Below are positions 1 through 64,000 of a DNA stretch of 64,000 nucleotides, piece by piece. The number at the start of each line of letters is the position of its first letter. The first letter of the stretch is position 1. A program made the translations under genes and the position numbers. Location: the NCBI GenBank assembly GCA_001874305.1, contig MPCU01000014.1:1-64000 (forward strand), in the 5' to 3' direction. Source of the DNA: Bacteriovorax sp. MedPE-SWde (GTDB lineage Bacteria; Bdellovibrionota; Bacteriovoracia; Bacteriovoracales; Bacteriovoracaceae). Below the pieces are notes generated by a model. That model was given only the letters and a program-made list of their open reading frames with translations, ran no database searches and was not told where the DNA came from.

Positions 1-40
1 GCTAATATTTATATAGGCTTCAGAATAAAAGGATAACTAT

Positions 41-376
41 ATGAAATTAAATATTATTATAAAATTATTGAGTATCATCTGTATCTTTTCACTATCAACT
101 TCTATTCAGGCAAAGTCTAAGAAGATTGAAAATGAAGCTATGGCCTTTTGTTGGAAGAATAATCAAGGCAAATGGTGGTGTGATGGACCAAAGCAGATAC
201 TTTGGGCACCTGAGAAGTCTCTAAAGAAGGCCATCAAGTCTGTTGGTTGTATCAAATATAAAAGACCAATAGCGTGGGCCGGAAATAATAGAGTCGGCCA
301 ACTCTTTAAATGTGGAAAGAAATTAAGTTCTTACGATAGAGATATTAGAAATAAATACGGAATTAAAAAGAGATAA
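41..376 (+). CDS. Small secreted protein with four Cys (tandem paralog A)
   Basis: N-terminal signal peptide (MKLNIIIKLLSIICIFSLSTSIQA); Cys pattern FCW..WWCDGP..VGC..KCG shared with the next ORF. Confidence 0.8.
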   Translation: MKLNIIIKLLSIICIFSLSTSIQAKSKKIENEAMAFCWKNNQGKWWCDGPKQILWAPEKSLKKAIKSVGCIKYKRPIAWAGNNRVGQLFKCGKKLSSYDRDIRNKYGIKKR

Positions 377-441
377 CTAATATTTAATATAAATTAATAC
401 TAGTTCATATTATATCAATCATACTCGAATAAAATTTCAGT

Positions 442-777
442 ATGAATATCTTAGGGGTTATAAAATACGTATTGATATCCTGTCTTATCATTTTACCGAC
501 CCAGGTAGCATCGAACACATTTAAGAAAGAATCACCTCCAGAAGCATTGGCCTTTTGCTGGAAGAATAAAGCAAAACTTTGGTGGTGTGATGGGCCAAAC
601 CAAATACTTTGGAATGGAAAAAGCAGCCTAAAACTTGCACTTGTAAAAGTGGGATGCCCCAAACATATTAAGTTTCGACCATGGGCCGGAAATAAGAGAC
701 TAGGTTTTCTCTTTTACTGTGGATCATCACTAAAGAGTTACGATAGAAATATTAGAAAAAGATATGGATTAAAATGA
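442..777 (+). CDS. Small secreted protein with four Cys (tandem paralog B)
   Basis: Ungapped alignment to 41..376, about 46/78 identical residues over the mature region; signal peptide-like N-terminus. Confidence 0.8.
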   Translation: MNILGVIKYVLISCLIILPTQVASNTFKKESPPEALAFCWKNKAKLWWCDGPNQILWNGKSSLKLALVKVGCPKHIKFRPWAGNKRLGFLFYCGSSLKSYDRNIRKRYGLK

Positions 778-1395
778 CTCTTGCTTATCGAGATCAAAGA
801 CACCCTTTCTGCTCATAAGTACCCTTTTAACGAAAACATCAAAGACCTCAAGCATTTGATCCTTTACAACAGAATTGTCCAAGACCTCCAAAGCATTCGC
901 TACCGCTTCGTATGTACATAAGAAATTTTCTCCAGGAGATTTTCTTAGCTGATAATTTGAAGTTCCCACATCAATTAAATGATACTTTGGCATTGCTTTG
1001 AATATATTCTCTCTTTTATGAATCTTCTTAGCTTTAGACCAACTTCCATCAGGAACAACGAGGTGAACAGTCTTTTTCGTCTTAGCGAATTCCCTAATAG
1101 GAAGTGAGTCCTCAGTAGGAAATAAGTAGAGATAGTCAGTATCAGGACAAGAAAAAATATCTTCAGGTATTGGAGAATCAAGAACTCCCCTTTCTATAAT
1201 TTCACAACTAGGAAGAACTAGTGAAGCAAAGTGAGCTGTATTAGAAGTAAGCCATCTTTCTGTATGGTGCATGACAATTGAGACGCGAACGTCACTTTCA
1301 ACTGTTTTTATGTGCTCACAAAAGCACCAATGGGTATTGATACGACAGCGCGGGCATCTATGTGCAAGTGTCGCTCTTCGTTTATTCTTTGCCAT
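769..1395 (-). CDS. DTW domain protein, probable tRNA-uridine aminocarboxypropyltransferase
   Basis: CPRC...CFC N-terminal Cys motif, HHTERWLTSNTA, and LVVPDGSWSKAKK (DTW-like) motif. Confidence 0.8.
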   Translation of the reverse strand: MAKNKRRATLAHRCPRCRINTHWCFCEHIKTVESDVRVSIVMHHTERWLTSNTAHFASLVLPSCEIIERGVLDSPIPEDIFSCPDTDYLYLFPTEDSLPIREFAKTKKTVHLVVPDGSWSKAKKIHKRENIFKAMPKYHLIDVGTSNYQLRKSPGENFLCTYEAVANALEVLDNSVVKDQMLEVFDVFVKRVLMSRKGVFDLDKQESF

Positions 1396-1400
1396 TATTC

Positions 1401-1574
1401 TTAGTGAATATTTTCGATTGTTTCTTGGTCTTCAACAGGCTCATCGATATCTATAATCGAGCTTAAAAAGTCACCATCAAAGCGAGCATTTAAAATAGAC
1501 ATTGGACCTAGAACTGACTCAAGGTCTTCAAGTTGCTCTTTTGTTGAATTTTGAGGATTGTTTTGATTTTCCAT
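1401..1574 (-). CDS. 57-aa acidic small protein upstream of the DTW gene (not in ORF track)
   Basis: Manual translation: MENQNNPQNSTKEQLEDLESVLGPMSILNARFDGDFLSSIIDIDEPVEDQETIENIH*; ends 5 nt before the DTW start codon. Confidence 0.55.
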   Translation of the reverse strand: MENQNNPQNSTKEQLEDLESVLGPMSILNARFDGDFLSSIIDIDEPVEDQETIENIH

Positions 1575-1717
1575 AACTATTTCTACCCAATTTTTGAGTT
1601 TAATTCAACAAAACTGTCAGTTTTACTCACTTAGGCCGCTTTACGCATAGCCCTTGCTCTTTTAGGCCTAAAGTTCCATTATCACTAAGTTTTATTTTCA
1701 AGAAGAGGATATATTTA

Positions 1718-2944
1718 ATGAAATTTCTTATACTTATGTTACTTACAGCAAGTTCAATGGCCACGGTATGGCAAACTCAAAGGGACTGGACATGGCAAGA
1801 TGAAGAAGATTACGCAGAGTGGATGCAGTCTTCAGCTACAAATAAAGACATGTTCGTATCAAAAACAAGTAAGTGGTACGGGATATCTGCAGATTGTGCA
1901 GATGCAAGTTACGGTCTAAGAATTATCTACTCATATGAAAATGGACTCCCATTTGCGATTAGAAACCCAAGTGGTTCACGTGGAAAGAATGCCACAATTT
2001 CTAATGATACTAATCGTTTTGATCGCCACGGTAGCGACGTAAAGAAAGTTATAGCATTCATCAACTATATAGGATTATCTGTTGGAACTGAAAACCTCAG
2101 CTACAACGACACTTATCCAACGGCCATATCGTCAATCAATCCAGGTACTCTTTATACATATAAAATTAAATCGAGAAATGGATACGTAAGACATAGCTAT
2201 AATATTAAGGATATTTCAGCGATTGGAACATTTCGTCTTATCTACGCAACTCAAGCAATAAAACGTGAGAAGCTTCCTTTAAGAGACACATGGGATAAGA
2301 CCTTTGTTAATCTTCCTCACGGTGTTTGGGGCTTTAAGAGATTTATCTGGCCTGGATATCATCTCAAGAAAATGTCAGAGTATCCAAGTGAGTGGAATGC
2401 CTCTAAAGAGCAATTTTCACTAGTTTCAAAGCAAGGTAAGAAATTCTTTAACCATGTTCAAAAGACACTAAGTACTTCCACAGAGCTTCCAGAAGATAAA
2501 TTAAATAGAATGTTTAATGGTCTTTGTGATGAGGCAGTTTCAAGAATTAAGTATGTTGCTCAAGGGGTAAAGTTTAAAGAATCAAAAAGAAATAAATGTA
2601 TGAACTATACAGACTATGACATTTACTCAACTCCTGCCAGAGACAAAGCATTAAAAGGTGCATTCACAAACTTAAAAACACTTCTTCTTGAAGTTGATCA
2701 ATTAGCAGGTAGTACAAAGTTTGAATTAGCTAGAAGTATTTTTGATAGTCAAAGAACACAGAGTGATAAAGATGACCTTTTAAAACTTTGTGCTATTTCA
2801 TATAAGGCCAATACATCAATTGATCTTGGGGAACTTTGGGATAGACTTTCTGCAGGAAAGTTATCATCTCATCCAAACGATATTCTCGAAGTTCGTTGGG
2901 GAGAAAAGACTACACCAAAGACCAAGTGTAAGCGCTGGTACTAA
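1718..2944 (+). CDS. Secreted protein of unknown function, possible Cys/His hydrolase-like N-terminal domain
   Basis: Signal peptide; 'SADCADASYGLR' followed by 'VRHSYNIKDI', reminiscent of papain-fold Cys then His motifs. Confidence 0.75.
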   Translation: MKFLILMLLTASSMATVWQTQRDWTWQDEEDYAEWMQSSATNKDMFVSKTSKWYGISADCADASYGLRIIYSYENGLPFAIRNPSGSRGKNATISNDTNRFDRHGSDVKKVIAFINYIGLSVGTENLSYNDTYPTAISSINPGTLYTYKIKSRNGYVRHSYNIKDISAIGTFRLIYATQAIKREKLPLRDTWDKTFVNLPHGVWGFKRFIWPGYHLKKMSEYPSEWNASKEQFSLVSKQGKKFFNHVQKTLSTSTELPEDKLNRMFNGLCDEAVSRIKYVAQGVKFKESKRNKCMNYTDYDIYSTPARDKALKGAFTNLKTLLLEVDQLAGSTKFELARSIFDSQRTQSDKDDLLKLCAISYKANTSIDLGELWDRLSAGKLSSHPNDILEVRWGEKTTPKTKCKRWY

Positions 2945-2952
2945 AATAAGGC

Positions 2953-2981
2953 ACTTAGGTCATCGCTATTATGGCCTAAGT
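2953..2981 (+). terminator. Putative intrinsic hairpin after 1718..2944
   Basis: acttaggtcat-cgctatt-atggcctaagt, 11 bp stem with one G-T pair; no strong U-tract. Confidence 0.4.
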
Positions 2982-3051
2982 ATCTGATTCTACGTTTTTC
3001 AACCCCCTACTTTTCAGTTCAAGCTTATAATGAATAAAGACGATAAGCTTT

Positions 3052-4911
3052 ATGATGAAAAGACTAATTACAACTCTCCTATTCATATCATCCGTATATG
3101 CCGAACAAGACCAAGGCTCGGCATCTAATCGTTATCTCAAAGAGATAATTGATGAGAACCCATCTCTTTCAAGAGCTATGGAAATTGATGAAGTAAACAC
3201 TATCTACAAGAGTTGTTTTGATCATTATCATAATGGTGGTAATGGCTCTATTAGTGGAAATAAACTCATGGGATGCCTTTGGGAAGGAGACACGGCCGCA
3301 GGAATTAGTGGTGTCTCTCAAAATGAAGATTTGGCCAAACAAGTTACTGCGGTAATGGAAACAGATGCAAAAGGAAAAGAAGTAAATAGCATTAGATATC
3401 AGCAGTCGGTTAAAGTTCAAAAGAAAGTTTCTCCAGGCCTAAAAGCACTTCAAGAATATTATGAGAAACAACTCAATGAAGCTCTCTATGGCAAGGCCAC
3501 TAACAATAAGAACAAATTAATTAAAACAGAAAAGACTGTTGATCAAAAAGTATTCTTTGAGTTACACAAAAGTCAGCTTGGTAAGAATATCATTGCAGCT
3601 CTATCTTCTTACTGTATTGAAGCAGAGAACCTTCAGGGTGAATTTCCAATAATTAATAAAGAAAATAAAGATCAAATAAGAAAGAGTAATCTAAAAAACT
3701 TGAATGAACTTACTGCTTCAGGTGAGACACTCTCCGCTTCAGCAAATTGGAATGTATGTATTCAAAATATTCAATATATTTGTCATCAACCAACTAGCTT
3801 AAAAACTAGAGATGAAGCAGGACAAGAGGTTGGCTCGAGCAATCAATTTTCAAAAGATAAATTAATAGATACTTGTGAAACTGAACTACCAAAAAAGTAT
3901 CAGAAAGACTGTACCGACATTATAGAATACTCTCAAACAAGAGCATGTGTTGTTACACAATACATAGATGAAGCAAGAAGAAACCTTCAGGTTGTAGACA
4001 GCACTATTGAAGGATATGACAAACTCAAGGCAACCAATAGAAACCCTGCAAATATTAGTTTCTATAGTACATCTCAAAAGGAAAAGACTATAGATGACCT
4101 TACTTCAATTACCTCAAAAGAGGTTCTCGACTCTGGTCTCGCAAAAGGAAATCAAGAACAGTTAGCACAAATTGAAGAATGTATAAAAACCAAAGACAAA
4201 GAGCTTTGCTCACAGTTCTTAGATTCAAACAAAGAAGAAAGTTATGCTGTGTTGGCGGAATTTAAATTGAAGCAAGAAGCGGCATTAGCAAAGCTTGAGG
4301 GCATTGAGAAAGACGATGTAGAAACAATCAAAGAGCTTCTTTTAGAAGAAGGGTACTCAGAAGAAGATGCTCAGGAGATGGCCTCTGTTGAAGACATTAA
4401 ACAGCAAATTGAAGAAAAATATAAGGCCAAGAAAGATGCCCTTCTAAGAAATATGGCAAATGAGTTAGATAAGCATACTATTGCAGGAAAAGAGATGGAC
4501 CTATCAAATGACTCTACAGATCTCAAAATGCTAAAAAAGATAGAAGCAGAACTTAAAGGAAAAACCCAAGAGTTTGCCGAGCTTGTCCACTTCAATAATA
4601 TTGTTTCAGGTTATCTAGATACAACAACTGGCGAAGGTGATGATGCACAAAAATCTTCAAATACCGCATCTCTTCAACGAGAACTAGATTCCAACCTATT
4701 TACAGATGCGAACCTAAAAGAGGCCAAAGAATTTGAATTAAAGAATAATCAGCAAACTGATTACGATAGTTACGTCAGTAATACCCTAAGTAAAACTGGA
4801 GTTAATCTTGATCCAGGCTCAACAACAGATGCCGACACAACGGCCATCGATATCAAAGATATCAATACTCACATCCTTAACTACTTTAAAACAAAGAAAG
4901 ATTCACCTTAG
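3052..4911 (+). CDS. Large secreted/periplasmic protein, helical/coiled-coil rich, unknown function
   Basis: Signal peptide MKRLITTLLFISSVYA; long ORF with charged, coiled-coil-like composition. Confidence 0.75.
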   Translation: MMKRLITTLLFISSVYAEQDQGSASNRYLKEIIDENPSLSRAMEIDEVNTIYKSCFDHYHNGGNGSISGNKLMGCLWEGDTAAGISGVSQNEDLAKQVTAVMETDAKGKEVNSIRYQQSVKVQKKVSPGLKALQEYYEKQLNEALYGKATNNKNKLIKTEKTVDQKVFFELHKSQLGKNIIAALSSYCIEAENLQGEFPIINKENKDQIRKSNLKNLNELTASGETLSASANWNVCIQNIQYICHQPTSLKTRDEAGQEVGSSNQFSKDKLIDTCETELPKKYQKDCTDIIEYSQTRACVVTQYIDEARRNLQVVDSTIEGYDKLKATNRNPANISFYSTSQKEKTIDDLTSITSKEVLDSGLAKGNQEQLAQIEECIKTKDKELCSQFLDSNKEESYAVLAEFKLKQEAALAKLEGIEKDDVETIKELLLEEGYSEEDAQEMASVEDIKQQIEEKYKAKKDALLRNMANELDKHTIAGKEMDLSNDSTDLKMLKKIEAELKGKTQEFAELVHFNNIVSGYLDTTTGEGDDAQKSSNTASLQRELDSNLFTDANLKEAKEFELKNNQQTDYDSYVSNTLSKTGVNLDPGSTTDADTTAIDIKDINTHILNYFKTKKDSP

Positions 4912-4977
4912 AAATTTAGTTGACCAGCGGTCAAGCATGCTCTTATAATAGATTAAAATATCTATAAAGGAGTATAT

Positions 4978-6735
4978 ATGAACTATTTTTCTGATGATAA
5001 AGAATGGCCGTGGCTATTGGACAATGCAATAGACTGGGACCGAATAATTCCTCTCTACTACCCTAAGTTTCCAACGGAAGATGGTTTTCAAAATAAAGAC
5101 GAAATAATTGATTTTATAAAAGAGCTACTTACACAAACTGGCGCTTGGACTTCAACAGCTGTTTTAGAAAGGGCCGCGGCACTAGATAAAATCGGTGCAG
5201 GAAAAGTAGAAAATGGAATAACAATTCCAAGTGACGAATTAGCTGCGTTCTATAAAGAAGCTGCAGAACTACAAGTGTTTGGGCTCCCTGTTCCACAAGA
5301 CGTTGGTGGTCTAGGACTACCACTTGGTCCATTGATGATTGTACTCTCTCAATTAGCTAGAGCATGTATGTCTTCTTGTACACAGTTTGCATTCTTTACT
5401 TCAATGGCAGATATGGTTCATCGCTATTGTGATGATGAAACACAACAAAGAATTATTCCTCAAATTTGTGCCGGAACAATGAGTGGATCAATGTGTCTTA
5501 CTGAACCTGGTTGTGGCTCAGACCTTGGAATGATTAAGACTTCTGCAACACCAACAGATGATGGAAAGTATCTACTCAATGGTGCAAAAATATTTATCAC
5601 AAACGGTGGTGGCGGACTTGGATTCGTTCTTGCCAGAATAAAAGATGCACCAGAGGGACTTGCTGGAATATCAATGTTCCTTTGTGAGCAAAATATTGGT
5701 GGAGACAAGCTTAATTACCGTGTCACTAAGAATGAAGAAAAAATGGGTATGCACGGATCATTTACTACAGAGGTAGTCTACGAAAACTCAACAGCAACAC
5801 TTGTTGGTGAGCAAGGAAAAGGCTTTAAGTATATGCTTCACCTCATGAATGAAGCACGTATTGCTGTTGGAATGCAAGCACTTGGAGGAATTGAGGGGTG
5901 TCTTGATTACGCTCTTAAATACGCAACAGAGAGAGAGCAGTTTGGTAGACCACTAACAGAGCTTCCTCTTATGAAGAGAAACCTAAGTGACTTTACGACT
6001 GAAAGAGATGCTATTAGAGCACTAATGGTTGATACTGTTTCTCACTTTGATATTTATCAAAATCTCGATAAGAAGAAATCTCACACTGGTGAACTTAATA
6101 AGAAAGAAACAAAGATGCATGATGAAGCATGGATTTGGACGAGAAAGAGAACTCCCCTAGTTAAATACTATGCGTGCGAGGCCTATACTCATCTAAGTCA
6201 ACGTGCAATTCAAGTTCTTGGTGGTTACGGTTACATGGAAGAATATCCTGTTGAAAGATATCACAGAGATAGCTTTGGACCTCTTCTCTATGAAGGAACA
6301 AGTCAAATTCAAGCACTCATGGCATTAAAAGATGTTGTGAAGTATGCAGCGAAAGATCCAAAGAAATTCTTCTCAAGTGTTTTCGCCAAACACCCTACTG
6401 CAAACTTTGTTAGTGCCGACCACTTTAGTGTTAAAGAGTTTAATAAGATTCAATATAAGTTTAAAAAGAATACGATCAAGTTACTTATGAAGTGCTTAAG
6501 GCCAGAGAGTATTGGGGATATCTTTAACCCTAAGGCCTGGACAGCAGAATCAAATATTGAAGAATTAATGACTCATGCTGAAACACTTTGTCAGGCACTC
6601 TCGTATATGGAAACTTTAAGAGTCCTTGCGATTCACTCAGAACAAGACGAGTCACGTCTGGATCTATTTAAGCGTTACGAAATCCTTGTGAGACCACGTC
6701 TGGAAATGATTTATACAGATTGGTCCATTAGATAA
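4978..6735 (+). CDS. Acyl-CoA dehydrogenase family protein
   Basis: MCLTEPGCGSDLG, EREQFGRPLTELPLMK, QVLGGYGYMEEYPVERYHRDS, YEGTSQIQALM motifs. Confidence 0.93.
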   Translation: MNYFSDDKEWPWLLDNAIDWDRIIPLYYPKFPTEDGFQNKDEIIDFIKELLTQTGAWTSTAVLERAAALDKIGAGKVENGITIPSDELAAFYKEAAELQVFGLPVPQDVGGLGLPLGPLMIVLSQLARACMSSCTQFAFFTSMADMVHRYCDDETQQRIIPQICAGTMSGSMCLTEPGCGSDLGMIKTSATPTDDGKYLLNGAKIFITNGGGGLGFVLARIKDAPEGLAGISMFLCEQNIGGDKLNYRVTKNEEKMGMHGSFTTEVVYENSTATLVGEQGKGFKYMLHLMNEARIAVGMQALGGIEGCLDYALKYATEREQFGRPLTELPLMKRNLSDFTTERDAIRALMVDTVSHFDIYQNLDKKKSHTGELNKKETKMHDEAWIWTRKRTPLVKYYACEAYTHLSQRAIQVLGGYGYMEEYPVERYHRDSFGPLLYEGTSQIQALMALKDVVKYAAKDPKKFFSSVFAKHPTANFVSADHFSVKEFNKIQYKFKKNTIKLLMKCLRPESIGDIFNPKAWTAESNIEELMTHAETLCQALSYMETLRVLAIHSEQDESRLDLFKRYEILVRPRLEMIYTDWSIR

Positions 6736-6749
6736 ATTACTGTGTTTAG

Positions 6750-6777
6750 TTGCTGGGAGAGACATCTCTCTCAGCAA
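6750..6777. terminator. Hairpin between convergent genes
   Basis: ttgctgggagag-acat-ctctctcagcaa, 11/12 stem pairing. Confidence 0.5.
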
Positions 6778-6781
6778 TTAT

Positions 6782-7483
6782 TCAAAGTGCTAGATTAGTT
6801 AACCTTCTTTGGAATTTTGAAGTTGTCACTTCTGTAGAATTAGAATTCGTTGGATTACAAAGTTTCTCTTGAACTCTTTCTTTAATATAGCCATAGCTTG
6901 AACTGCTACTACTTAATTCAACTGTATAAGTAATCTTCTCTTGTAAGATATATTCATCTTCACCTGCGATTCTCTCACCATTGGAAACAAAATACTTCCC
7001 TTTATCCGCAAAAGTAATCGTTCTTACCGTTGTTGGTGAATCATAAGCAATTATTCCAATATCCCTTGAATTTAAAACTTGATCACATGCAGAGCTTAAT
7101 AAACCGTCCGTATCAGTTTGTACTAAGCTTTCTTGGATATACATTGTTGTATTCTGATAAGGTATAAATAGTAAACTAGAACCCGCGCCAGGAGCGAATG
7201 AAGCCAAGAAACGAGAAGATCTTTCATCAGTTGAACAACCTTTATCTGTTAAATTAAAGTCAATATATCGAGGCCTAGTCGCACTTTGCAACTTAATTCT
7301 CTTAGACCTTAAGGCATTACAAATAGATCGCGCTTGACTAACCTGCTCTGGAGTTAGAACATGACTAATTTCCATATTTTGACCAGGACCAACAAACTCA
7401 CCGGCCGGTGACCTGGAAAAATCATTTCCACACGAGGTTAACAAAAGTATAATAAATAAAATCCACAATCTTTTCATCCTCAT
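6782..7483 (-). CDS. Lipoprotein, unknown function
   Basis: Lipobox LLLTSCGN at N-terminus. Confidence 0.75.
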   Translation of the reverse strand: MRMKRLWILFIILLLTSCGNDFSRSPAGEFVGPGQNMEISHVLTPEQVSQARSICNALRSKRIKLQSATRPRYIDFNLTDKGCSTDERSSRFLASFAPGAGSSLLFIPYQNTTMYIQESLVQTDTDGLLSSACDQVLNSRDIGIIAYDSPTTVRTITFADKGKYFVSNGERIAGEDEYILQEKITYTVELSSSSSSYGYIKERVQEKLCNPTNSNSTEVTTSKFQRRLTNLAL

Positions 7484-7552
7484 TCTAATCGGAGAATTTT
7501 AGTCAAACCTTAAGTACTTTACCTTTTTACTTTGTCACTGTATTAGTTATGA

Positions 7553-8347
7553 ATGGACATTAAAGGAAGCTTAGCGACATATAAGATTGTAAAAACTGAA
7601 GATGGAAGTGTTACCGCACATTCAGGCCTTTTCGATGAAAACTGCCACTCTACCTCAGGAGCATGGGATGAAACCCTCTACAATTATATAAGTGGCTGTA
7701 ATGTAATAGAAAAGATTAGAAAACAAAGTAAGCTTACAATACTTGAAGTCGGCTTTGGTGTCGGCCTTGGTGTCTATGTAACACTTAAAGAAATTATAAA
7801 AGACAATCCGGACAACCTCAAAAAACTTCTTTTTATTTCCACTGAAATTGATCGTGACTTCGCTTACTGGGCACTTACTGAATCAGACTTCGCCAAGGAG
7901 TTTTGTATTGCTCCAAACGATATACAAGTAATCAATGGTCACTTTCATGTAACAATACAAGGAGCAAAGCTTATCGTATTAGTTGGCGATGCCAGAGAAA
8001 CGATAAGAGATCTAAAAGAATATCCTCTACTCGATTGTATTTATCAGGACGCCTTTTCTCCGCAAAAAAATCCAACTTTATGGGCCATTGAATGGTTCAG
8101 GGATCTGCGTAGCTTTAGTTCTAACAAAGTAATTATGTCCACATATAGTTCGGCCATGAGGGTCAAGAAAGCGATGGTCAACGGTGGATTCTTCGTCTCA
8201 AACAGACAAGGCTTTGGCAGAAAGAGAACATGCACACAGGCCTTTGCAGTAGCACCAAAAGACACTGAGTCACTAAAGCTCCACCAACAAGTCATTAATT
8301 CACAATCAATCCCTATCAGTGACGAAACACACACAAAGACCAAGTAA
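7553..8347 (+). CDS. mnmD: MnmD/MnmC-N-like tRNA 5-aminomethyl-2-thiouridine methyltransferase
   Basis: ILEVGFGVGLG SAM motif; CIYQDAFSPQKNPTLW; STYSSAMRVKKAMVNGGFFVSNRQGFGRKR, typical of MnmC N-terminal domain. Confidence 0.82.
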   Translation: MDIKGSLATYKIVKTEDGSVTAHSGLFDENCHSTSGAWDETLYNYISGCNVIEKIRKQSKLTILEVGFGVGLGVYVTLKEIIKDNPDNLKKLLFISTEIDRDFAYWALTESDFAKEFCIAPNDIQVINGHFHVTIQGAKLIVLVGDARETIRDLKEYPLLDCIYQDAFSPQKNPTLWAIEWFRDLRSFSSNKVIMSTYSSAMRVKKAMVNGGFFVSNRQGFGRKRTCTQAFAVAPKDTESLKLHQQVINSQSIPISDETHTKTK

Positions 8348-8445
8348 ATAGCTAAAGTTAAGACCCTAACTAGCCGATATATCTAAACGAGATATCAGTT
8401 AATAATGTATAATAGAAGTACTGGTCTGTTATCTATAGGGAACTT

Positions 8446-9804
8446 ATGCAAATTATCTTAGTAGAAGCAAATGAGATTATTCGAGATCTGATCTCATTAA
8501 ATATCAAAACTTACTTGGGTGTTGATGTCATTCTAAGAACTAATGCCCAAGAGGCAATAGAGCTTATGAATATACTTCCAGAAATTGACCTCGTCATTTC
8601 ATCAGTCAAAAATGGAGATGAAAACTCTTGTTCGGATATCGCCCAATTTATAATTGATGGTGATAATGATATTCCACTTATAGTTCTTGGAGAGATGCCT
8701 ACTACTCCTGCAGGAATTGAAGAAATTGCAACATCTTCTGCAGAATCAGATTGGGAAAATACGATAAAGATTGCAGCAAAGAGTCTTGGAATCAACGAAG
8801 ACGTTATTTCAAAGAGAAAAATCCCTGATTTTATCCCAATTACAATTAACTACTTCTTCAATCTCAGCACAAGTTGTTGTGATGTCTATATTCGAATTAA
8901 GAAAGGCCCGAGTGATTATCAATATGTAAAAAGAATTCATCAAGGAGATGTGTTCTCTCAAGATGTTATAAAGAAGTATCACTCTCAGGGTTTAAAAAAC
9001 CTCTATATTCCCAAAGAGCAACAAAGTAACTTCACAAACTTCGTATCAAATAACTTGGTAAAAATGCTTAATCAGCCAAGTATGTCGGCAGATGAAAAGC
9101 TATCTATTATGGGAAATAGCTATGACATCGCTACAAAAGAAATTTTAAAGATTGGATTTAACTCTGCGACAGTACAATTAACAGAAACAATTATAAATAA
9201 TATGATTGAGACTTTTAAAGATGAAGAGAAAGTTTCTCCCCTATTAAGAAAAATTATAAACTCCAAAACAAGCTACATCTACCAACATTCTCATATGACT
9301 GCAGTTGTATCTAGCGAGATACTTAAAAATCTCGGAGAAGATGATCCGGCATCACATGAGAAAATGTCCTACGCAGCATTTTTCAAAGATATATCTCTCG
9401 CCGACAGAGAAGAGCTTGCACAGATTAATAGTTTTGAGGAACTAGAAAATGCTACAATCTCTGAAGAAGATTGGGATATGGTATTTAATCATGCACTAGA
9501 AGGTGCAGTACTAATTAGACATTACCCAGAAGCACCCCTGGACATTGATAATATAATCAAACATCATCACGGTAGTCCAAATGGAAAAGGATTTTCAGTA
9601 ACGGGACAAGACAGTAAGTTTGATCTTCTCTCTCTTGTATTTATAATAGCGGTGGAGTTTGTTAATGAGCTCATGTCTTATAAAGTTAAGGGTGGAACCC
9701 CAAAACCAGTTATTGAGGAATTAAGAAAGAAATATACGAGTGAAGAAACAATTAGTATAATAGATGCTTTAGAAAAAACTCTAAAGAAAAGTGTAAAAGA
9801 ATAA
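8446..9804 (+). CDS. Degenerate receiver plus degenerate HD-GYP domain protein
   Basis: REC-like N-terminus (IILVEANEIIRD...IDLVISS) and HD-GYP-like C-terminal region (HSHMTAVVSSEIL...AAFFKDISLAD...HHHGSPNGKGF). Confidence 0.75.
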   Translation: MQIILVEANEIIRDLISLNIKTYLGVDVILRTNAQEAIELMNILPEIDLVISSVKNGDENSCSDIAQFIIDGDNDIPLIVLGEMPTTPAGIEEIATSSAESDWENTIKIAAKSLGINEDVISKRKIPDFIPITINYFFNLSTSCCDVYIRIKKGPSDYQYVKRIHQGDVFSQDVIKKYHSQGLKNLYIPKEQQSNFTNFVSNNLVKMLNQPSMSADEKLSIMGNSYDIATKEILKIGFNSATVQLTETIINNMIETFKDEEKVSPLLRKIINSKTSYIYQHSHMTAVVSSEILKNLGEDDPASHEKMSYAAFFKDISLADREELAQINSFEELENATISEEDWDMVFNHALEGAVLIRHYPEAPLDIDNIIKHHHGSPNGKGFSVTGQDSKFDLLSLVFIIAVEFVNELMSYKVKGGTPKPVIEELRKKYTSEETISIIDALEKTLKKSVKE

Positions 9805-10754
9805 TGACAAAATTTCCAAGTAAGAAAATCACTGAGCTGTTTAATATTAAATACCCAATCATTCAAGCAGGAATGGTCTGGGTATCTGGTGCCAAACTAG
9901 CAGCTGCTTCAACAAATGCAGGCTGTCTTGGTATCATTGGTGCTGGATCAATGAAGCCAGATCTTCTTGAGCAGCATTTAAAGAAGGCCATCTCATTATC
10001 AAATAACCCTCATGCACTAGCGGTTAATATTCCACTACTTTATAAATATGCTCAAGAGCAAATTGATATATCTTTAAAGCATGGAATAAAAATATTCTTT
10101 ACCTCAGCTGGATCACCCAAAAAGTATACAAAGTACTTAAAAGATAACGGGGCAACAGTGGTTCACGTTACATCAAGCCCACAGCTAGCATTGAAATGCC
10201 AAGACGCAGGAGTCGATGCTGTAGTAGCAGAAGGATTTGAAGCAGGTGGACATAATGGCCGTGATGAAATTACCACTCTGTGCCTAATCCCTCAGGTAAC
10301 AAATGTATTAAATATTCCTGTAATAGCCGCTGGTGGAATAAAAGACGGAAAAAGTATTGCTGCGGCCTTTTGTCTCGGAGCTGATGCAGTACAAATTGGG
10401 ACTCGCTTTCTAATGACACAGGAAAGCAGCGCACATCAAAACTTTAAAGATGCCATTATAAAAGCATCCCCTAGTGATACAAAATTAATGATGAAAAAGT
10501 ATGTACCAGTAAGACTTCTTAAAAATAACTTCTATGATCAGGTACAAGAGCTTGAAGATAAGGGTGCTCCAAAAGAAGATCTAATTGAGCTTCTTGGCAA
10601 AGGACGAGCAAAGAAAGGCATGCTTGAAGGAGATATAAAGGATGGAGAACTTGAGGTTGGTCAAGTAAGCGCCTGTATTAACGATGTACCGACTGTGGCG
10701 GAGCTTGTTGAGTCTTTAGTCTTAGATTATAAGAAAACTATTAACCTATTTTAA
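9804..10754 (+). CDS. Nitronate monooxygenase / 2-nitropropane dioxygenase family
   Basis: YPIIQAGMVWVSGAKLAAA, AEGFEAGGHNG, IPVIAAGGIKDGKSIAAAFCLGADAVQIGTRF. Confidence 0.92.
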   Translation: MTKFPSKKITELFNIKYPIIQAGMVWVSGAKLAAASTNAGCLGIIGAGSMKPDLLEQHLKKAISLSNNPHALAVNIPLLYKYAQEQIDISLKHGIKIFFTSAGSPKKYTKYLKDNGATVVHVTSSPQLALKCQDAGVDAVVAEGFEAGGHNGRDEITTLCLIPQVTNVLNIPVIAAGGIKDGKSIAAAFCLGADAVQIGTRFLMTQESSAHQNFKDAIIKASPSDTKLMMKKYVPVRLLKNNFYDQVQELEDKGAPKEDLIELLGKGRAKKGMLEGDIKDGELEVGQVSACINDVPTVAELVESLVLDYKKTINLF

Positions 10755-10825
10755 GTTAATTTTTCTACATTCTACTTTAAAATAATGAAGATCGGCCCGA
10801 TAATAGATAATATACCAAAGGGAAA

Positions 10826-11326
10826 TTGATGAAACATAGAATACTTGTTGTAGATGATACAGAAGAAATTCATGAGCTATTTGACTTCATTCTCGAAGAT
10901 ATGAATAAGTGTGTAAACCCAAAGAAAGTCGAGAATCAACTTGATGATATTCTAGCAGGAAATGCAGACTGTAAAACAGAGTCTAAAGTTATAGAGAAAG
11001 AACTCATTATTGAGCACGCCTTTCAAGGTGAAGAAGCACTAGAGAAAATTGAAAAAGCTTATAATGATGACTCTCCATACTCATTAGTCTTTATGGATGT
11101 TAGAATGCCTCCGGGAATCGATGGTATTGAAACGATTCAAAGGGCAAGAGAGAAGTACAAAGATCAAGAATTCATTATCTGTACGGCCTTTAACAACTAT
11201 GATTGGAATGAGTTATTTAAGACGTTTGGAAGAAATGATAAAGTACTCTACATTACAAAGCCATTTTGTGACACTTCCCTGAAACAAATGACTAATTATA
11301 TTTTAGCAAAGGTAGAAAGAGCTTAA
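10826..11326 (+). CDS. Stand-alone response regulator receiver protein with an insert
   Basis: ILVVDDTEEIHELF, VFMDVRMPPGIDGIET, YITKPF; about 35-aa insert after first helix. Confidence 0.88.
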   Translation: MMKHRILVVDDTEEIHELFDFILEDMNKCVNPKKVENQLDDILAGNADCKTESKVIEKELIIEHAFQGEEALEKIEKAYNDDSPYSLVFMDVRMPPGIDGIETIQRAREKYKDQEFIICTAFNNYDWNELFKTFGRNDKVLYITKPFCDTSLKQMTNYILAKVERA

Positions 11327-12921
11327 GGAATACGTATTTCAAAACTCGCGCCCTTATCCTTTCCTTCACTAAAAGCAAAGATCTCTCCACCTAACTCTCT
11401 AATTGTATTAGCTGCATCATGAAGGCCAAAACCACTTCCTGTATCTTTAGTCGTATATCCAAACTTAAATAGGTTTTCCATACTTTCATACTCGATACCA
11501 ACTCCAGAGTCAGTGTAGATGATTATAATTTCACCCGTATCATTCTCATTTAAAGTAATGTTTATTTTCATATCATTTGATAGATCGCCGCTTTGTAGAA
11601 TTGATTCTTTTGCATTTAAAAGAAGGTTTACAAAGACATTTAATAAGTTTGCCTTATTGGCCTGTATTAAATGAACGGCACTACTTTCAAAGTTAATATT
11701 TATTCTATGCCTTCCCAAAGACTCACTCATTAATTGAATACTATCGTTAATAACTTCTTCTAGGTTAACCTCGAGTTTGAAGTCACCAACCTGTGCATAC
11801 TTTTGTTGCGACTGAACCGTTTTCAACATTGTTCTATTGGCACCAACAAGCGTATCAAGCTGAGACTGTATCTTCTCCTGTTCAGCACTTAATTCACCTG
11901 CAAGGTGGCAATAAGCATTGAGGATCTTTTGGACTTCATCGCTCTTCTTTTCAGGAGCTAAACTATCTACATGTTCTTTTATTTTTGGAAAGTACTGTAT
12001 AGAAGAATCTTTAACAAGCTTCTTTAGACTTTCAGCACTATTACTTGCAAGGGTTAGGATATTACCGATATTATGTAAAACACCTGCAGCCATCGTTGCC
12101 ATACCGGCCATATGAGCAGTATCGAGAAGCTTATTTTGGGCCTGCTTAAGCTCTTGCGTTCTTTCTTCGACCTTAAGCTCTAGATTTGTATTTAAATCCT
12201 TTAGCTGATTATTCTTATCCTTAATGCTATCGATTAATGTCTTAAAGTAATTTCGAATATAATCGACTTCATCTGTGGATTCAATCTCAGATTGGTGACT
12301 ACCAGTCATTGATCTTCTAACGCTTACCATTTCATTTAATAATGACTCTAAAGGTACCAGTAGAATTTTTCTAAAAAAGAAGAATCCAATAATTAATACT
12401 AAGATAACAACAGCATAAGAGATTTTAAGGTAGTCATAAACAATATCATCTACCACTGTCTGATACTTTATATTATCAAACCCTATTCTAATATGGAAAA
12501 AATCGCGTGTATTAATTTCTACTTTATAAAAATATTCTGTTAGAAATTCATTATTCTTATCGGGAACAAATAATCTCACTTTTTTAGAATTTATGTACTT
12601 TGCGAAATCAATTTTTGGAGCATGTCCAAATCGATGAATAATCCCATGATCTCTATTATATATTCTGATATATTTTATCTCTGGGTTTTCGCTCTTTGCT
12701 CTCACAAGAAGTCTCTCGACTTCATCAGAAAGTCCGTAGTCTAGTGGTTCAGCTAAAGAGAAACCTATTTGTTCTGTAAACTTTGTTTGAATTTCTTGAG
12801 CAGAAATTAGAACAAGTGCTTTCATGCGATTCGAATGATAGCTTGTCGACAACATAGTCAGTCCAAGAATAAGGACCACAAAGAAGCCTAGTATCTTATA
12901 GCGTATTCCAATATTTTTCAT
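11323..12921 (-). CDS. Membrane sensor histidine kinase
   Basis: Two TM segments, HAMP-like linker, GVLHNIGNILT H-box, NVFVNLLLNAKESI N-box, DSGVGI, GSGFGLH G-boxes. Confidence 0.92.
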   Translation of the reverse strand: MKNIGIRYKILGFFVVLILGLTMLSTSYHSNRMKALVLISAQEIQTKFTEQIGFSLAEPLDYGLSDEVERLLVRAKSENPEIKYIRIYNRDHGIIHRFGHAPKIDFAKYINSKKVRLFVPDKNNEFLTEYFYKVEINTRDFFHIRIGFDNIKYQTVVDDIVYDYLKISYAVVILVLIIGFFFFRKILLVPLESLLNEMVSVRRSMTGSHQSEIESTDEVDYIRNYFKTLIDSIKDKNNQLKDLNTNLELKVEERTQELKQAQNKLLDTAHMAGMATMAAGVLHNIGNILTLASNSAESLKKLVKDSSIQYFPKIKEHVDSLAPEKKSDEVQKILNAYCHLAGELSAEQEKIQSQLDTLVGANRTMLKTVQSQQKYAQVGDFKLEVNLEEVINDSIQLMSESLGRHRININFESSAVHLIQANKANLLNVFVNLLLNAKESILQSGDLSNDMKINITLNENDTGEIIIIYTDSGVGIEYESMENLFKFGYTTKDTGSGFGLHDAANTIRELGGEIFAFSEGKDKGASFEIRIP

Positions 12922-12928
12922 ATATCTC

Positions 12929-14101
12929 TCAATCTACCTTATATATTTCATTATTCACTGTTTTAATCTTCATATCCTTCATAACGTAGATTTTAATAGA
13001 TTTTAGTCCACTATGATCTTTAGGAGAAAAGCTTACCGGAGTAGAAATTCCATCAGTAGAAAAATTATTAATTGACTCAAAGCCATTAAGAAGTGAAGTA
13101 TTCTTTTCTATTGAGAGGCTTACACCTTTAACTATAACCATTGCAGTGGCCCAACCGGCAACAAACTTAGAAGGTATGACAGAGGCCCTCTTATTTAAAA
13201 TTATATGTTCTCTAATTTCTCTTATTCCCTTACTCTGTACTTCATTTCCATGAGCAAATAGAGGTATTCCCATATAGCCATCACTTGCATCTTGAACAAG
13301 TCTCATTATATTTTCATTAAATGCCCAATTTAGTCCAATGAGCTTAGTCTTAAGGCCAATCTTCTTTGCCGCACTTAATATGGATACCGTTGCCTTGGTT
13401 GTCTCCTGAATAATTGCATAGTCTGCTTTGGCCGCCTCAATCTTCTTCATCTCTTTTATACTATCAAATGAGTTTAGCGCAATGACTTGCTTAATCACTA
13501 CATTTAACTTTAACTTTTTTATCGCAGTATTAAACCTCTTATTAAAGAACGGGGATTTTCCAAAACTTGTTGAGTTATATATTAGAGCAACTTTCGCATT
13601 TGGATTTTCTTTCTTTATATACTTGAGCGCCATTATTGCTTGATCAGTATAACTCGCTCCCATAAAGAATGTGTAAGGGGATTTTTTTGGCGAAGATAGA
13701 ATTTCATCATAAGAAGCTGTGAACACTATGATTTTATCTTTTTTCGCAAGATTCATAATCTTCAAACAAGATGCTGTTCCCCATGCATGAATTACTTTTA
13801 CTTTCTTGTCCCTTAATTCTTTGTAGTATTTTACAGCTAATAGTGGATTGTATTTGGTGTCTTTAATTACAAGCTCTACTAAAAACGGATGTGAATGCTC
13901 ATTGTTGAACTTTGTAAAATAGTCTTTAAGTCCCCTCAAGTATGGCCTTGCCACGTCACGGGTTTTACCAGAGTAGTCTATTAGCACTCCGATTTTAAAG
14001 CTCTTCTTCTGAGCAAAACCATTAAAGGAAATTAAACAGCATATTAGAATGACAATGGCTTTAATATAACTCAAAGAACGCTCCAAATAAGTTAAGGCCA
14101 T
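12929..14101 (-). CDS. Periplasmic ligand-binding protein (Leu/Ile/Val-binding type I fold)
   Basis: Signal peptide; FKIGVLIDYSGKTRDVARPYLRGLKDYF...; fold-type I SBP motifs; 7 nt upstream of the kinase. Confidence 0.8.
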   Translation of the reverse strand: MALTYLERSLSYIKAIVILICCLISFNGFAQKKSFKIGVLIDYSGKTRDVARPYLRGLKDYFTKFNNEHSHPFLVELVIKDTKYNPLLAVKYYKELRDKKVKVIHAWGTASCLKIMNLAKKDKIIVFTASYDEILSSPKKSPYTFFMGASYTDQAIMALKYIKKENPNAKVALIYNSTSFGKSPFFNKRFNTAIKKLKLNVVIKQVIALNSFDSIKEMKKIEAAKADYAIIQETTKATVSILSAAKKIGLKTKLIGLNWAFNENIMRLVQDASDGYMGIPLFAHGNEVQSKGIREIREHIILNKRASVIPSKFVAGWATAMVIVKGVSLSIEKNTSLLNGFESINNFSTDGISTPVSFSPKDHSGLKSIKIYVMKDMKIKTVNNEIYKVD

Positions 14102-14207
14102 ATAATTATACGATCACTTTCATATTTAGTTTCTCAAGTGGGTTTAAGCTTAGCTGGTAAATGTTAATTTTTTTAAAGAATAATGTAGTATTAAAGAAGT
14201 TAGAAAG

Positions 14208-14250
14208 AATCCTATGGGCAAACTAAAGATAGTCGCCTGACCATAGGATT
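14208..14250 (-). terminator. Perfect 10-bp inverted repeat downstream of htpX
   Basis: aatcctatgg ... ccataggatt with 23-nt loop. Confidence 0.45.
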
Positions 14251-14268
14251 ATATAAATCGCCAATTTA

Positions 14269-15168
14269 TTAAGTATTTGATCTTAAAGCACTTATCCTCT
14301 TATCTAGCGGTGGATGTGAAGAGAAAAGAGCAAGAAAACTACTCTTATCAGAGATCTTAAATGCCTGTAAATGAGGCTCTTTATTATCAACTTGCTCAAC
14401 ACTTCCTTTAAGCTTTTCAAGAGCTGCAATCATCTTCTCACGTCCAGCAAGCTTTGCGCCACCGTCGTCAGCTCTGAATTCTCTAAATCTTGAAAACCAC
14501 ATAAGAATCGGCATACATAGAAATCCAAAGAACATATCAAGAGCATAAACAAGCATCATATGAGCAAAGAAACCTAGCCCTTGTCCTCCCTCACCTTCTT
14601 CATCATCACCTCTTAAGGCCTGATCAATTAGCATTGCTCCTACACGAGATAGAAACATCACAAAGGCATTTAAAACACCCTGAGCTAATGCCATCGTTAC
14701 CATATCTCCATTTGCGATATGAGCAACCTCATGGGCCAAAACACCTTCTACTTCGTCTCTAGACATATTACGAGCCAGACCAGCAGATACCGCCACGAGA
14801 GAGTTATTCTTTGAAGGTCCAGTAGCAAATGCATTGATCTCAGGACTATCATAAATATAGACCTCAGGCATTTTCTCAATGCCGGCCATTTTAGCAAACT
14901 GATGAACAGAAGTTGCAATATAGCCAATCTCAGCATCATGAGGAGCAATCTCTTGCATCCTATAGGCCCTCTTGGCCATCCATTTAGAAATGGACAGTGA
15001 TATAAATGATCCACCCATACCAAACATCAAACAGAAAATTAACAGTGACTGATAATTGATACCATTTGCGCTTAAATAAGGTGATACGCCAAGTAAGTTC
15101 ATCACAAGGCCAATTGTTGAAACAACTAAAATATTAACGACTAAAAATAGTCCCATTCTTCTAAACAT
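14269..15168 (-). CDS. htpX: HtpX membrane zinc metalloprotease
   Basis: VLAHEVAHIANGDMVTM, SPEINAFATGPSKNNSLVAVS, FREFRADDGGAKLAGR, SSHPPLDKRISALR. Confidence 0.95.
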   Translation of the reverse strand: MFRRMGLFLVVNILVVSTIGLVMNLLGVSPYLSANGINYQSLLIFCLMFGMGGSFISLSISKWMAKRAYRMQEIAPHDAEIGYIATSVHQFAKMAGIEKMPEVYIYDSPEINAFATGPSKNNSLVAVSAGLARNMSRDEVEGVLAHEVAHIANGDMVTMALAQGVLNAFVMFLSRVGAMLIDQALRGDDEEGEGGQGLGFFAHMMLVYALDMFFGFLCMPILMWFSRFREFRADDGGAKLAGREKMIAALEKLKGSVEQVDNKEPHLQAFKISDKSSFLALFSSHPPLDKRISALRSNT

Positions 15169-15322
15169 TGAGAAATCTCCTTAAAATTAACTCATATTTA
15201 TATAATGATACCTATTGGAATATAGTCAAGGTACTTAACAAAAAACTGACATTTAATTCTAAAGACTTGGAGCTATTTTACCGATGTAAGTACTGAATAT
15301 TCACTTTTAATAAATCGAAACT

Positions 15323-16627
15323 ATGCTAAAGAAATCTCTTACAACTGGTGAAATTGCTTGGAACAGTATAATCTTTGTTGCTGTCATATTAACAGCATTA
15401 GAGGCACCATATAGCTTTACTTTTGGAACACGTATTCAAAAGTGGCAATTGGTCTCAGACTTCATAATCTCATTAATCTTTATTATTGATATTTGCTACC
15501 AGGTAAGACAGAGAGTAAAGGGCAGGGCCCAATTAAATACAACAACAGAGAAATTTAACTGGTGGTCACTTCTCATTGTAGATGTAATGGCCGCAATCCC
15601 ATTTGATATTATAAGTTATAGTCTAGGCGGAGCATCAGGTATTCGATTCTTTAATCTCCTTAGACTATTTAGGCTAGTTAGAGTTATTCGTATCATTCAG
15701 CTATTTGGAAAACTCCCAATAGTATCAAAAGCTGTAAGAGTTAATATCTACATTATCTTCTTCGTAATTATCGTTCAATGGGTAAGCTGTGGATGGATTT
15801 TAATCAATCCACAAACAATTGATGATCAAACAACACACTTTATAAAGGCCGTTTACTGGACTGTTACAACTCTTACAACAATTGGTTATGGTGATATCAC
15901 CCCTACTACAAATATCGGTCGACTCTATACAATGGTCATCATGATTTTAGGAGTTGGTATCTACGGTATTGTTATTGGTAATGTGACAAGAATGATGGCG
16001 GCCGGTGATCGTCACAAAGAAATGGCCCGTGAAAGAATGACAGATCTTGGGACATTTATGAAGTACTATAATATTCCAGAGAGACTTCAAAATAATGTTA
16101 GTAGTTACTACCAGCATTTAATCACAAAGAGACTCACAGATAACGATAACAAAATTATCAATGAGCTCCCTCAAGCACTTCAACAAGAACTACAGATCTA
16201 TATGAATATTAAATTAATTCGTAATATTCCTATTTTTAAAGACTGCTCACAGCAGTGCTTAAAAGATGTCGCCGGTGCCCTCCAACAAAAATATTATGGT
16301 CCGGGACAAACGATCATCAATATTGGAGAAGTTGGACAGGAAATGTTCATTATTGGCCATGGAATCGTAGAAGTTATCCTTAAAGATGGTAATACCGTTG
16401 CCACACTGCACGAAAACCAATTCTTTGGAGAAGGCGCTCTTGTTCGCGAAACCAAAAGAAATGCCAATGTTAGAGCACAGAGTTATTGTGACCTCTACAG
16501 GCTTGAGAAAGTCCAGTTTGAAGAGATTATTGCAAGGCATCCTGATTTACTTGATAGTATTGAAAGAGTTGCAAACAAACGTTCTTCAGATAGACGTGCG
16601 CCACGAACTCCATCTTCTAAATCTTAA
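15323..16627 (+). CDS. Voltage-sensor K+ channel with C-linker and cyclic-nucleotide-binding domain
   Basis: S4-like FNLLRLFRLVRVIRIIQLF; selectivity filter TTIGYGD; C-linker-like helices; cNBD GEVGQEMFIIGHGIVEV...FFGEGALVRETKRNANVRA. Confidence 0.93.
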   Translation: MLKKSLTTGEIAWNSIIFVAVILTALEAPYSFTFGTRIQKWQLVSDFIISLIFIIDICYQVRQRVKGRAQLNTTTEKFNWWSLLIVDVMAAIPFDIISYSLGGASGIRFFNLLRLFRLVRVIRIIQLFGKLPIVSKAVRVNIYIIFFVIIVQWVSCGWILINPQTIDDQTTHFIKAVYWTVTTLTTIGYGDITPTTNIGRLYTMVIMILGVGIYGIVIGNVTRMMAAGDRHKEMARERMTDLGTFMKYYNIPERLQNNVSSYYQHLITKRLTDNDNKIINELPQALQQELQIYMNIKLIRNIPIFKDCSQQCLKDVAGALQQKYYGPGQTIINIGEVGQEMFIIGHGIVEVILKDGNTVATLHENQFFGEGALVRETKRNANVRAQSYCDLYRLEKVQFEEIIARHPDLLDSIERVANKRSSDRRAPRTPSSKS

Positions 16628-16681
16628 CTAGCTAAGAGAGTCCATTTTTGCTAGCATTAGCCTTCATATATGGAGGTTAGA

Positions 16682-18067
16682 ATGCTCAATTCTCAAACAG
16701 CAAAAGACGTAATCGATTACGCACTAATAAGAGGTGCCGACTTCGCAGAACTCTTTGTAGACAAACAAACATTTGAAACATTCGCGATGAAGAGTTCTCA
16801 AATAGATGACGTATCTTCTGGTATCAATTTTGGTATTGGAGTTAGATTAATATATGGTACAAAAGTTCTTTACGGATATACAAACTCAACAAAGAAAGAA
16901 GACCTTATTGATATTGTAAAATCTCTTAGTGCTAAAGACATGAGAGATCCAATCAACACAATGACTTCATTTGACTATATGAAATACGATGATCGTCATG
17001 CCGTGAGTAATGGACTTTTAAATAATGTTGATCTTGATAAGAAAATTCCTTTTCTTCTAGAAATCGATAAGCACACAAGAGCTGTATCAGATAAAATTCA
17101 GCAAGTAACTGCAGGTGTTTCACAATACCTTCAAGAAGTAGAAATTTATAACTCTGAAGGTCTTCAAACAAGTGATACTAGAAACCACATTCGTCTTAGA
17201 GCGGGAACAATTGCAAAAGATGGAAGTATACAAGACTCAGGTTCATACTCTCCTGGAGCAATGATGGGCTGGGATTATATCAATGCGATGGATCCTAAAA
17301 CAATTTCTGAAGAGATAGCTAGAGAAGCAATTACAAAGCTTACAGCAGAAGCTTGTCCAGCAGGAAATATGCCTGTTGTTATCGACAATGGCTTTGGTGG
17401 AGTAATCTTTCATGAAGCATGTGGCCATCTCTTAGAAACAACTTCTGTGGCCAAGAAAGCTTCAGTATTTCATGACAAGCTTGGAGAGATGATTGCTTCT
17501 AGCGTTGTTTCAGCCGTTGATGACGGAACACTAGAAAACTACTGGGGATCAATTAACATTGATGACGAAGGTATGCCAGCTGAGAAAACTCAACTTATAA
17601 AAGACGGAAAGCTTACAAGTTTTATGGTTGATAGACTTGGTTCAATGAAAACAGGTTATGAAAGAACTGGTTCTGGACGTCGTGAATCATATAAATATGC
17701 ACCTACCTCACGTATGAGAAATACTTATATCGAGGCCGGTGATTCTAAAATTGAAGATATGATTGGATCAGTTGAGAACGGTCTCTATTGTAAGAAGATG
17801 GGTGGTGGATCTGTTTCTCCAGGAACAGGAGAATTTAATTTCGCAGCTCAAGAGTGCTACCTCATTGAAAATGGAAAAGTATCAACAGCTGTAAAAGGTG
17901 CAACGCTTATTGGCTCAGGGCCAAAGTCTCTCAAAGAGATAAGCATGGTAGGTGATAATCTTGATTTCGCTGCCGGTGTTTGTGGATCTGTCTCAGGTGG
18001 TGTTCTTGTAACAGTAGGACAACCTGCTATCAAAGTAGATAATATTCTTGTTGGAGGTGGAAAATGA
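16682..18067 (+). CDS. tldD: TldD metalloprotease component
   Basis: VIDNGFGGVIFHEACGHLLE (HExxxH), SGRRESYKYAPTSRMRNTYIEAG; SD ggagg 6 nt before ATG at 16682 favours this start over 16670. Confidence 0.93.
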   Translation: MLNSQTAKDVIDYALIRGADFAELFVDKQTFETFAMKSSQIDDVSSGINFGIGVRLIYGTKVLYGYTNSTKKEDLIDIVKSLSAKDMRDPINTMTSFDYMKYDDRHAVSNGLLNNVDLDKKIPFLLEIDKHTRAVSDKIQQVTAGVSQYLQEVEIYNSEGLQTSDTRNHIRLRAGTIAKDGSIQDSGSYSPGAMMGWDYINAMDPKTISEEIAREAITKLTAEACPAGNMPVVIDNGFGGVIFHEACGHLLETTSVAKKASVFHDKLGEMIASSVVSAVDDGTLENYWGSINIDDEGMPAEKTQLIKDGKLTSFMVDRLGSMKTGYERTGSGRRESYKYAPTSRMRNTYIEAGDSKIEDMIGSVENGLYCKKMGGGSVSPGTGEFNFAAQECYLIENGKVSTAVKGATLIGSGPKSLKEISMVGDNLDFAAGVCGSVSGGVLVTVGQPAIKVDNILVGGGK

Positions 18068-19395
18068 AAAATATGATCGATAAGACAATGGAGATTGCAA
18101 AGTCTCTTGGTATAAATGATCTTGATGTCATTATCTCTGCGCAAAACTCTTTTTCTTTAAAAGCGGAAAAAGGTGATCTTTCAGAATATAAGAAAGCAAA
18201 CTCTCACTCTCTTGGAGTTAGAGTTATTGTTGATCAAAAAGTAGGAACAAGCTTTACAGAAGCTCTAGACGAAGACTCTATTAAGAGAACTTTAGAAAGT
18301 GCCAAAAAGAATTCAAAATATGGAAAGGTTAATCCTCACGAAAAAATCACTGCAAAAGGTGTAGATCTTAATGACGTAAATGCTAAGGCAAATGTTGAAT
18401 TTAGACCTGAAGTAGAAGAGATGATCGACAAAGCACTTTACATGGAAAAAGGTGTTCTAGATAAGGAGCCTCTTGCTGATAATGCTCCATATAACGGTGT
18501 TGCAGAAGGTGAAATTCACGTTGTTATGGGTAACTCTCTTGGAAATAGATGTGAGCATAAGTCACGCTATTACAACTGCTATACATCTGCCCTACTAAAA
18601 AAAGACGATAAGAATGCCATGCATTTTCATTCAGACCTTAAAAGAGACTATAGAGACTTAGACTTTGAAGGCTGTATCGATGAGTCGATTGAAGTTGCAA
18701 AGCACCTCCTTGACGCTGAACAGATTAAAACTGGAAAGTATGATGTCATGTTCAAAACAGACCTCTTTCAAAATATCTTTGATTCATACTCAATGATGTT
18801 CTCAGCGAAAGCGGTAATAGATAAGAGATCCCCTTGGCGTGACAACCTAGGAGAGATGGTCGCTTCAGACAAGATTACTTTTATAGATAACCCTCTTTAT
18901 AAAGAAGGCTTTAGTGTTACTCCGTTTGATAGCGAAGGATATCTTAAGCAAGAAAATACACTTGTTAAAAATGGTAAGCTAGAACAATTTATCCATAACT
19001 CTGCAACAGCAAGTGAGCTTGGACAAGAGAATAACTTCTGTGCTTCTCGCTCTTCAAAAAGCCCTCTTGGAGTTGGACTCTCCAACTTTATTATAAAAGA
19101 AGGTACAGATAGCGAAGAAAGCTTAAAAGCTAAAGAGTATGTGGAAATAATTAAAGCGCAAGGACTTCACAGTGGTATCAATGCAATTAGTGGAGACTTC
19201 TCACTAGGTGTATCTGGTAGAACATGGAAGAATGGAAAGGTTACGGGTTATTTTAAAGACGTTACTGTAAATGGAAATTTCTATGAAATGCTAAAATCGA
19301 TTAGTTTTGTAGGTGATAAACTTCACCACTCGGATGACAAGACTTTCTTTACACCTAAGATTATTTTCCCATCGTTATCAATTGCTGGAAACTAA
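18064..19395 (+). CDS. tldE: TldE/PmbA-like partner of TldD
   Basis: Overlaps tldD by 4 nt; SLGVRVIVDQKVGTSFTEALDEDSI, NFIIKEGTDSEESL, ISGDFSLGVSGRTWKNG. Confidence 0.9.
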   Translation: MKNMIDKTMEIAKSLGINDLDVIISAQNSFSLKAEKGDLSEYKKANSHSLGVRVIVDQKVGTSFTEALDEDSIKRTLESAKKNSKYGKVNPHEKITAKGVDLNDVNAKANVEFRPEVEEMIDKALYMEKGVLDKEPLADNAPYNGVAEGEIHVVMGNSLGNRCEHKSRYYNCYTSALLKKDDKNAMHFHSDLKRDYRDLDFEGCIDESIEVAKHLLDAEQIKTGKYDVMFKTDLFQNIFDSYSMMFSAKAVIDKRSPWRDNLGEMVASDKITFIDNPLYKEGFSVTPFDSEGYLKQENTLVKNGKLEQFIHNSATASELGQENNFCASRSSKSPLGVGLSNFIIKEGTDSEESLKAKEYVEIIKAQGLHSGINAISGDFSLGVSGRTWKNGKVTGYFKDVTVNGNFYEMLKSISFVGDKLHHSDDKTFFTPKIIFPSLSIAGN

Positions 19396-19402
19396 AGATT
19401 TA

Positions 19403-19429
19403 CTTGGTAGGCCACACTGGTCTACCAAG
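19403..19429. terminator. Hairpin between convergent genes
   Basis: cttggtaggcc-acact-ggtctaccaag, 10/11 paired. Confidence 0.55.
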
Positions 19430-19442
19430 GATATATATTCCA

Positions 19443-20177
19443 TTATCTACTAATTGTTGATGGGATACTACTATCAACATCACGTAACATTAGCGGAACA
19501 GTTGCTTTGGCTATATTTCGAGAGGTATCATTAATTGCAGTGTTACTATCAGCAACAACAAGATCTAAGTCTTCTGAAGTTAACATATAGGTTCTTCCAT
19601 TAGGGCATTTAACTGTTGTTGGAGAGATCATCTCACAAACACCTCTTCCTTTAATTTCAATTTTCTTTAGTGGTGTATAGGCAACGAAGCTACTAGGAAC
19701 TTTAACACTTCCATCAAAGTCATCACCTGAACATTGATCATTTTTTAAATCTATCTTTCCATTATGCATTGTAAATACATTTGAACATACCGCTCTTTTT
19801 GCCCCTTCTTCGTCTGTTAACTTTACTGCAAAACAAGACTGGTAATAGTTTGGATTATTAGGAGCAAAAGTTACTATTGGATCTCCTATCTCTTTATATC
19901 CAAAGTCTTCTTGTACTTTTAAATTAGTTATAACTGGTTTTTTTCCAGGACGACTTCCCTTATTTTTTTCGACTTCTTTATTAAGAGCTAAGAAAGCAGC
20001 TGCACGGGATAGAAATAACGCCTTTTGCTCCTGCTTGAATTCTTTAGGCCTCTCTAAACTAGCTCGATTAAAATCAGATCTATGAGTAACTATACAGCTA
20101 CTAAACTCTTCAGTTGGATACTTAGCAGAAGCTGAGCTTACAATAATCATAGAAAGTGCTAGGTAAAGAAATTTCAT
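19443..20177 (-). CDS. Secreted protein, unknown function
   Basis: Start at 20177 preferred (MKFLYLALSMIIVSSASA signal peptide, SD gagga); track start 20267 is upstream. Confidence 0.75.
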   Translation of the reverse strand: MKFLYLALSMIIVSSASAKYPTEEFSSCIVTHRSDFNRASLERPKEFKQEQKALFLSRAAAFLALNKEVEKNKGSRPGKKPVITNLKVQEDFGYKEIGDPIVTFAPNNPNYYQSCFAVKLTDEEGAKRAVCSNVFTMHNGKIDLKNDQCSGDDFDGSVKVPSSFVAYTPLKKIEIKGRGVCEMISPTTVKCPNGRTYMLTSEDLDLVVADSNTAINDTSRNIAKATVPLMLRDVDSSIPSTISR

Positions 20178-20309
20178 AATTTGAATCCTCAATAAGTTAT
20201 ATCCTAGTCTTATTATCGGGCAATTATGAGAATATATTGAGGATTTTATGTAAGCAGCTGAAAACACATTAGAGAATGGCCAAACAGCTGCCCAATTTAC
20301 TTGTCAATT

Positions 20310-20756
20310 TTAGAGAATCTTATCTAGAAGCTCAACAGATTCAAGTCTTCCACTTCCTTTGAAACATGTATTCTTTAATAGCGTTCTCAAAGTTGTTAAG
20401 TTGTCAGATGCAATATCCTCATTTCCAACACACACTTCTCTATTCTGTGATGCTTGGACCTTATCTTGTCCTGTACAAGAGTTCATAGCGCCCTCAAAAG
20501 CAGTCTTACAATTACCATAAGACCTTGTTGAAACACTAAAGCCAGTCACTGAGTCTACAAGATGATTACATATTGTGAGAAATACAGGGTTGCTTGAGCG
20601 AGACAGCTCTACAGCAGTATTATATGAGTTAATACCTTTATCAAAGTATCCGGCCGCATAGTTATATTCACTTATTCCAACGTTAAAATCGTCATTACAT
20701 GTTGCAAATGAACTCATAGATGAGGCAATGAGTAGTGCCATGATTGTCTTCTTCAT
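20310..20756 (-). CDS. Small secreted Cys-containing protein
   Basis: Signal peptide MKKTIMALLIASSMSSFA; six Cys. Confidence 0.7.
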   Translation of the reverse strand: MKKTIMALLIASSMSSFATCNDDFNVGISEYNYAAGYFDKGINSYNTAVELSRSSNPVFLTICNHLVDSVTGFSVSTRSYGNCKTAFEGAMNSCTGQDKVQASQNREVCVGNEDIASDNLTTLRTLLKNTCFKGSGRLESVELLDKIL

Positions 20757-20831
20757 AATATCTCCGTTGTTTTAAAGAGATTTTAACTGAGAATATGAGA
20801 AAAAGAGTTCTGGGAGAATATTCCCACTAGA

Positions 20832-21128
20832 TTAATCACATGTGCCAATCAGAATTTTGTCACCGAACTTACCTCTGGCAAAGTAACCCTTTCTCTTATG
20901 TTTTTGTTTGAACTTTACCTCTGTGCATTTTTCAGAGATTTTTGAGCGACATACTCTTTTAGAAAAAACACCAAGTTCAATATAGGGACCATGGCCTTTG
21001 GCATCTCTAATACTGCAGGGTTTTGTCTCATTACCGTAACTATCAAAAGTCGGTACCCGAGGTTTCTCATCTCCTTTGCACGACGCGAATATATTTATAA
21101 GAACTAGCAGGGTCAAAGTAAGTTTCAT
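20832..21128 (-). CDS. Small lipoprotein
   Basis: Lipobox-like INIFASCKGD. Confidence 0.65.
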   Translation of the reverse strand: MKLTLTLLVLINIFASCKGDEKPRVPTFDSYGNETKPCSIRDAKGHGPYIELGVFSKRVCRSKISEKCTEVKFKQKHKRKGYFARGKFGDKILIGTCD

Positions 21129-21158
21129 TCTTATATAGTACCCGATATGTTAGGATAA

Positions 21159-22115
21159 TTGTATATGACACAAAATAAGAGCAAGGGACTTCACCCTAGA
21201 AATTTACATTCAAAAAACTACGATTTCGATCAATTAATCAAAGCGCTGCCAGAATTAGAAAAACATATTATAAGAAATAGTTATGGTGGTGTTTCAATAG
21301 ACTTTTCAAGACCTGAGTCTGTATTGGTATTGAATAAAGCACTCTTAAAAAGACATTATGGAATAAAGAGCTGGGGTATTCCGAAGGGAAAGCTATGTCC
21401 GCCAATTCCGGGAAGAGCAGACTATATTCACCACATCGCTGACTTACTGAGTGAAAGTAATAAGAGCGAAATCCCTAAGAGTCTAAATATTAGAGGCCTA
21501 GATATTGGAACAGGCGCTAACTGTATTTATCCTCTCATAGCTAATAAAGTATATAGTTGGCGTATGACGGGCTCGGAACTCAATGATGAGTCCTATAATT
21601 CGGCCAAGTCAAATATCAAGTCTAATGAACTTGAATCTTATATTGAATGTAGAAAACAGATAAATCCTCAACACATATTCCAAGGGATAATTTGTCCTGA
21701 AGACCGTTTTGACTTTACTATGTGTAATCCCCCATTTCATGCTTCTAGAGATGAGGCGACACAAGGAAGCAGGAGAAAGGTTACCAACCTTTCAAAGAAT
21801 AAAAATCAGGGACCTAAGTCCCCTGTATTAAACTTTGGAGGCCAAGACTCTGAATTATGGTGTGAAGGCGGAGAGCTTAAATTCATTACTCAGATGATTC
21901 AAGAAAGTCTCATATACAAAGATCAGTGCCTTTGGTTTACCACCCTTGTATCAAAGAAAGAAAACTTGAAGCCGCTAAATGAAGTACTAAAGAATGTAAA
22001 AACAAAGCATATTCGAGTTATTGAAATGAAGCAGGGAAATAAAATTACAAGAGTACTTGTGTGGACATATTTAAAAAAGGGCGATCGTATAAAATGGATG
22101 CTAGATAAGAATTAA
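21159..22115 (+). CDS. rlmF: 23S rRNA (adenine-1618-N6)-methyltransferase
   Basis: GLHPRNLHSKNYDF, WGIPKGKLCPPIPGRADYIHHIADLL, GLDIGTGANCIYPLI, FTMCNPPFHAS. Confidence 0.95.
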   Translation: MYMTQNKSKGLHPRNLHSKNYDFDQLIKALPELEKHIIRNSYGGVSIDFSRPESVLVLNKALLKRHYGIKSWGIPKGKLCPPIPGRADYIHHIADLLSESNKSEIPKSLNIRGLDIGTGANCIYPLIANKVYSWRMTGSELNDESYNSAKSNIKSNELESYIECRKQINPQHIFQGIICPEDRFDFTMCNPPFHASRDEATQGSRRKVTNLSKNKNQGPKSPVLNFGGQDSELWCEGGELKFITQMIQESLIYKDQCLWFTTLVSKKENLKPLNEVLKNVKTKHIRVIEMKQGNKITRVLVWTYLKKGDRIKWMLDKN

Positions 22116-22140
22116 ATCCTATCTAGCATTGCGTATTAGA

Positions 22141-25100
22141 TTATTTTAGCTTTCTTCTTTTAAATAGAAATCTAGGAAAGGCCGACTTCTTATATCTATT
22201 AGAGACTTTTTCAAATAGCGACCTTTCGTCATTATCCCAGTTGTCTCCATCCATAGCATTGGCCATTGCTGAACTATCTGGATCATTCTTTCCATCGATA
22301 CCCTGTTGTGCAAAATACTTCTTAAGTTCTTTAGAAGATATCTTCTGGCCATTGGCACCAAAGCTATATTCTCCTAGTTCATCTCCGTCTAAATCAGAAA
22401 AGTCCAATTCATCAAGAGTTGTATCAGCAATTGCAGTTTTTCCACCTTTACTAGATGAGCCCTTCTTCTTACTGCCCTTCTTCTTTGCTATTGTAATAGG
22501 AGCATTAATCAGCGCATCAGAGCTATCACTTGAAGATGCTGAACTATCACTTCCTCGACGTCCTCTTTTTCCATAAGAACTTGGTCCAAGACTTGATGCT
22601 GCCACCTTAGAGAAATCAAATAGGCCTCCTCCGTCTTTAAATTGAGAACGTGTATTGGCCGTTCTTCTTAGAGATGCCGCGAGATTTTTTGAAACAAGGT
22701 CATACTCTTTGTATTTTTCATCTTGAAGTCTTTTCATTTTTTCAAGCTCTCCAGAGCGCCCATTATCACTCATGAACTTATCGAGAGTTTTTCTACGTCT
22801 ATCTCTTGCAGAACCTTGATCAAGTGCAGAACTAACAGCACCAGCAAAGTCTTTTACACTCTTATTATCAGATTGAATCCCCTGAGAAAGAGATTCGTTA
22901 AAGTTATCACTATTAGCGAAATCTAATGTTCCGGCCCTAGATACCCCTTGGTTATTAAGGTCGGCCATGAATGCAACCATATCAGGAGTTCCACCAGACT
23001 CTATATCAAACTCTTGAGCGTCAAGCTGGCCTTGTCCTAAGAGGAGACCATTTGTAATCCCTCTATCTACATTATAGTAGAAGTTGTGCATCTTTAAGGC
23101 ATATGAAGACGTTCTAAAGAGATCATCAAATATGGCCATATTAACGTTATATGCCTTAGCTGTGATTCTTTCGTAGTATGGGATTAATCCTTGAGTCATA
23201 TATCTCACTAGACGAGACTTCTTTGGGTACCAAAAATGGTATTTAAAAACAAAGTCAGCAAATTGATCTGCTTCATCATCACTAAAATCAAAGAACTGCT
23301 CTTTTATATACTTTCTCGCCTTAACTTTTATTGTATCAATATTTCCAGAAGTAAGAGTTCTAATCGTCTTTCTCTGCAAGAAACGATCATCAGTTATAAG
23401 CCCCGTCTCTTCAGGAATAAAAGGATCGATAACAAAACTCGTATCACCTTCATGATTTGTTACATAGACAGTCTTCATACAAAGTCCCACAGGAAGTTTT
23501 GCATTACAAACATCATTTGCTAAGACTTCATTACGAATACACTTATAGTAGTACTTCTTACCAACAGGAATTCTACTTTTTTTCCATGTACTACTTCTGT
23601 ACTTTCTCTTTTCACAAATTCTCTCAGGTCTTAAATGAAGAGAAGTTAGTGAATCCTTAATAGCACTATGCATAGTTTTATTAACACCATCATACTGGAA
23701 AGTAGTCGTACCAGTCGCTCCACTCACAAAGTGTCCTGCTTGATTATTAGAATCATTTCCAGTTATGAGCTGAACTAGCCATGCAAGAAGAAGTTCGTGC
23801 CAGTAGTATTTCTTAACTTTGTCGTAATGGTGTACTTTAGTTTTTTGATAACCCCAGTTATAAGTTCTTACAAACTCAGAAGTTAGCGCCAATCCTTGAG
23901 ACATAGTAAATACATTATTCATTGCTGCATCAGTAAGTGCCTCAACCTTCATAATGGCCATATCTCTTAAGAACTCACTAAAGACAACACCTTCACCTAA
24001 TCCTTTAGTATTTTCTTTTCTTTCGGACTCAAAAGTTACCTTACCATTTTGGATGAACTTATCCGCCTTTGAATATTTACCTGTAGTTTTCTTTAATTTT
24101 TTAAGATCATTGATTACTGTACTAGATGCAATTTCTTCTTTAACATCACGGCCATCTGAGTTCTTATACTTAACTGTATCTCTACCAGTTGAGCTCTTGT
24201 CTGCATCAGATATATTCTTTGTCCCATGCTTTAGCTCAGCGTCCTCAAGAACTTTCTTTGTATAATCCTTACTTTGAGCATTAATACACTTTCCTGACGC
24301 ATCAACTTTAGTACAGCTATCATCCTCAACTACAACGAACTTGTCATATTTTCCTAGCCCGTTACATGTTCTAATGTAGAGACTCTCCACATCAGGCTTT
24401 AGCCATTCGTCACCTTTCATCGGACCCATTGTATCAACACAACGACAAGTCATCTCAAGACTTTTCTTCTTTAGTTTTCCGTATAGTTGGAATATATGAA
24501 ACTTATACTTTACAGCTTCAAATCTTGTAATCTTATGAATATTGTAACTAGACACAGTAGGAAGAGTCATATTCTCTAAATCCGTATCTAATTTTGAAGC
24601 GTCCCCTTCCACAAAGTAGCGCATGATTGCCTGCTTTTCTTTGTCTTTAATAAAACCATTATTAAATAGGAATCCCCAAATTTTCTTTTGATCTGCATCT
24701 AAAGTGTCATAATAGTCTTGAACAATTTTCTTGATATCATTGGCATAGGTTTGAAATATATCGGCCTTAATATTATCAGCATCAAATGTTTCAATATCTT
24801 GTTCTTGAGTTTGAGTCTGCATTCTCCAGTTATCCAGAGTAAAGTAATCACTAACACCTTGACCGCTAGTAACAAAATCCATCCCCAATAGAGAAATCAT
24901 AACATTGAAGTAATCATCTGGTTGCTTAACAAGATAATCTCCAAAAAGATTTACTCTACAGTTTTCCATATCACTTACCGCAATATTACCAAGAATCGGA
25001 GCAGCATCATCGTAGCGATCATAAAGTGAGTGATCACTCATATCAATCCCTTGTTGAATTGCTCCTAAAGACGCTGCATTCTTATCATAGAGCTGCATTT

Positions 25101-26493
25101 TTAATTGGTTAACATTATTAGTTATCTCTGAGGCCTGTTGCTTAATATACTTATTAACATTATCTAAACAGCTCTTTATAGAAGAAATCGTTTCTGTATA
25201 AGTTCTCGTTCCTCGAGGCCACATATTGGCCTTTTTTACACAGTTGTTTCTTTGAGACTGATGATGAGAGATAAGTCTTGTAAGCTCTGTACTATTACCT
25301 CGAAGGTTGTCTAGTCCCTTGGCCTCTTCTTTAAGGTTTGCAATTTCTTTATCGAAGTTACTTAGATAAGCATTTATCCCACCGACTTGAGCAATAGCAC
25401 TTGTTATCTCTGTTTTAATTCCGTTTAAACAAGACAATTCGGCACTAGAGGATCTATCAGCATCATAGCAATTACTTATACGACTATTATACTTACTTAT
25501 AATTTGTGATTTATCACTACTACTTATTGTAGCACTACTTAACTTAGAGCTAAGTTGAGATACCTTTGATGAAAGTTCTGATCTTACACTGGCAATATCA
25601 TCTGCAACCGATGCGTGAGCCTCAGTGGAAAATGCGGAGAGAATAGAATTTAAAAGGCCATATATTGGAATAATCGGTTCACATATTTTCTTTTCATTCG
25701 GATAAAGACCACTACAACACTTTTCAGTCTTTCCCGTAATCTTCTTTCCAATACCAAGACACTTGGTACATCTGTAGTCAGCTTCACATCGTCCATTTGA
25801 ATTACATGTATTTGAACAACATTCACTAGCACTGCTACATTTTTCACCATAAGTTTGGCAAAGATTTACATCTGAATAACGTAACATGAGACGACATGTA
25901 CCATCTAAGCATTGATTTAAGTCTGGTTGACATCTATTTTCAAGTGCAACTTTTTCAACACATTTAAATTTACCTTGAACATTTTGACAGAAAGCATTTT
26001 TAGAACATTTATCAATTACTTGTGAGCAAGGATCATTGGCCTTAAGAACACGAACATCTTCTTGAAGAGTTAACTTAGTAAGTTTCTCTGCAACAGTATC
26101 AACCCTATTACTAATACCTTGTCTCTTAACCTTTTCTAAAATAACCTTAATCAACTCATCTGTTACAAGACCATCTTTCTTCCAGTCTTCTAAAAAAGCC
26201 TTATAAGTTTTAATCACTTCTGCTTTATTAAACTTCTTTTTAAGTGCTAGTTCTTTAAGCTTAATCACTAAATCATTTTTTAAAGCTTTTCTAAATTTCT
26301 TAGATTCTCTCTCGACTTCTCTCTTGCTTCTAATATCCTTATCGGCCTTATCACCTAGAGCGGTTGCTGCTTGCTTTGAAAGGAATCTCTTTCCATGAAT
26401 AGCATCGCTATCATTATTAGATTTTGAGAGTGCGAAACTTAATACTGATAAGTTCGCAAGTACAAATAATAGTAGTGTTTTTCTTAAATTCAT
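22141..26493 (-). CDS. Very large (1450 aa) secreted protein with EGF-like and knottin-like Cys modules
   Basis: Signal peptide; CSQVIDKCSKNAFCQNVQGKFKC; CSSASECCSNTCNSNGRC; uninterrupted 4.35 kb ORF. Confidence 0.85.
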   Translation of the reverse strand: MNLRKTLLLFVLANLSVLSFALSKSNNDSDAIHGKRFLSKQAATALGDKADKDIRSKREVERESKKFRKALKNDLVIKLKELALKKKFNKAEVIKTYKAFLEDWKKDGLVTDELIKVILEKVKRQGISNRVDTVAEKLTKLTLQEDVRVLKANDPCSQVIDKCSKNAFCQNVQGKFKCVEKVALENRCQPDLNQCLDGTCRLMLRYSDVNLCQTYGEKCSSASECCSNTCNSNGRCEADYRCTKCLGIGKKITGKTEKCCSGLYPNEKKICEPIIPIYGLLNSILSAFSTEAHASVADDIASVRSELSSKVSQLSSKLSSATISSSDKSQIISKYNSRISNCYDADRSSSAELSCLNGIKTEITSAIAQVGGINAYLSNFDKEIANLKEEAKGLDNLRGNSTELTRLISHHQSQRNNCVKKANMWPRGTRTYTETISSIKSCLDNVNKYIKQQASEITNNVNQLKMQLYDKNAASLGAIQQGIDMSDHSLYDRYDDAAPILGNIAVSDMENCRVNLFGDYLVKQPDDYFNVMISLLGMDFVTSGQGVSDYFTLDNWRMQTQTQEQDIETFDADNIKADIFQTYANDIKKIVQDYYDTLDADQKKIWGFLFNNGFIKDKEKQAIMRYFVEGDASKLDTDLENMTLPTVSSYNIHKITRFEAVKYKFHIFQLYGKLKKKSLEMTCRCVDTMGPMKGDEWLKPDVESLYIRTCNGLGKYDKFVVVEDDSCTKVDASGKCINAQSKDYTKKVLEDAELKHGTKNISDADKSSTGRDTVKYKNSDGRDVKEEIASSTVINDLKKLKKTTGKYSKADKFIQNGKVTFESERKENTKGLGEGVVFSEFLRDMAIMKVEALTDAAMNNVFTMSQGLALTSEFVRTYNWGYQKTKVHHYDKVKKYYWHELLLAWLVQLITGNDSNNQAGHFVSGATGTTTFQYDGVNKTMHSAIKDSLTSLHLRPERICEKRKYRSSTWKKSRIPVGKKYYYKCIRNEVLANDVCNAKLPVGLCMKTVYVTNHEGDTSFVIDPFIPEETGLITDDRFLQRKTIRTLTSGNIDTIKVKARKYIKEQFFDFSDDEADQFADFVFKYHFWYPKKSRLVRYMTQGLIPYYERITAKAYNVNMAIFDDLFRTSSYALKMHNFYYNVDRGITNGLLLGQGQLDAQEFDIESGGTPDMVAFMADLNNQGVSRAGTLDFANSDNFNESLSQGIQSDNKSVKDFAGAVSSALDQGSARDRRRKTLDKFMSDNGRSGELEKMKRLQDEKYKEYDLVSKNLAASLRRTANTRSQFKDGGGLFDFSKVAASSLGPSSYGKRGRRGSDSSASSSDSSDALINAPITIAKKKGSKKKGSSSKGGKTAIADTTLDELDFSDLDGDELGEYSFGANGQKISSKELKKYFAQQGIDGKNDPDSSAMANAMDGDNWDNDERSLFEKVSNRYKKSAFPRFLFKRRKLK

Positions 26494-26605
26494 AAACTTG
26501 CCTATTTTAATTATTAGCTTATGAATAGTTTAAAAAACATTGGCAGAATAAGCCAGTAGGTAGCATCTAACCACTTGTTAACAGGGCAAGAGACTCATAT
26601 TTGCC

Positions 26606-26636
26606 AAAAAAAAAGTGCCATACGAAGATGGCACTT
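26606..26636 (-). terminator. Intrinsic terminator downstream of the kamA-like gene
   Basis: Minus strand AAGTGCCAT-cttcgt-ATGGCACTT followed by a T-run. Confidence 0.85.
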
Positions 26637-26676
26637 AAATCACTAATATCTTGTTAATTAAATACGAAAACTCTAC

Positions 26677-28020
26677 TTAGTATCCGGCCTTCTTAACCGC
26701 TTCAATAATCATCGCCTCACGAGTCGGGATATCGGCCCAACGAGCTTGCGCCTCAGGGGACAATTTATGAATTGGGTCAAAATAAGTAAATGACTTTCCT
26801 GGCTTAACATATGGTGCTGTCCATACAGAAATACCATTTTCTTCATCATAGTATTCATATGAAGCAACATGACGCTTACCACCACCTCCTGGAAGGTCAC
26901 AAACAAAGGTTGGAGTATTAAATCCGGCAGTAGTTCCTCTTACAGCTTTTTCTAATTCCACTCCTTCTCTAAGTGTCGTTCTAAAATGCTCACAACCAGG
27001 AACCATATCATGCATATAAACGTAGTATGGTTGAATATTTAAATATCCGACCTGTCTAGTCAGAAGAACCATCTCATCAACGTGGTTATTAACTCCATCT
27101 TGAAGAACGGCCTGATTTCTCACAATGATACCTTCACTAAAGAGTCTATCCATTGCCATCTGAGTCCACTTTGTAATTTCTCGGGGACTTGAAAAGTGAG
27201 TATGAACTACAACTTGTTTACCAAGAGAGCGTCCAAACTTATGTACGTCGCTTAAGGCCTTAACCCAAGCATCGTCCGTAAGAATCTTTTGTGGAAAAAT
27301 TGCAATCCCTTTCGTTGCATAACGAATTCTTCTAATATGTGGAATTTTTAAAAGGTTCTCACCAATATAACTAATCTGCTTGGCATTGAGCATGAAGCTA
27401 TCTCCACCAGAGATTACAACATCTTCAACTTTAGGTGAATTCATAAGGTATTCAAATACATCATCCCAATACTTTTGATTAGCACCATAAGTTTCTTTTT
27501 CAACTGATTCAGTAGAGCCACCAATAACACGAGACCTTGTACAGTAAAGACAATATACAGGACATATTGTTAGAGGAAGAAAGAGAACTTTATCAGGATA
27601 GCGATGTGTAAGCATAGGAACTGGGGAATCATCATCTTCTGATAATGAATCGGCCATATGCATTGGATGATCAGGAATAACCTGAGAACCCACAGGAAGA
27701 AATTGTTTTCTTAAAGGACAATTAAGAGGATCTTTCCAGTCAATGAGAGAAAATACATATGGTGTAATTCTAATATTCATCGGAGTTGTATGCAGACCAG
27801 ATTCTAAATCAGCAATGAACTCTTTAGAAACAGTATCTCCAAGAAGCTTCTTAATTTGTGCAACTTTTCTCACAGAGTTTTTAAGTTGCCACATGTGATC
27901 TGCGAACTCTCCACGAGTTACACTAGACCAACCAGGAATCTCTTTCCAAAAGTCATCGTTTCTAAAATTACGGTGCTCGAGATCTGGGATCTTTGAGTGA
28001 TCCACAATCTTTGAATTCAT
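26677..28020 (-). CDS. KamA-family radical SAM lysine 2,3-aminomutase-like protein
   Basis: CPVYCLYCTRSR (CxxxCxxC), VVISGGDSFML, FVCDLPGGGGKRHV PLP-lysine region. Confidence 0.92.
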   Translation of the reverse strand: MNSKIVDHSKIPDLEHRNFRNDDFWKEIPGWSSVTRGEFADHMWQLKNSVRKVAQIKKLLGDTVSKEFIADLESGLHTTPMNIRITPYVFSLIDWKDPLNCPLRKQFLPVGSQVIPDHPMHMADSLSEDDDSPVPMLTHRYPDKVLFLPLTICPVYCLYCTRSRVIGGSTESVEKETYGANQKYWDDVFEYLMNSPKVEDVVISGGDSFMLNAKQISYIGENLLKIPHIRRIRYATKGIAIFPQKILTDDAWVKALSDVHKFGRSLGKQVVVHTHFSSPREITKWTQMAMDRLFSEGIIVRNQAVLQDGVNNHVDEMVLLTRQVGYLNIQPYYVYMHDMVPGCEHFRTTLREGVELEKAVRGTTAGFNTPTFVCDLPGGGGKRHVASYEYYDEENGISVWTAPYVKPGKSFTYFDPIHKLSPEAQARWADIPTREAMIIEAVKKAGY

Positions 28021-28041
28021 ATATCTCTCCCTATTTATTAA

Positions 28042-29592
28042 TTACTTTCTAAATTTAATGTGAAACTTTGGTCTCACCAATTTTCTTCTCGCACGATTAA
28101 GTTCACGTCCACTCAATCTGTGTAGAGATCTCTTTGCTGCTTTATATTTCTTGTAAGTAGCATAGTCTCTCTTTTTAAAATCTTCCAACACTTCAAATAA
28201 CTCTTTAAACGAAAGTGGTGTTTTTGCGATTTTTTCTTTTGAGTCGAGCTCAGCATAGAGGGCCTCACCAACTTTGTCTAATGTTACAAAGAGATTCATT
28301 TGTTTAACCGTCATATTCGTTGGAAATTTTTCCTCTAGACTTGCTAAAGAACTTATCCAGCTTGAACGCCTCATTAACCACGCAAAGGAATGTCCGATAC
28401 TATTACCAAAGGTTGGTCTGAAATTATAGCCATCTTCTTCCATCCACTGAAAAATCTTCGTCAGAATTGCATCTTTGAAGCGAGAATCTCTTAATTTATT
28501 AGGATTACGCCATTCTGCAACAATTTCAAAACGGGGATCAAACTGGATTTCACCTGGACCAAATGTGTCAAAAGTATCGATATTTTTCTTATTAACTTTT
28601 ATTCCAATGCGATTTAAGAATTTAATCTGGCCAGGTTTAAACTTAGTCTTATACAAAGGTAAATCCATATCTTGAGAATAAAGCTTCTTTGATGCTTGTT
28701 TATAGCCATGGTAAATAACTTCAGAACAAAAGATCTCAGAATCATCTTGATAGACCATAGAAAAATCATAAGGAATATTTTTTTTCTTTTTCTTCTTATA
28801 GGCCTTAGTAAAGTCGTACATGTACTTTCCGGCCTCGTGTGCTAATTTAGAGTCCTTCATTCTAAAGACAACTGTTCGAGCATTCTTTTGATCAATATGT
28901 ACTTTTATAGGAGCTACTACATTTCCAATTTCAATATGTGCTTCTGAAGTATAGAGCTTCTTTTTTTCATCTTTATATACAAGTGTAAGATGTGAGAACT
29001 GAGAGTCATCGTCACCTATTCGTGCAATCGCAGCACTTGAATATGCGTTCCCTCTAGACAGGATAACGTCCCCTGACATTAAGTCTTTATGACTTGAAAA
29101 ATTGAAATTTGGATTAACGACAAAGTGAGTGTCATTTCCTTCGAGTGTTGTGTAATTTATATTACCGGCCTTATTACCTTGATGCGAAAGTTCAACAAAG
29201 TAGTCTTCAAGGTAGCGCATCACTCTTACAATATTCTTAATGCTAGTTAGGCAACTCTTAGAAGCAGCATCAGAAACTTTTAAAACCTTCATTTTTTCTT
29301 TTATTTCTAGTCTTATGAGAAATGATGTTTTAACAAAGTCATCCATTTGTTCTTTTGAAAAATTCGCAAGTTCTATAGACTTTGAATCAACGTTATAAAG
29401 ATCCTTATAGAATTGATTTAGCTTCGTAGAACATTCATAAACATCTGTAGTTCCAACTTGAACTGCATTATCGATATTGTTAAGAATGTCCATAAATTTT
29501 GAATTCTTTAGCGATGAAGGATGTCTTTTAATACTATTGGTACAACTTAATAAAGAAGCAACCATAACCATAGGTATGAAAAATTTCTTCAT
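28042..29592 (-). CDS. YiiX/permuted NlpC-P60-like lipoprotein
   Basis: Lipobox VASLLSCTN; DLMSGDVILSRG...SQFSHLTLVY...EIFCSEVIYHGY. Confidence 0.8.
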   Translation of the reverse strand: MKKFFIPMVMVASLLSCTNSIKRHPSSLKNSKFMDILNNIDNAVQVGTTDVYECSTKLNQFYKDLYNVDSKSIELANFSKEQMDDFVKTSFLIRLEIKEKMKVLKVSDAASKSCLTSIKNIVRVMRYLEDYFVELSHQGNKAGNINYTTLEGNDTHFVVNPNFNFSSHKDLMSGDVILSRGNAYSSAAIARIGDDDSQFSHLTLVYKDEKKKLYTSEAHIEIGNVVAPIKVHIDQKNARTVVFRMKDSKLAHEAGKYMYDFTKAYKKKKKKNIPYDFSMVYQDDSEIFCSEVIYHGYKQASKKLYSQDMDLPLYKTKFKPGQIKFLNRIGIKVNKKNIDTFDTFGPGEIQFDPRFEIVAEWRNPNKLRDSRFKDAILTKIFQWMEEDGYNFRPTFGNSIGHSFAWLMRRSSWISSLASLEEKFPTNMTVKQMNLFVTLDKVGEALYAELDSKEKIAKTPLSFKELFEVLEDFKKRDYATYKKYKAAKRSLHRLSGRELNRARRKLVRPKFHIKFRK

Positions 29593-29610
29593 ATTATCTC
29601 CATATTTTTT

Positions 29611-30057
29611 TTAAGCACAACTTTTCTTATCAACTGAATAGAACTCTTGTTTATTTAAACGCTCTGCTCTTCTAACTTCAGCAATAAGCTTGTTCTTATG
29701 TAGAGTTATCTCTTTGGGTTTATATATCCAGGAACACATTTCCTCGAGATTTTGAATACATTCGATCATCATACGAATAACTTTCTTGTGACCCTGCATA
29801 TTGTCACTTCTACTGGCCATGTAGGTTACATCTTTAATTGCCTTACAATAATCTGCAATTTCAGAATACCCCATTGTGGCAGCTGTACCGTAAATACGAT
29901 CTACGGCCTGTCCAAACTTTTCAAAAAAGCTTCTATCAACGTGATCTATCTTAGTTTTCATCATCTCTGTTAGGTAGCCAGAAAGCTCAACTTTAATAAG
30001 CTTAACTTCATCTACAAAAACATCTGTCATTTCATTCGCTGACATATTTCCTCTCAT
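29611..30057 (-). CDS. Hpt-like four-helix protein lacking the canonical His
   Basis: FGQAVDRIYGTAATMGYSEIADYCKAI resembles Hpt AHxLKGSAATLG with Asp in place of His. Confidence 0.55.
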   Translation of the reverse strand: MRGNMSANEMTDVFVDEVKLIKVELSGYLTEMMKTKIDHVDRSFFEKFGQAVDRIYGTAATMGYSEIADYCKAIKDVTYMASRSDNMQGHKKVIRMMIECIQNLEEMCSWIYKPKEITLHKNKLIAEVRRAERLNKQEFYSVDKKSCA

Positions 30058-30155
30058 TTAGTAAATCTCAGTATCTTATCGTCGGGTATCAACAAAATAC
30101 TTAACATATCCCGAAAAATTGATAAGAATAGTTTGATATAATCAAAGGAAGATTT

Positions 30156-31217
30156 ATGAAAATTCAACAAGTTAGAAGACTTGGTCTATCAATATTAGTT
30201 ATATTTCAAGTACTTACATATGCCGACACACCTGAATTAGATATGGATATGTCAATCTATGGCTTTGGCGCGGACAGTACACAAGTCTACGCACTTAAAG
30301 GTGGGATGCGCTTTGGTGTAGAGGCCAAGGGAAAAATCACGAAGACGCTAAGCTATCATGGAAAGATGAATATTTTCTTTGAGGAAGGTACACATACAGC
30401 ACTCAATAATAGCTCATATGCTACGGCGACAACATATGGAATCGAAGAAGCTGAAGTAATATGGCAACCTCTAGACTTCTTTAAATTCAATATTGGTGTA
30501 CATCTTATAGATATCGATCATGCTCCACTATTCATAAATGCACCTTCTCTAGGACTTGGCCAAACTATAGACCTTGTAGACTATGACAATTTTGAACTTA
30601 CTGTATTTGCAAGACAGAATGTTGTCAGTGTAAATAGCACGCAAAGCAGAACAGGAAAAATTGGTGACCGTGCTGCATATTATATGCTCGGAGGTATTCA
30701 CTCTAAAGTCATGACTTCACCATTTAACTTATATTTTGATTATAATTATTTTTCATATGAAAAATTATCAGCACCGTTAGCAGAAACTTCAAGATTTAGA
30801 GGAAACACAGTAACAGGTACTGGTGATTCGGCATCTTTCTTTAATGATTATAAAGGTCATGATATTTCTGGTGCGATTGAGTTCTTTTTTCTTTTACACA
30901 AGATAAAGTTCTTCGCAGAGTACCTAAATAATTCAGAGTCAAAAGACACAGGTCTACTATTTGGAACAAAACTTTCTTTAACGAAGAATCATGCTTTAAG
31001 ATTCGACACTTTTGAAAATGAAGCTGACACACTCCCTGCAATTTCTGTTTCTCCTTCATATGGTGGAACTAATAGAGAAGGTCAGCGAGCAAGTTATATT
31101 TATAATGAGGGTACAAGTACTATTACGATAGATTATTATAAAATGAATACCATCGACAGTTCTATCTACCAAGATGATCTACAAATTCTATCTCTCGAAT
31201 ACTCAATGGATGTTTAA
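30156..31217 (+). CDS. Putative outer membrane beta-barrel protein
   Basis: Signal peptide and alternating beta-strand pattern through the C-terminus (...LSLEYSMDV). Confidence 0.65.
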   Translation: MKIQQVRRLGLSILVIFQVLTYADTPELDMDMSIYGFGADSTQVYALKGGMRFGVEAKGKITKTLSYHGKMNIFFEEGTHTALNNSSYATATTYGIEEAEVIWQPLDFFKFNIGVHLIDIDHAPLFINAPSLGLGQTIDLVDYDNFELTVFARQNVVSVNSTQSRTGKIGDRAAYYMLGGIHSKVMTSPFNLYFDYNYFSYEKLSAPLAETSRFRGNTVTGTGDSASFFNDYKGHDISGAIEFFFLLHKIKFFAEYLNNSESKDTGLLFGTKLSLTKNHALRFDTFENEADTLPAISVSPSYGGTNREGQRASYIYNEGTSTITIDYYKMNTIDSSIYQDDLQILSLEYSMDV

Positions 31218-31219
31218 AA

Positions 31220-31945
31220 ATGGGAATACTTCTCGCATATACAAGATACTTTCTGGCCGCATTGGCCATCGCTATAATTAGTTTTCTTTGCTCAATCGTT
31301 TTTCTTTTTAGACCTGCTCACCCAGGAAATACATTTCTTTCAGCAAGACTAATAGGTTACGTTGGCTGCTGGATCTTAGGTATGAAAGTTGAACTTGAAG
31401 GAAGTGAACACTTTAAAAATAATAAGCATGCTGTAGTCATCTCAAACCATCAATCAAACTTTGATATCTTCTATGTTGGAAGAATAGTGCCAAGACGTAC
31501 AGTCAGTGTTGGAAAAAAGAGTATCGTATACTTTCCATTCTTTGGTCAAATGTATTGGCTGGCCGGAAATATCCTTATAGACAGAGGAAATAGAAAGAAG
31601 GCCTGGAGCGTAATGGACAAGGCAGTTGAAGCTATCAAAAATAAAAAGGCCTCAATCTGGATTATGCCGGAAGGAACAAGATCAAAAGGCAGAGGTACTC
31701 TCCCATTTAAAAAAGGTGCATTTGTTACCGCGATTAAAGCACAATGCCCAATCGTTTCAGTGTGTATCTCGTCATTTGATAAGCATATAGATTTAACAAG
31801 GTGGAAATCGGGTACAATGAAAATCAAAGTTCTTCCACCAATTCAAGCAGAGGGCCTAGAAATGGATGACCTTCTCGAACTTAAAGATAAGGCATATGGT
31901 CTCGTTTCAAGGACTGTTGAAACACTAGATAATAGCTATATTTGA
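31220..31945 (+). CDS. plsC: 1-acyl-sn-glycerol-3-phosphate acyltransferase
   Basis: SNHQSNFD (NHxxxxD), IDRGNRKKA, IMPEGTRSKGRG motifs. Confidence 0.92.
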   Translation: MGILLAYTRYFLAALAIAIISFLCSIVFLFRPAHPGNTFLSARLIGYVGCWILGMKVELEGSEHFKNNKHAVVISNHQSNFDIFYVGRIVPRRTVSVGKKSIVYFPFFGQMYWLAGNILIDRGNRKKAWSVMDKAVEAIKNKKASIWIMPEGTRSKGRGTLPFKKGAFVTAIKAQCPIVSVCISSFDKHIDLTRWKSGTMKIKVLPPIQAEGLEMDDLLELKDKAYGLVSRTVETLDNSYI

Positions 31946-32021
31946 CACTTTCCCCACAAAAGTGAAAACGATTGTATTCTTTATGTATTTACACGTGCTT
32001 AGACACCTGTCATAATTTCAT

Positions 32022-34160
32022 ATGGATTTCAAAACAGATATTTTGGATGGAGTTACACGCTCTATCGACGCCAAAGACTTAAAAGACTTTCTCTTTCTTC
32101 AAGGAAAGTATCACGCTCAAGACCGCTTTGTTCAAATGGAAATGTTACGTATTGTTTCTCAAGGACGCATATGTGAGCTGCTTGATGATACTGAGGCCAA
32201 TCTTGCAATAGATAAGCATATGAGAGAGCTGGGTATTTATCATTACTCAGTTATTGAAGAAGAACAACTATCTGAACATGGAAAAAAGTTACTCACATCT
32301 TATTGTGACGGCGTGAATTCTCGAATTTCTCAGTCAATTCCACTCGAATTTACAATAATGGGTCATCGTCCAGAGAAGTGGAAAATAGCAGATTGTATTG
32401 TTTCGATTAAAGCAATGGCGTACCTCGGTCTAGCTCAAGGCCAGCAAGATCTTCAAAAGCTCTTTATTCAAATGGTAAAAAATGGTGTTCCTTCTGATAA
32501 AATTAACTCTCTTTCGCAAAACCAAATGGGAGATTTAACAGAGGAGATTATACACCTCATTAAGAAAGTTAACCTATATAATCCTCTCATACCAGAGTCT
32601 TATAATTTCCTAAAAAATATCCCAAAAGTTCAAGCATCTAATAACTGGCTCTTTAAGAATGAGTCTGGAGAAGTTCTCCATGCAAGTGACCCTCATCTAG
32701 AAGTCAATAGATTGCCAGCAGTTTGGTATGAAATGAAAGCAACTGTAGCAAACTCTAAATTATTTGGTATCTCCATGCCTGGTGTTCCAGGAATAGTAAT
32801 GGGAAGAAAAGATGGACTGAGCTTTTCATTCACGTATGGCTTTATGGATATGATTGATTTCTTCATTGAAGAAGTTAAAGACAACAAGTTTAGAGATGGA
32901 TCAGAGTTTATAAACTTTGACGTTAGAAGAGAAGTAATCAAGAGAAAGAAGAAAAATGACGTAAAGGTCATAATAAGAAAAACTCAATCAGGGGTACTTG
33001 ATGCTCCAAGTGATAGTCCTCTACTCACGGATGGAATTTATCTTTCAACTGCATGGTCATGTAGAAGTAATGGATCAGCAAAGACACTCGAATCTATCCT
33101 AGGAATCTTTGAGTCCAATAGTGTTGATCAATTAGTTGAACATACGTCTAATGTAAGTATCAGTTGTAATTGGCTTATCGCAGACGATAATGGCTCAATG
33201 GCATATCAACAATCAGGATTATTACCAAAACGAAAGTCTACAGGACTCGTTCCTTTAATTGGCTGGATTGAAGAAAATAGATGGTCAGGAATCTACGAAG
33301 GTCATGAGCTTCTAAGCTTTAAAGAAAACGAAAGAAACTCAATAGTAACCGCTAATAATCTCATCGAGAGAGATGGATTTCCTAAAGCGATAAATGCACC
33401 AATGGGAGATTATCGCCACGACAGAGTTGTAGAATTATTAAAAGAAAAAAAGAACCACACTATAGAAGACTTTAAAAGAATTCAATCTGACTTAGTGTCA
33501 CTACAGTCAAAGAAATTCCTTAACAAGTACAAGGACAACTTTAAAGATTCGAAGTACAGCACTCTCCTCGATTGGGATTACTCGTATTCAACAAACTCAA
33601 AGAAAGCAGTCGTATTTGAAGAATTTTATCGAGTTCTCACTAAGAAGTTTTTTAGTGAACACTTAATGAATAAAGAAGAGATACTTTTTTGCCTCGACCA
33701 AACATCATTTATCGCTGATTTCTACGGACTATTTGATCGCCTCTTTCTTGAAGAAATCTCGGAAGAAGAAAGTAAGCTATGGTTCTCTAATCGTAAAAAA
33801 GAGGAATATATAGATCTGGCCCTAGATAAAATGACATCATCAGGAAGACTCTGGGGAGAGATTAATAAAATCGATATGAACTATATACTCCTTGACGGAA
33901 AACTTCCGGCCTTCATGGGTCTAGATAAAAGAGATGTGCAAATTCCGGGAAATAGAGCAACGATAGTTCAGGGACAGGTGTTTAATGCACATGGTAGAAA
34001 ATCATCATTTTGCCCATCATGGAAACTCATTACAGATATGAGCACAGGAGATCTCTACACAGTTCTACCTGGAGGACTTAATGATCGTCCCCTTTCAAAG
34101 CTTTTTAAATCTGACTTAAATAACTGGATAAGTTTCGGATATCGCAAGAATTCTCTCTAA
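32022..34160 (+). CDS. Penicillin acylase/AHL acylase family Ntn-hydrolase, no obvious signal peptide
   Basis: KYHAQDRFVQMEMLRIVSQGRICELL; QASNNWLFKNESGEVLHASDPHL (autocleavage/Ser nucleophile); PGVPGIVMGRKDGLSFSFT. Confidence 0.9.
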   Translation: MDFKTDILDGVTRSIDAKDLKDFLFLQGKYHAQDRFVQMEMLRIVSQGRICELLDDTEANLAIDKHMRELGIYHYSVIEEEQLSEHGKKLLTSYCDGVNSRISQSIPLEFTIMGHRPEKWKIADCIVSIKAMAYLGLAQGQQDLQKLFIQMVKNGVPSDKINSLSQNQMGDLTEEIIHLIKKVNLYNPLIPESYNFLKNIPKVQASNNWLFKNESGEVLHASDPHLEVNRLPAVWYEMKATVANSKLFGISMPGVPGIVMGRKDGLSFSFTYGFMDMIDFFIEEVKDNKFRDGSEFINFDVRREVIKRKKKNDVKVIIRKTQSGVLDAPSDSPLLTDGIYLSTAWSCRSNGSAKTLESILGIFESNSVDQLVEHTSNVSISCNWLIADDNGSMAYQQSGLLPKRKSTGLVPLIGWIEENRWSGIYEGHELLSFKENERNSIVTANNLIERDGFPKAINAPMGDYRHDRVVELLKEKKNHTIEDFKRIQSDLVSLQSKKFLNKYKDNFKDSKYSTLLDWDYSYSTNSKKAVVFEEFYRVLTKKFFSEHLMNKEEILFCLDQTSFIADFYGLFDRLFLEEISEEESKLWFSNRKKEEYIDLALDKMTSSGRLWGEINKIDMNYILLDGKLPAFMGLDKRDVQIPGNRATIVQGQVFNAHGRKSSFCPSWKLITDMSTGDLYTVLPGGLNDRPLSKLFKSDLNNWISFGYRKNSL

Positions 34161-34214
34161 TAAATTTGCCAATAAACGTCCTCTATAAGTATCATATTTA
34201 TAGAGGATAAATTT

Positions 34215-34889
34215 ATGAAATTATTACTTTGTATCATCACCACTTTTAACATTTTTGCAGTCTCTGTTGGAGAAGTTATCTTTACCAAAGGTGATGTCTC
34301 TGTTGAAGTAGGAAATAAGAAAAATACACGTAAGATAAACAAAGGACATAAGCTTCAATTAAATGAAATCGTGGTGACAGGAAAGAAGTCTCTTGCAGTA
34401 ATAAAGCTTAAAGACAAGAGTACTTTAAAAGTAGATAAGAATTCTAAAATGAGAGTATCTTCAATATTAAAGAAGTTAACACCTACTAAAGTTGAAATTA
34501 GCAAGGGAGCGGTTTTCTTTAATATCATCAAGAAGAAAGCTGTTGGCAAGAAAAACCCAGTTAGTTTTAAAGTACAAACCAGAACTGCTGCAATGGGAGT
34601 GCGAGGTACAACCTTCTTCGTATCAGCATCTGGTAAAGACAAGAACTATGATACATGGATGTGTGTTAAAGAAGGTATTGTAGAGGCAAAAAGACATAAG
34701 TCGACTAAAGCAGTACTAGTAAAAACAGGAGAAGGCGTAAAACTTTCAAGAACAGAAAAGGTTGATAACCCTAGACCACTACCATGGACGCAAGGACTCA
34801 ACTGGGAATTTAATACTCAAAAGAATATTGAAAACAAAGTGGATATAAGCAATGCATACAAAGACATACTTGATCAAGATTACGACTAG
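34215..34889 (+). CDS. FecR-domain secreted protein
   Basis: GEVIFTKGDVSVEVGNKKNTRKINKGHKLQLNEIVVTGKKSLAVIKLKDKSTLKV; RTAAMGVRGTTFFVS. Confidence 0.85.
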   Translation: MKLLLCIITTFNIFAVSVGEVIFTKGDVSVEVGNKKNTRKINKGHKLQLNEIVVTGKKSLAVIKLKDKSTLKVDKNSKMRVSSILKKLTPTKVEISKGAVFFNIIKKKAVGKKNPVSFKVQTRTAAMGVRGTTFFVSASGKDKNYDTWMCVKEGIVEAKRHKSTKAVLVKTGEGVKLSRTEKVDNPRPLPWTQGLNWEFNTQKNIENKVDISNAYKDILDQDYD

Positions 34890-35616
34890 TTTACTATTAA
34901 CAGGATTCGTTCTGGCCGGAGCAGTTCCCGCGACGGAAGAAAAGAACGCAAACCCTTACGGTATTTTTAGAATATTTAAAAATATCGATAAGAAACACAA
35001 ATTTGTTGGTTCTTACTTTTATAGAAGAGATAACGACAGAAATATAACTGGTCTAGAATTATCTTTAAGAAGAAAAGTCAGTAAATTCGTTTCCTATGGA
35101 ATAGAAGCAGATGTTAGGACAGGTATGCGCCATGATGATGACTGGGTCTGGAAAGATGCAAAGTGGTCATGGGAAGACGATAGTGAACCAGAGCTTGGTA
35201 CTTCATTATTTTTAAAATTTAAAAGAGGCCTCTATTTTCTACCTGGTACAAACTGGGTTGGCTCAATAAATCTTAAAACTCACAATAACTGGACTAAGAC
35301 GCTTATGACGCTAAAGCCAGAGGCGTCACTTACCTATATTCATTTTGCTAATGGTAAGCCTATCTACAACATCTATACAAAAGTTCAATATTATATACCA
35401 TTGAACTTTGGGCAAGATGACATCTATCAGAAATGGCTCTACCTTGGAACTATGCTACACTGGAAAGATAACCTAAAACCATTTCTATTTGTGGCGTACA
35501 AGGAAGAAAACTGGACACAGTCTAAAGACTTCGAAGAGAGACTACCAAATGAAGAATACTCTTCAAAAAGTAAACTCTCTTATATCGGAATTGGACTAAA
35601 TTACTACCTAGACTAG
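34852..35616 (+). CDS. Putative outer membrane beta-barrel protein overlapping the FecR gene
   Basis: Signal peptide (ITTSLLLTGFVLAGA); beta-barrel-like pattern, C-terminal LSYIGIGLNYYLD. Confidence 0.7.
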   Translation: MHTKTYLIKITTSLLLTGFVLAGAVPATEEKNANPYGIFRIFKNIDKKHKFVGSYFYRRDNDRNITGLELSLRRKVSKFVSYGIEADVRTGMRHDDDWVWKDAKWSWEDDSEPELGTSLFLKFKRGLYFLPGTNWVGSINLKTHNNWTKTLMTLKPEASLTYIHFANGKPIYNIYTKVQYYIPLNFGQDDIYQKWLYLGTMLHWKDNLKPFLFVAYKEENWTQSKDFEERLPNEEYSSKSKLSYIGIGLNYYLD

Positions 35617-35650
35617 GTACGCGCGTCCGTATCGTGAATACCACTACTTA
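35616..35650 (+). repeat. Left inverted repeat of RAYT element
   Basis: ggtacgcgcgtccgtatcgtgaataccactactta; reverse complement matches 36342..36376 at 30/35 (outer 25 bp: 23/25). Confidence 0.9.
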
Positions 35651-36285
35651 AAAGACCTATTCAAAATGCTCAAGTGAAAACTTGAGCTACTATTACTTGG
35701 TTTAAACCTTTCGCGATTCAATCCTTGTCTAATAGTGTCTTCAAAGTCACTCCCGAACCTTTCTTCAAACCAACTCTTTTCTTCATGATAGTTTATATGT
35801 GGCCTATAGTTAAAAAGCTTAACTTCAAGTTTTGAGAAATGTAGTGAACTATATGGATAACTGTAACAGTCCTTCGTTATATTCGCTCTTACAGGATTCT
35901 GATAGATGTAGCGATAAACATTCATAAGATAATTATGATCTTCAACAATTGACCACTTATAACGATTACTAAACTTTTGATTTATTACACCTGATTTTTT
36001 GGAAATGAGCTGACTTAATCTCAAATTGAAGAACATCATGAAGCGATCAATATTGGCCTCAGGAGTTGTAATCAGCATATGATAGTGATTAGACATAAGA
36101 ACATAACTATGAAGAGTGACATCCACTTTCTTGAGTGCATAGAGTAATGCTTCTTTGCATATGTCCCACACTTCAGACACTGGAATCTCAAACCATGTTC
36201 GATTATTTGTTCTTGTTATTACATGATAAGGTAAATCATTTTGGCGTATTAGTTTTCTTCTTGGCATGGATCGATGTTGCAACAA
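35644..36285 (-). mobile_element. REP-associated-type tyrosine transposase (RAYT, Y1_Tnp/HUH)
   Basis: LPYHVITRTNNRTWF, MSNHYHMLI (HUH), YRYIYQNPVRANI; intact ORF. Confidence 0.9.
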
Positions 36286-36341
36286 TTCATTACCAACATC
36301 AACTTATTCAAAATTAATTAGAATGATATTTTAAAAGTGAA

Positions 36342-36376
36342 TAAGTCTTTGTATTTACGATATGGACGCGCGTACC
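36342..36376 (-). repeat. Right inverted repeat of RAYT element
   Basis: taagtctttgtatttacgatatggacgcgcgtacc, inverted copy of 35616..35650. Confidence 0.9.
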
Positions 36377-36482
36377 TTTTAGACGGCCACGGTAATTCTT
36401 ACAAAACGGCCATAAATAATACTTCTCTATATTACAATCATCCTAATAACTTAAAATTCAATTTGCTTTACAGGAAGAGATT

Positions 36483-38030
36483 ATGAAGAAGTCATTATTC
36501 ATTGCAATAACTATGCTTACAACACTTGCAAATGCAGGCGTAACGACAAAGCTAAATGATCTTGACAAGCATCTCGATAGCAAACTGCAAAAGCACATAA
36601 AAGAAATGAGACCCTTTGTAGAAAGAGGGAATTCAAATGCAAAGCTCTTCTTTATCCCACATGAAAGAGCAGAGATAATTAAATCAACTACTGAGTTTTT
36701 AAATGAGCTAAAGAAAGTTGAAGCTTATAAACCAGATAAGTCACATGGACTTCGCTCGAAGAAAAGATCACAGAGAAACTACACAAGGCTTCTAGCAAAA
36801 ACAATTAAGTATAAATATCTCGCAAAATATCTAAACTTCTCATTTTTAGGAATGAACCCTTATGTCGCAGTATTAAGTGAAGACGACAAAGAAAGGGGTC
36901 ATAGTGCGAAGGCCTTTAGAAAGAGCATTAGAAAGGCCCTAAGACAAAGTTGGGATGTCCTTAATAGAAAAAGTAATATTGACGATCACAGAAGTGGCAA
37001 AGAAGAGCTTGATGACAATGCCTTCTTTCACCTATCAGACTTATCAAAAGATATCTCAGGCTTTAAAAAGCTTGAAAGTAAATATAACCAACTTTCAGAT
37101 GAACAAGAAGAAATCTTAGAAAATAATGTAAGAGATTACATGCTAAATATCTATGAATTAAAAGACACTATTAAAGATATAGACTGGAAAGTAGGGGCCT
37201 ACTCGCCTCTTTATCATTTAAAAGTATTTCTCCTTAAAGCTGCTAGTTATATTGCCCTTCCTGGTAAGCATAAAATATCACTAGAGACACTTAAGAAAGT
37301 AGATCCAATAATGGCACCTGGTGATATAGGACTAATTCAGAGATATAACAAACTTAGTAATATAGTTTTTAAAGGCAATTGGACCCATAGTTTAATTTAC
37401 CTTGGTAAATACTCAAAAATGGCGAGCTTCTTTAATAAAGACGAAGAGACGCAAGAGACATTTAAGAATAAATGTATTTCAGAAAAACTTGCGTGTGACA
37501 GCTTCATTAGTTACTTAATGGCAAAGCACCCAAAACAGATGTCCAAGTATATAAAATCTGATTCAGATAAAGACCCAATTGCAACAATAGAGGCCTTAAA
37601 GCCAGGTGTAATCTTATTCACTATGAAAAAGAGTATGGGCTGGGATAACTTAGCGATAGTTAGACCAAAACTTTCAAAACGTGACAAAGCACTATCGATT
37701 GCCACAGCATTTGATAACTTAGGTAAACCATATGACTATAACTTTAATGGACAGACGAATGAGAGATTTGTTTGTACAGAGCTTGTAAGCTACTCATATG
37801 CAGCTAACCCAAACATTAGTAAGAAGGGCCTTAGCTGGGAAATGAATTATGTAATGGGAAAGCCAGTAATGTATGCATTTGACGTGCTTGAGACCTTTTT
37901 TAAGCGTGAGCAATCAGGAAATCAAGAGCTTGACCTTGTCCTCTACCTAAAAGGATCAAAGGGCGAATATGGAAAGTCTCGCAATGGAACTCGTGAAGAG
38001 CTATTGAGCACGCTTGATCTAACTGATTAG
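36483..38030 (+). CDS. Second YiiX/permuted NlpC-P60-like secreted protein
   Basis: Signal peptide; MAPGDIGLIQRYNKLSNIVFKGNWTHSLIYLGKY; ERFVCTELVSYSY. Confidence 0.8.
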   Translation: MKKSLFIAITMLTTLANAGVTTKLNDLDKHLDSKLQKHIKEMRPFVERGNSNAKLFFIPHERAEIIKSTTEFLNELKKVEAYKPDKSHGLRSKKRSQRNYTRLLAKTIKYKYLAKYLNFSFLGMNPYVAVLSEDDKERGHSAKAFRKSIRKALRQSWDVLNRKSNIDDHRSGKEELDDNAFFHLSDLSKDISGFKKLESKYNQLSDEQEEILENNVRDYMLNIYELKDTIKDIDWKVGAYSPLYHLKVFLLKAASYIALPGKHKISLETLKKVDPIMAPGDIGLIQRYNKLSNIVFKGNWTHSLIYLGKYSKMASFFNKDEETQETFKNKCISEKLACDSFISYLMAKHPKQMSKYIKSDSDKDPIATIEALKPGVILFTMKKSMGWDNLAIVRPKLSKRDKALSIATAFDNLGKPYDYNFNGQTNERFVCTELVSYSYAANPNISKKGLSWEMNYVMGKPVMYAFDVLETFFKREQSGNQELDLVLYLKGSKGEYGKSRNGTREELLSTLDLTD

Positions 38031-38058
38031 GCCTGACCAAAATTTATGCTAAATAACA

Positions 38059-38085
38059 AGGCCGTGTCTAAATATTAGACGGCCT
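38059..38085 (+). terminator. Putative terminator hairpin
   Basis: aggccgtgtcta-aatat-tagacggcct followed by cttct. Confidence 0.5.
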
Positions 38086-38160
38086 CTTCTCTACATCTTA
38101 CTAATAACACGTTCAAAGTCTGGCACTTCAATTGCAACATATATCCCCAAAGGGGAACTA

Positions 38161-41154
38161 ATGTATAAACTGAAGTCGGTATATTTCTATCTATTTCTAT
38201 CTGTCGTAATCACGTCATGTGGTTCGAAAGATAGTGATGAGCAGAGGCCTGCGAACTTCGTAGTTAATCAGATCCAATTAGTAGACCTAAAGACCACAAA
38301 ATCTACAAATAAATCAGGCCCATCAGAACTTAAAGATACTGCACACTACTTTTTAAAAGTATGTCTTAAAGATCCGGCGGTTGGAAATCCAATAAGAGAC
38401 CACGAGTTCAAAGCTACACTAGCAGGTGAATCTCAAGCAGTTAAAACTGACTTTGATGGATGTTTTACTTGGTTTGGTAATATCCCATACTCAATGCTCA
38501 AATGTGAAAGCTATAAGAAAGAAGAGTTCAGACTTGAAGGGCTTGGAAATTATTCTGGATCTATTCAAGCTCCTCTATACTTTAACCCAACAAATATATC
38601 ATCTAAGTCTTTCTTTGATGGAAGATACCAGACACCTAATAAGCTTAGTGCTGATAATTGTAATGATACAAAATTTAGAATATCAAATGTGTCTTTAACA
38701 AGAGTAAAAAATAATGAGAACCTTGAATTTAATGTAGATATGCAACCAATGCTTGAGAGAACTCTACTTGATGGAGCTCTTCATAATATCAAATTAAGCT
38801 CAGCTGGTGAATTCAATGTAAGAGCAAGAATAATAACAGAAATAAACGGTGAAAAAATTGAACTAACGAGCACTGAAAGTACAGCTTCTCTAACTAATCA
38901 GAATATGAAGTTAGCACTAGTTTTCAGTATGCCAAAGATCGAATTTCCATCGAATGATCTTCAATACCAGATGGAGTTAAGCATAACTCCCCTAGCAAAT
39001 GAAGCTTTTAAGACTTTTGTAGGTGTTATCAAATCAAATGATATCTTCTTTAAACAAAGTACGAAAATTGTAGAAATTGAAGAATCAATATCATCTCAGA
39101 AGATATCTCCAAAGACTATTGGAGTGAGTTCAACTAATAGAACATCAAACCATATACAGGCCAAAGAGATTATTGTTGTCTCGACTGAAAATATTGGTGA
39201 AAATGATTATTCTCAAGCAAAGACTAAGAGGCTATCTCTTAAGACATGTTTCTATAATAATCTCGCACAATTTGCTAGTGAACCTGTAGCAAATAAATCT
39301 ATAAAGGCAACAATTGGACAGAAGAATTATAAGGTTAAACTACAACAAAACAATCCAGAAACAGATGAGACAGGTTGTTTAAACTATGATCTTTTCGTAG
39401 ACTACAAACTATTTAACTCAAGAAATTGGAATGACGAGACGATCACTTTTACAATTGATAACGCAAAGTCAATTAAAAGAGATATTCAACTTAACCCTTG
39501 GTCTAAATCAAGAGTACTTAGAGATAAGAAATACTCAAAAATCACAAGTGAGTTAATCGATAATAACGAATCAATTATTCACTTAGATAAAATCACATAC
39601 GGACAGTTAGGTAATGTTGATGACTCATACTATGTAAATAAGTATGCTGATCTCTTTTACAAGAAGAAATACTTCTTAGAGTTCTATCCATTTGTTAAGT
39701 ACTCAAAAAGTTTTCAAGAAGAGTCTTCTCTTAAGTCTCTTAACTTTGGAAAGTTAAATGTAAAGATATCACTCTTCGCTCTAAGTGCTGATAAGACAGA
39801 ATTAAAAGATACAGACTTTTCTAAGTTAACTCTTCTCTCTGCTACACAGAAGTCAGCAAAGGTTGATTTATCAGGAAGATTATACATTGAGCCAACGCTT
39901 CCACTAGAAGTAACAGACGCCCTACACCTATCTGTTAAGTCAGTATTACTTGTAGAAGTCATACCAACAGAGGGACTTGAGGGACTAGCATCTCGAAAAT
40001 TTGTAATAGATTTCTTTGGAACAGATTCAAAAACTTCAAAGAGTGCTTTCTCTATTGCTAACGAAGTTACATATGACCAACAAGAGCATATCAATTACTT
40101 TATTGAAAAAGGTCATGCCTTTTCTAAAGGCCTTGATAAGAAGCTATCAAAGGATAACAACTCATTAAAATTATTTAGAGAGAATTTAAAAGATGTAAAT
40201 AAAGTTTCATTCTCTGAATTCAAAGACCTTAAGCAAGTAAAAGACTCAGGACTTGACCACAAGAGCATGAGAGTTCTTATGCAAATAAAGGACAAAGTTC
40301 CAAGTTCTATTAGAGACTCACTTTGTAATATGATGAACAAAGGTACTTTAAACTATTTTGATAGAAAAGAATGTAAGGAAAACTTCTATTCACAGATTAG
40401 AGTAAAAGGTGCAGAACACATTACAGGAACTGTGAATCTTGATGATTTTTCAAGAGATAATGATGTTTCAAAAGCATCAGTAATTCCAGGATCAGAAGAG
40501 AACGACGGATCAATAAACAGAGGATACGCTTTCATGGCAGCAAAGGGCTATAGGGCATCTGAGGCATGGGGAACAAACGATTCCACAACAGAGAGTATTT
40601 CAGCAAGTTTATATTATGATGGTCCACCAAGTGTATTCTTGATGACTGCAGGTGTAACAAAATCACACTCAGCTTTTAATGAGAAAGTTAACGCGAAGAT
40701 GCACATGATGTTTACGAGAACATTCTCTACATTAACACCAGTAAAACTAAATTATAACTCAATATCAGTTAACTTCCCTGCCTATGTTCAGAGATGTTTT
40801 CTCATAGAGAATCTAAAAGATAACAAGAATAGCTTCCACGTATGTGAAGATAGACCACGAAGAAAGTTAGTTACAGAAAAATGGTACTTTATTGGTGAAG
40901 CTGATGCCAAGACCCATGGGGTTCTAACTGATGGAATTGAAGTTGGTGAGAAAACTAACTTAAAGATTATCAGAGGTGAAAAGAACTTTAAACAAGTTTG
41001 GAGTATGTTTGAAAAAGAAGATACGAAAACTGTTATCGCTGAGATGGAAGACTTCAGCCTCGGTGAGAAGTTTTTAGAATACAAAAATAATAATACACTA
41101 GATATAGGACTTGAAACTACGAAATCGAGCAGTTTTCCAGGATTGCTAAGGTAA
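38161..41154 (+). CDS. Large lipoprotein (997 aa) with internal Cys-pair repeat
   Basis: Lipobox LSVVITSCGS; two related segments (LKVCLKD...FDGCF and LKTCFYN...ETGCL). Confidence 0.8.
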   Translation: MYKLKSVYFYLFLSVVITSCGSKDSDEQRPANFVVNQIQLVDLKTTKSTNKSGPSELKDTAHYFLKVCLKDPAVGNPIRDHEFKATLAGESQAVKTDFDGCFTWFGNIPYSMLKCESYKKEEFRLEGLGNYSGSIQAPLYFNPTNISSKSFFDGRYQTPNKLSADNCNDTKFRISNVSLTRVKNNENLEFNVDMQPMLERTLLDGALHNIKLSSAGEFNVRARIITEINGEKIELTSTESTASLTNQNMKLALVFSMPKIEFPSNDLQYQMELSITPLANEAFKTFVGVIKSNDIFFKQSTKIVEIEESISSQKISPKTIGVSSTNRTSNHIQAKEIIVVSTENIGENDYSQAKTKRLSLKTCFYNNLAQFASEPVANKSIKATIGQKNYKVKLQQNNPETDETGCLNYDLFVDYKLFNSRNWNDETITFTIDNAKSIKRDIQLNPWSKSRVLRDKKYSKITSELIDNNESIIHLDKITYGQLGNVDDSYYVNKYADLFYKKKYFLEFYPFVKYSKSFQEESSLKSLNFGKLNVKISLFALSADKTELKDTDFSKLTLLSATQKSAKVDLSGRLYIEPTLPLEVTDALHLSVKSVLLVEVIPTEGLEGLASRKFVIDFFGTDSKTSKSAFSIANEVTYDQQEHINYFIEKGHAFSKGLDKKLSKDNNSLKLFRENLKDVNKVSFSEFKDLKQVKDSGLDHKSMRVLMQIKDKVPSSIRDSLCNMMNKGTLNYFDRKECKENFYSQIRVKGAEHITGTVNLDDFSRDNDVSKASVIPGSEENDGSINRGYAFMAAKGYRASEAWGTNDSTTESISASLYYDGPPSVFLMTAGVTKSHSAFNEKVNAKMHMMFTRTFSTLTPVKLNYNSISVNFPAYVQRCFLIENLKDNKNSFHVCEDRPRRKLVTEKWYFIGEADAKTHGVLTDGIEVGEKTNLKIIRGEKNFKQVWSMFEKEDTKTVIAEMEDFSLGEKFLEYKNNNTLDIGLETTKSSSFPGLLR

Positions 41155-41158
41155 AATT

Positions 41159-41842
41159 ATGAAAAAGACACTACTACTATTTATCCTCTCATTAACTTTT
41201 ACATCACAGGCCATGGCCTCTAGTTGTAGAATGATTAAGGTTCTCAATAACAAGCTTGAGGAATCAAGAGCACAGTATAGAGAACTTGAGGAAGCTGTAT
41301 TTCTTAGTGAAAAGCTTCAAGAAGCAAATTCATGGGGAGAATGGTCAACTATTACTGAATCAGAAGAAGGCGGACGCTCAATACTTACTGCTAAAGAAGT
41401 TGATATCTTATTACTTCTTGATCTACTAAATGACTCTAAAGATGGTATCTATAAAGAAATGGGATATAAGGCAGGAGTTCTTGGAACAACGGTAGCTTTT
41501 AATTTTGTTGGTGCTAGAATCATCAATAAATTACTTGCTCACGGTTATAAGGCCGGATTCATGAAGAAAATTCAAAAACTTATAATAGATGACGTAGACA
41601 ATACAAAGAAAGCACAGAAAATTAAACACCTTGCAACAGTGCTAATGCTAGCTGCGCCTGCTTATATTGGATATAAAGAGTACCAACTTTACCAATTACT
41701 GCAAGAGGCAAAGAGAAAGATCGAAGTCATTGAGGACGTTGCTGCTGATCTTCCAGAACTCGCAATTTTAGAAGAAAGAATAATCAGTGATCAACTAAGA
41801 ATTGAAGAGATTGAATCTAGGCTTGATGTAAGCTGTGAATAA
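41159..41842 (+). CDS. Secreted/membrane-associated protein, unknown, cotranscribed with 38161..41154
   Basis: Signal peptide LFILSLTFTSQAMA; start 4 nt after preceding stop; central hydrophobic segments. Confidence 0.7.
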   Translation: MKKTLLLFILSLTFTSQAMASSCRMIKVLNNKLEESRAQYRELEEAVFLSEKLQEANSWGEWSTITESEEGGRSILTAKEVDILLLLDLLNDSKDGIYKEMGYKAGVLGTTVAFNFVGARIINKLLAHGYKAGFMKKIQKLIIDDVDNTKKAQKIKHLATVLMLAAPAYIGYKEYQLYQLLQEAKRKIEVIEDVAADLPELAILEERIISDQLRIEEIESRLDVSCE

Positions 41843-41874
41843 AACCAAAATGACTGTTACCAAAATAATTATTG

Positions 41875-42897
41875 TTAACAGTCTTCAGGTACTTCATAAA
41901 CATCCTTACAAATATTCTTATATTCTATGTAGACCTCATCAGATTGACCTTCCCAGTCACTTTTAAAATCCTTAAGACATTTATATACACTCTCGCAACT
42001 AGGTCTTGAAAGCTCTTTAAGTTCAGTAATAGTATCATCAAGAACTCCATTCACGTCTCTTAGAGTCTTCTCTTCCTTATTTACATCATTAATTTGCTCG
42101 TAGGTAATATAGAGGTAAAACCCACTTATAGTGTAGCTATAGTATTTTCTAAATACTTCATACTTCTTTTTAAGATTGAGAAGACCTTGATCCTCACGAG
42201 ATAGAGCATAGTATGCATTCTTCAGCTCTGTAATATCTTTAATATGAAAGAGTGATCTTTCGGCATCAAGTCTAAAGTTTGGAAGTTTTAAAGGAGGCAT
42301 TCCAAAAATTACTGGAGAATAGGATAATAACTCTAAACCATACTTTAGGACTATAGAGAGATCTGATGCTTCACCATCTGAAAGCTTCTTCAATGCTTCA
42401 CTTGTTAAGCGGTCTCTAATCAATCTTTCTAAAGCAAAGCTCTTGCTTTGAGTTATAGACTTTATCTTTACTGATTTAGAAATATAGTTTTCTAATGAGC
42501 CTCTTAGTATAAAACGAGTAAGCTTATCTTCCCTTGTACTGTCTATCATTTGTTTATGGTAAAAAGACTTCAGTCCCTTTTGTTTCATTAAATAATTTGC
42601 AAGAGAGATATTTTCTTCATCTATAATCGTGTCTATATAGGCCAAGTAATCTTCAGTTGAGTCAAACTTATTTTGAGCGGATTCGATCTGTCCATTAGAG
42701 TACTTCTCAAGTGCTTCTTTATATTTTACGCGATTATATTTTACATCAGGTTGAAATGAGCTAAGTGCATTCTTACAGCTTCCTAAAAAATGTTCTACAA
42801 CACTTGCAGGATTACGCAAATTATAGATTGCAGGGCGAAGTTTTAAAACTCCAACCATAATAACTAAAATAGCAACAACAATACCCCATTTCTTCAT
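41875..42897 (-). CDS. N-terminally membrane-anchored protein, unknown
   Basis: N-terminal TM (WGIVVAILVIMVGVLKL); abuts the upstream methyltransferase. Confidence 0.7.
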   Translation of the reverse strand: MKKWGIVVAILVIMVGVLKLRPAIYNLRNPASVVEHFLGSCKNALSSFQPDVKYNRVKYKEALEKYSNGQIESAQNKFDSTEDYLAYIDTIIDEENISLANYLMKQKGLKSFYHKQMIDSTREDKLTRFILRGSLENYISKSVKIKSITQSKSFALERLIRDRLTSEALKKLSDGEASDLSIVLKYGLELLSYSPVIFGMPPLKLPNFRLDAERSLFHIKDITELKNAYYALSREDQGLLNLKKKYEVFRKYYSYTISGFYLYITYEQINDVNKEEKTLRDVNGVLDDTITELKELSRPSCESVYKCLKDFKSDWEGQSDEVYIEYKNICKDVYEVPEDC

Positions 42898-43730
42898 TAA
42901 AAGACCTTCGCCTTAGCTTGTATGAATGAATAATAGAAAACTGCATTAGGATCATTTGACACAGTTTTAAGTTCTGCACTTGCTTTAGCAACAGTCTCTT
43001 CATCAATATACTTTTCTTTAATTAATTGTTCACTTGCTGACAAAAGAAGCTCAGTCCAAAAGTCGATAAATTCCTTTCTCTTTCCAGGTCTTCTATTATC
43101 AAGATGCCATGTCTTAGTTTCGACTTTAATATCCTTATAGCCTTGCTGCATCAGAAGGTTTCCAAGCTTTGCTCCAATAAATGGATCCCCTTTCATGTCA
43201 TACTGGTAATCATTAAAGGCCATCCAATATTTCCATACATTTGGAGAATATGGCTCGAGAAAGAAACTTGAGTTTAGAACTTCTGTAATATATACGGTCG
43301 AACCTGGTCTACAGACTCTCCTAACTTCACTCAATGCCTTACTTGGATTTGGGACATGTTCTAATATCCAACAAAGAAAGGCACCATCAAACTTATATGA
43401 CTCAAACTCGATATCGGTCGCATCCATATTATGAAGCGTGTATCTATCTTTAGCATAAGATAACTTATCTAAACTATTCTTTGCTGAACCTAGTTGATTA
43501 TCACTTCTATCAATACAAGTAATATTCATATCGGGAAATCTTCTTAAAAGAATCTCTGTCTGAGCTCCAACACCAGAGCCTACTTCAATTAGGTTCTTAA
43601 CTTCACTAAGATTTATATCTTTGTATACAGTGTGTTCAGTGAACTGGGCCTGCTTTCTTAGACGATTTTGTTCAGTATCATCAAAGCCATGCAGATAGGG
43701 GAATTCTTCTTTCTTTATGTCATCACTCAT
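42897..43730 (-). CDS. Class I SAM-dependent methyltransferase
   Basis: NLIEVGSGVGAQTEILLRRFP, ITCIDRSDNQL, FDGAFLCWILEHVPNPSKALSEVRRVCRPG. Confidence 0.88.
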   Translation of the reverse strand: MSDDIKKEEFPYLHGFDDTEQNRLRKQAQFTEHTVYKDINLSEVKNLIEVGSGVGAQTEILLRRFPDMNITCIDRSDNQLGSAKNSLDKLSYAKDRYTLHNMDATDIEFESYKFDGAFLCWILEHVPNPSKALSEVRRVCRPGSTVYITEVLNSSFFLEPYSPNVWKYWMAFNDYQYDMKGDPFIGAKLGNLLMQQGYKDIKVETKTWHLDNRRPGKRKEFIDFWTELLLSASEQLIKEKYIDEETVAKASAELKTVSNDPNAVFYYSFIQAKAKVF

Positions 43731-43847
43731 AATTTCTCCAGCATCAGATATTGTACAACCTATCGGAATAAGGCTTAAGAATCTTATTTTTTGTGGCCAA
43801 AACGGACTATTTCGTTTAGGTATAAGACAGAAAATTAAGGAGTTAGC

Positions 43848-44423
43848 ATGAAATTAGTCTTAGGAAGTTCTTCGAAATTTAGAAAAGCACAACTTAGTCA
43901 ATTACAAATAGACTTTGATAGTTTTTCTCCCGATATAGATGAAGACTCAATTAAGACCTCGGGCCTCACACCATATGAAATCTCAAGGGAGCTAAGTCTT
44001 AAAAAAGCATATGCAGTTTTAGAAAACTTTCAAGACTCAGTGGTAATTGGAGCTGATCAAGTATTAAATTTTGAAGGTAGAATATTTTCAAAGCCAGGTA
44101 CTGAAGAGAAGGCAATTGAGCAGTTAATGGAGCTTTCAGGAAAGACCCATGAACTTATAACAAGTTATGCACTAGTTTCAAAAAATAAAGTTATTGTGGA
44201 ATCAGTGATATCTAAAATGACACTGAGAAACCTAACAAAAGAACAAATAGAAAAATATGTTAGCATTGATCAGCCTCTTTATAGCTGTGGATCTTATAAA
44301 CTAGAAACATTAGGAATCTCATTATTTGAGACTATTGAGTGCCCTGATCATTCTGCAATTATCGGACTACCTCTTATTTCTTTGACAACTAATCTATTAC
44401 AATTTGGAATCAATATATTATAG
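43848..44423 (+). CDS. Maf-like nucleoside triphosphate pyrophosphatase
   Basis: LVLGSSSKFRKAQL, VVIGADQVL, FSKPGTEEKAIEQLMELSGKTHELIT, IIGLPLISL. Confidence 0.9.
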   Translation: MKLVLGSSSKFRKAQLSQLQIDFDSFSPDIDEDSIKTSGLTPYEISRELSLKKAYAVLENFQDSVVIGADQVLNFEGRIFSKPGTEEKAIEQLMELSGKTHELITSYALVSKNKVIVESVISKMTLRNLTKEQIEKYVSIDQPLYSCGSYKLETLGISLFETIECPDHSAIIGLPLISLTTNLLQFGINIL

Positions 44424-44441
44424 GGATCCCTTAGGATCCCT
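44422..44441. terminator. Hairpin between convergent genes
   Basis: agggatcc-ctta-ggatccct perfect 8-bp stem. Confidence 0.6.
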
Positions 44442-44451
44442 CATTCTTTTT

Positions 44452-45054
44452 CTATAAATCTGCTAAACGCTTCGCTTCAATCTTTAACTCAATCTCGACT
44501 TCTTCACCAACAACAGGCCCGGCCTCAATTACATCATTCCATTTTAAACCAAAATCTGATCTATTAATTGAAGTCTTCGCCTTAAATGCAACCCTTTTAA
44601 CATCATAAGCTTCAACGGTTCCTAAGAACTTTGACTTAAGAGTAACCTCTTTTTTTACACCAGCAATTTCCAGTGTTCCAACAATATTAAATTTCTTCCC
44701 CTTAATGTCAGTAATTTTCTTAGACTTAAAAGTCACACTTGGAAATTTCTTAACATCAAAAAAGTCAGCACTTCTTAAATGCTTATCTCTTTTAGAGTTT
44801 GCTGTGTTAATAGATTTAGCGGATATTTTCACATCAACTTTTAAGCTCTTCACAGATTTTGGATTAAAATCTAATGAACCACTAAAGGCATCAAATGAGC
44901 CCTCTACAGAACTAATAACAAGGTGATCTATTTCAAAACCAACTTTAGAGTGGGCCGTATCCACAGTCCACTTCTCAGAAACTGACTTATCCTTTGCATA
45001 AGAGAAATTAAAATTCAAAGCGCATGCAACAACTAACAATAATATCTTCTTCAT
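44452..45054 (-). CDS. YceI-family periplasmic protein
   Basis: Signal peptide; WTVDTAHSKVGFEIDHL...GSFDAFSGSLDF; RDKHLRSADFFDVKKFPSVTFKSKKI. Confidence 0.92.
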   Translation of the reverse strand: MKKILLLVVACALNFNFSYAKDKSVSEKWTVDTAHSKVGFEIDHLVISSVEGSFDAFSGSLDFNPKSVKSLKVDVKISAKSINTANSKRDKHLRSADFFDVKKFPSVTFKSKKITDIKGKKFNIVGTLEIAGVKKEVTLKSKFLGTVEAYDVKRVAFKAKTSINRSDFGLKWNDVIEAGPVVGEEVEIELKIEAKRLADL

Positions 45055-45062
45055 AATATCTC

Positions 45063-45632
45063 CTATTTAAGAGAGTAGGCCTTACCTATGAGTAAACCCT
45101 TCTCAACATATATTTGTACGTGAACACCTGAAATATCAGATTCTTTAATAAGCCCTTTTCGACTTTCAAACTCTTTTGGAACTGGTACTTGATAAACAGT
45201 GTAGCGAGTCCCAACTGTATCTTTATATTGTAACTGGGCCGCTGTTACTCCCTGAATGGAACAGTACCTGGCACCAACTAAGCTCTTATCACTCGTATAT
45301 GTTGAGTTTATAATTGCAAAGTCGAGTCTTGATAATTTTGAACTGATAGCAAAGAGGTTACTAGTCTCAATCTCAGATGGCATATTCTTAATATGGTTCT
45401 TTACTACTTCATGTAGAATATTATCTTCTAATGATCTCGTGACCTGAGGGAAGCCCACAAGTACAACAGCAAACAATATAGAAAGTGTTGCAAAGCCAGT
45501 CACAAAGATATTCCAGGAAAATAAAGGCCTAGACGTTTTACCTTCCAAAGACTGGAGCTTTTCTAATCTCTCATTGGACAACTCAATTGAAGAGTAATGA
45601 TCTCTAACTTTACTTTTAAAATCATTCATCAT
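45063..45632 (-). CDS. Putative single-TM anti-sigma factor
   Basis: Overlaps ECF sigma stop by 11 nt; one TM (IFVTGFATLSILFAVVLVGF) with extracytoplasmic C-terminal domain; no obvious ZAS zinc motif. Confidence 0.6.
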   Translation of the reverse strand: MMNDFKSKVRDHYSSIELSNERLEKLQSLEGKTSRPLFSWNIFVTGFATLSILFAVVLVGFPQVTRSLEDNILHEVVKNHIKNMPSEIETSNLFAISSKLSRLDFAIINSTYTSDKSLVGARYCSIQGVTAAQLQYKDTVGTRYTVYQVPVPKEFESRKGLIKESDISGVHVQIYVEKGLLIGKAYSLK

Positions 45633-46089
45633 TACCTCCCTTGTTCAACACTTTTAGTATTCGTTTCTTAAAATTGTGAATTCTCGTTAGTATAGTTCCT
45701 TTAGAAACTTCTAACTGCTTAGCAATCTCACTGTAACTCATTCCTTCATAGGCCCAGAGAAATAAGATTTCACGTTCTTTTGAGTTACAATGATCTAAAA
45801 CAACTTTAGCATCATACTTCTCAAGACCTTGCCCAAAGTCTTCTACTTCAAGCTCAACCTCTTCATCACTAAACTCAAGTCTCGAGTCACTTCTGATAGT
45901 ATTAACATATTCATTCTTTATCATTCTCATTATGTAGCGTCGGGGATATTGAATTTCAATCTGCTCCGACTTTACTAAGAATTTCTCGATTGAGGTATGT
46001 AGTACGTCATAACCAATATTTTCACATCCACAAATAGAAATGGAATATCGATAGAGATCGTTCAACTCTCCCCTGCTAAATATATTCAT
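45622..46089 (-). CDS. ECF-type RNA polymerase sigma factor
   Basis: Region 2-like YPRRYIMRMIKNEYVNTIRSD and region 4 LDHCNSKEREILFLWAYEGMSYSEIAKQLEVSKGTILTRIHNFKKRI. Confidence 0.85.
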   Translation of the reverse strand: MNIFSRGELNDLYRYSISICGCENIGYDVLHTSIEKFLVKSEQIEIQYPRRYIMRMIKNEYVNTIRSDSRLEFSDEEVELEVEDFGQGLEKYDAKVVLDHCNSKEREILFLWAYEGMSYSEIAKQLEVSKGTILTRIHNFKKRILKVLNKGGNDE

Positions 46090-46562
46090 TTAAGACAACT
46101 CGCCGACAAGTAGGAATCCCCCTGCTCATCTTTTAAAATTGATATTGTCTCCATTATATCTTCATCTATTTCAATATTGGATAATTCTTTTTCATTTATT
46201 AACTTACCCCAAAAATCAAGTATTCCAAATGGAAGCTCAATTGATTTTGAAGATTGCTCAAACCAAAAGAAGTCTAGTTTTGCCAAATGTTTAATGTATC
46301 CCATTTCTTCGAGCTCATTTCTACTAGAGAGGTAATCTGCGAAGTCTTGTCCATACATATCAAGGTTGGGGCTTTCGGCCTTAGCAAGTCTTACAAATTG
46401 ATCTATAAAGAACTTAAAATTATCGACGCCAAGAACCTTTTCACAGGAGAGAAAGACTTTCTCAATTTGTGTAAAATGAGAATTGTAATAATTTCTCTGA
46501 TAGACATTAGTCAGATCATTAAGCTTTAAAATATCGTCATAGAATGATCTAGGCAGGTGCAT
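46086..46562 (-). CDS. DUF2063/BufC-like partner protein of MNIO
   Basis: Start at 46562 (MHLPRSFYDDI) preferred; SCEKVLGVDNFKFFIDQFVRLAKAESPNLDMYGQDFADYLSS, YIKHLAKLDFFWF pattern; overlaps MNIO stop by 14 nt. Confidence 0.7.
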   Translation of the reverse strand: MHLPRSFYDDILKLNDLTNVYQRNYYNSHFTQIEKVFLSCEKVLGVDNFKFFIDQFVRLAKAESPNLDMYGQDFADYLSSRNELEEMGYIKHLAKLDFFWFEQSSKSIELPFGILDFWGKLINEKELSNIEIDEDIMETISILKDEQGDSYLSASCLK

Positions 46563-47367
46563 AGAGCATCTCCTCGATTTGTACTCTCTCTTTGATAAAC
46601 TCTCCAAAAGTAGGAAGATTATTATCTCTCTCATATACTATTGGACAATCACCCAGAACAGCTTCGGCCCTTTTCAAGAGCGTCCTTACCGATTCATTTA
46701 CAGAACTACCATGAGTATCAACATAGATCCCATCAATAATCTCTGCACCAGCTATATGTATTTCTTTAACCCTGTCGTGATTTATTTTCTTAAGAAAATT
46801 TTCACTACAAATCCCATAGTTCATTTCATTCACCCAAATATTATTAAGATCAAAGAGAATATGACAGTCTGCCAATTCTGCGAGTTGATTAATAAACTCA
46901 TATTCCTTCATTTCGGATTCTTCAAACTGATGATAGTACGAAAGATTCTCAACAAGTATCTGCCTCTTTAAGATATTCTGAATTTCATCAATCTTATTAG
47001 CAGTAGACTTAATAATCGAGTGACTAAAAGGATGTGGAAGAAGATCATGAAAGTAGTTTCCATCTAAAGCTTGCACGCTTAAATGGTCAGAGATTTGAAA
47101 TGGATTAAACCTCTCACTTAAACTCTTTATCGAGTCTATATATTTTGAATCTATTTTGTCATCACTACATAAGTTCATTCCTACGCAGTGAAATGAAATA
47201 GGATATAACTCTCTTACCTTCTCTAGTTTTTTATGATGAGGGCCAAAGGAGAGCCAGTTATCAGCAATAACTTCTACAAAAGGAAGGTTTGGTTTCTTTT
47301 CTAGTAGCTCATCAATATAATCTAGGCGCAGATTAATACCTACGCCAGCAAGAGAGTTATCAATCAT
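46549..47367 (-). CDS. bufB: DUF692 family multinuclear non-heme iron-dependent oxidase (MNIO, BufB-like)
   Basis: AGVGINLRLDYIDELLE, SFHCVGMNL, ISDHLSV, VENLSYYHQ, LFDLNNIWVNEMNYGI, VKEIHIAGAE, VDTHGSSV, YERDNNLPTFGE. Confidence 0.9.
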   Translation of the reverse strand: MIDNSLAGVGINLRLDYIDELLEKKPNLPFVEVIADNWLSFGPHHKKLEKVRELYPISFHCVGMNLCSDDKIDSKYIDSIKSLSERFNPFQISDHLSVQALDGNYFHDLLPHPFSHSIIKSTANKIDEIQNILKRQILVENLSYYHQFEESEMKEYEFINQLAELADCHILFDLNNIWVNEMNYGICSENFLKKINHDRVKEIHIAGAEIIDGIYVDTHGSSVNESVRTLLKRAEAVLGDCPIVYERDNNLPTFGEFIKERVQIEEMLYAPA

Positions 47368-47642
47368 TACTTAATCGTTTTCTTTTTGTAGACAACACCA
47401 CCGGCGATCTTTTCACATACACCTTGAGGAACATAAACCCATTCCTTCTTATCATTGTCTTTAACTGCCTGATTTGCACAATCATGACCATTTGCTCCAC
47501 AGTCATTTGCACCTTTCTTTGCAATACCCTTACACTTTACAATAGTGTCACCGCTTTTCGCCCACTTTGGTGCTGCTTGAGCTTCACCAGTTGTTAATAC
47601 AATTCCTGCTACTGCTGCTAAAAATAATGGTGCTTTCTTCAT
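47367..47642 (-). CDS. bufA: DUF2282-like (BufA1-type) signal-peptide-bearing precursor peptide, four Cys in core
   Basis: MKKAPLFLAAVAGIVLTTGEAQA signal; core KCKGIAKKGANDCGANGHDCANQAVKDNDKKEWVYVPQGVCEKIAGG; SD ggag upstream of 47642; TAATG overlap with bufB. Confidence 0.88.
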   Translation of the reverse strand: MKKAPLFLAAVAGIVLTTGEAQAAPKWAKSGDTIVKCKGIAKKGANDCGANGHDCANQAVKDNDKKEWVYVPQGVCEKIAGGVVYKKKTIK

Positions 47643-47867
47643 AATTTTTCTCCGTGTTAAAAGCTTTCTCATATATACGACGTATCAGAGACCTAAATGA
47701 TTTTTTATTTTTTTAGGTACTTTACAAAAACGTGTCATTTCAGCCACATAGATCATTAATTCTTTTATTTATTCTGTAGATATGTGTATATCACTATCTG
47801 CTTGTTACAAAATTATTGAAAAAAGATTTAAATAGAACATGTACAAACATAGGTCTATAATCGGCCT

Positions 47868-48437
47868 ATGGAAGAAAGAAAAAGAATATCAAAAGATGAA
47901 GTAAATGAATTGCCAATGTATGAGCTTGAAAACGAAGCAGAACTGATAACATCTAAGCAAAGATGTTTAGAAGTTATCCCTGAGTTAAAGTCAGTTAGCG
48001 AGCTTGGTTTTGATACAGAAACAAGACCATCATTTAATAAAGGTGAATCTTATAGTGTATCACTTCTTCAGCTATCTACTGAAAAGAAGAATTATCTCTT
48101 TAGAATAAATAAGTTTCCTCTTATACCTGAGCTTTTAGATATATTAGAGGATGAAAATATTGTTAAAACTGGTGTTGCCATTCATGATGATATTATTCAT
48201 CTTAATAGAATTGCAAAGTTTACAGCTGGTGGCTTTATAGACGTAGCTGATCAAGCTAAGAGTAAAGGAATAATAACTTTAGGGCTTAGATCTCTAGCAG
48301 CACTTTTCCTAGATAAGAGAATATCTAAGAAGGCCAAGCTTTCAAATTGGGAGCAGCCTAAGCTTACACCTGCTCAGATCAACTATGCCGCTACAGATTC
48401 AGAAGTCAGCTTAAAACTATATAAGGCCTTAAAATAG
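47868..48437 (+). CDS. RNase D/WRN-type 3'-5' exonuclease domain protein
   Basis: LGFDTETRPSF (DxE), VKTGVAIHDDIIHL, LSNWEQPKLTPAQINYAATDSEVSLKLY. Confidence 0.9.
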   Translation: MEERKRISKDEVNELPMYELENEAELITSKQRCLEVIPELKSVSELGFDTETRPSFNKGESYSVSLLQLSTEKKNYLFRINKFPLIPELLDILEDENIVKTGVAIHDDIIHLNRIAKFTAGGFIDVADQAKSKGIITLGLRSLAALFLDKRISKKAKLSNWEQPKLTPAQINYAATDSEVSLKLYKALK

Positions 48438-49196
48438 GCCTAATGACTTATAGTTACTCGTTTTCTTATCTAGCTTAACAGTTATCTTACCCAGAGGACT
48501 CGGAAGTTCAACCTGTGTAACAACTCTTCTCTTTGGATCATAGACAATGAAACTTGGAAGCTGGTTTCTAACATGCTTAGGTGTACCAGTAGCTGGACGA
48601 ATAATTAACTTCTTCATCCCTCTTTTGTGATTGGCAATTTTTATAGAAATCTTTATTCTCGTATTTTCTAAAACAACATAGAAATCAGTATCAACCAATG
48701 TATTCATGTTGAAGAATCTAGGAAGCATTATAAAAGATGCTAAATCATAGACTTTATCAAGGTCATTGAATTCAGAAAAGTCATCTCTAATATCACGATC
48801 AATTTTTTCTACAAAATTTTCAAGCGCGTGTTCTTTATTAAGACTGCTCCCTCCTAACCCGTAGTGAGAAAATTGCCCATTAGGAGCAAAAGTAAATGTA
48901 GAGCAATCAAACTTTGAGTTCTTTGCCTTTGGGTAAGAGCAGTAACTATTATATATTGGAGTTAAGTCCACTCGATTCAAAGAGATTTGTTGAACTTCTT
49001 TCTTTAGGGCACCTAAAAGATATATTTTTGTCTCTGATTTGATCGTATAGCTAGCAACAGGTGACAGAGTTTCATGGATTTCATACTTAAGAGTTCCGCT
49101 ACCTACTAAGAACTTATTAAATTTATAAGAAAACGTGTCCGCTTGCGTGAATTGACTTGATATAAACAACACTAATAATAAGATAAGATTCTTCAT
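48429..49196 (-). CDS. DUF3108-like secreted protein
   Basis: Signal peptide; FLVGSGTLKYEIHETL..., VYDLASFIMLPRF, PKRRVVTQVELPSPLGKITVKL. Confidence 0.7.
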   Translation of the reverse strand: MKNLILLLVLFISSQFTQADTFSYKFNKFLVGSGTLKYEIHETLSPVASYTIKSETKIYLLGALKKEVQQISLNRVDLTPIYNSYCSYPKAKNSKFDCSTFTFAPNGQFSHYGLGGSSLNKEHALENFVEKIDRDIRDDFSEFNDLDKVYDLASFIMLPRFFNMNTLVDTDFYVVLENTRIKISIKIANHKRGMKKLIIRPATGTPKHVRNQLPSFIVYDPKRRVVTQVELPSPLGKITVKLDKKTSNYKSLGLF

Positions 49197-49317
49197 TTCT
49201 AATTTTTCCTAAAAAGTTTAAAGAATAGATATGCCATAGGAAGTAACTTGAAAAGATAGGCCGTAAAGTTAACAGACCTTTGACAAAGAGAAACTAATCT
49301 CTATGCTAGAATAGACT

Positions 49318-49683
49318 ATGCTTAAAAAAATTCTATTTATTAATATTCTCCTTGTAATCTTCTATTTCACTACAGAAAGGTTATTTAACTACCAAGAACG
49401 TGAAACATTGAAGTACGTAGTTATCTTATTCACTATAATTACGTTCTTTGTAGCACCATCCCTAAGCTCTAAGGCCCATGAAACTAATAATGAACAAGTT
49501 ATTGATGTTGAATTTGGTGAAGGTGAATACCATAATGACTTTTCAAGGGTAGGATCCTCCCATGACAGAAGACCGGTAAAGCCTGTAGATTTAAGCGGTG
49601 ACCCCATCATTCACGCCCGTGAAACAATAGCTGAAGACTTAAAACGCATTGGAATCGAAGAAGAAAAGGTTAATAAAGACTAA
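49318..49683 (+). CDS. Small membrane protein, unknown
   Basis: Two hydrophobic N-terminal segments. Confidence 0.6.
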   Translation: MLKKILFINILLVIFYFTTERLFNYQERETLKYVVILFTIITFFVAPSLSSKAHETNNEQVIDVEFGEGEYHNDFSRVGSSHDRRPVKPVDLSGDPIIHARETIAEDLKRIGIEEEKVNKD

Positions 49684-49693
49684 TATAGAGAAT

Positions 49694-50455
49694 CTACTTC
49701 CAGTCTTTTAATCCATATTTATTGAGAATAACCGAAAGTTCACCACTCTTTCTCAGTCTCCTAATACCTTTATCAAAAATAGAGATATATTCTTTAGAAG
49801 AGACCTTATTAGGTGAGAATGCAGCATAGATTTTTTGGTGATTTTTTGCACTGGAAGATCTTTTAATATTTTTTAGAAATTTCTTATTAGATTTGAAGAA
49901 GTAATTCGATACATACTCATTTTCAATAATGACATCTACTCTCTTTAATAAAAGTTTTTGAACTGATCTAGTAAAGACATTCTTACCTGTGATTATATCG
50001 ATTCTCTTTTCATTTTCTTTATTAGTCTTAACATATGAATCGATCTCGTCACCATAACTATAGCCTTTAGTCACACCTAATCGTACTTTCTTTAGAGAGT
50101 CTATTTTTTTATAGCGCCAATTTGATTCCTTATTAACATAGAATAGGTCTCCAGAAAAACCTAACTCTTCTACAGGAAAGAGAAAGTCCCTAGCATCGGA
50201 CTTATAAGCACCTACAATTATATCATGCTCTCCACGTCTTGCTGATTGAATTGATCGCGTCCAATTCATCAACCCGTATTTAATACTATGACCTTCTTTA
50301 GAAAATATATTTTGAAGTATTTCAATCATGTAACCTGGACGAATAGAATTAGGTTTACAGTTAATTGGGCACCAATAGTCAGACACAATAGAAATTTCTT
50401 TTGAATGTACAATTGTCGAGATCAGTATAGACAATGATAAAACTAACTTAATCAT
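49694..50455 (-). CDS. Extracellular solute-binding protein (family 3-like)
   Basis: Signal peptide; YWCPINCKPNSIRPGYMIEILQNIF; C-terminal FDKGIRRLRKSGELSVILNKYGL. Confidence 0.82.
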   Translation of the reverse strand: MIKLVLSLSILISTIVHSKEISIVSDYWCPINCKPNSIRPGYMIEILQNIFSKEGHSIKYGLMNWTRSIQSARRGEHDIIVGAYKSDARDFLFPVEELGFSGDLFYVNKESNWRYKKIDSLKKVRLGVTKGYSYGDEIDSYVKTNKENEKRIDIITGKNVFTRSVQKLLLKRVDVIIENEYVSNYFFKSNKKFLKNIKRSSSAKNHQKIYAAFSPNKVSSKEYISIFDKGIRRLRKSGELSVILNKYGLKDWK

Positions 50456-50459
50456 AGAG

Positions 50460-50786
50460 TTACTTTAACTCACAATGTGCCGTATATTGAATCAATTTTT
50501 CTTGACACTTATAAGTCGCATGAATGGCGGCCATAGTTTCCTCTCGATCACTTTTATCCAAAACAAGCTTTTGAATACTACACCCCATAGCAACGTACAC
50601 TTTTGCAGCACGCCCCTCAAAGACACGTCTATGACAATCAGGGTTTAATAAAATTGAATGCTTTGCAAACAGAAAATAAAAAACATCTGTCTTATCGTTT
50701 ATCTCTCGATACTCAATAATATCATTCTTTGCTGAAAGTACATTTAATGAACATAAGCAAATCATAAAAAATATTATCACTCTCAT
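50460..50786 (-). CDS. Small secreted protein
   Basis: Signal peptide; overlaps folA stop. Confidence 0.6.
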   Translation of the reverse strand: MRVIIFFMICLCSLNVLSAKNDIIEYREINDKTDVFYFLFAKHSILLNPDCHRRVFEGRAAKVYVAMGCSIQKLVLDKSDREETMAAIHATYKCQEKLIQYTAHCELK

Positions 50787-51274
50787 CTCTTATAGACCTC
50801 ATATTTCCAAAAAGGAGTTTCATCAGTCGCTTCAAACTCTATTTCTTCATCAAGCTTAAACTTACCTTCATCAAAAGGAGGAAAGAAAGTATCTGCCTCT
50901 CCTTGCCAATCAACACGACTTAAATACAATCGATCAATTTCATTCATGTAGATTTCATAAATAAAAGCACCACCGCAGACCACAGATTCTTCGTAGCCCT
51001 CATCTTTTAAAAAATTAACGGCCGCTTGAGGATCATGAAATATAACGACATTTTCATGATCGTATTTATAGTCTTTATTTCTTGTTATAACTACATTAAG
51101 CCTCTTTGGAAGTGGCCTACCAAATGATTCAAAAGTTTTTCTACCTACAATAATAGGTTTTCCTTTTGTCACTTTAACAAAGTTTTTCATATCGGCAGGA
51201 ATTTTCCAAAGAAGCTTATTATCAAGACCAAGCTCTCTATTTTTTCCCATTGCCGCAATCATAGATAGAATCAA
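50783..51274 (-). CDS. folA: Dihydrofolate reductase
   Basis: [52 protein letters not shown]. Confidence 0.96.
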
Positions 51275-52071
51275 ACTGCCACCACACCTTTAATATGAGG
51301 GTGAGCTTCATAACCGACAAGCTCGAAGTCTTCTATAGTAAATTCGAAAATTGATTTCACATCTTTATTTATTTTCATAGTTGGTAGAGGCTTTGGCTCT
51401 CTAGTTAATTGTAGCTCTACCTGCTCTAAGTGATTTGAGTAAAGATGTGCGTCCCCCATTGTGTGAACAAAATCTCCTGGTTCATAACCACAAACCTGAG
51501 CAAGCATCATTGTAAAGAGTGCATAAGACGCAATATTAAATGGTACACCTAAGAATATATCAGCAGATCTCTGATAAAGCTGACAAGATAGTTTTCCATC
51601 AGTTGAAACATAGAATTGAACAAAGGCATGACATGGAGGTAGTGCCATATCATCAACATCCGCAGGGTTCCATGCAGTAATAATATGTCTTCGTGATCTT
51701 GGGTTTTCTTTTAGGCCCTTAACAAGGTTTGCCACCTGATCAACTTCCGAGCCATCAGGACGTGTCCAATGTCTCCACTGATATCCATAAACTGGCCCAA
51801 GGTCACCATTTTCATCGGCCCATTCGTCCCAGATACGAACCTTATTATCTTTTAAGTATTGTATATTTGTATCACCCTTTAAAAACCAAAGAAGCTCATG
51901 GATAATTGAGCGTAGATGACACTTCTTAGTTGTTACTAAAGGGAATCCATCTTGAAGGTTATATCTTGTTTGATAACCAAAAACAGAAGTCGTTCCTGTT
52001 CCTGTTCTATCTTCTCTTTTCTCACCGTTTTCTAAAACATGTTTCATGAGATCTAGGTATTGTTTCATCAA
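51271..52071 (-). CDS. thyA: Thymidylate synthase
   Basis: [54 protein letters not shown]. Confidence 0.97.
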
Positions 52072-52229
52072 CTCTCCGTGTGCAATGTGTTTGATAATTA
52101 TAGAATTTTAAGCAAAGAATTGGCCATTCACACCGCGTGAAAAACATATTTATTTGCAACAGCATATTTATGTTTGACTTATCAAACATTTGTAGCAACA
52201 ATAAATCAACAACTAAAACAAGGATAAGT

Positions 52230-53147
52230 ATGAAGAAGCTACTAAGCTGCGCAGCAATAATGGCGTCACTAACAACACAAGCAGGTCTAACAATAGATCT
52301 TTCAAAGGATAAGCAATCAATAAAGGCCATGACAGGCTGTTATGAAATAGTCTTTCAAAGTACAGAGACTTTTTCAGATGACAGAAACTATGAGCACTAC
52401 CCTTCATACAGATCTGGGGCACTTGAGTGGATCTTCGTTGATGAAGAAGACAGTAAAACTATCAATCTTCAACACCTTCTAATTACTCCTGGAGACTACA
52501 TTGTAAAGCACTGGAGACAAAAGTGGGACTATGAATCTCGTAATGTTCTAGACTTTGGCGGTTTCGCAAACTGGACCAATAAGTCAGTTTCTTCCCCAAA
52601 GGGAAGTTGGGTACAAAGAGTATATCAAGTTGATGATTCACCAAGGTATGAGTGTTCAGCTCCATGGATTCACACTGATAAGAAAAGTTATTGGGAATGT
52701 GATGCTAACGCTCCTCTACCAAGAAGAGAATTTAGCGTAAGAGAAGATTATAATATTCTTAGACGTGGTAACAGACACGAACTCACTTCTTTTGGACACG
52801 TACATGATCAAAACAACCTTAAAGTAAGTAGATCTATTGAAGGTATCGAAAAGAATATTTCAATGGAAAAAAGTTACAACACTTACACTAAAGTCGCAGA
52901 CTCTAAGTGTATGCCTGCAGTAGTTTGGTGGAACGCACATAAAGACTTCTGGCATGACGCTCAAGATATCTGGGAAGAGGTTCTCTACAGCGGAAAAGAT
53001 ATAAAATTTAATTTTAATAAATATGGAAGTAAGCTTTGGATGAAGTTATTTACACTAGATGACAAGCTCAATGCTAATGGTACATATGATTCAGATAATG
53101 GTCGCGCTCAAATCTCTAGCATCATCAAAGACCATATCGTCAAATAA
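52230..53147 (+). CDS. Secreted protein, unknown function
   Basis: Start at 52230 (SD aagga, MKKLLSCAAIMASLTTQA signal); track start 52137 is upstream. Confidence 0.75.
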   Translation: MKKLLSCAAIMASLTTQAGLTIDLSKDKQSIKAMTGCYEIVFQSTETFSDDRNYEHYPSYRSGALEWIFVDEEDSKTINLQHLLITPGDYIVKHWRQKWDYESRNVLDFGGFANWTNKSVSSPKGSWVQRVYQVDDSPRYECSAPWIHTDKKSYWECDANAPLPRREFSVREDYNILRRGNRHELTSFGHVHDQNNLKVSRSIEGIEKNISMEKSYNTYTKVADSKCMPAVVWWNAHKDFWHDAQDIWEEVLYSGKDIKFNFNKYGSKLWMKLFTLDDKLNANGTYDSDNGRAQISSIIKDHIVK

Positions 53148-53169
53148 GCACACCTCAGATATCCTCAAG

Positions 53170-53199
53170 CAAGTAAAGTCCAGTTTAGGACTTTACTTG
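53170..53199 (+). terminator. Intrinsic hairpin, perfect 12-bp stem
   Basis: caagtaaagtcc-agttta-ggactttacttg followed by tttcc. Confidence 0.75.
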
Positions 53200-53226
53200 T
53201 TTCCATATCATCTTTAAACTTAACTC

Positions 53227-54408
53227 ATGCTAAAAAACGGATTAGAAAACTTAAAGAATAATAAAGAATTACAAGACGCTATAAAAGGTAATGTAGCACT
53301 ACTTTGCCACTCAGCAAGTGTTGATTCAAAATTTAATATTGCTGTGAATATATTCAAAGAAATCTTCGGTGAAAGATTCATCAAGGTATTTGGTCCACAG
53401 CACGGATTTGTTTCTGATGTTCAAGACAATATGATTGAAACCGACCATTATACACATCCCTATTTTAAACTCCCTGTTTATTCACTCTATAGTGAAACAA
53501 GAGAGCCTACAGATGAAATGCTTGAAGGTATTGATACGTTTGTAATAGATCTCCAAGATGTCGGGACTAGAGTCTACACTTACATAACGACAATGACCTA
53601 TATTCTTAAGGCCTGCGCTAAAAAGAATATCAAAGTTGTCATTCTAGATAGACCAAACCCTGTAGGAGGGGAGATCATTGAAGGAAATATTCTTGAAGAG
53701 AATTTCACTTCATTTGTAGGATGCATGCCAATCCCACAAAGACATGCAATGACAATGGGAGAAATCACAATCTTTGCGAGAGAATACTTTCAGCTAGATA
53801 TAGATTTGGATATCATTCAAATGACGGGATGGAAGCGCTCCATGTTTTGGAATGATACAAAGCTTCCTTGGCTCAACCCTTCACCGAATCTCCCAACGGC
53901 AGATGGCTCACTAACATTTTGTGGAACAGTTCTTTTTGAAGGTACAAATATATCAGAAGGAAGAGGAACAACGAGAAGCCTAGAAGTCATAGGACATCCT
54001 TCTATTGAAGCGTATTCTTTTCATGAGCATATAAGTTCTAAACTAAGTGAATTAGATACTGAAGGCCATGTTTTAAGACCAACTGTATTCATGCCAACAT
54101 TTCAAAAGCATGCAAATGTGGCCTGTGGCGGTATTCACATACATGTAACAGATCCCACTAAATTTCATTCGTGGAGATTAGGACAATTTCTTTGTAGAGA
54201 ACTCTACCACTTTCTAGGTAAAGATTTTGAATGGGTCACTAAGGCCTACGAGTATGAATACGACAAGCTACCAATTGATTTAATTAACGGCAGCTCTTCA
54301 ATACGTCACTGGGTGGAAAAAAACCAAAAGATTTCAGATCTTCTAGAAATTGAAAAACATGGAAATGCTGATTTCTTAGCTCTAAGAGAACGTTGTCTTC
54401 TATACTAA
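53227..54408 (+). CDS. DUF1343 / NamZ-like exo-beta-N-acetylmuramidase
   Basis: VFGPQHGFVSDVQ, YSLYSETREPTDEMLEGIDTFVIDLQDVGTRVYTYITTM, ILDRPNPVGG, NISEGRGTTRSLEVIGHP. Confidence 0.92.
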   Translation: MLKNGLENLKNNKELQDAIKGNVALLCHSASVDSKFNIAVNIFKEIFGERFIKVFGPQHGFVSDVQDNMIETDHYTHPYFKLPVYSLYSETREPTDEMLEGIDTFVIDLQDVGTRVYTYITTMTYILKACAKKNIKVVILDRPNPVGGEIIEGNILEENFTSFVGCMPIPQRHAMTMGEITIFAREYFQLDIDLDIIQMTGWKRSMFWNDTKLPWLNPSPNLPTADGSLTFCGTVLFEGTNISEGRGTTRSLEVIGHPSIEAYSFHEHISSKLSELDTEGHVLRPTVFMPTFQKHANVACGGIHIHVTDPTKFHSWRLGQFLCRELYHFLGKDFEWVTKAYEYEYDKLPIDLINGSSSIRHWVEKNQKISDLLEIEKHGNADFLALRERCLLY

Positions 54409-54430
54409 TGTCTTGTTGTTGTAGGAAAGA

Positions 54431-55147
54431 CTACTTTACTACACCGTACTTAGAATAGATTTCTTTAATCTTACCTTTCTTTTTGATGATACGTAGACCC
54501 TTATTAAATTTCATCATTAAGACCTTATCGTGTGAGCCGGCCCTCACATCCCATTTCTTTATGATCATATTATTATATAGCGTTCTATTTGGATAAATTT
54601 TCTTGGCCAAAGAGTTTAATATATTCTGCTCTCCAACAACATAATCGACTCGAGACATACCTAACATCCTAACTTGACCATCTCTACCAGGAATTTCGTT
54701 ATAAGATTTAGCCTTTTTCGATATATGCTTAAAGCGTTTACCTAGATAATCACTCGCATTTTGATATGCAACAAGGTTGCTACTTTCAAGGTCCTTAAAG
54801 GAGATTTTAGAATTATTAAAACTTGCTGCAATGTCTACGTAGCTGATAAAGCTATCAGAATAAAAAGCTCCGACCTTATTTCCATCAGACTTTACGACAG
54901 GTGAAGCAAAAAGAGTTTTCTTTGCTAAGAAATTGGCGACAAGCCTTCCATAAGAAGATGATTTGCACGTAATCTCTATACCAACTTCTTTAAAGGCCAA
55001 GCGGATAATATCAATCTCGGCCCCTCTGCAGTCTTTATAAGACCACGGTGGACTATAATGAGTTGAAACAACTAATTTTCCATTCTTATAGAAGTTTGGA
55101 GAGGCCATAGTAAAATGAGCAACGAATAGTAAGAATAGTAATTTCAT
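54431..55147 (-). CDS. Extracellular solute-binding protein (family 3-like)
   Basis: Signal peptide; HYSPPWSYKDCRGAEIDIIRLAFKEVGIE; MMKFNKGLRIIKKKGKIKEIYSKYG. Confidence 0.82.
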   Translation of the reverse strand: MKLLFLLFVAHFTMASPNFYKNGKLVVSTHYSPPWSYKDCRGAEIDIIRLAFKEVGIEITCKSSSYGRLVANFLAKKTLFASPVVKSDGNKVGAFYSDSFISYVDIAASFNNSKISFKDLESSNLVAYQNASDYLGKRFKHISKKAKSYNEIPGRDGQVRMLGMSRVDYVVGEQNILNSLAKKIYPNRTLYNNMIIKKWDVRAGSHDKVLMMKFNKGLRIIKKKGKIKEIYSKYGVVK

Positions 55148-55292
55148 TAATTTATTGTACTACATGTTTTAGACATAGGTAAAAATATAGTTTTGAAGAC
55201 ATTGCCTATTTCATATTAAAAACTGAGTTAAATCAGGTCCAAACAGTAAATAAATATCTTATAGTTCACACGAAGGTTTAAAGGGAGCTTGA

Positions 55293-56462
55293 GTGAGAAC
55301 GATAATTTTACTAATGATAAGTGCAGGAATTTACGCTGATATCGAAAAATCAGTTTGGGATAGAGAGAACGATCCTTATCGCATTGGCATTGATTACATG
55401 TCTAGGGAATATCGTTATGATAATAGATTTGAAAACCTACCTCTAAATGGCGCACTAGATGAAAACCCTTGGTCTGATGATTATTGGCCGACCTATAAAG
55501 GTGGTATCTCATATCGCTGGAACCAATCGGGATATGACGACGAAAAGAAAATTGCTTACAAGTTACTTAAAAAATCTGATGTAAAGAAATCTACTCTTAA
55601 AGATTTAAAGTCACTATCTCCTGCAGAAAAGTATGATCTCCTTCTTGGACAGTATAGCTACCCTCTCGTAAATCATGAAAGAGACAGAACTCAAGTCCTT
55701 AAAACAATGCCTAGTCATGTAGATTTTGATTTTGATTATGATATACCGACTTGGGAAGGACTGTGCCACGGTTGGGCCCCAGCAACTCTTCTCTACAGTA
55801 ATCCAAGTGCTATTACTTTAAAGAATCCAGATGGTTTAGAAATACCTTTTGGGGCTTCTGACATTAAAGCTCTATTGACTTTCAATATGCACTATTCAAA
55901 GAATGTGAGAAGCTCATTCTTAGGAAAGAGATGTAATATAAACTTTGAAGAAATCCGTGAGCAGCTAGAATATGGAGAGATTTCGCAAGAAGAATATATC
56001 GCAAAACTTCAAAGTGCAGAATGTCTCGACGTCAATGCCGGATCATTTCACATTGTCCTTGCTAATCAAATTGGAAAATTAAAAGAAGGCTTTATAGCAG
56101 ACGTGACAAGAGATTTTGAAGTTTGGAATCAACCAGTCTTTGCATACGAAACTAATGTCATTGGACAAAAGCTTCCTTCTGTTAAACAAAGAGAGTATGG
56201 AACTAAGAAAGTGATCAGTATTTATCTTGAACTTCACTACGTAGTAGAGAGAAATCAACATTGGGAGTACAGAGACAACTATCAAGACTTTAGTACAAAA
56301 CATTATCAGTATGATTTAGAAATAAATCGAAAAGGAGATATAATAGGAGGTGAATGGTTAAGTGAGGATCGACCAGATTTTTTGTGGAAACAAGGCAGAC
56401 CTTCTTTTAGTGGATACTTTAATAAGCTAGAGGATCTATATAATAAGTCAATTGAAGACTAG
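55293..56462 (+). CDS. Secreted transglutaminase-elicitor-like protein
   Basis: GTG start; signal peptide; WEGLCHGWAPATLLY, SDIKALLTFNM, NAGSFHIVLANQIGKLKEGFIADVTRDFEVWNQPVFAYE. Confidence 0.75.
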   Translation: MRTIILLMISAGIYADIEKSVWDRENDPYRIGIDYMSREYRYDNRFENLPLNGALDENPWSDDYWPTYKGGISYRWNQSGYDDEKKIAYKLLKKSDVKKSTLKDLKSLSPAEKYDLLLGQYSYPLVNHERDRTQVLKTMPSHVDFDFDYDIPTWEGLCHGWAPATLLYSNPSAITLKNPDGLEIPFGASDIKALLTFNMHYSKNVRSSFLGKRCNINFEEIREQLEYGEISQEEYIAKLQSAECLDVNAGSFHIVLANQIGKLKEGFIADVTRDFEVWNQPVFAYETNVIGQKLPSVKQREYGTKKVISIYLELHYVVERNQHWEYRDNYQDFSTKHYQYDLEINRKGDIIGGEWLSEDRPDFLWKQGRPSFSGYFNKLEDLYNKSIED

Positions 56463-57349
56463 ATATCCTCTAAAGAGGACAAGGCCATAGTTTGAGGTAG
56501 TTCAACATCAACCTTGAGCTTTGGTCTTTTAACATTCCAAATAATACCCAATGACTCAAGAACACATATAACAACATGACCAAGATCAAATTCAAACCAT
56601 CTTATTCCAATCTTTGCCGAATATGGAAAAGTATGGTGATTATGATGCCAACCTTCACCTGCTGTTAAAAGTGCAAGCCAAGCGATATTTCCACTCTTAT
56701 CTTCATCTTCACAGGCGTGTTCAGAAAATGGCTTCTTTCCAAATAAATGACCTATAGAGTTCACACAGAAGGTCAAGTGCACATGTGCTAATGTATTAAT
56801 GATGTAAATCCAAACAAGAAGTTGTGCGCCACTTGTTCCAAGTTCGGGTCTATAATGATTAATAACCTCACCAAAAAGGTAGAGGGCGCCAGCAAAACTT
56901 AACATAAATAAGTCGTGATACTTATTAAAGAACATAAGTTCAGGGTACTTTTTAAAATCTTTAACCATTGAATAATCTGTTTTCATACTGTCTGCGCTAA
57001 GCGCCCATCCAATATGTGCCTTCCAAAAACTATCCTGATGTGGAGAATGAGGATCACCGTCCTTATCTGAGTAGCGGTGATGTGTTCTATGTTTAGCGGC
57101 CCACCAAAGAGGACCACGCTGGGCACTTAACCCACCCCATAGTGCAAGAATCAATTGAAAGAATCGACTCGTTTTAAATGAACGATGCGAAAAGTATCTA
57201 TGATACGAAACCGTTAGGCCAAGTGATCTTACGACAAAGAAGAAAACAAAGAAATAAAGTGCCGTAGCAGATACTCCTACTTTAAAAACAAAGAGTGCTA
57301 ATAAGTGAGTAATGATTAATCGTAAAAGTAGTTTCTTCTTCATACACAA
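56459..57349 (-). CDS. Delta-9-type acyl-CoA/fatty acid desaturase
   Basis: His boxes HRYFSH, HRTHHRYSD, GEGWHHNHHTFP. Confidence 0.95.
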   Translation of the reverse strand: MCMKKKLLLRLIITHLLALFVFKVGVSATALYFFVFFFVVRSLGLTVSYHRYFSHRSFKTSRFFQLILALWGGLSAQRGPLWWAAKHRTHHRYSDKDGDPHSPHQDSFWKAHIGWALSADSMKTDYSMVKDFKKYPELMFFNKYHDLFMLSFAGALYLFGEVINHYRPELGTSGAQLLVWIYIINTLAHVHLTFCVNSIGHLFGKKPFSEHACEDEDKSGNIAWLALLTAGEGWHHNHHTFPYSAKIGIRWFEFDLGHVVICVLESLGIIWNVKRPKLKVDVELPQTMALSSLEDI

Positions 57350-57512
57350 GAGAATACTTTAAAAATCTCCCCAAGAGTCAGTATTATTTAAGGTTTCACT
57401 GACTGTACAAAGTTTATACACTTTTACAAAGTATATAGATAATTTTCAATCTCATACAAATCAAAATCAATTTTAGATATTATTACATAAATAATTTTGA
57501 CATAGGATAAGA

Positions 57513-58856
57513 ATGAAAAAATCTGTAAAGAATGCAATAAACCATTCATTATGCCTGCTTGCGTGCCTTCAACTAGCATCATGTAAGGTTGTATCGAATA
57601 AACCTATCAATAAGAAATTTGATCAGTTTGTTAGAACTCTAGATACTGAAGAGAAGACACTTGAGTCTCAACAAAAGCAACTACTAGCAAATAATCTTAA
57701 GTCTAGTGCAAAGAAGATTGAGAAGCTTATAAATAGAGCTCCTAAGCTTAGGACATGGCAAGACAGGAAGAATGGACCTGGACGTGAACAAAGCATCGAA
57801 AAATACAATAATTCAAAAGATAAAATTCGCACATGGATGGCCGATGTAAAGAATCTTACAATGGGGATTCATGGCATTACCTACAAGACTGGAAAGAACT
57901 CATTTAAGATGACAGAAAAAGGTAGGTTAAAAAACACTCCTATTCAACTAGCACAAAATGAAATGATTACTTTGTATTCATTAACATATCTAAGAAATTT
58001 AAGTGAAGGTTATATCAATAGATCATTGCAGTATATGAATAAACTTTCATCCAAAGGTTTGGCCAAGTACGCCGCCGAAGATGAATTTAAACTTGAAGTC
58101 ATGCAACAGTATATGGCATACATGGGTATGATTAAAATTGTCGACAAAGATGCAAAAGAAACTCTTACAAAACTTAAAAGAATGAGAGACAGAGGTATTC
58201 TTCCAGATAACTACAATGATAATATTTCACAACTTTTAGGATCTGAAAGAAATAGAAGTGCCAAGAAAGTAAAGGCCTTTAAGGACTTTAAAGATGAAGC
58301 ACTTACAAAAGAACAAATTGAAGAATTCGACAAAGCGCTAACGGCGTTTGAAACTACATTCAATAAGAAGTCCCTACTATTTGATCCAGCTAATCCTGAT
58401 CATCCACTTATTCATTTATTTGTTATTGCTTCTAATCTATCATGGGGGCTTATTAACACAATGGTTGGAGGGGCCTTCGTTGCAACAGCAGCAGTTCTTG
58501 CACCAGTTAGTAGAGTCGTTAATAAATTAATCGATACATTATTTCCACGTTTTATGTTCAGAATGTATGAAATAAAGTTTCCTACAATAAGAATTTCTGA
58601 ATCAAGAATGCAAATTTATGCTGACGTCTGTGGCCTAGGAATTGTATCAGGTAAGATGTCTGCGGGGCTATTTGAATTAGACTTTTGTACATCACAAGGC
58701 TTTGCGACTAATCATGAAGCAGGACATGCAAAGCAGTCAGCGCTTTTAGGACCTCTATATTTTCCAGCAGCAATACTTTCATACATCTTAGTAGGTGGAC
58801 ATGGAGGGTTTATCGAAGAGTGGGCAGATATTTGGGCGGTAAAACAAACTTGGTAA
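57513..58856 (+). CDS. Lipoprotein with C-terminal HExxH motif
   Basis: Lipobox LQLASCKV; NHEAGHAKQSALLGPLYFP...FIEEWADIWA. Confidence 0.78.
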   Translation: MKKSVKNAINHSLCLLACLQLASCKVVSNKPINKKFDQFVRTLDTEEKTLESQQKQLLANNLKSSAKKIEKLINRAPKLRTWQDRKNGPGREQSIEKYNNSKDKIRTWMADVKNLTMGIHGITYKTGKNSFKMTEKGRLKNTPIQLAQNEMITLYSLTYLRNLSEGYINRSLQYMNKLSSKGLAKYAAEDEFKLEVMQQYMAYMGMIKIVDKDAKETLTKLKRMRDRGILPDNYNDNISQLLGSERNRSAKKVKAFKDFKDEALTKEQIEEFDKALTAFETTFNKKSLLFDPANPDHPLIHLFVIASNLSWGLINTMVGGAFVATAAVLAPVSRVVNKLIDTLFPRFMFRMYEIKFPTIRISESRMQIYADVCGLGIVSGKMSAGLFELDFCTSQGFATNHEAGHAKQSALLGPLYFPAAILSYILVGGHGGFIEEWADIWAVKQTW

Positions 58857-58882
58857 GAAGTACCTTAATCCATATTCAAAAA

Positions 58883-59920
58883 ATGAACTCAGGGCGACGA
58901 CTTGCCCTGATTTTATTGCTAAGTATCGTTTCGATTCATACCTATGCCCGAAATGGTCAAAAATCATTTCGTGATACAAGGTTTTTAGACAGTCAAAGCA
59001 TACCGACCGGATATAACTTCTATATTTCTTCATTGCCTAAAATTGTTAAAAGCAGTGACGGACTTTTTCATAAAGTTAATAAGTTAACAACACCTAAGGA
59101 ATACTTCCTCTTTGAAGACCATGATTTTGACGGTATCCCAGATAAACTTGACCACGATATTGATGGGGATGGAGTACACAATCTACTCGACCACTCCCCT
59201 TTAAATGAACAAGAAAAAGGTGTAGACAAGGATAATGATGGAATAATGGATCATATAGACTTTGACTATACGAAATACGTAGATAATAGACCTCTTGCAG
59301 ACTTACAGGAGCTTATAAAAAAAGATTATGGAATTACTATAGTAAGCACAATTAAACTGACTAATGAACTTAAACTTTTCATTGATTCAGTTTTAAGCAA
59401 AAACCTTGTTTCTAACCACAAAGCTCTAGAAGTTATTGTCATCAAAGATCGTAATTACGACAATCCAAATTATCGAGGTATTTACGATAAGTATTGGAAG
59501 CAAATAACTTTATACAAGAGGAACCTAAGTACTAATACAAATTTTCAACTCGTACTTTCTCACGAATATTTTCATTTCATACAAAACCAAAACAAGAGTT
59601 TCTATGACTTATTTCTTAAGGAGACAGGATGGCTAATAAATAATGAAAGTATAAGCTATCAGCATAATGCAAATACTAGTTACCCAATACATAAAATTGA
59701 CGAGCACAGTCAGAGGTATGACACTGAAAATACTTTGACCCAGTACGATAACTTCCCATCATTATACTCTACAGTTTCACCTCAAGAGATGTTTAGTGAA
59801 GTTGGTGCAGCGCTCATAAATGAGTCAATGACACACATAGACTTCAGAAAACGATATCCTCACTTCAATGCCTTTAAAGTAAGTCATGCATACAAAATAA
59901 TGTCTAATTTCACAGATTAA
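58883..59920 (+). CDS. Secreted putative metalloprotease with calcium-binding-type D-rich repeats
   Basis: Start 58883 (MNSGRRLALILLLSIVSIHTYA); DHDFDGIPDKLDHDIDGDGVHNLLDHSP...DKDNDGIMDHIDFD; LSHEYFHFIQNQ (HExxH). Confidence 0.75.
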   Translation: MNSGRRLALILLLSIVSIHTYARNGQKSFRDTRFLDSQSIPTGYNFYISSLPKIVKSSDGLFHKVNKLTTPKEYFLFEDHDFDGIPDKLDHDIDGDGVHNLLDHSPLNEQEKGVDKDNDGIMDHIDFDYTKYVDNRPLADLQELIKKDYGITIVSTIKLTNELKLFIDSVLSKNLVSNHKALEVIVIKDRNYDNPNYRGIYDKYWKQITLYKRNLSTNTNFQLVLSHEYFHFIQNQNKSFYDLFLKETGWLINNESISYQHNANTSYPIHKIDEHSQRYDTENTLTQYDNFPSLYSTVSPQEMFSEVGAALINESMTHIDFRKRYPHFNAFKVSHAYKIMSNFTD

Positions 59921-59996
59921 TTTTGATTCTACCCATTTATTTCAGTATAATTATCTCTACACACAACACACAGAAGTTAACATTTTGGAGACATTA

Positions 59997-60182
59997 ATGA
60001 GTGAATTATCACAGGAAGTAAAGAACGAACTCTTAGCAGAAATTGCACAACTAGAAACACAATTAACTGGAAATATGTTTGATGATATGGATATCAAAGG
60101 CAAAATTCATAATATTAAAATGAAGGTTGATGGAACAAGACCACCAGAAAGCGTTATTGAATGTGTAGGTTGTGGAAGCTAA
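59997..60182 (+). CDS. 61-aa small protein with C-terminal CVGCGS
   Basis: SD ttggag then ATG at 59997; MSELSQEVKNELLAEIAQLETQLTGNMFDDMDIKGKIHNIKMKVDGTRPPESVIECVGCGS. Confidence 0.7.
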   Translation: MSELSQEVKNELLAEIAQLETQLTGNMFDDMDIKGKIHNIKMKVDGTRPPESVIECVGCGS

Positions 60183-60209
60183 TTTCAAAAAACAGTATCT
60201 TTAATATAT

Positions 60210-60236
60210 AGGCCTAGGTTTACTTAGGCCTTTTTT
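60210..60236 (+). terminator. Intrinsic terminator
   Basis: aggccta-ggtttact-taggcct followed by ttttt. Confidence 0.85.
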
Positions 60237-60282
60237 ACGTCAAAAAAAAGGAGAGCTAAGCTCTCCCCTTCATATTTAATTA

Positions 60283-61770
60283 TTACTTATAAGTTTTCAT
60301 CTGACCTGATTTATATCTTTCAATATAATCATCGGCCTTATCCTTCACAAGTTTACTCATATAGATCATCCCTAAAATATTAGGAAAGGCCATTGAAAGT
60401 AATGATAAATCGGCAAAGTCGATTACATTTTGAATAGATAGAACAGGTCCTAGAATAATGATAAATACATAAACTAAGCGATACATTCTAATCGCATTAT
60501 GTCCCATCTTTCTTCCAAGAAGATACTCAGTTGCTCTTTCACCATAGTATGACCATGAGATGATTGTAGAGTAAGCAAATACACCAATCGCAATCATTAA
60601 TAAGAAAGGCATATATGAACCAAGAGATCCAAAAGCCGCTGCAGTTATCTCAACACCCTTACCTGCTAGTTCAGGCTGTAAGTGAGCACCAGTAATTAAA
60701 ATAGCAAGAGCAGTCATTGTACAAACAATATGAGTATCAATAACTGGCCCAATCATCGCCACAACACCTTCTCTTACAGGCTCTTTTGTTTTCGCCGCAG
60801 AGTGAGCAATTGCCGCTGAACCAAGTCCCGCCTCATTAGAGAATGAAGCTCTCTTTACACCTTGAATCATAACACCTAAGAATCCACCGAAAGCGGCCTC
60901 TGGGCTAAATGCTTGAGTTACGATCGAAGCAAGAAGACCTGGAATTGCAGAGAAGTTAGAAAATAGAATAATGACACAAGTAACAACATAGAATCCACAC
61001 ATTAGTGGAATAAGCTTTGAAGTAACTTCACCAATTCTTTTAATACCACCAACAAGAACTACACCTGCAAAGAAAGCAAGAGTAACACCAACCACCCATG
61101 GATTAGCCGCAGGGAATTGTGCCTTGATAATTTCATATGTTTGATTTGATTGAAAAAGGTTTCCACCACCAAAAGAAGCAAGAATAGTCATAATAGAGAA
61201 GAAGATCCCTAATGTAGCACCAAGTCTGGCATAACCTTTCTCTTTAAGACCTTCAGCAAGATAAACCATTGGTCCACCAAGCATTGCTCCTTGGCTATCC
61301 TTTGTTCTATAGAGTTGTGCGAATGTACAAGAGCTGAACTTCATCGACATTCCAAAAAAGGCCACAATCCAAAGCCAGAAAATTGCACCAGGACCACCTG
61401 CACCAATGGCAACAGCAACCCCTGCGATATTTCCTAAACCTACTGTTGCAGATAAGGCCGAAGTCAGTGCTTGAAAGTGAGAAATCTCCCCTTCATCATC
61501 TGGGTTATCGTACTTACCTCTAACAACATCAATACCATGTTTAAAAAGTCTCACATTAATGAAACCATATCTAAAAGTGAAGAAAACTCCACCAGCAACC
61601 ATGACAAATAAAATTAATGGTAGACCAATAAATGGTATCGGCCAAAATAGAATTGGTGCATAGGCACCGTTAATTTTTCCAAAGATATCGTTAACCAATC
61701 CTTGGAAGTCTGCCTGTGCAAATACAGGCGATGCCATCAATGACATCATAGCGATAAGCAATTTCCTCAT
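60283..61770 (-). CDS. AGCS family sodium:alanine/glycine symporter with signal-like N-terminus
   Basis: FRYGFINVRLF, ALTSALSATVGLGNIAGVAVAIGAGGPGAIFWLW, ASFSNEAGLGSAAIAHSAAKT. Confidence 0.95.
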   Translation of the reverse strand: MRKLLIAMMSLMASPVFAQADFQGLVNDIFGKINGAYAPILFWPIPFIGLPLILFVMVAGGVFFTFRYGFINVRLFKHGIDVVRGKYDNPDDEGEISHFQALTSALSATVGLGNIAGVAVAIGAGGPGAIFWLWIVAFFGMSMKFSSCTFAQLYRTKDSQGAMLGGPMVYLAEGLKEKGYARLGATLGIFFSIMTILASFGGGNLFQSNQTYEIIKAQFPAANPWVVGVTLAFFAGVVLVGGIKRIGEVTSKLIPLMCGFYVVTCVIILFSNFSAIPGLLASIVTQAFSPEAAFGGFLGVMIQGVKRASFSNEAGLGSAAIAHSAAKTKEPVREGVVAMIGPVIDTHIVCTMTALAILITGAHLQPELAGKGVEITAAAFGSLGSYMPFLLMIAIGVFAYSTIISWSYYGERATEYLLGRKMGHNAIRMYRLVYVFIIILGPVLSIQNVIDFADLSLLSMAFPNILGMIYMSKLVKDKADDYIERYKSGQMKTYK

Positions 61771-61965
61771 AAAGTTGTCCCTTCCTTCTATGCGTGTTTT
61801 TTTGTGTGAAAGTAAATGTTAAGGTAAATAAAAACGTGTTGTCATGTATTTATGTCGTTTTTTTTTAGACACCTTGCAGTATATATTAAAGAAATACTGG
61901 CATTTTTTAATACGAAGGAATAAGATAAAAAATATCTACACATATAAATTAGAAATGAGGCCTAT

Positions 61966-62175
61966 ATGAATTCTCTACCGAGTTTTGATGACGCAGTAAC
62001 ATTATTAAAAACAGCTGTTAAATATTCTACGATTAAGAATCAAAAGCACTTAGACTTAACTCTTGCAAACGCTCAAGAAAGAATGAACTTTCAAAAAGCT
62101 CTAATGGTTGTTCAGTCATCTGTTAAGCGTGGAGAAGTAACTCAAGCAGAGTTAAATGAAAAGCTTGGACTCTAA
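61966..62175 (+). CDS. 69-aa small protein, unknown
   Basis: Short ORF MNSLPSFDDAVTLLKTAVKYSTIKNQ... with convergent neighbour. Confidence 0.55.
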   Translation: MNSLPSFDDAVTLLKTAVKYSTIKNQKHLDLTLANAQERMNFQKALMVVQSSVKRGEVTQAELNEKLGL

Positions 62176-63125
62176 GGAGTCCAGCCACTAATTCCTGGAA
62201 CGACATCGTTCTTCTTTTTCTTTTTCCAGTCTTGGATTTTTAAAATATGGGCCATTTCACCGCCCTTTTCAAGCCATGAATCCAGAATGTATTCTTGACG
62301 ACTCTTTATTCCAATAATAATTGATGCCTGATGCTCACGTCCAAAAGACTCGGCCCTAAGAGCAGCATATCCCCTAGACAGCATGACACTTTTAAGAAGA
62401 CCACTATCTGCAAGGTCATTTACAAAGTAATTATAGGTAAATGTTTCGTTTCCACATCTTGTTAAGACCTTACCGTCCTTCATAGATTTTCTTAAATTAC
62501 CAAACCATCCTGCTTTATCATTTTTGTAAAAGGTATTCTCTTCAAGAATACCTGTCGCAACTTTTAGTGCATTAAGTTCAGATAACTCTCTTGCCTCTGC
62601 ACTTAGATGATCATAGTCAGAGAAATTTGAAGTTAGCTCTAAGTAAATATCAATCGAAAGCTCTACAACTTCACATGTATTTACAAACCGTGAACCAGCA
62701 CCACTTTGGTAGCACATAGTAAACATTCCACCGATTTCATGATCTCTTTGAAGATTATTGTATTTTTCTTTGGCGGCCCTCATTAGCAAAGTCATATTTA
62801 AAGCTTCTACCTCTTGAGTAAGCATGGCCTCTTTTAAACGTTGAAATGTTTTTCCTAAATTAATATGCCTGAAATCACCACGCGAGAGTAGATATTCATC
62901 AGAATTCTCCGTGTGAGCTATAATCCTATCAACAGTCTCAGTGTCGTAAATATTTTTGAGAAAGTTAAAGTTAGCTTTATAACTACGGCCTTGTTTTAAT
63001 AAGTAGAGGTCAATAACTTCCAGCTTATTTATTATTTCTTTATAGCTTTGTACTTCAGTGGCATGTGCACTCATTACAAAACAAAGACCAACGATAATAC
63101 TCGCATATATTTTCTTATAATTCAT
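62172..63125 (-). CDS. Secreted protein, unknown function
   Basis: Signal peptide IYASIIVGLCFVMSAHA. Confidence 0.75.
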   Translation of the reverse strand: MNYKKIYASIIVGLCFVMSAHATEVQSYKEIINKLEVIDLYLLKQGRSYKANFNFLKNIYDTETVDRIIAHTENSDEYLLSRGDFRHINLGKTFQRLKEAMLTQEVEALNMTLLMRAAKEKYNNLQRDHEIGGMFTMCYQSGAGSRFVNTCEVVELSIDIYLELTSNFSDYDHLSAEARELSELNALKVATGILEENTFYKNDKAGWFGNLRKSMKDGKVLTRCGNETFTYNYFVNDLADSGLLKSVMLSRGYAALRAESFGREHQASIIIGIKSRQEYILDSWLEKGGEMAHILKIQDWKKKKKNDVVPGISGWTP

Positions 63126-63268
63126 ATCAACAATTCTACTTGAATATATGAGCTTAGCTGCTTGAAGTGAAACACTTACAACTACTGTTTAGAACTTGAA
63201 CAGTACGAAATACTGGAGAAAAGTGCTGCTAGCAAATAAAATTAGTCATTTATAGTAAAATTCCAGTA

Positions 63269-64000
63269 ATGAAAAATTCAGGAAATAAGAAATTCACATA
63301 TATGATGGTGGCCACTATAGTATCTGCGCTAGGATCCTACGCATTTAACTTTGCCTTCATGACACATATTTATAATATCTCTAACCATGACAAGACCTAT
63401 ATGGGTCTTACGCAGCTATTTTTTATCACCGGAATGCTCTTAGGTAATATATCAGGAGGACCAATTGGAGAAAAGCACAATAGAAAACATATTCTTCTTA
63501 TCTGCGAAGCAGTAAGACTTCCTTTATCGATAGTCTTCTTACTGACTAATAATATCTGGGCGCTATTAATAACTCACGGTTTAAAGACATTCTTTGCGGG
63601 AGTATCGACACCAACCAAAAGGGCCTTTATTACAGATATTGTTCATAAAGACAAAATTCAAAAGGCCAACAATATGTTCTCTGCGAGTTATGCGATAGTA
63701 CATATACTAGGGCCTCTTATAGGAACTTGGGGTTATTCTTACTTTAAAGGTCTTGAAGAAATAGTATACCTCGACATGGCAACCTTTGCTATATCCATCA
63801 TTCTTCTTGGACTCATAAGAAATATTAAAACTAAGAATCACAGTGAATCACATTTCTTAGACGACCTAAAAGAAGGTGTAACATATATAAAGAAGAGAAT
63901 GGACTTAAGAGGTCTCTATGAGAGACATGCACTAGTTGGTGTTTTTAGTGGGATTGTTATTCCACTAATATTGCCATTTCTTACAGAGGTCCTTGGTAAG
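63269..64000 (+). CDS. MFS-type transporter, truncated by window end
   Basis: Manual translation MKNSGNKKFTYMMVATIVSALGSYAFNFAFMTHIYNISNHDKTYMGLTQLFFITGMLLGNISGGPIGEKHNRKHILLICEAVR...; no stop before window end so absent from ORF track. Confidence 0.85.
   Translation, partial: MKNSGNKKFTYMMVATIVSALGSYAFNFAFMTHIYNISNHDKTYMGLTQLFFITGMLLGNISGGPIGEKHNRKHILLICEAVRLPLSIVFLLTNNIWALLITHGLKTFFAGVSTPTKRAFITDIVHKDKIQKANNMFSASYAIVHILGPLIGTWGYSYFKGLEEIVYLDMATFAISIILLGLIRNIKTKNHSESHFLDDLKEGVTYIKKRMDLRGLYERHALVGVFSGIVIPLILPFLTEVLGK

Follow-up and report, generated by a model that had tools for sequence, protein, structure and literature searches.

A bufferin-1 operon in Bacteriovorax that may be controlled by its own ECF sigma factor and a putative membrane anti-sigma factor

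Bufferins, which form a large RiPP family, bind copper. The first-pass annotation of the DNA analysed here, a 64,000-nucleotide stretch of contig MPCU01000014.1 of Bacteriovorax sp. MedPE-SWde (hereafter the window), had placed a bufferin-type locus at 46086-47642, formed by a precursor gene, a DUF692 enzyme and a DUF2063-like partner. The three named genes were all found, but the extent was too short, since genes for a sigma factor, a putative anti-sigma factor and a YceI-family protein follow on the same strand. The interpretation as a bufferin locus was sound and, at the same time, incomplete, having missed these three genes, the putative promoter and the shortening of the partner. The features, in order of transcription, are as follows.

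47676..47706, minus strand: putative promoter of the ECF type for the operon, AAAAAATCATTTAGGTCTCTGATACGTCGTA, whose end lies 33 nt upstream of the bufA ATG; its -35-like half is degenerate.
47367..47642, minus strand: bufA, 91-aa bufferin-1 precursor; PF10048 (DUF2282), E 1.2e-18; aligned with ten relatives.
46549..47367, minus strand: bufB, MNIO enzyme (PF05114), 272 aa, E 1.8e-80; BufB is the best NCBIfam model; 3BWW, E 1.2e-42.
46086..46562, minus strand: bufC, short DUF2063 partner, 158 aa, ending within the RRE domain; PF09836, E 9.3e-11; aligned with 31 relatives; model pLDDT 85.
45622..46089, minus strand: ECF sigma factor, 155 aa; TIGR02937, E 1.9e-12; Sigma70_r4_2, E 8.6e-9; 4-nt overlap with bufC.
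45063..45632, minus strand: putative anti-sigma factor, 189 aa, with one TM helix and an extracytoplasmic domain bearing invariant His80 and Cys124 (GxRYCSxQG).
44452..45054, minus strand: YceI-family exported protein, 200 aa; PF04264, E 1.5e-48; accessory.

Our best reading, to which we give a probability of about 0.6, is that a periplasm-sensing sigma switch autoregulates a copper-buffering bufferin-1 operon, and the six genes bufA, bufB, bufC, sigma, putative anti-sigma and yceI probably form this single, self-regulated unit. The gene families, the close packing, the conserved gene order and the shared promoter type are established at the level of the sequence.

The three family assignments made for the bufferin core all exceeded the Pfam cut-offs, and the refuting condition set at sequence level by the first-pass annotation, a precursor lacking any DUF2282 hit, did not apply. 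The DUF2282 match of the precursor (67.3 bits against a cut-off of 22.4) lies far beyond chance, the enzyme belongs to the DUF692 (MNIO) family as proposed, and the DUF2063-like partner (E 9e-11, 42.3 bits against a cut-off of 27.2) overlaps the end of the enzyme gene. The 91-aa peptide carries a Sec-type signal peptide at approximately residues 1-23, read by eye from a KK pair, a hydrophobic stretch and AQA-A, from which its predicted periplasmic location follows. Its four cysteines (C37, C48, C55 and C76) were invariant in the alignment of 10 DUF2282 proteins of the phylum. A ribosome-site-like GGAGA precedes the bufA ATG, and a longer start at 47672 was rejected on ribosome-site and overlap grounds; the coupling of bufA to bufB by a TAATG overlap was borne out by the sequence. 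The closest NCBIfam model for the enzyme was BufB, at 266 bits, under the equivalog cut-off of 310. BufB retains the DLNN and VDTHG motifs (N174/N175, D217 and H219), aligned with 3BWW, which we read as the counterparts of N175, D242 and H244 of HvfB, residues essential for its activity (PMC13419390). The genome contains one MNIO gene and one DUF2282 gene.

In published bufferin-1 the modification falls on the two central cysteines and a disulfide joins the outer pair, and Buf1 of Caulobacter protects against copper (PMC12452194); by analogy with these relatives, BufA would carry thiooxazoles and bind copper. The bufferin core is of the known kind, and it is the regulator and the short partner that make the cluster a variant. 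Among other precursors of the collection, orphan DUF2282 genes that have neither an MNIO gene next to them nor the promoter motif described below were seen at L057:6876-7196, L058:6236-6556, L059:7053-7367 and L060:1049-1360. In this family of bacteria, BufA2-like precursors with seeming lipoprotein signal peptides (e.g. LAAGC, by eye) were seen in L011, L015, L016, L019 and L020, only the last of which was confirmed by NCBIfam.

The likely start of bufC is at 46562 (158 aa); a start at 46634, giving a 182-aa ORF, lies deep inside bufB and was rejected on ribosome-site and overlap grounds. When aligned with its relatives, BufC of the window stopped short of the final part of the RRE, and its model comprises a helical DUF2063 domain, one helix and one beta hairpin. 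The closest relevant folds, TglI and NGO1945, were weak matches, and a PDB sequence search with the partner-protein profile gave chance matches only. To our knowledge, this BufC is shorter than every partner known to work. Short partners of 104-182 aa were found in seven of the eight bufferin-1 clusters checked in Bdellovibrionota, window included (window 158, G004 159, G036 104, G019 161, G274 182, G122 160 and G275 172 aa), the eighth having 261 aa (G065). Partners in other MNIO clusters of the same families measured 216-305 aa, mostly 245-280, and those at the best 80 of the 141 loci described below were nearly all of 244-306 aa, usually about 255. The full-length DUF2063-RRE partner (PME-type 1, about 250-260 aa) that goes with Buf1 is represented in the window by its DUF2063 domain and not by its length; classified as published, that is, by the precursor, bufABC is nonetheless a bufferin-1 (Buf1) cluster, in a variant form. 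According to the published rule, Sec-exported precursors accompany full PME-type 1 partners (PMC12452194), and the Bdellovibrionota bufferin-1 clade departs from this rule as far as length is concerned. PME-type 2 partners are likewise short, with a truncated RRE (PMC12452194), but BufC of the window differs from them in matching Pfam DUF2063, by which PME-type 1 is recognised, and in serving a Sec-exported precursor.

A partner of this length might mean that the cluster is decayed or non-modifying, so that BufC could not support the enzyme and BufA would be an unmodified Cys peptide or inactive. The absence of the end of the RRE domain, the dependence of HvfB activity on HvfC (PMC13419390) and the bufA genes of G012, which have no adjacent MNIO gene, agree with this view. 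However, all reading frames are open, the relative G004 of the same genus keeps all three genes (bufA, bufB and bufC at 79, 55 and 42% identity to the window), and other MNIO groups commonly have short partners (PMC12452194). Because the related clusters and G004 keep the short form, it is conserved and not a fresh truncation; we hold decay to be highly improbable, and the short BufC would be functionally active. With natural partners of this size one can test directly whether an MNIO needs the RRE to mature a Sec-exported precursor.

Downstream of bufC, the anti-sigma and sigma genes overlap by 11 nt and a gap of 8 nt separates the former from yceI. Among the neighbours examined, YceI occurs beside bufferin genes in Bdellovibrionota only, and it was rejected as a member of the conserved core, being found at 0 of 80 loci (the best 80 of 141, with a one-sequence profile). 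Within Bdellovibrionota, YceI genes repeatedly adjoin both bufferin-1 and bufferin-2 clusters (window 44452-45054; L078:2797-3396; L013, L019, L020 and L077); the published survey of MNIO clusters has no mention of YceI (PMC12452194).

The 189-aa protein is laid out as a short N-terminal part, a single TM helix and an extracytoplasmic domain (model mean pLDDT 91), and it gave no Pfam family match. RseB and MucB, which are periplasmic partners of known anti-sigma factors, were the best solved folds for its model, although the likeness is weak (E 0.03, TM 0.33 on the query, about 90 columns); a PDB sequence search with the anti-sigma profile returned chance matches only and matched no solved structure. 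We take it as a putative anti-sigma factor because of its place behind the sigma gene and this fold likeness, its topology and position being consistent with that function. It has the features of its family: it lies directly behind and overlaps an ECF sigma gene, has one TM helix, and carries GxRYCSxQG and His80. The latter residue, which was absent from the search pattern, was invariant in 42 of 42 aligned family members. Cys124 formed part of the pattern used for the contig scan, yet it is kept in the nine members of the phylum found without that pattern; the RYCS motif is likewise kept in those nine and in 15 of the 16 strong gammaproteobacterial members for which a frame was found. Metal sensing through His80 and Cys124 may be proposed from this conservation. 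Control of the NrsF kind was rejected, as neither the window anti-sigma nor its own genome had an NrsF (PF06532) match. Seven of the 42 family members matched DUF3379 (PF11859) at E <=0.05, with a best value of 2.6e-7, whereas the window protein itself had no match and two members viewed singly fell under the Pfam cut-off; DUF3379 is named in no paper of the literature library searched. On these alignments the window protein belongs to a distinct family, distantly like DUF3379.

Anti-sigma relatives were present in 9 of 369 genomes of the phylum sample, each directly behind an ECF sigma gene. In G274 the order bufA-bufB-bufC-sigma-anti is that of the window, while G065 has sigma-anti-(DsbH-like protein)-bufA-bufB-bufC, adjoined by SCO1 and PCuAC copper chaperones; apart from this one, no copper genes were seen beside loci of the pair. 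G012 shows bufA-sigma-anti, and at three other loci of the phylum a small exported protein, assigned to no family, replaces the bufferin genes. A scan of genome contigs yielded 141 anti-sigma relatives, of which the best 80 were kept and their gene neighbours called with home-made profiles. At 42 of these 80, from many genera and mostly Gammaproteobacteria, bufA-bufB-bufC lay directly before the sigma gene; the remainder comprised 10 with partial bufABC, 8 with a small exported protein, 19 with none of these and 1 where no sigma gene was found. In an even sample of 369 gammaproteobacterial genomes, 26 genomes matched the anti-sigma profile, 17 of them strongly, and 101 had DUF2282. Five of the 17 strong matches (G369, G417, G554, G413 and G616) lay within about 3 kb of a DUF2282 gene, or 4 of 16 as the fairer count, given that G369 is the centre of the sample and was picked for having the operon; the pair stands beside a bufferin gene in about 5% of the DUF2282 genomes of this sample. 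Because so few strong matches lie near a DUF2282 gene, the idea of a bufferin-specific anti-sigma was dropped; other cargo genes come under the same switch.

Exported proteins of one family, about 125-150 aa long (KYPDGFHAGVK...TSCADF...YDIDFL...PIVH), replace bufABC before the same sigma/anti-sigma pair and promoter at L056:6897-7280, L067:5324-5701 and L070:5534-5980, and also in L108, L122, L145, L147 and L175-L179; one full-length member scanned gave no Pfam match. A possible third type of cargo was seen in L126 and L132, where genes read as DsbD/CcdA-like and TlpA-like thioredoxins lie upstream of sigma.

The loci of the relatives have in common a promoter of the type TGCAATCAAA-N13-CGTCT. 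The commonest spaced pair in 61 non-redundant upstream regions was GCAA-17-TCGT, present in 27 of them, against 5 to 7 for the commonest pair in five sets of shuffles. Seeded with the consensus seen by eye and fitted with the window left out, a matrix that reads aTGCAATCAAAt......ttcAtTCGTcTta scored above 6 bits in 49 of the 61. With this matrix the window site reached 5.67 bits, ranking 7 of 127,940 positions when both strands of the window are counted, at the right spacing and distance; 1.3% of 600 random stretches of similar length reach this score. The site is also the sole exact match to its pattern in its own genome. Taken alone, it is modest evidence for a promoter, to which the spacing, the distance and the uniqueness of the pattern add. 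Two tests do not depend on the window site, one on genomes whose sigma pair lies on another contig (given below) and one on the even sample of Gammaproteobacteria. In the latter the site was found at 18-33 bits in 9 of the 11 strong loci for which an upstream region was covered, some of the genomes being shared with the training set (L175, L176). No score above -0.5 bits was seen in ten regions upstream of bufferin genes, or of sigma genes next to them, where this pair is lacking. A pattern search for the regulon in the window's own genome gave five one-mismatch sites against three for the control, so that no wider regulon was found by this means, and a scan with sigma-70 promoter and terminator consensus sequences gave no more than shuffles. 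The Caulobacter sigF motif is GTAACC-N16-CGAA (PMC3511200); by eye, no copy was seen near the bufA start, and a GTAACA lies about 165 nt upstream. In G036 and G002 a sigma gene is followed by genes for other membrane proteins, with GTAACA-N16-CGAA upstream (by eye), in the manner of the sigF motif.

The weakness of the site in the window, together with the gene order in G004, could suggest that sigma, anti-sigma and YceI are chance neighbours of bufABC in this genome and have no control over it. In G004 these three genes are missing and the order is rnd - bufABC - maf; in the window they lie between bufC and maf. Against such an accident stand the gene overlaps, the same order at 42 of the best 80 loci (of 141) in many genera, and a promoter common to the loci that is still found before bufA when the pair lies elsewhere: in G275 and in G122, a genome of the same family as the window, bufABC lies on one contig and the sigma pair on another, yet bufA retains the site (17.7 bits in G275, 6.8 bits in G122), bufABC and yceI standing together in the latter. 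We consider mere neighbourhood highly improbable. Compared across these gene orders, bufABC is stable, and the regulator beside it was gained, lost or relocated.

In the autoregulated operon that we favour, the membrane anti-sigma would at rest use its short part in the cytoplasm to bind the sigma factor. Stress in the periplasm, most likely an excess of copper or another thiol-reactive metal, would act on the extracytoplasmic domain, with His80 and Cys124 as candidate ligands; the sigma factor would then be released and transcribe the whole operon, its own gene included, from the site before bufA. BufB and BufC would convert C48 and C55 of BufA to thiooxazoles before Sec export, and the peptide, with a C37-C76 disulfide, would chelate copper in the periplasm.

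The bufferin part of this scheme may be right while the switch senses another metal, oxidants or envelope damage, bufferin being one output. The other cargoes that accompany the same switch, namely the small exported protein and the DsbD-like/TlpA-like genes of L126 and L132, are in line with this, as are the response of Caulobacter sigF to chromium and cadmium (PMC3511200), the control of an MNIO operon by RpoE2 of H. influenzae under HOCl stress (PMC7907618) and the weak resemblance of the sensing domain to the envelope-stress sensors RseB and MucB. However, a His and a Cys that are invariant in the extracytoplasmic domain fit a set of soft-metal ligands, and the copper protection by Buf1 in Caulobacter (PMC12452194) and the copper chaperones adjoining the G065 cluster point to copper; we regard a signal other than copper as rather unlikely.

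In the literature examined, the known control of bufferins is of the SigF/NrsF type, plus RpoE2 for the oxazolin operon. The present locus is a pointer to a distinct sigma/anti-sigma switch of wide distribution. Its promoter can be read, so that its regulon can be found and its signal put to the test in cultured Shewanella. As a tentative proposal, somewhat short of even odds, this would be a second, independent regulator of bufferins, in which an ECF sigma factor and a new kind of anti-sigma sense metal directly by extracytoplasmic His/Cys, and which in Bdellovibrionota drives bufferins whose partner has an incomplete RRE, the precursor being recognised by the DUF2063 domain or by BufB.

Known Buf1 clusters, such as Caulobacter CC3252-CC3257 and Cupriavidus gig, share with the window a DUF2282 precursor with a signal peptide and four Cys, an MNIO enzyme, a DUF2063 partner and a linked ECF sigma/anti-sigma pair (PMC12452194, PMC3511200, PMC10304878). 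The window differs from them in that its operon also contains, further downstream, the sigma and anti-sigma genes and the anti-sigma is not NrsF, in its putative promoter of the TGCAATCAAA-N13-CGTCT type versus GTAACC-N16-CGAA, in a BufC of 158 versus 250-260 aa, and in the presence of YceI and the absence of a DoxX gene. In the published survey, sigma/NrsF genes occur in Buf1 and not in Buf2 clusters (PMC12452194). At L034:6591-9703 (G002, same genus) we observed a BufA2 precursor above the NCBIfam cut-off, an MNIO enzyme and a full-length partner, whose genes immediately follow one for an ECF sigma factor and one for an NrsF-like protein (24 bits, below cut-off); GTAACA-N16-CGAA stands upstream. 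This Buf2 cluster contrasts with the Buf1-only finding of the survey (PMC12452194).

SigF-NrsF of Caulobacter and RpoE7-EcfR7 of Sinorhizobium resemble the window in having an ECF sigma factor and a membrane anti-sigma beside DUF692/DUF2063 genes. Caulobacter NrsF, however, has six TM segments, whereas the window anti-sigma has one and a large extracytoplasmic domain, and the putative promoter is another. Shewanella SO_3552-3550 shows a similar ORF-sigma-anti order (PMC8458880), a likeness in gene order alone. With RseB/MucB and their RseA/MucA, the window protein would share envelope sensing upstream of an ECF sigma factor and shares, weakly, the fold of the sensing domain; it differs from them in that anti-sigma and sensor would be united in one protein, with an invariant His and Cys.
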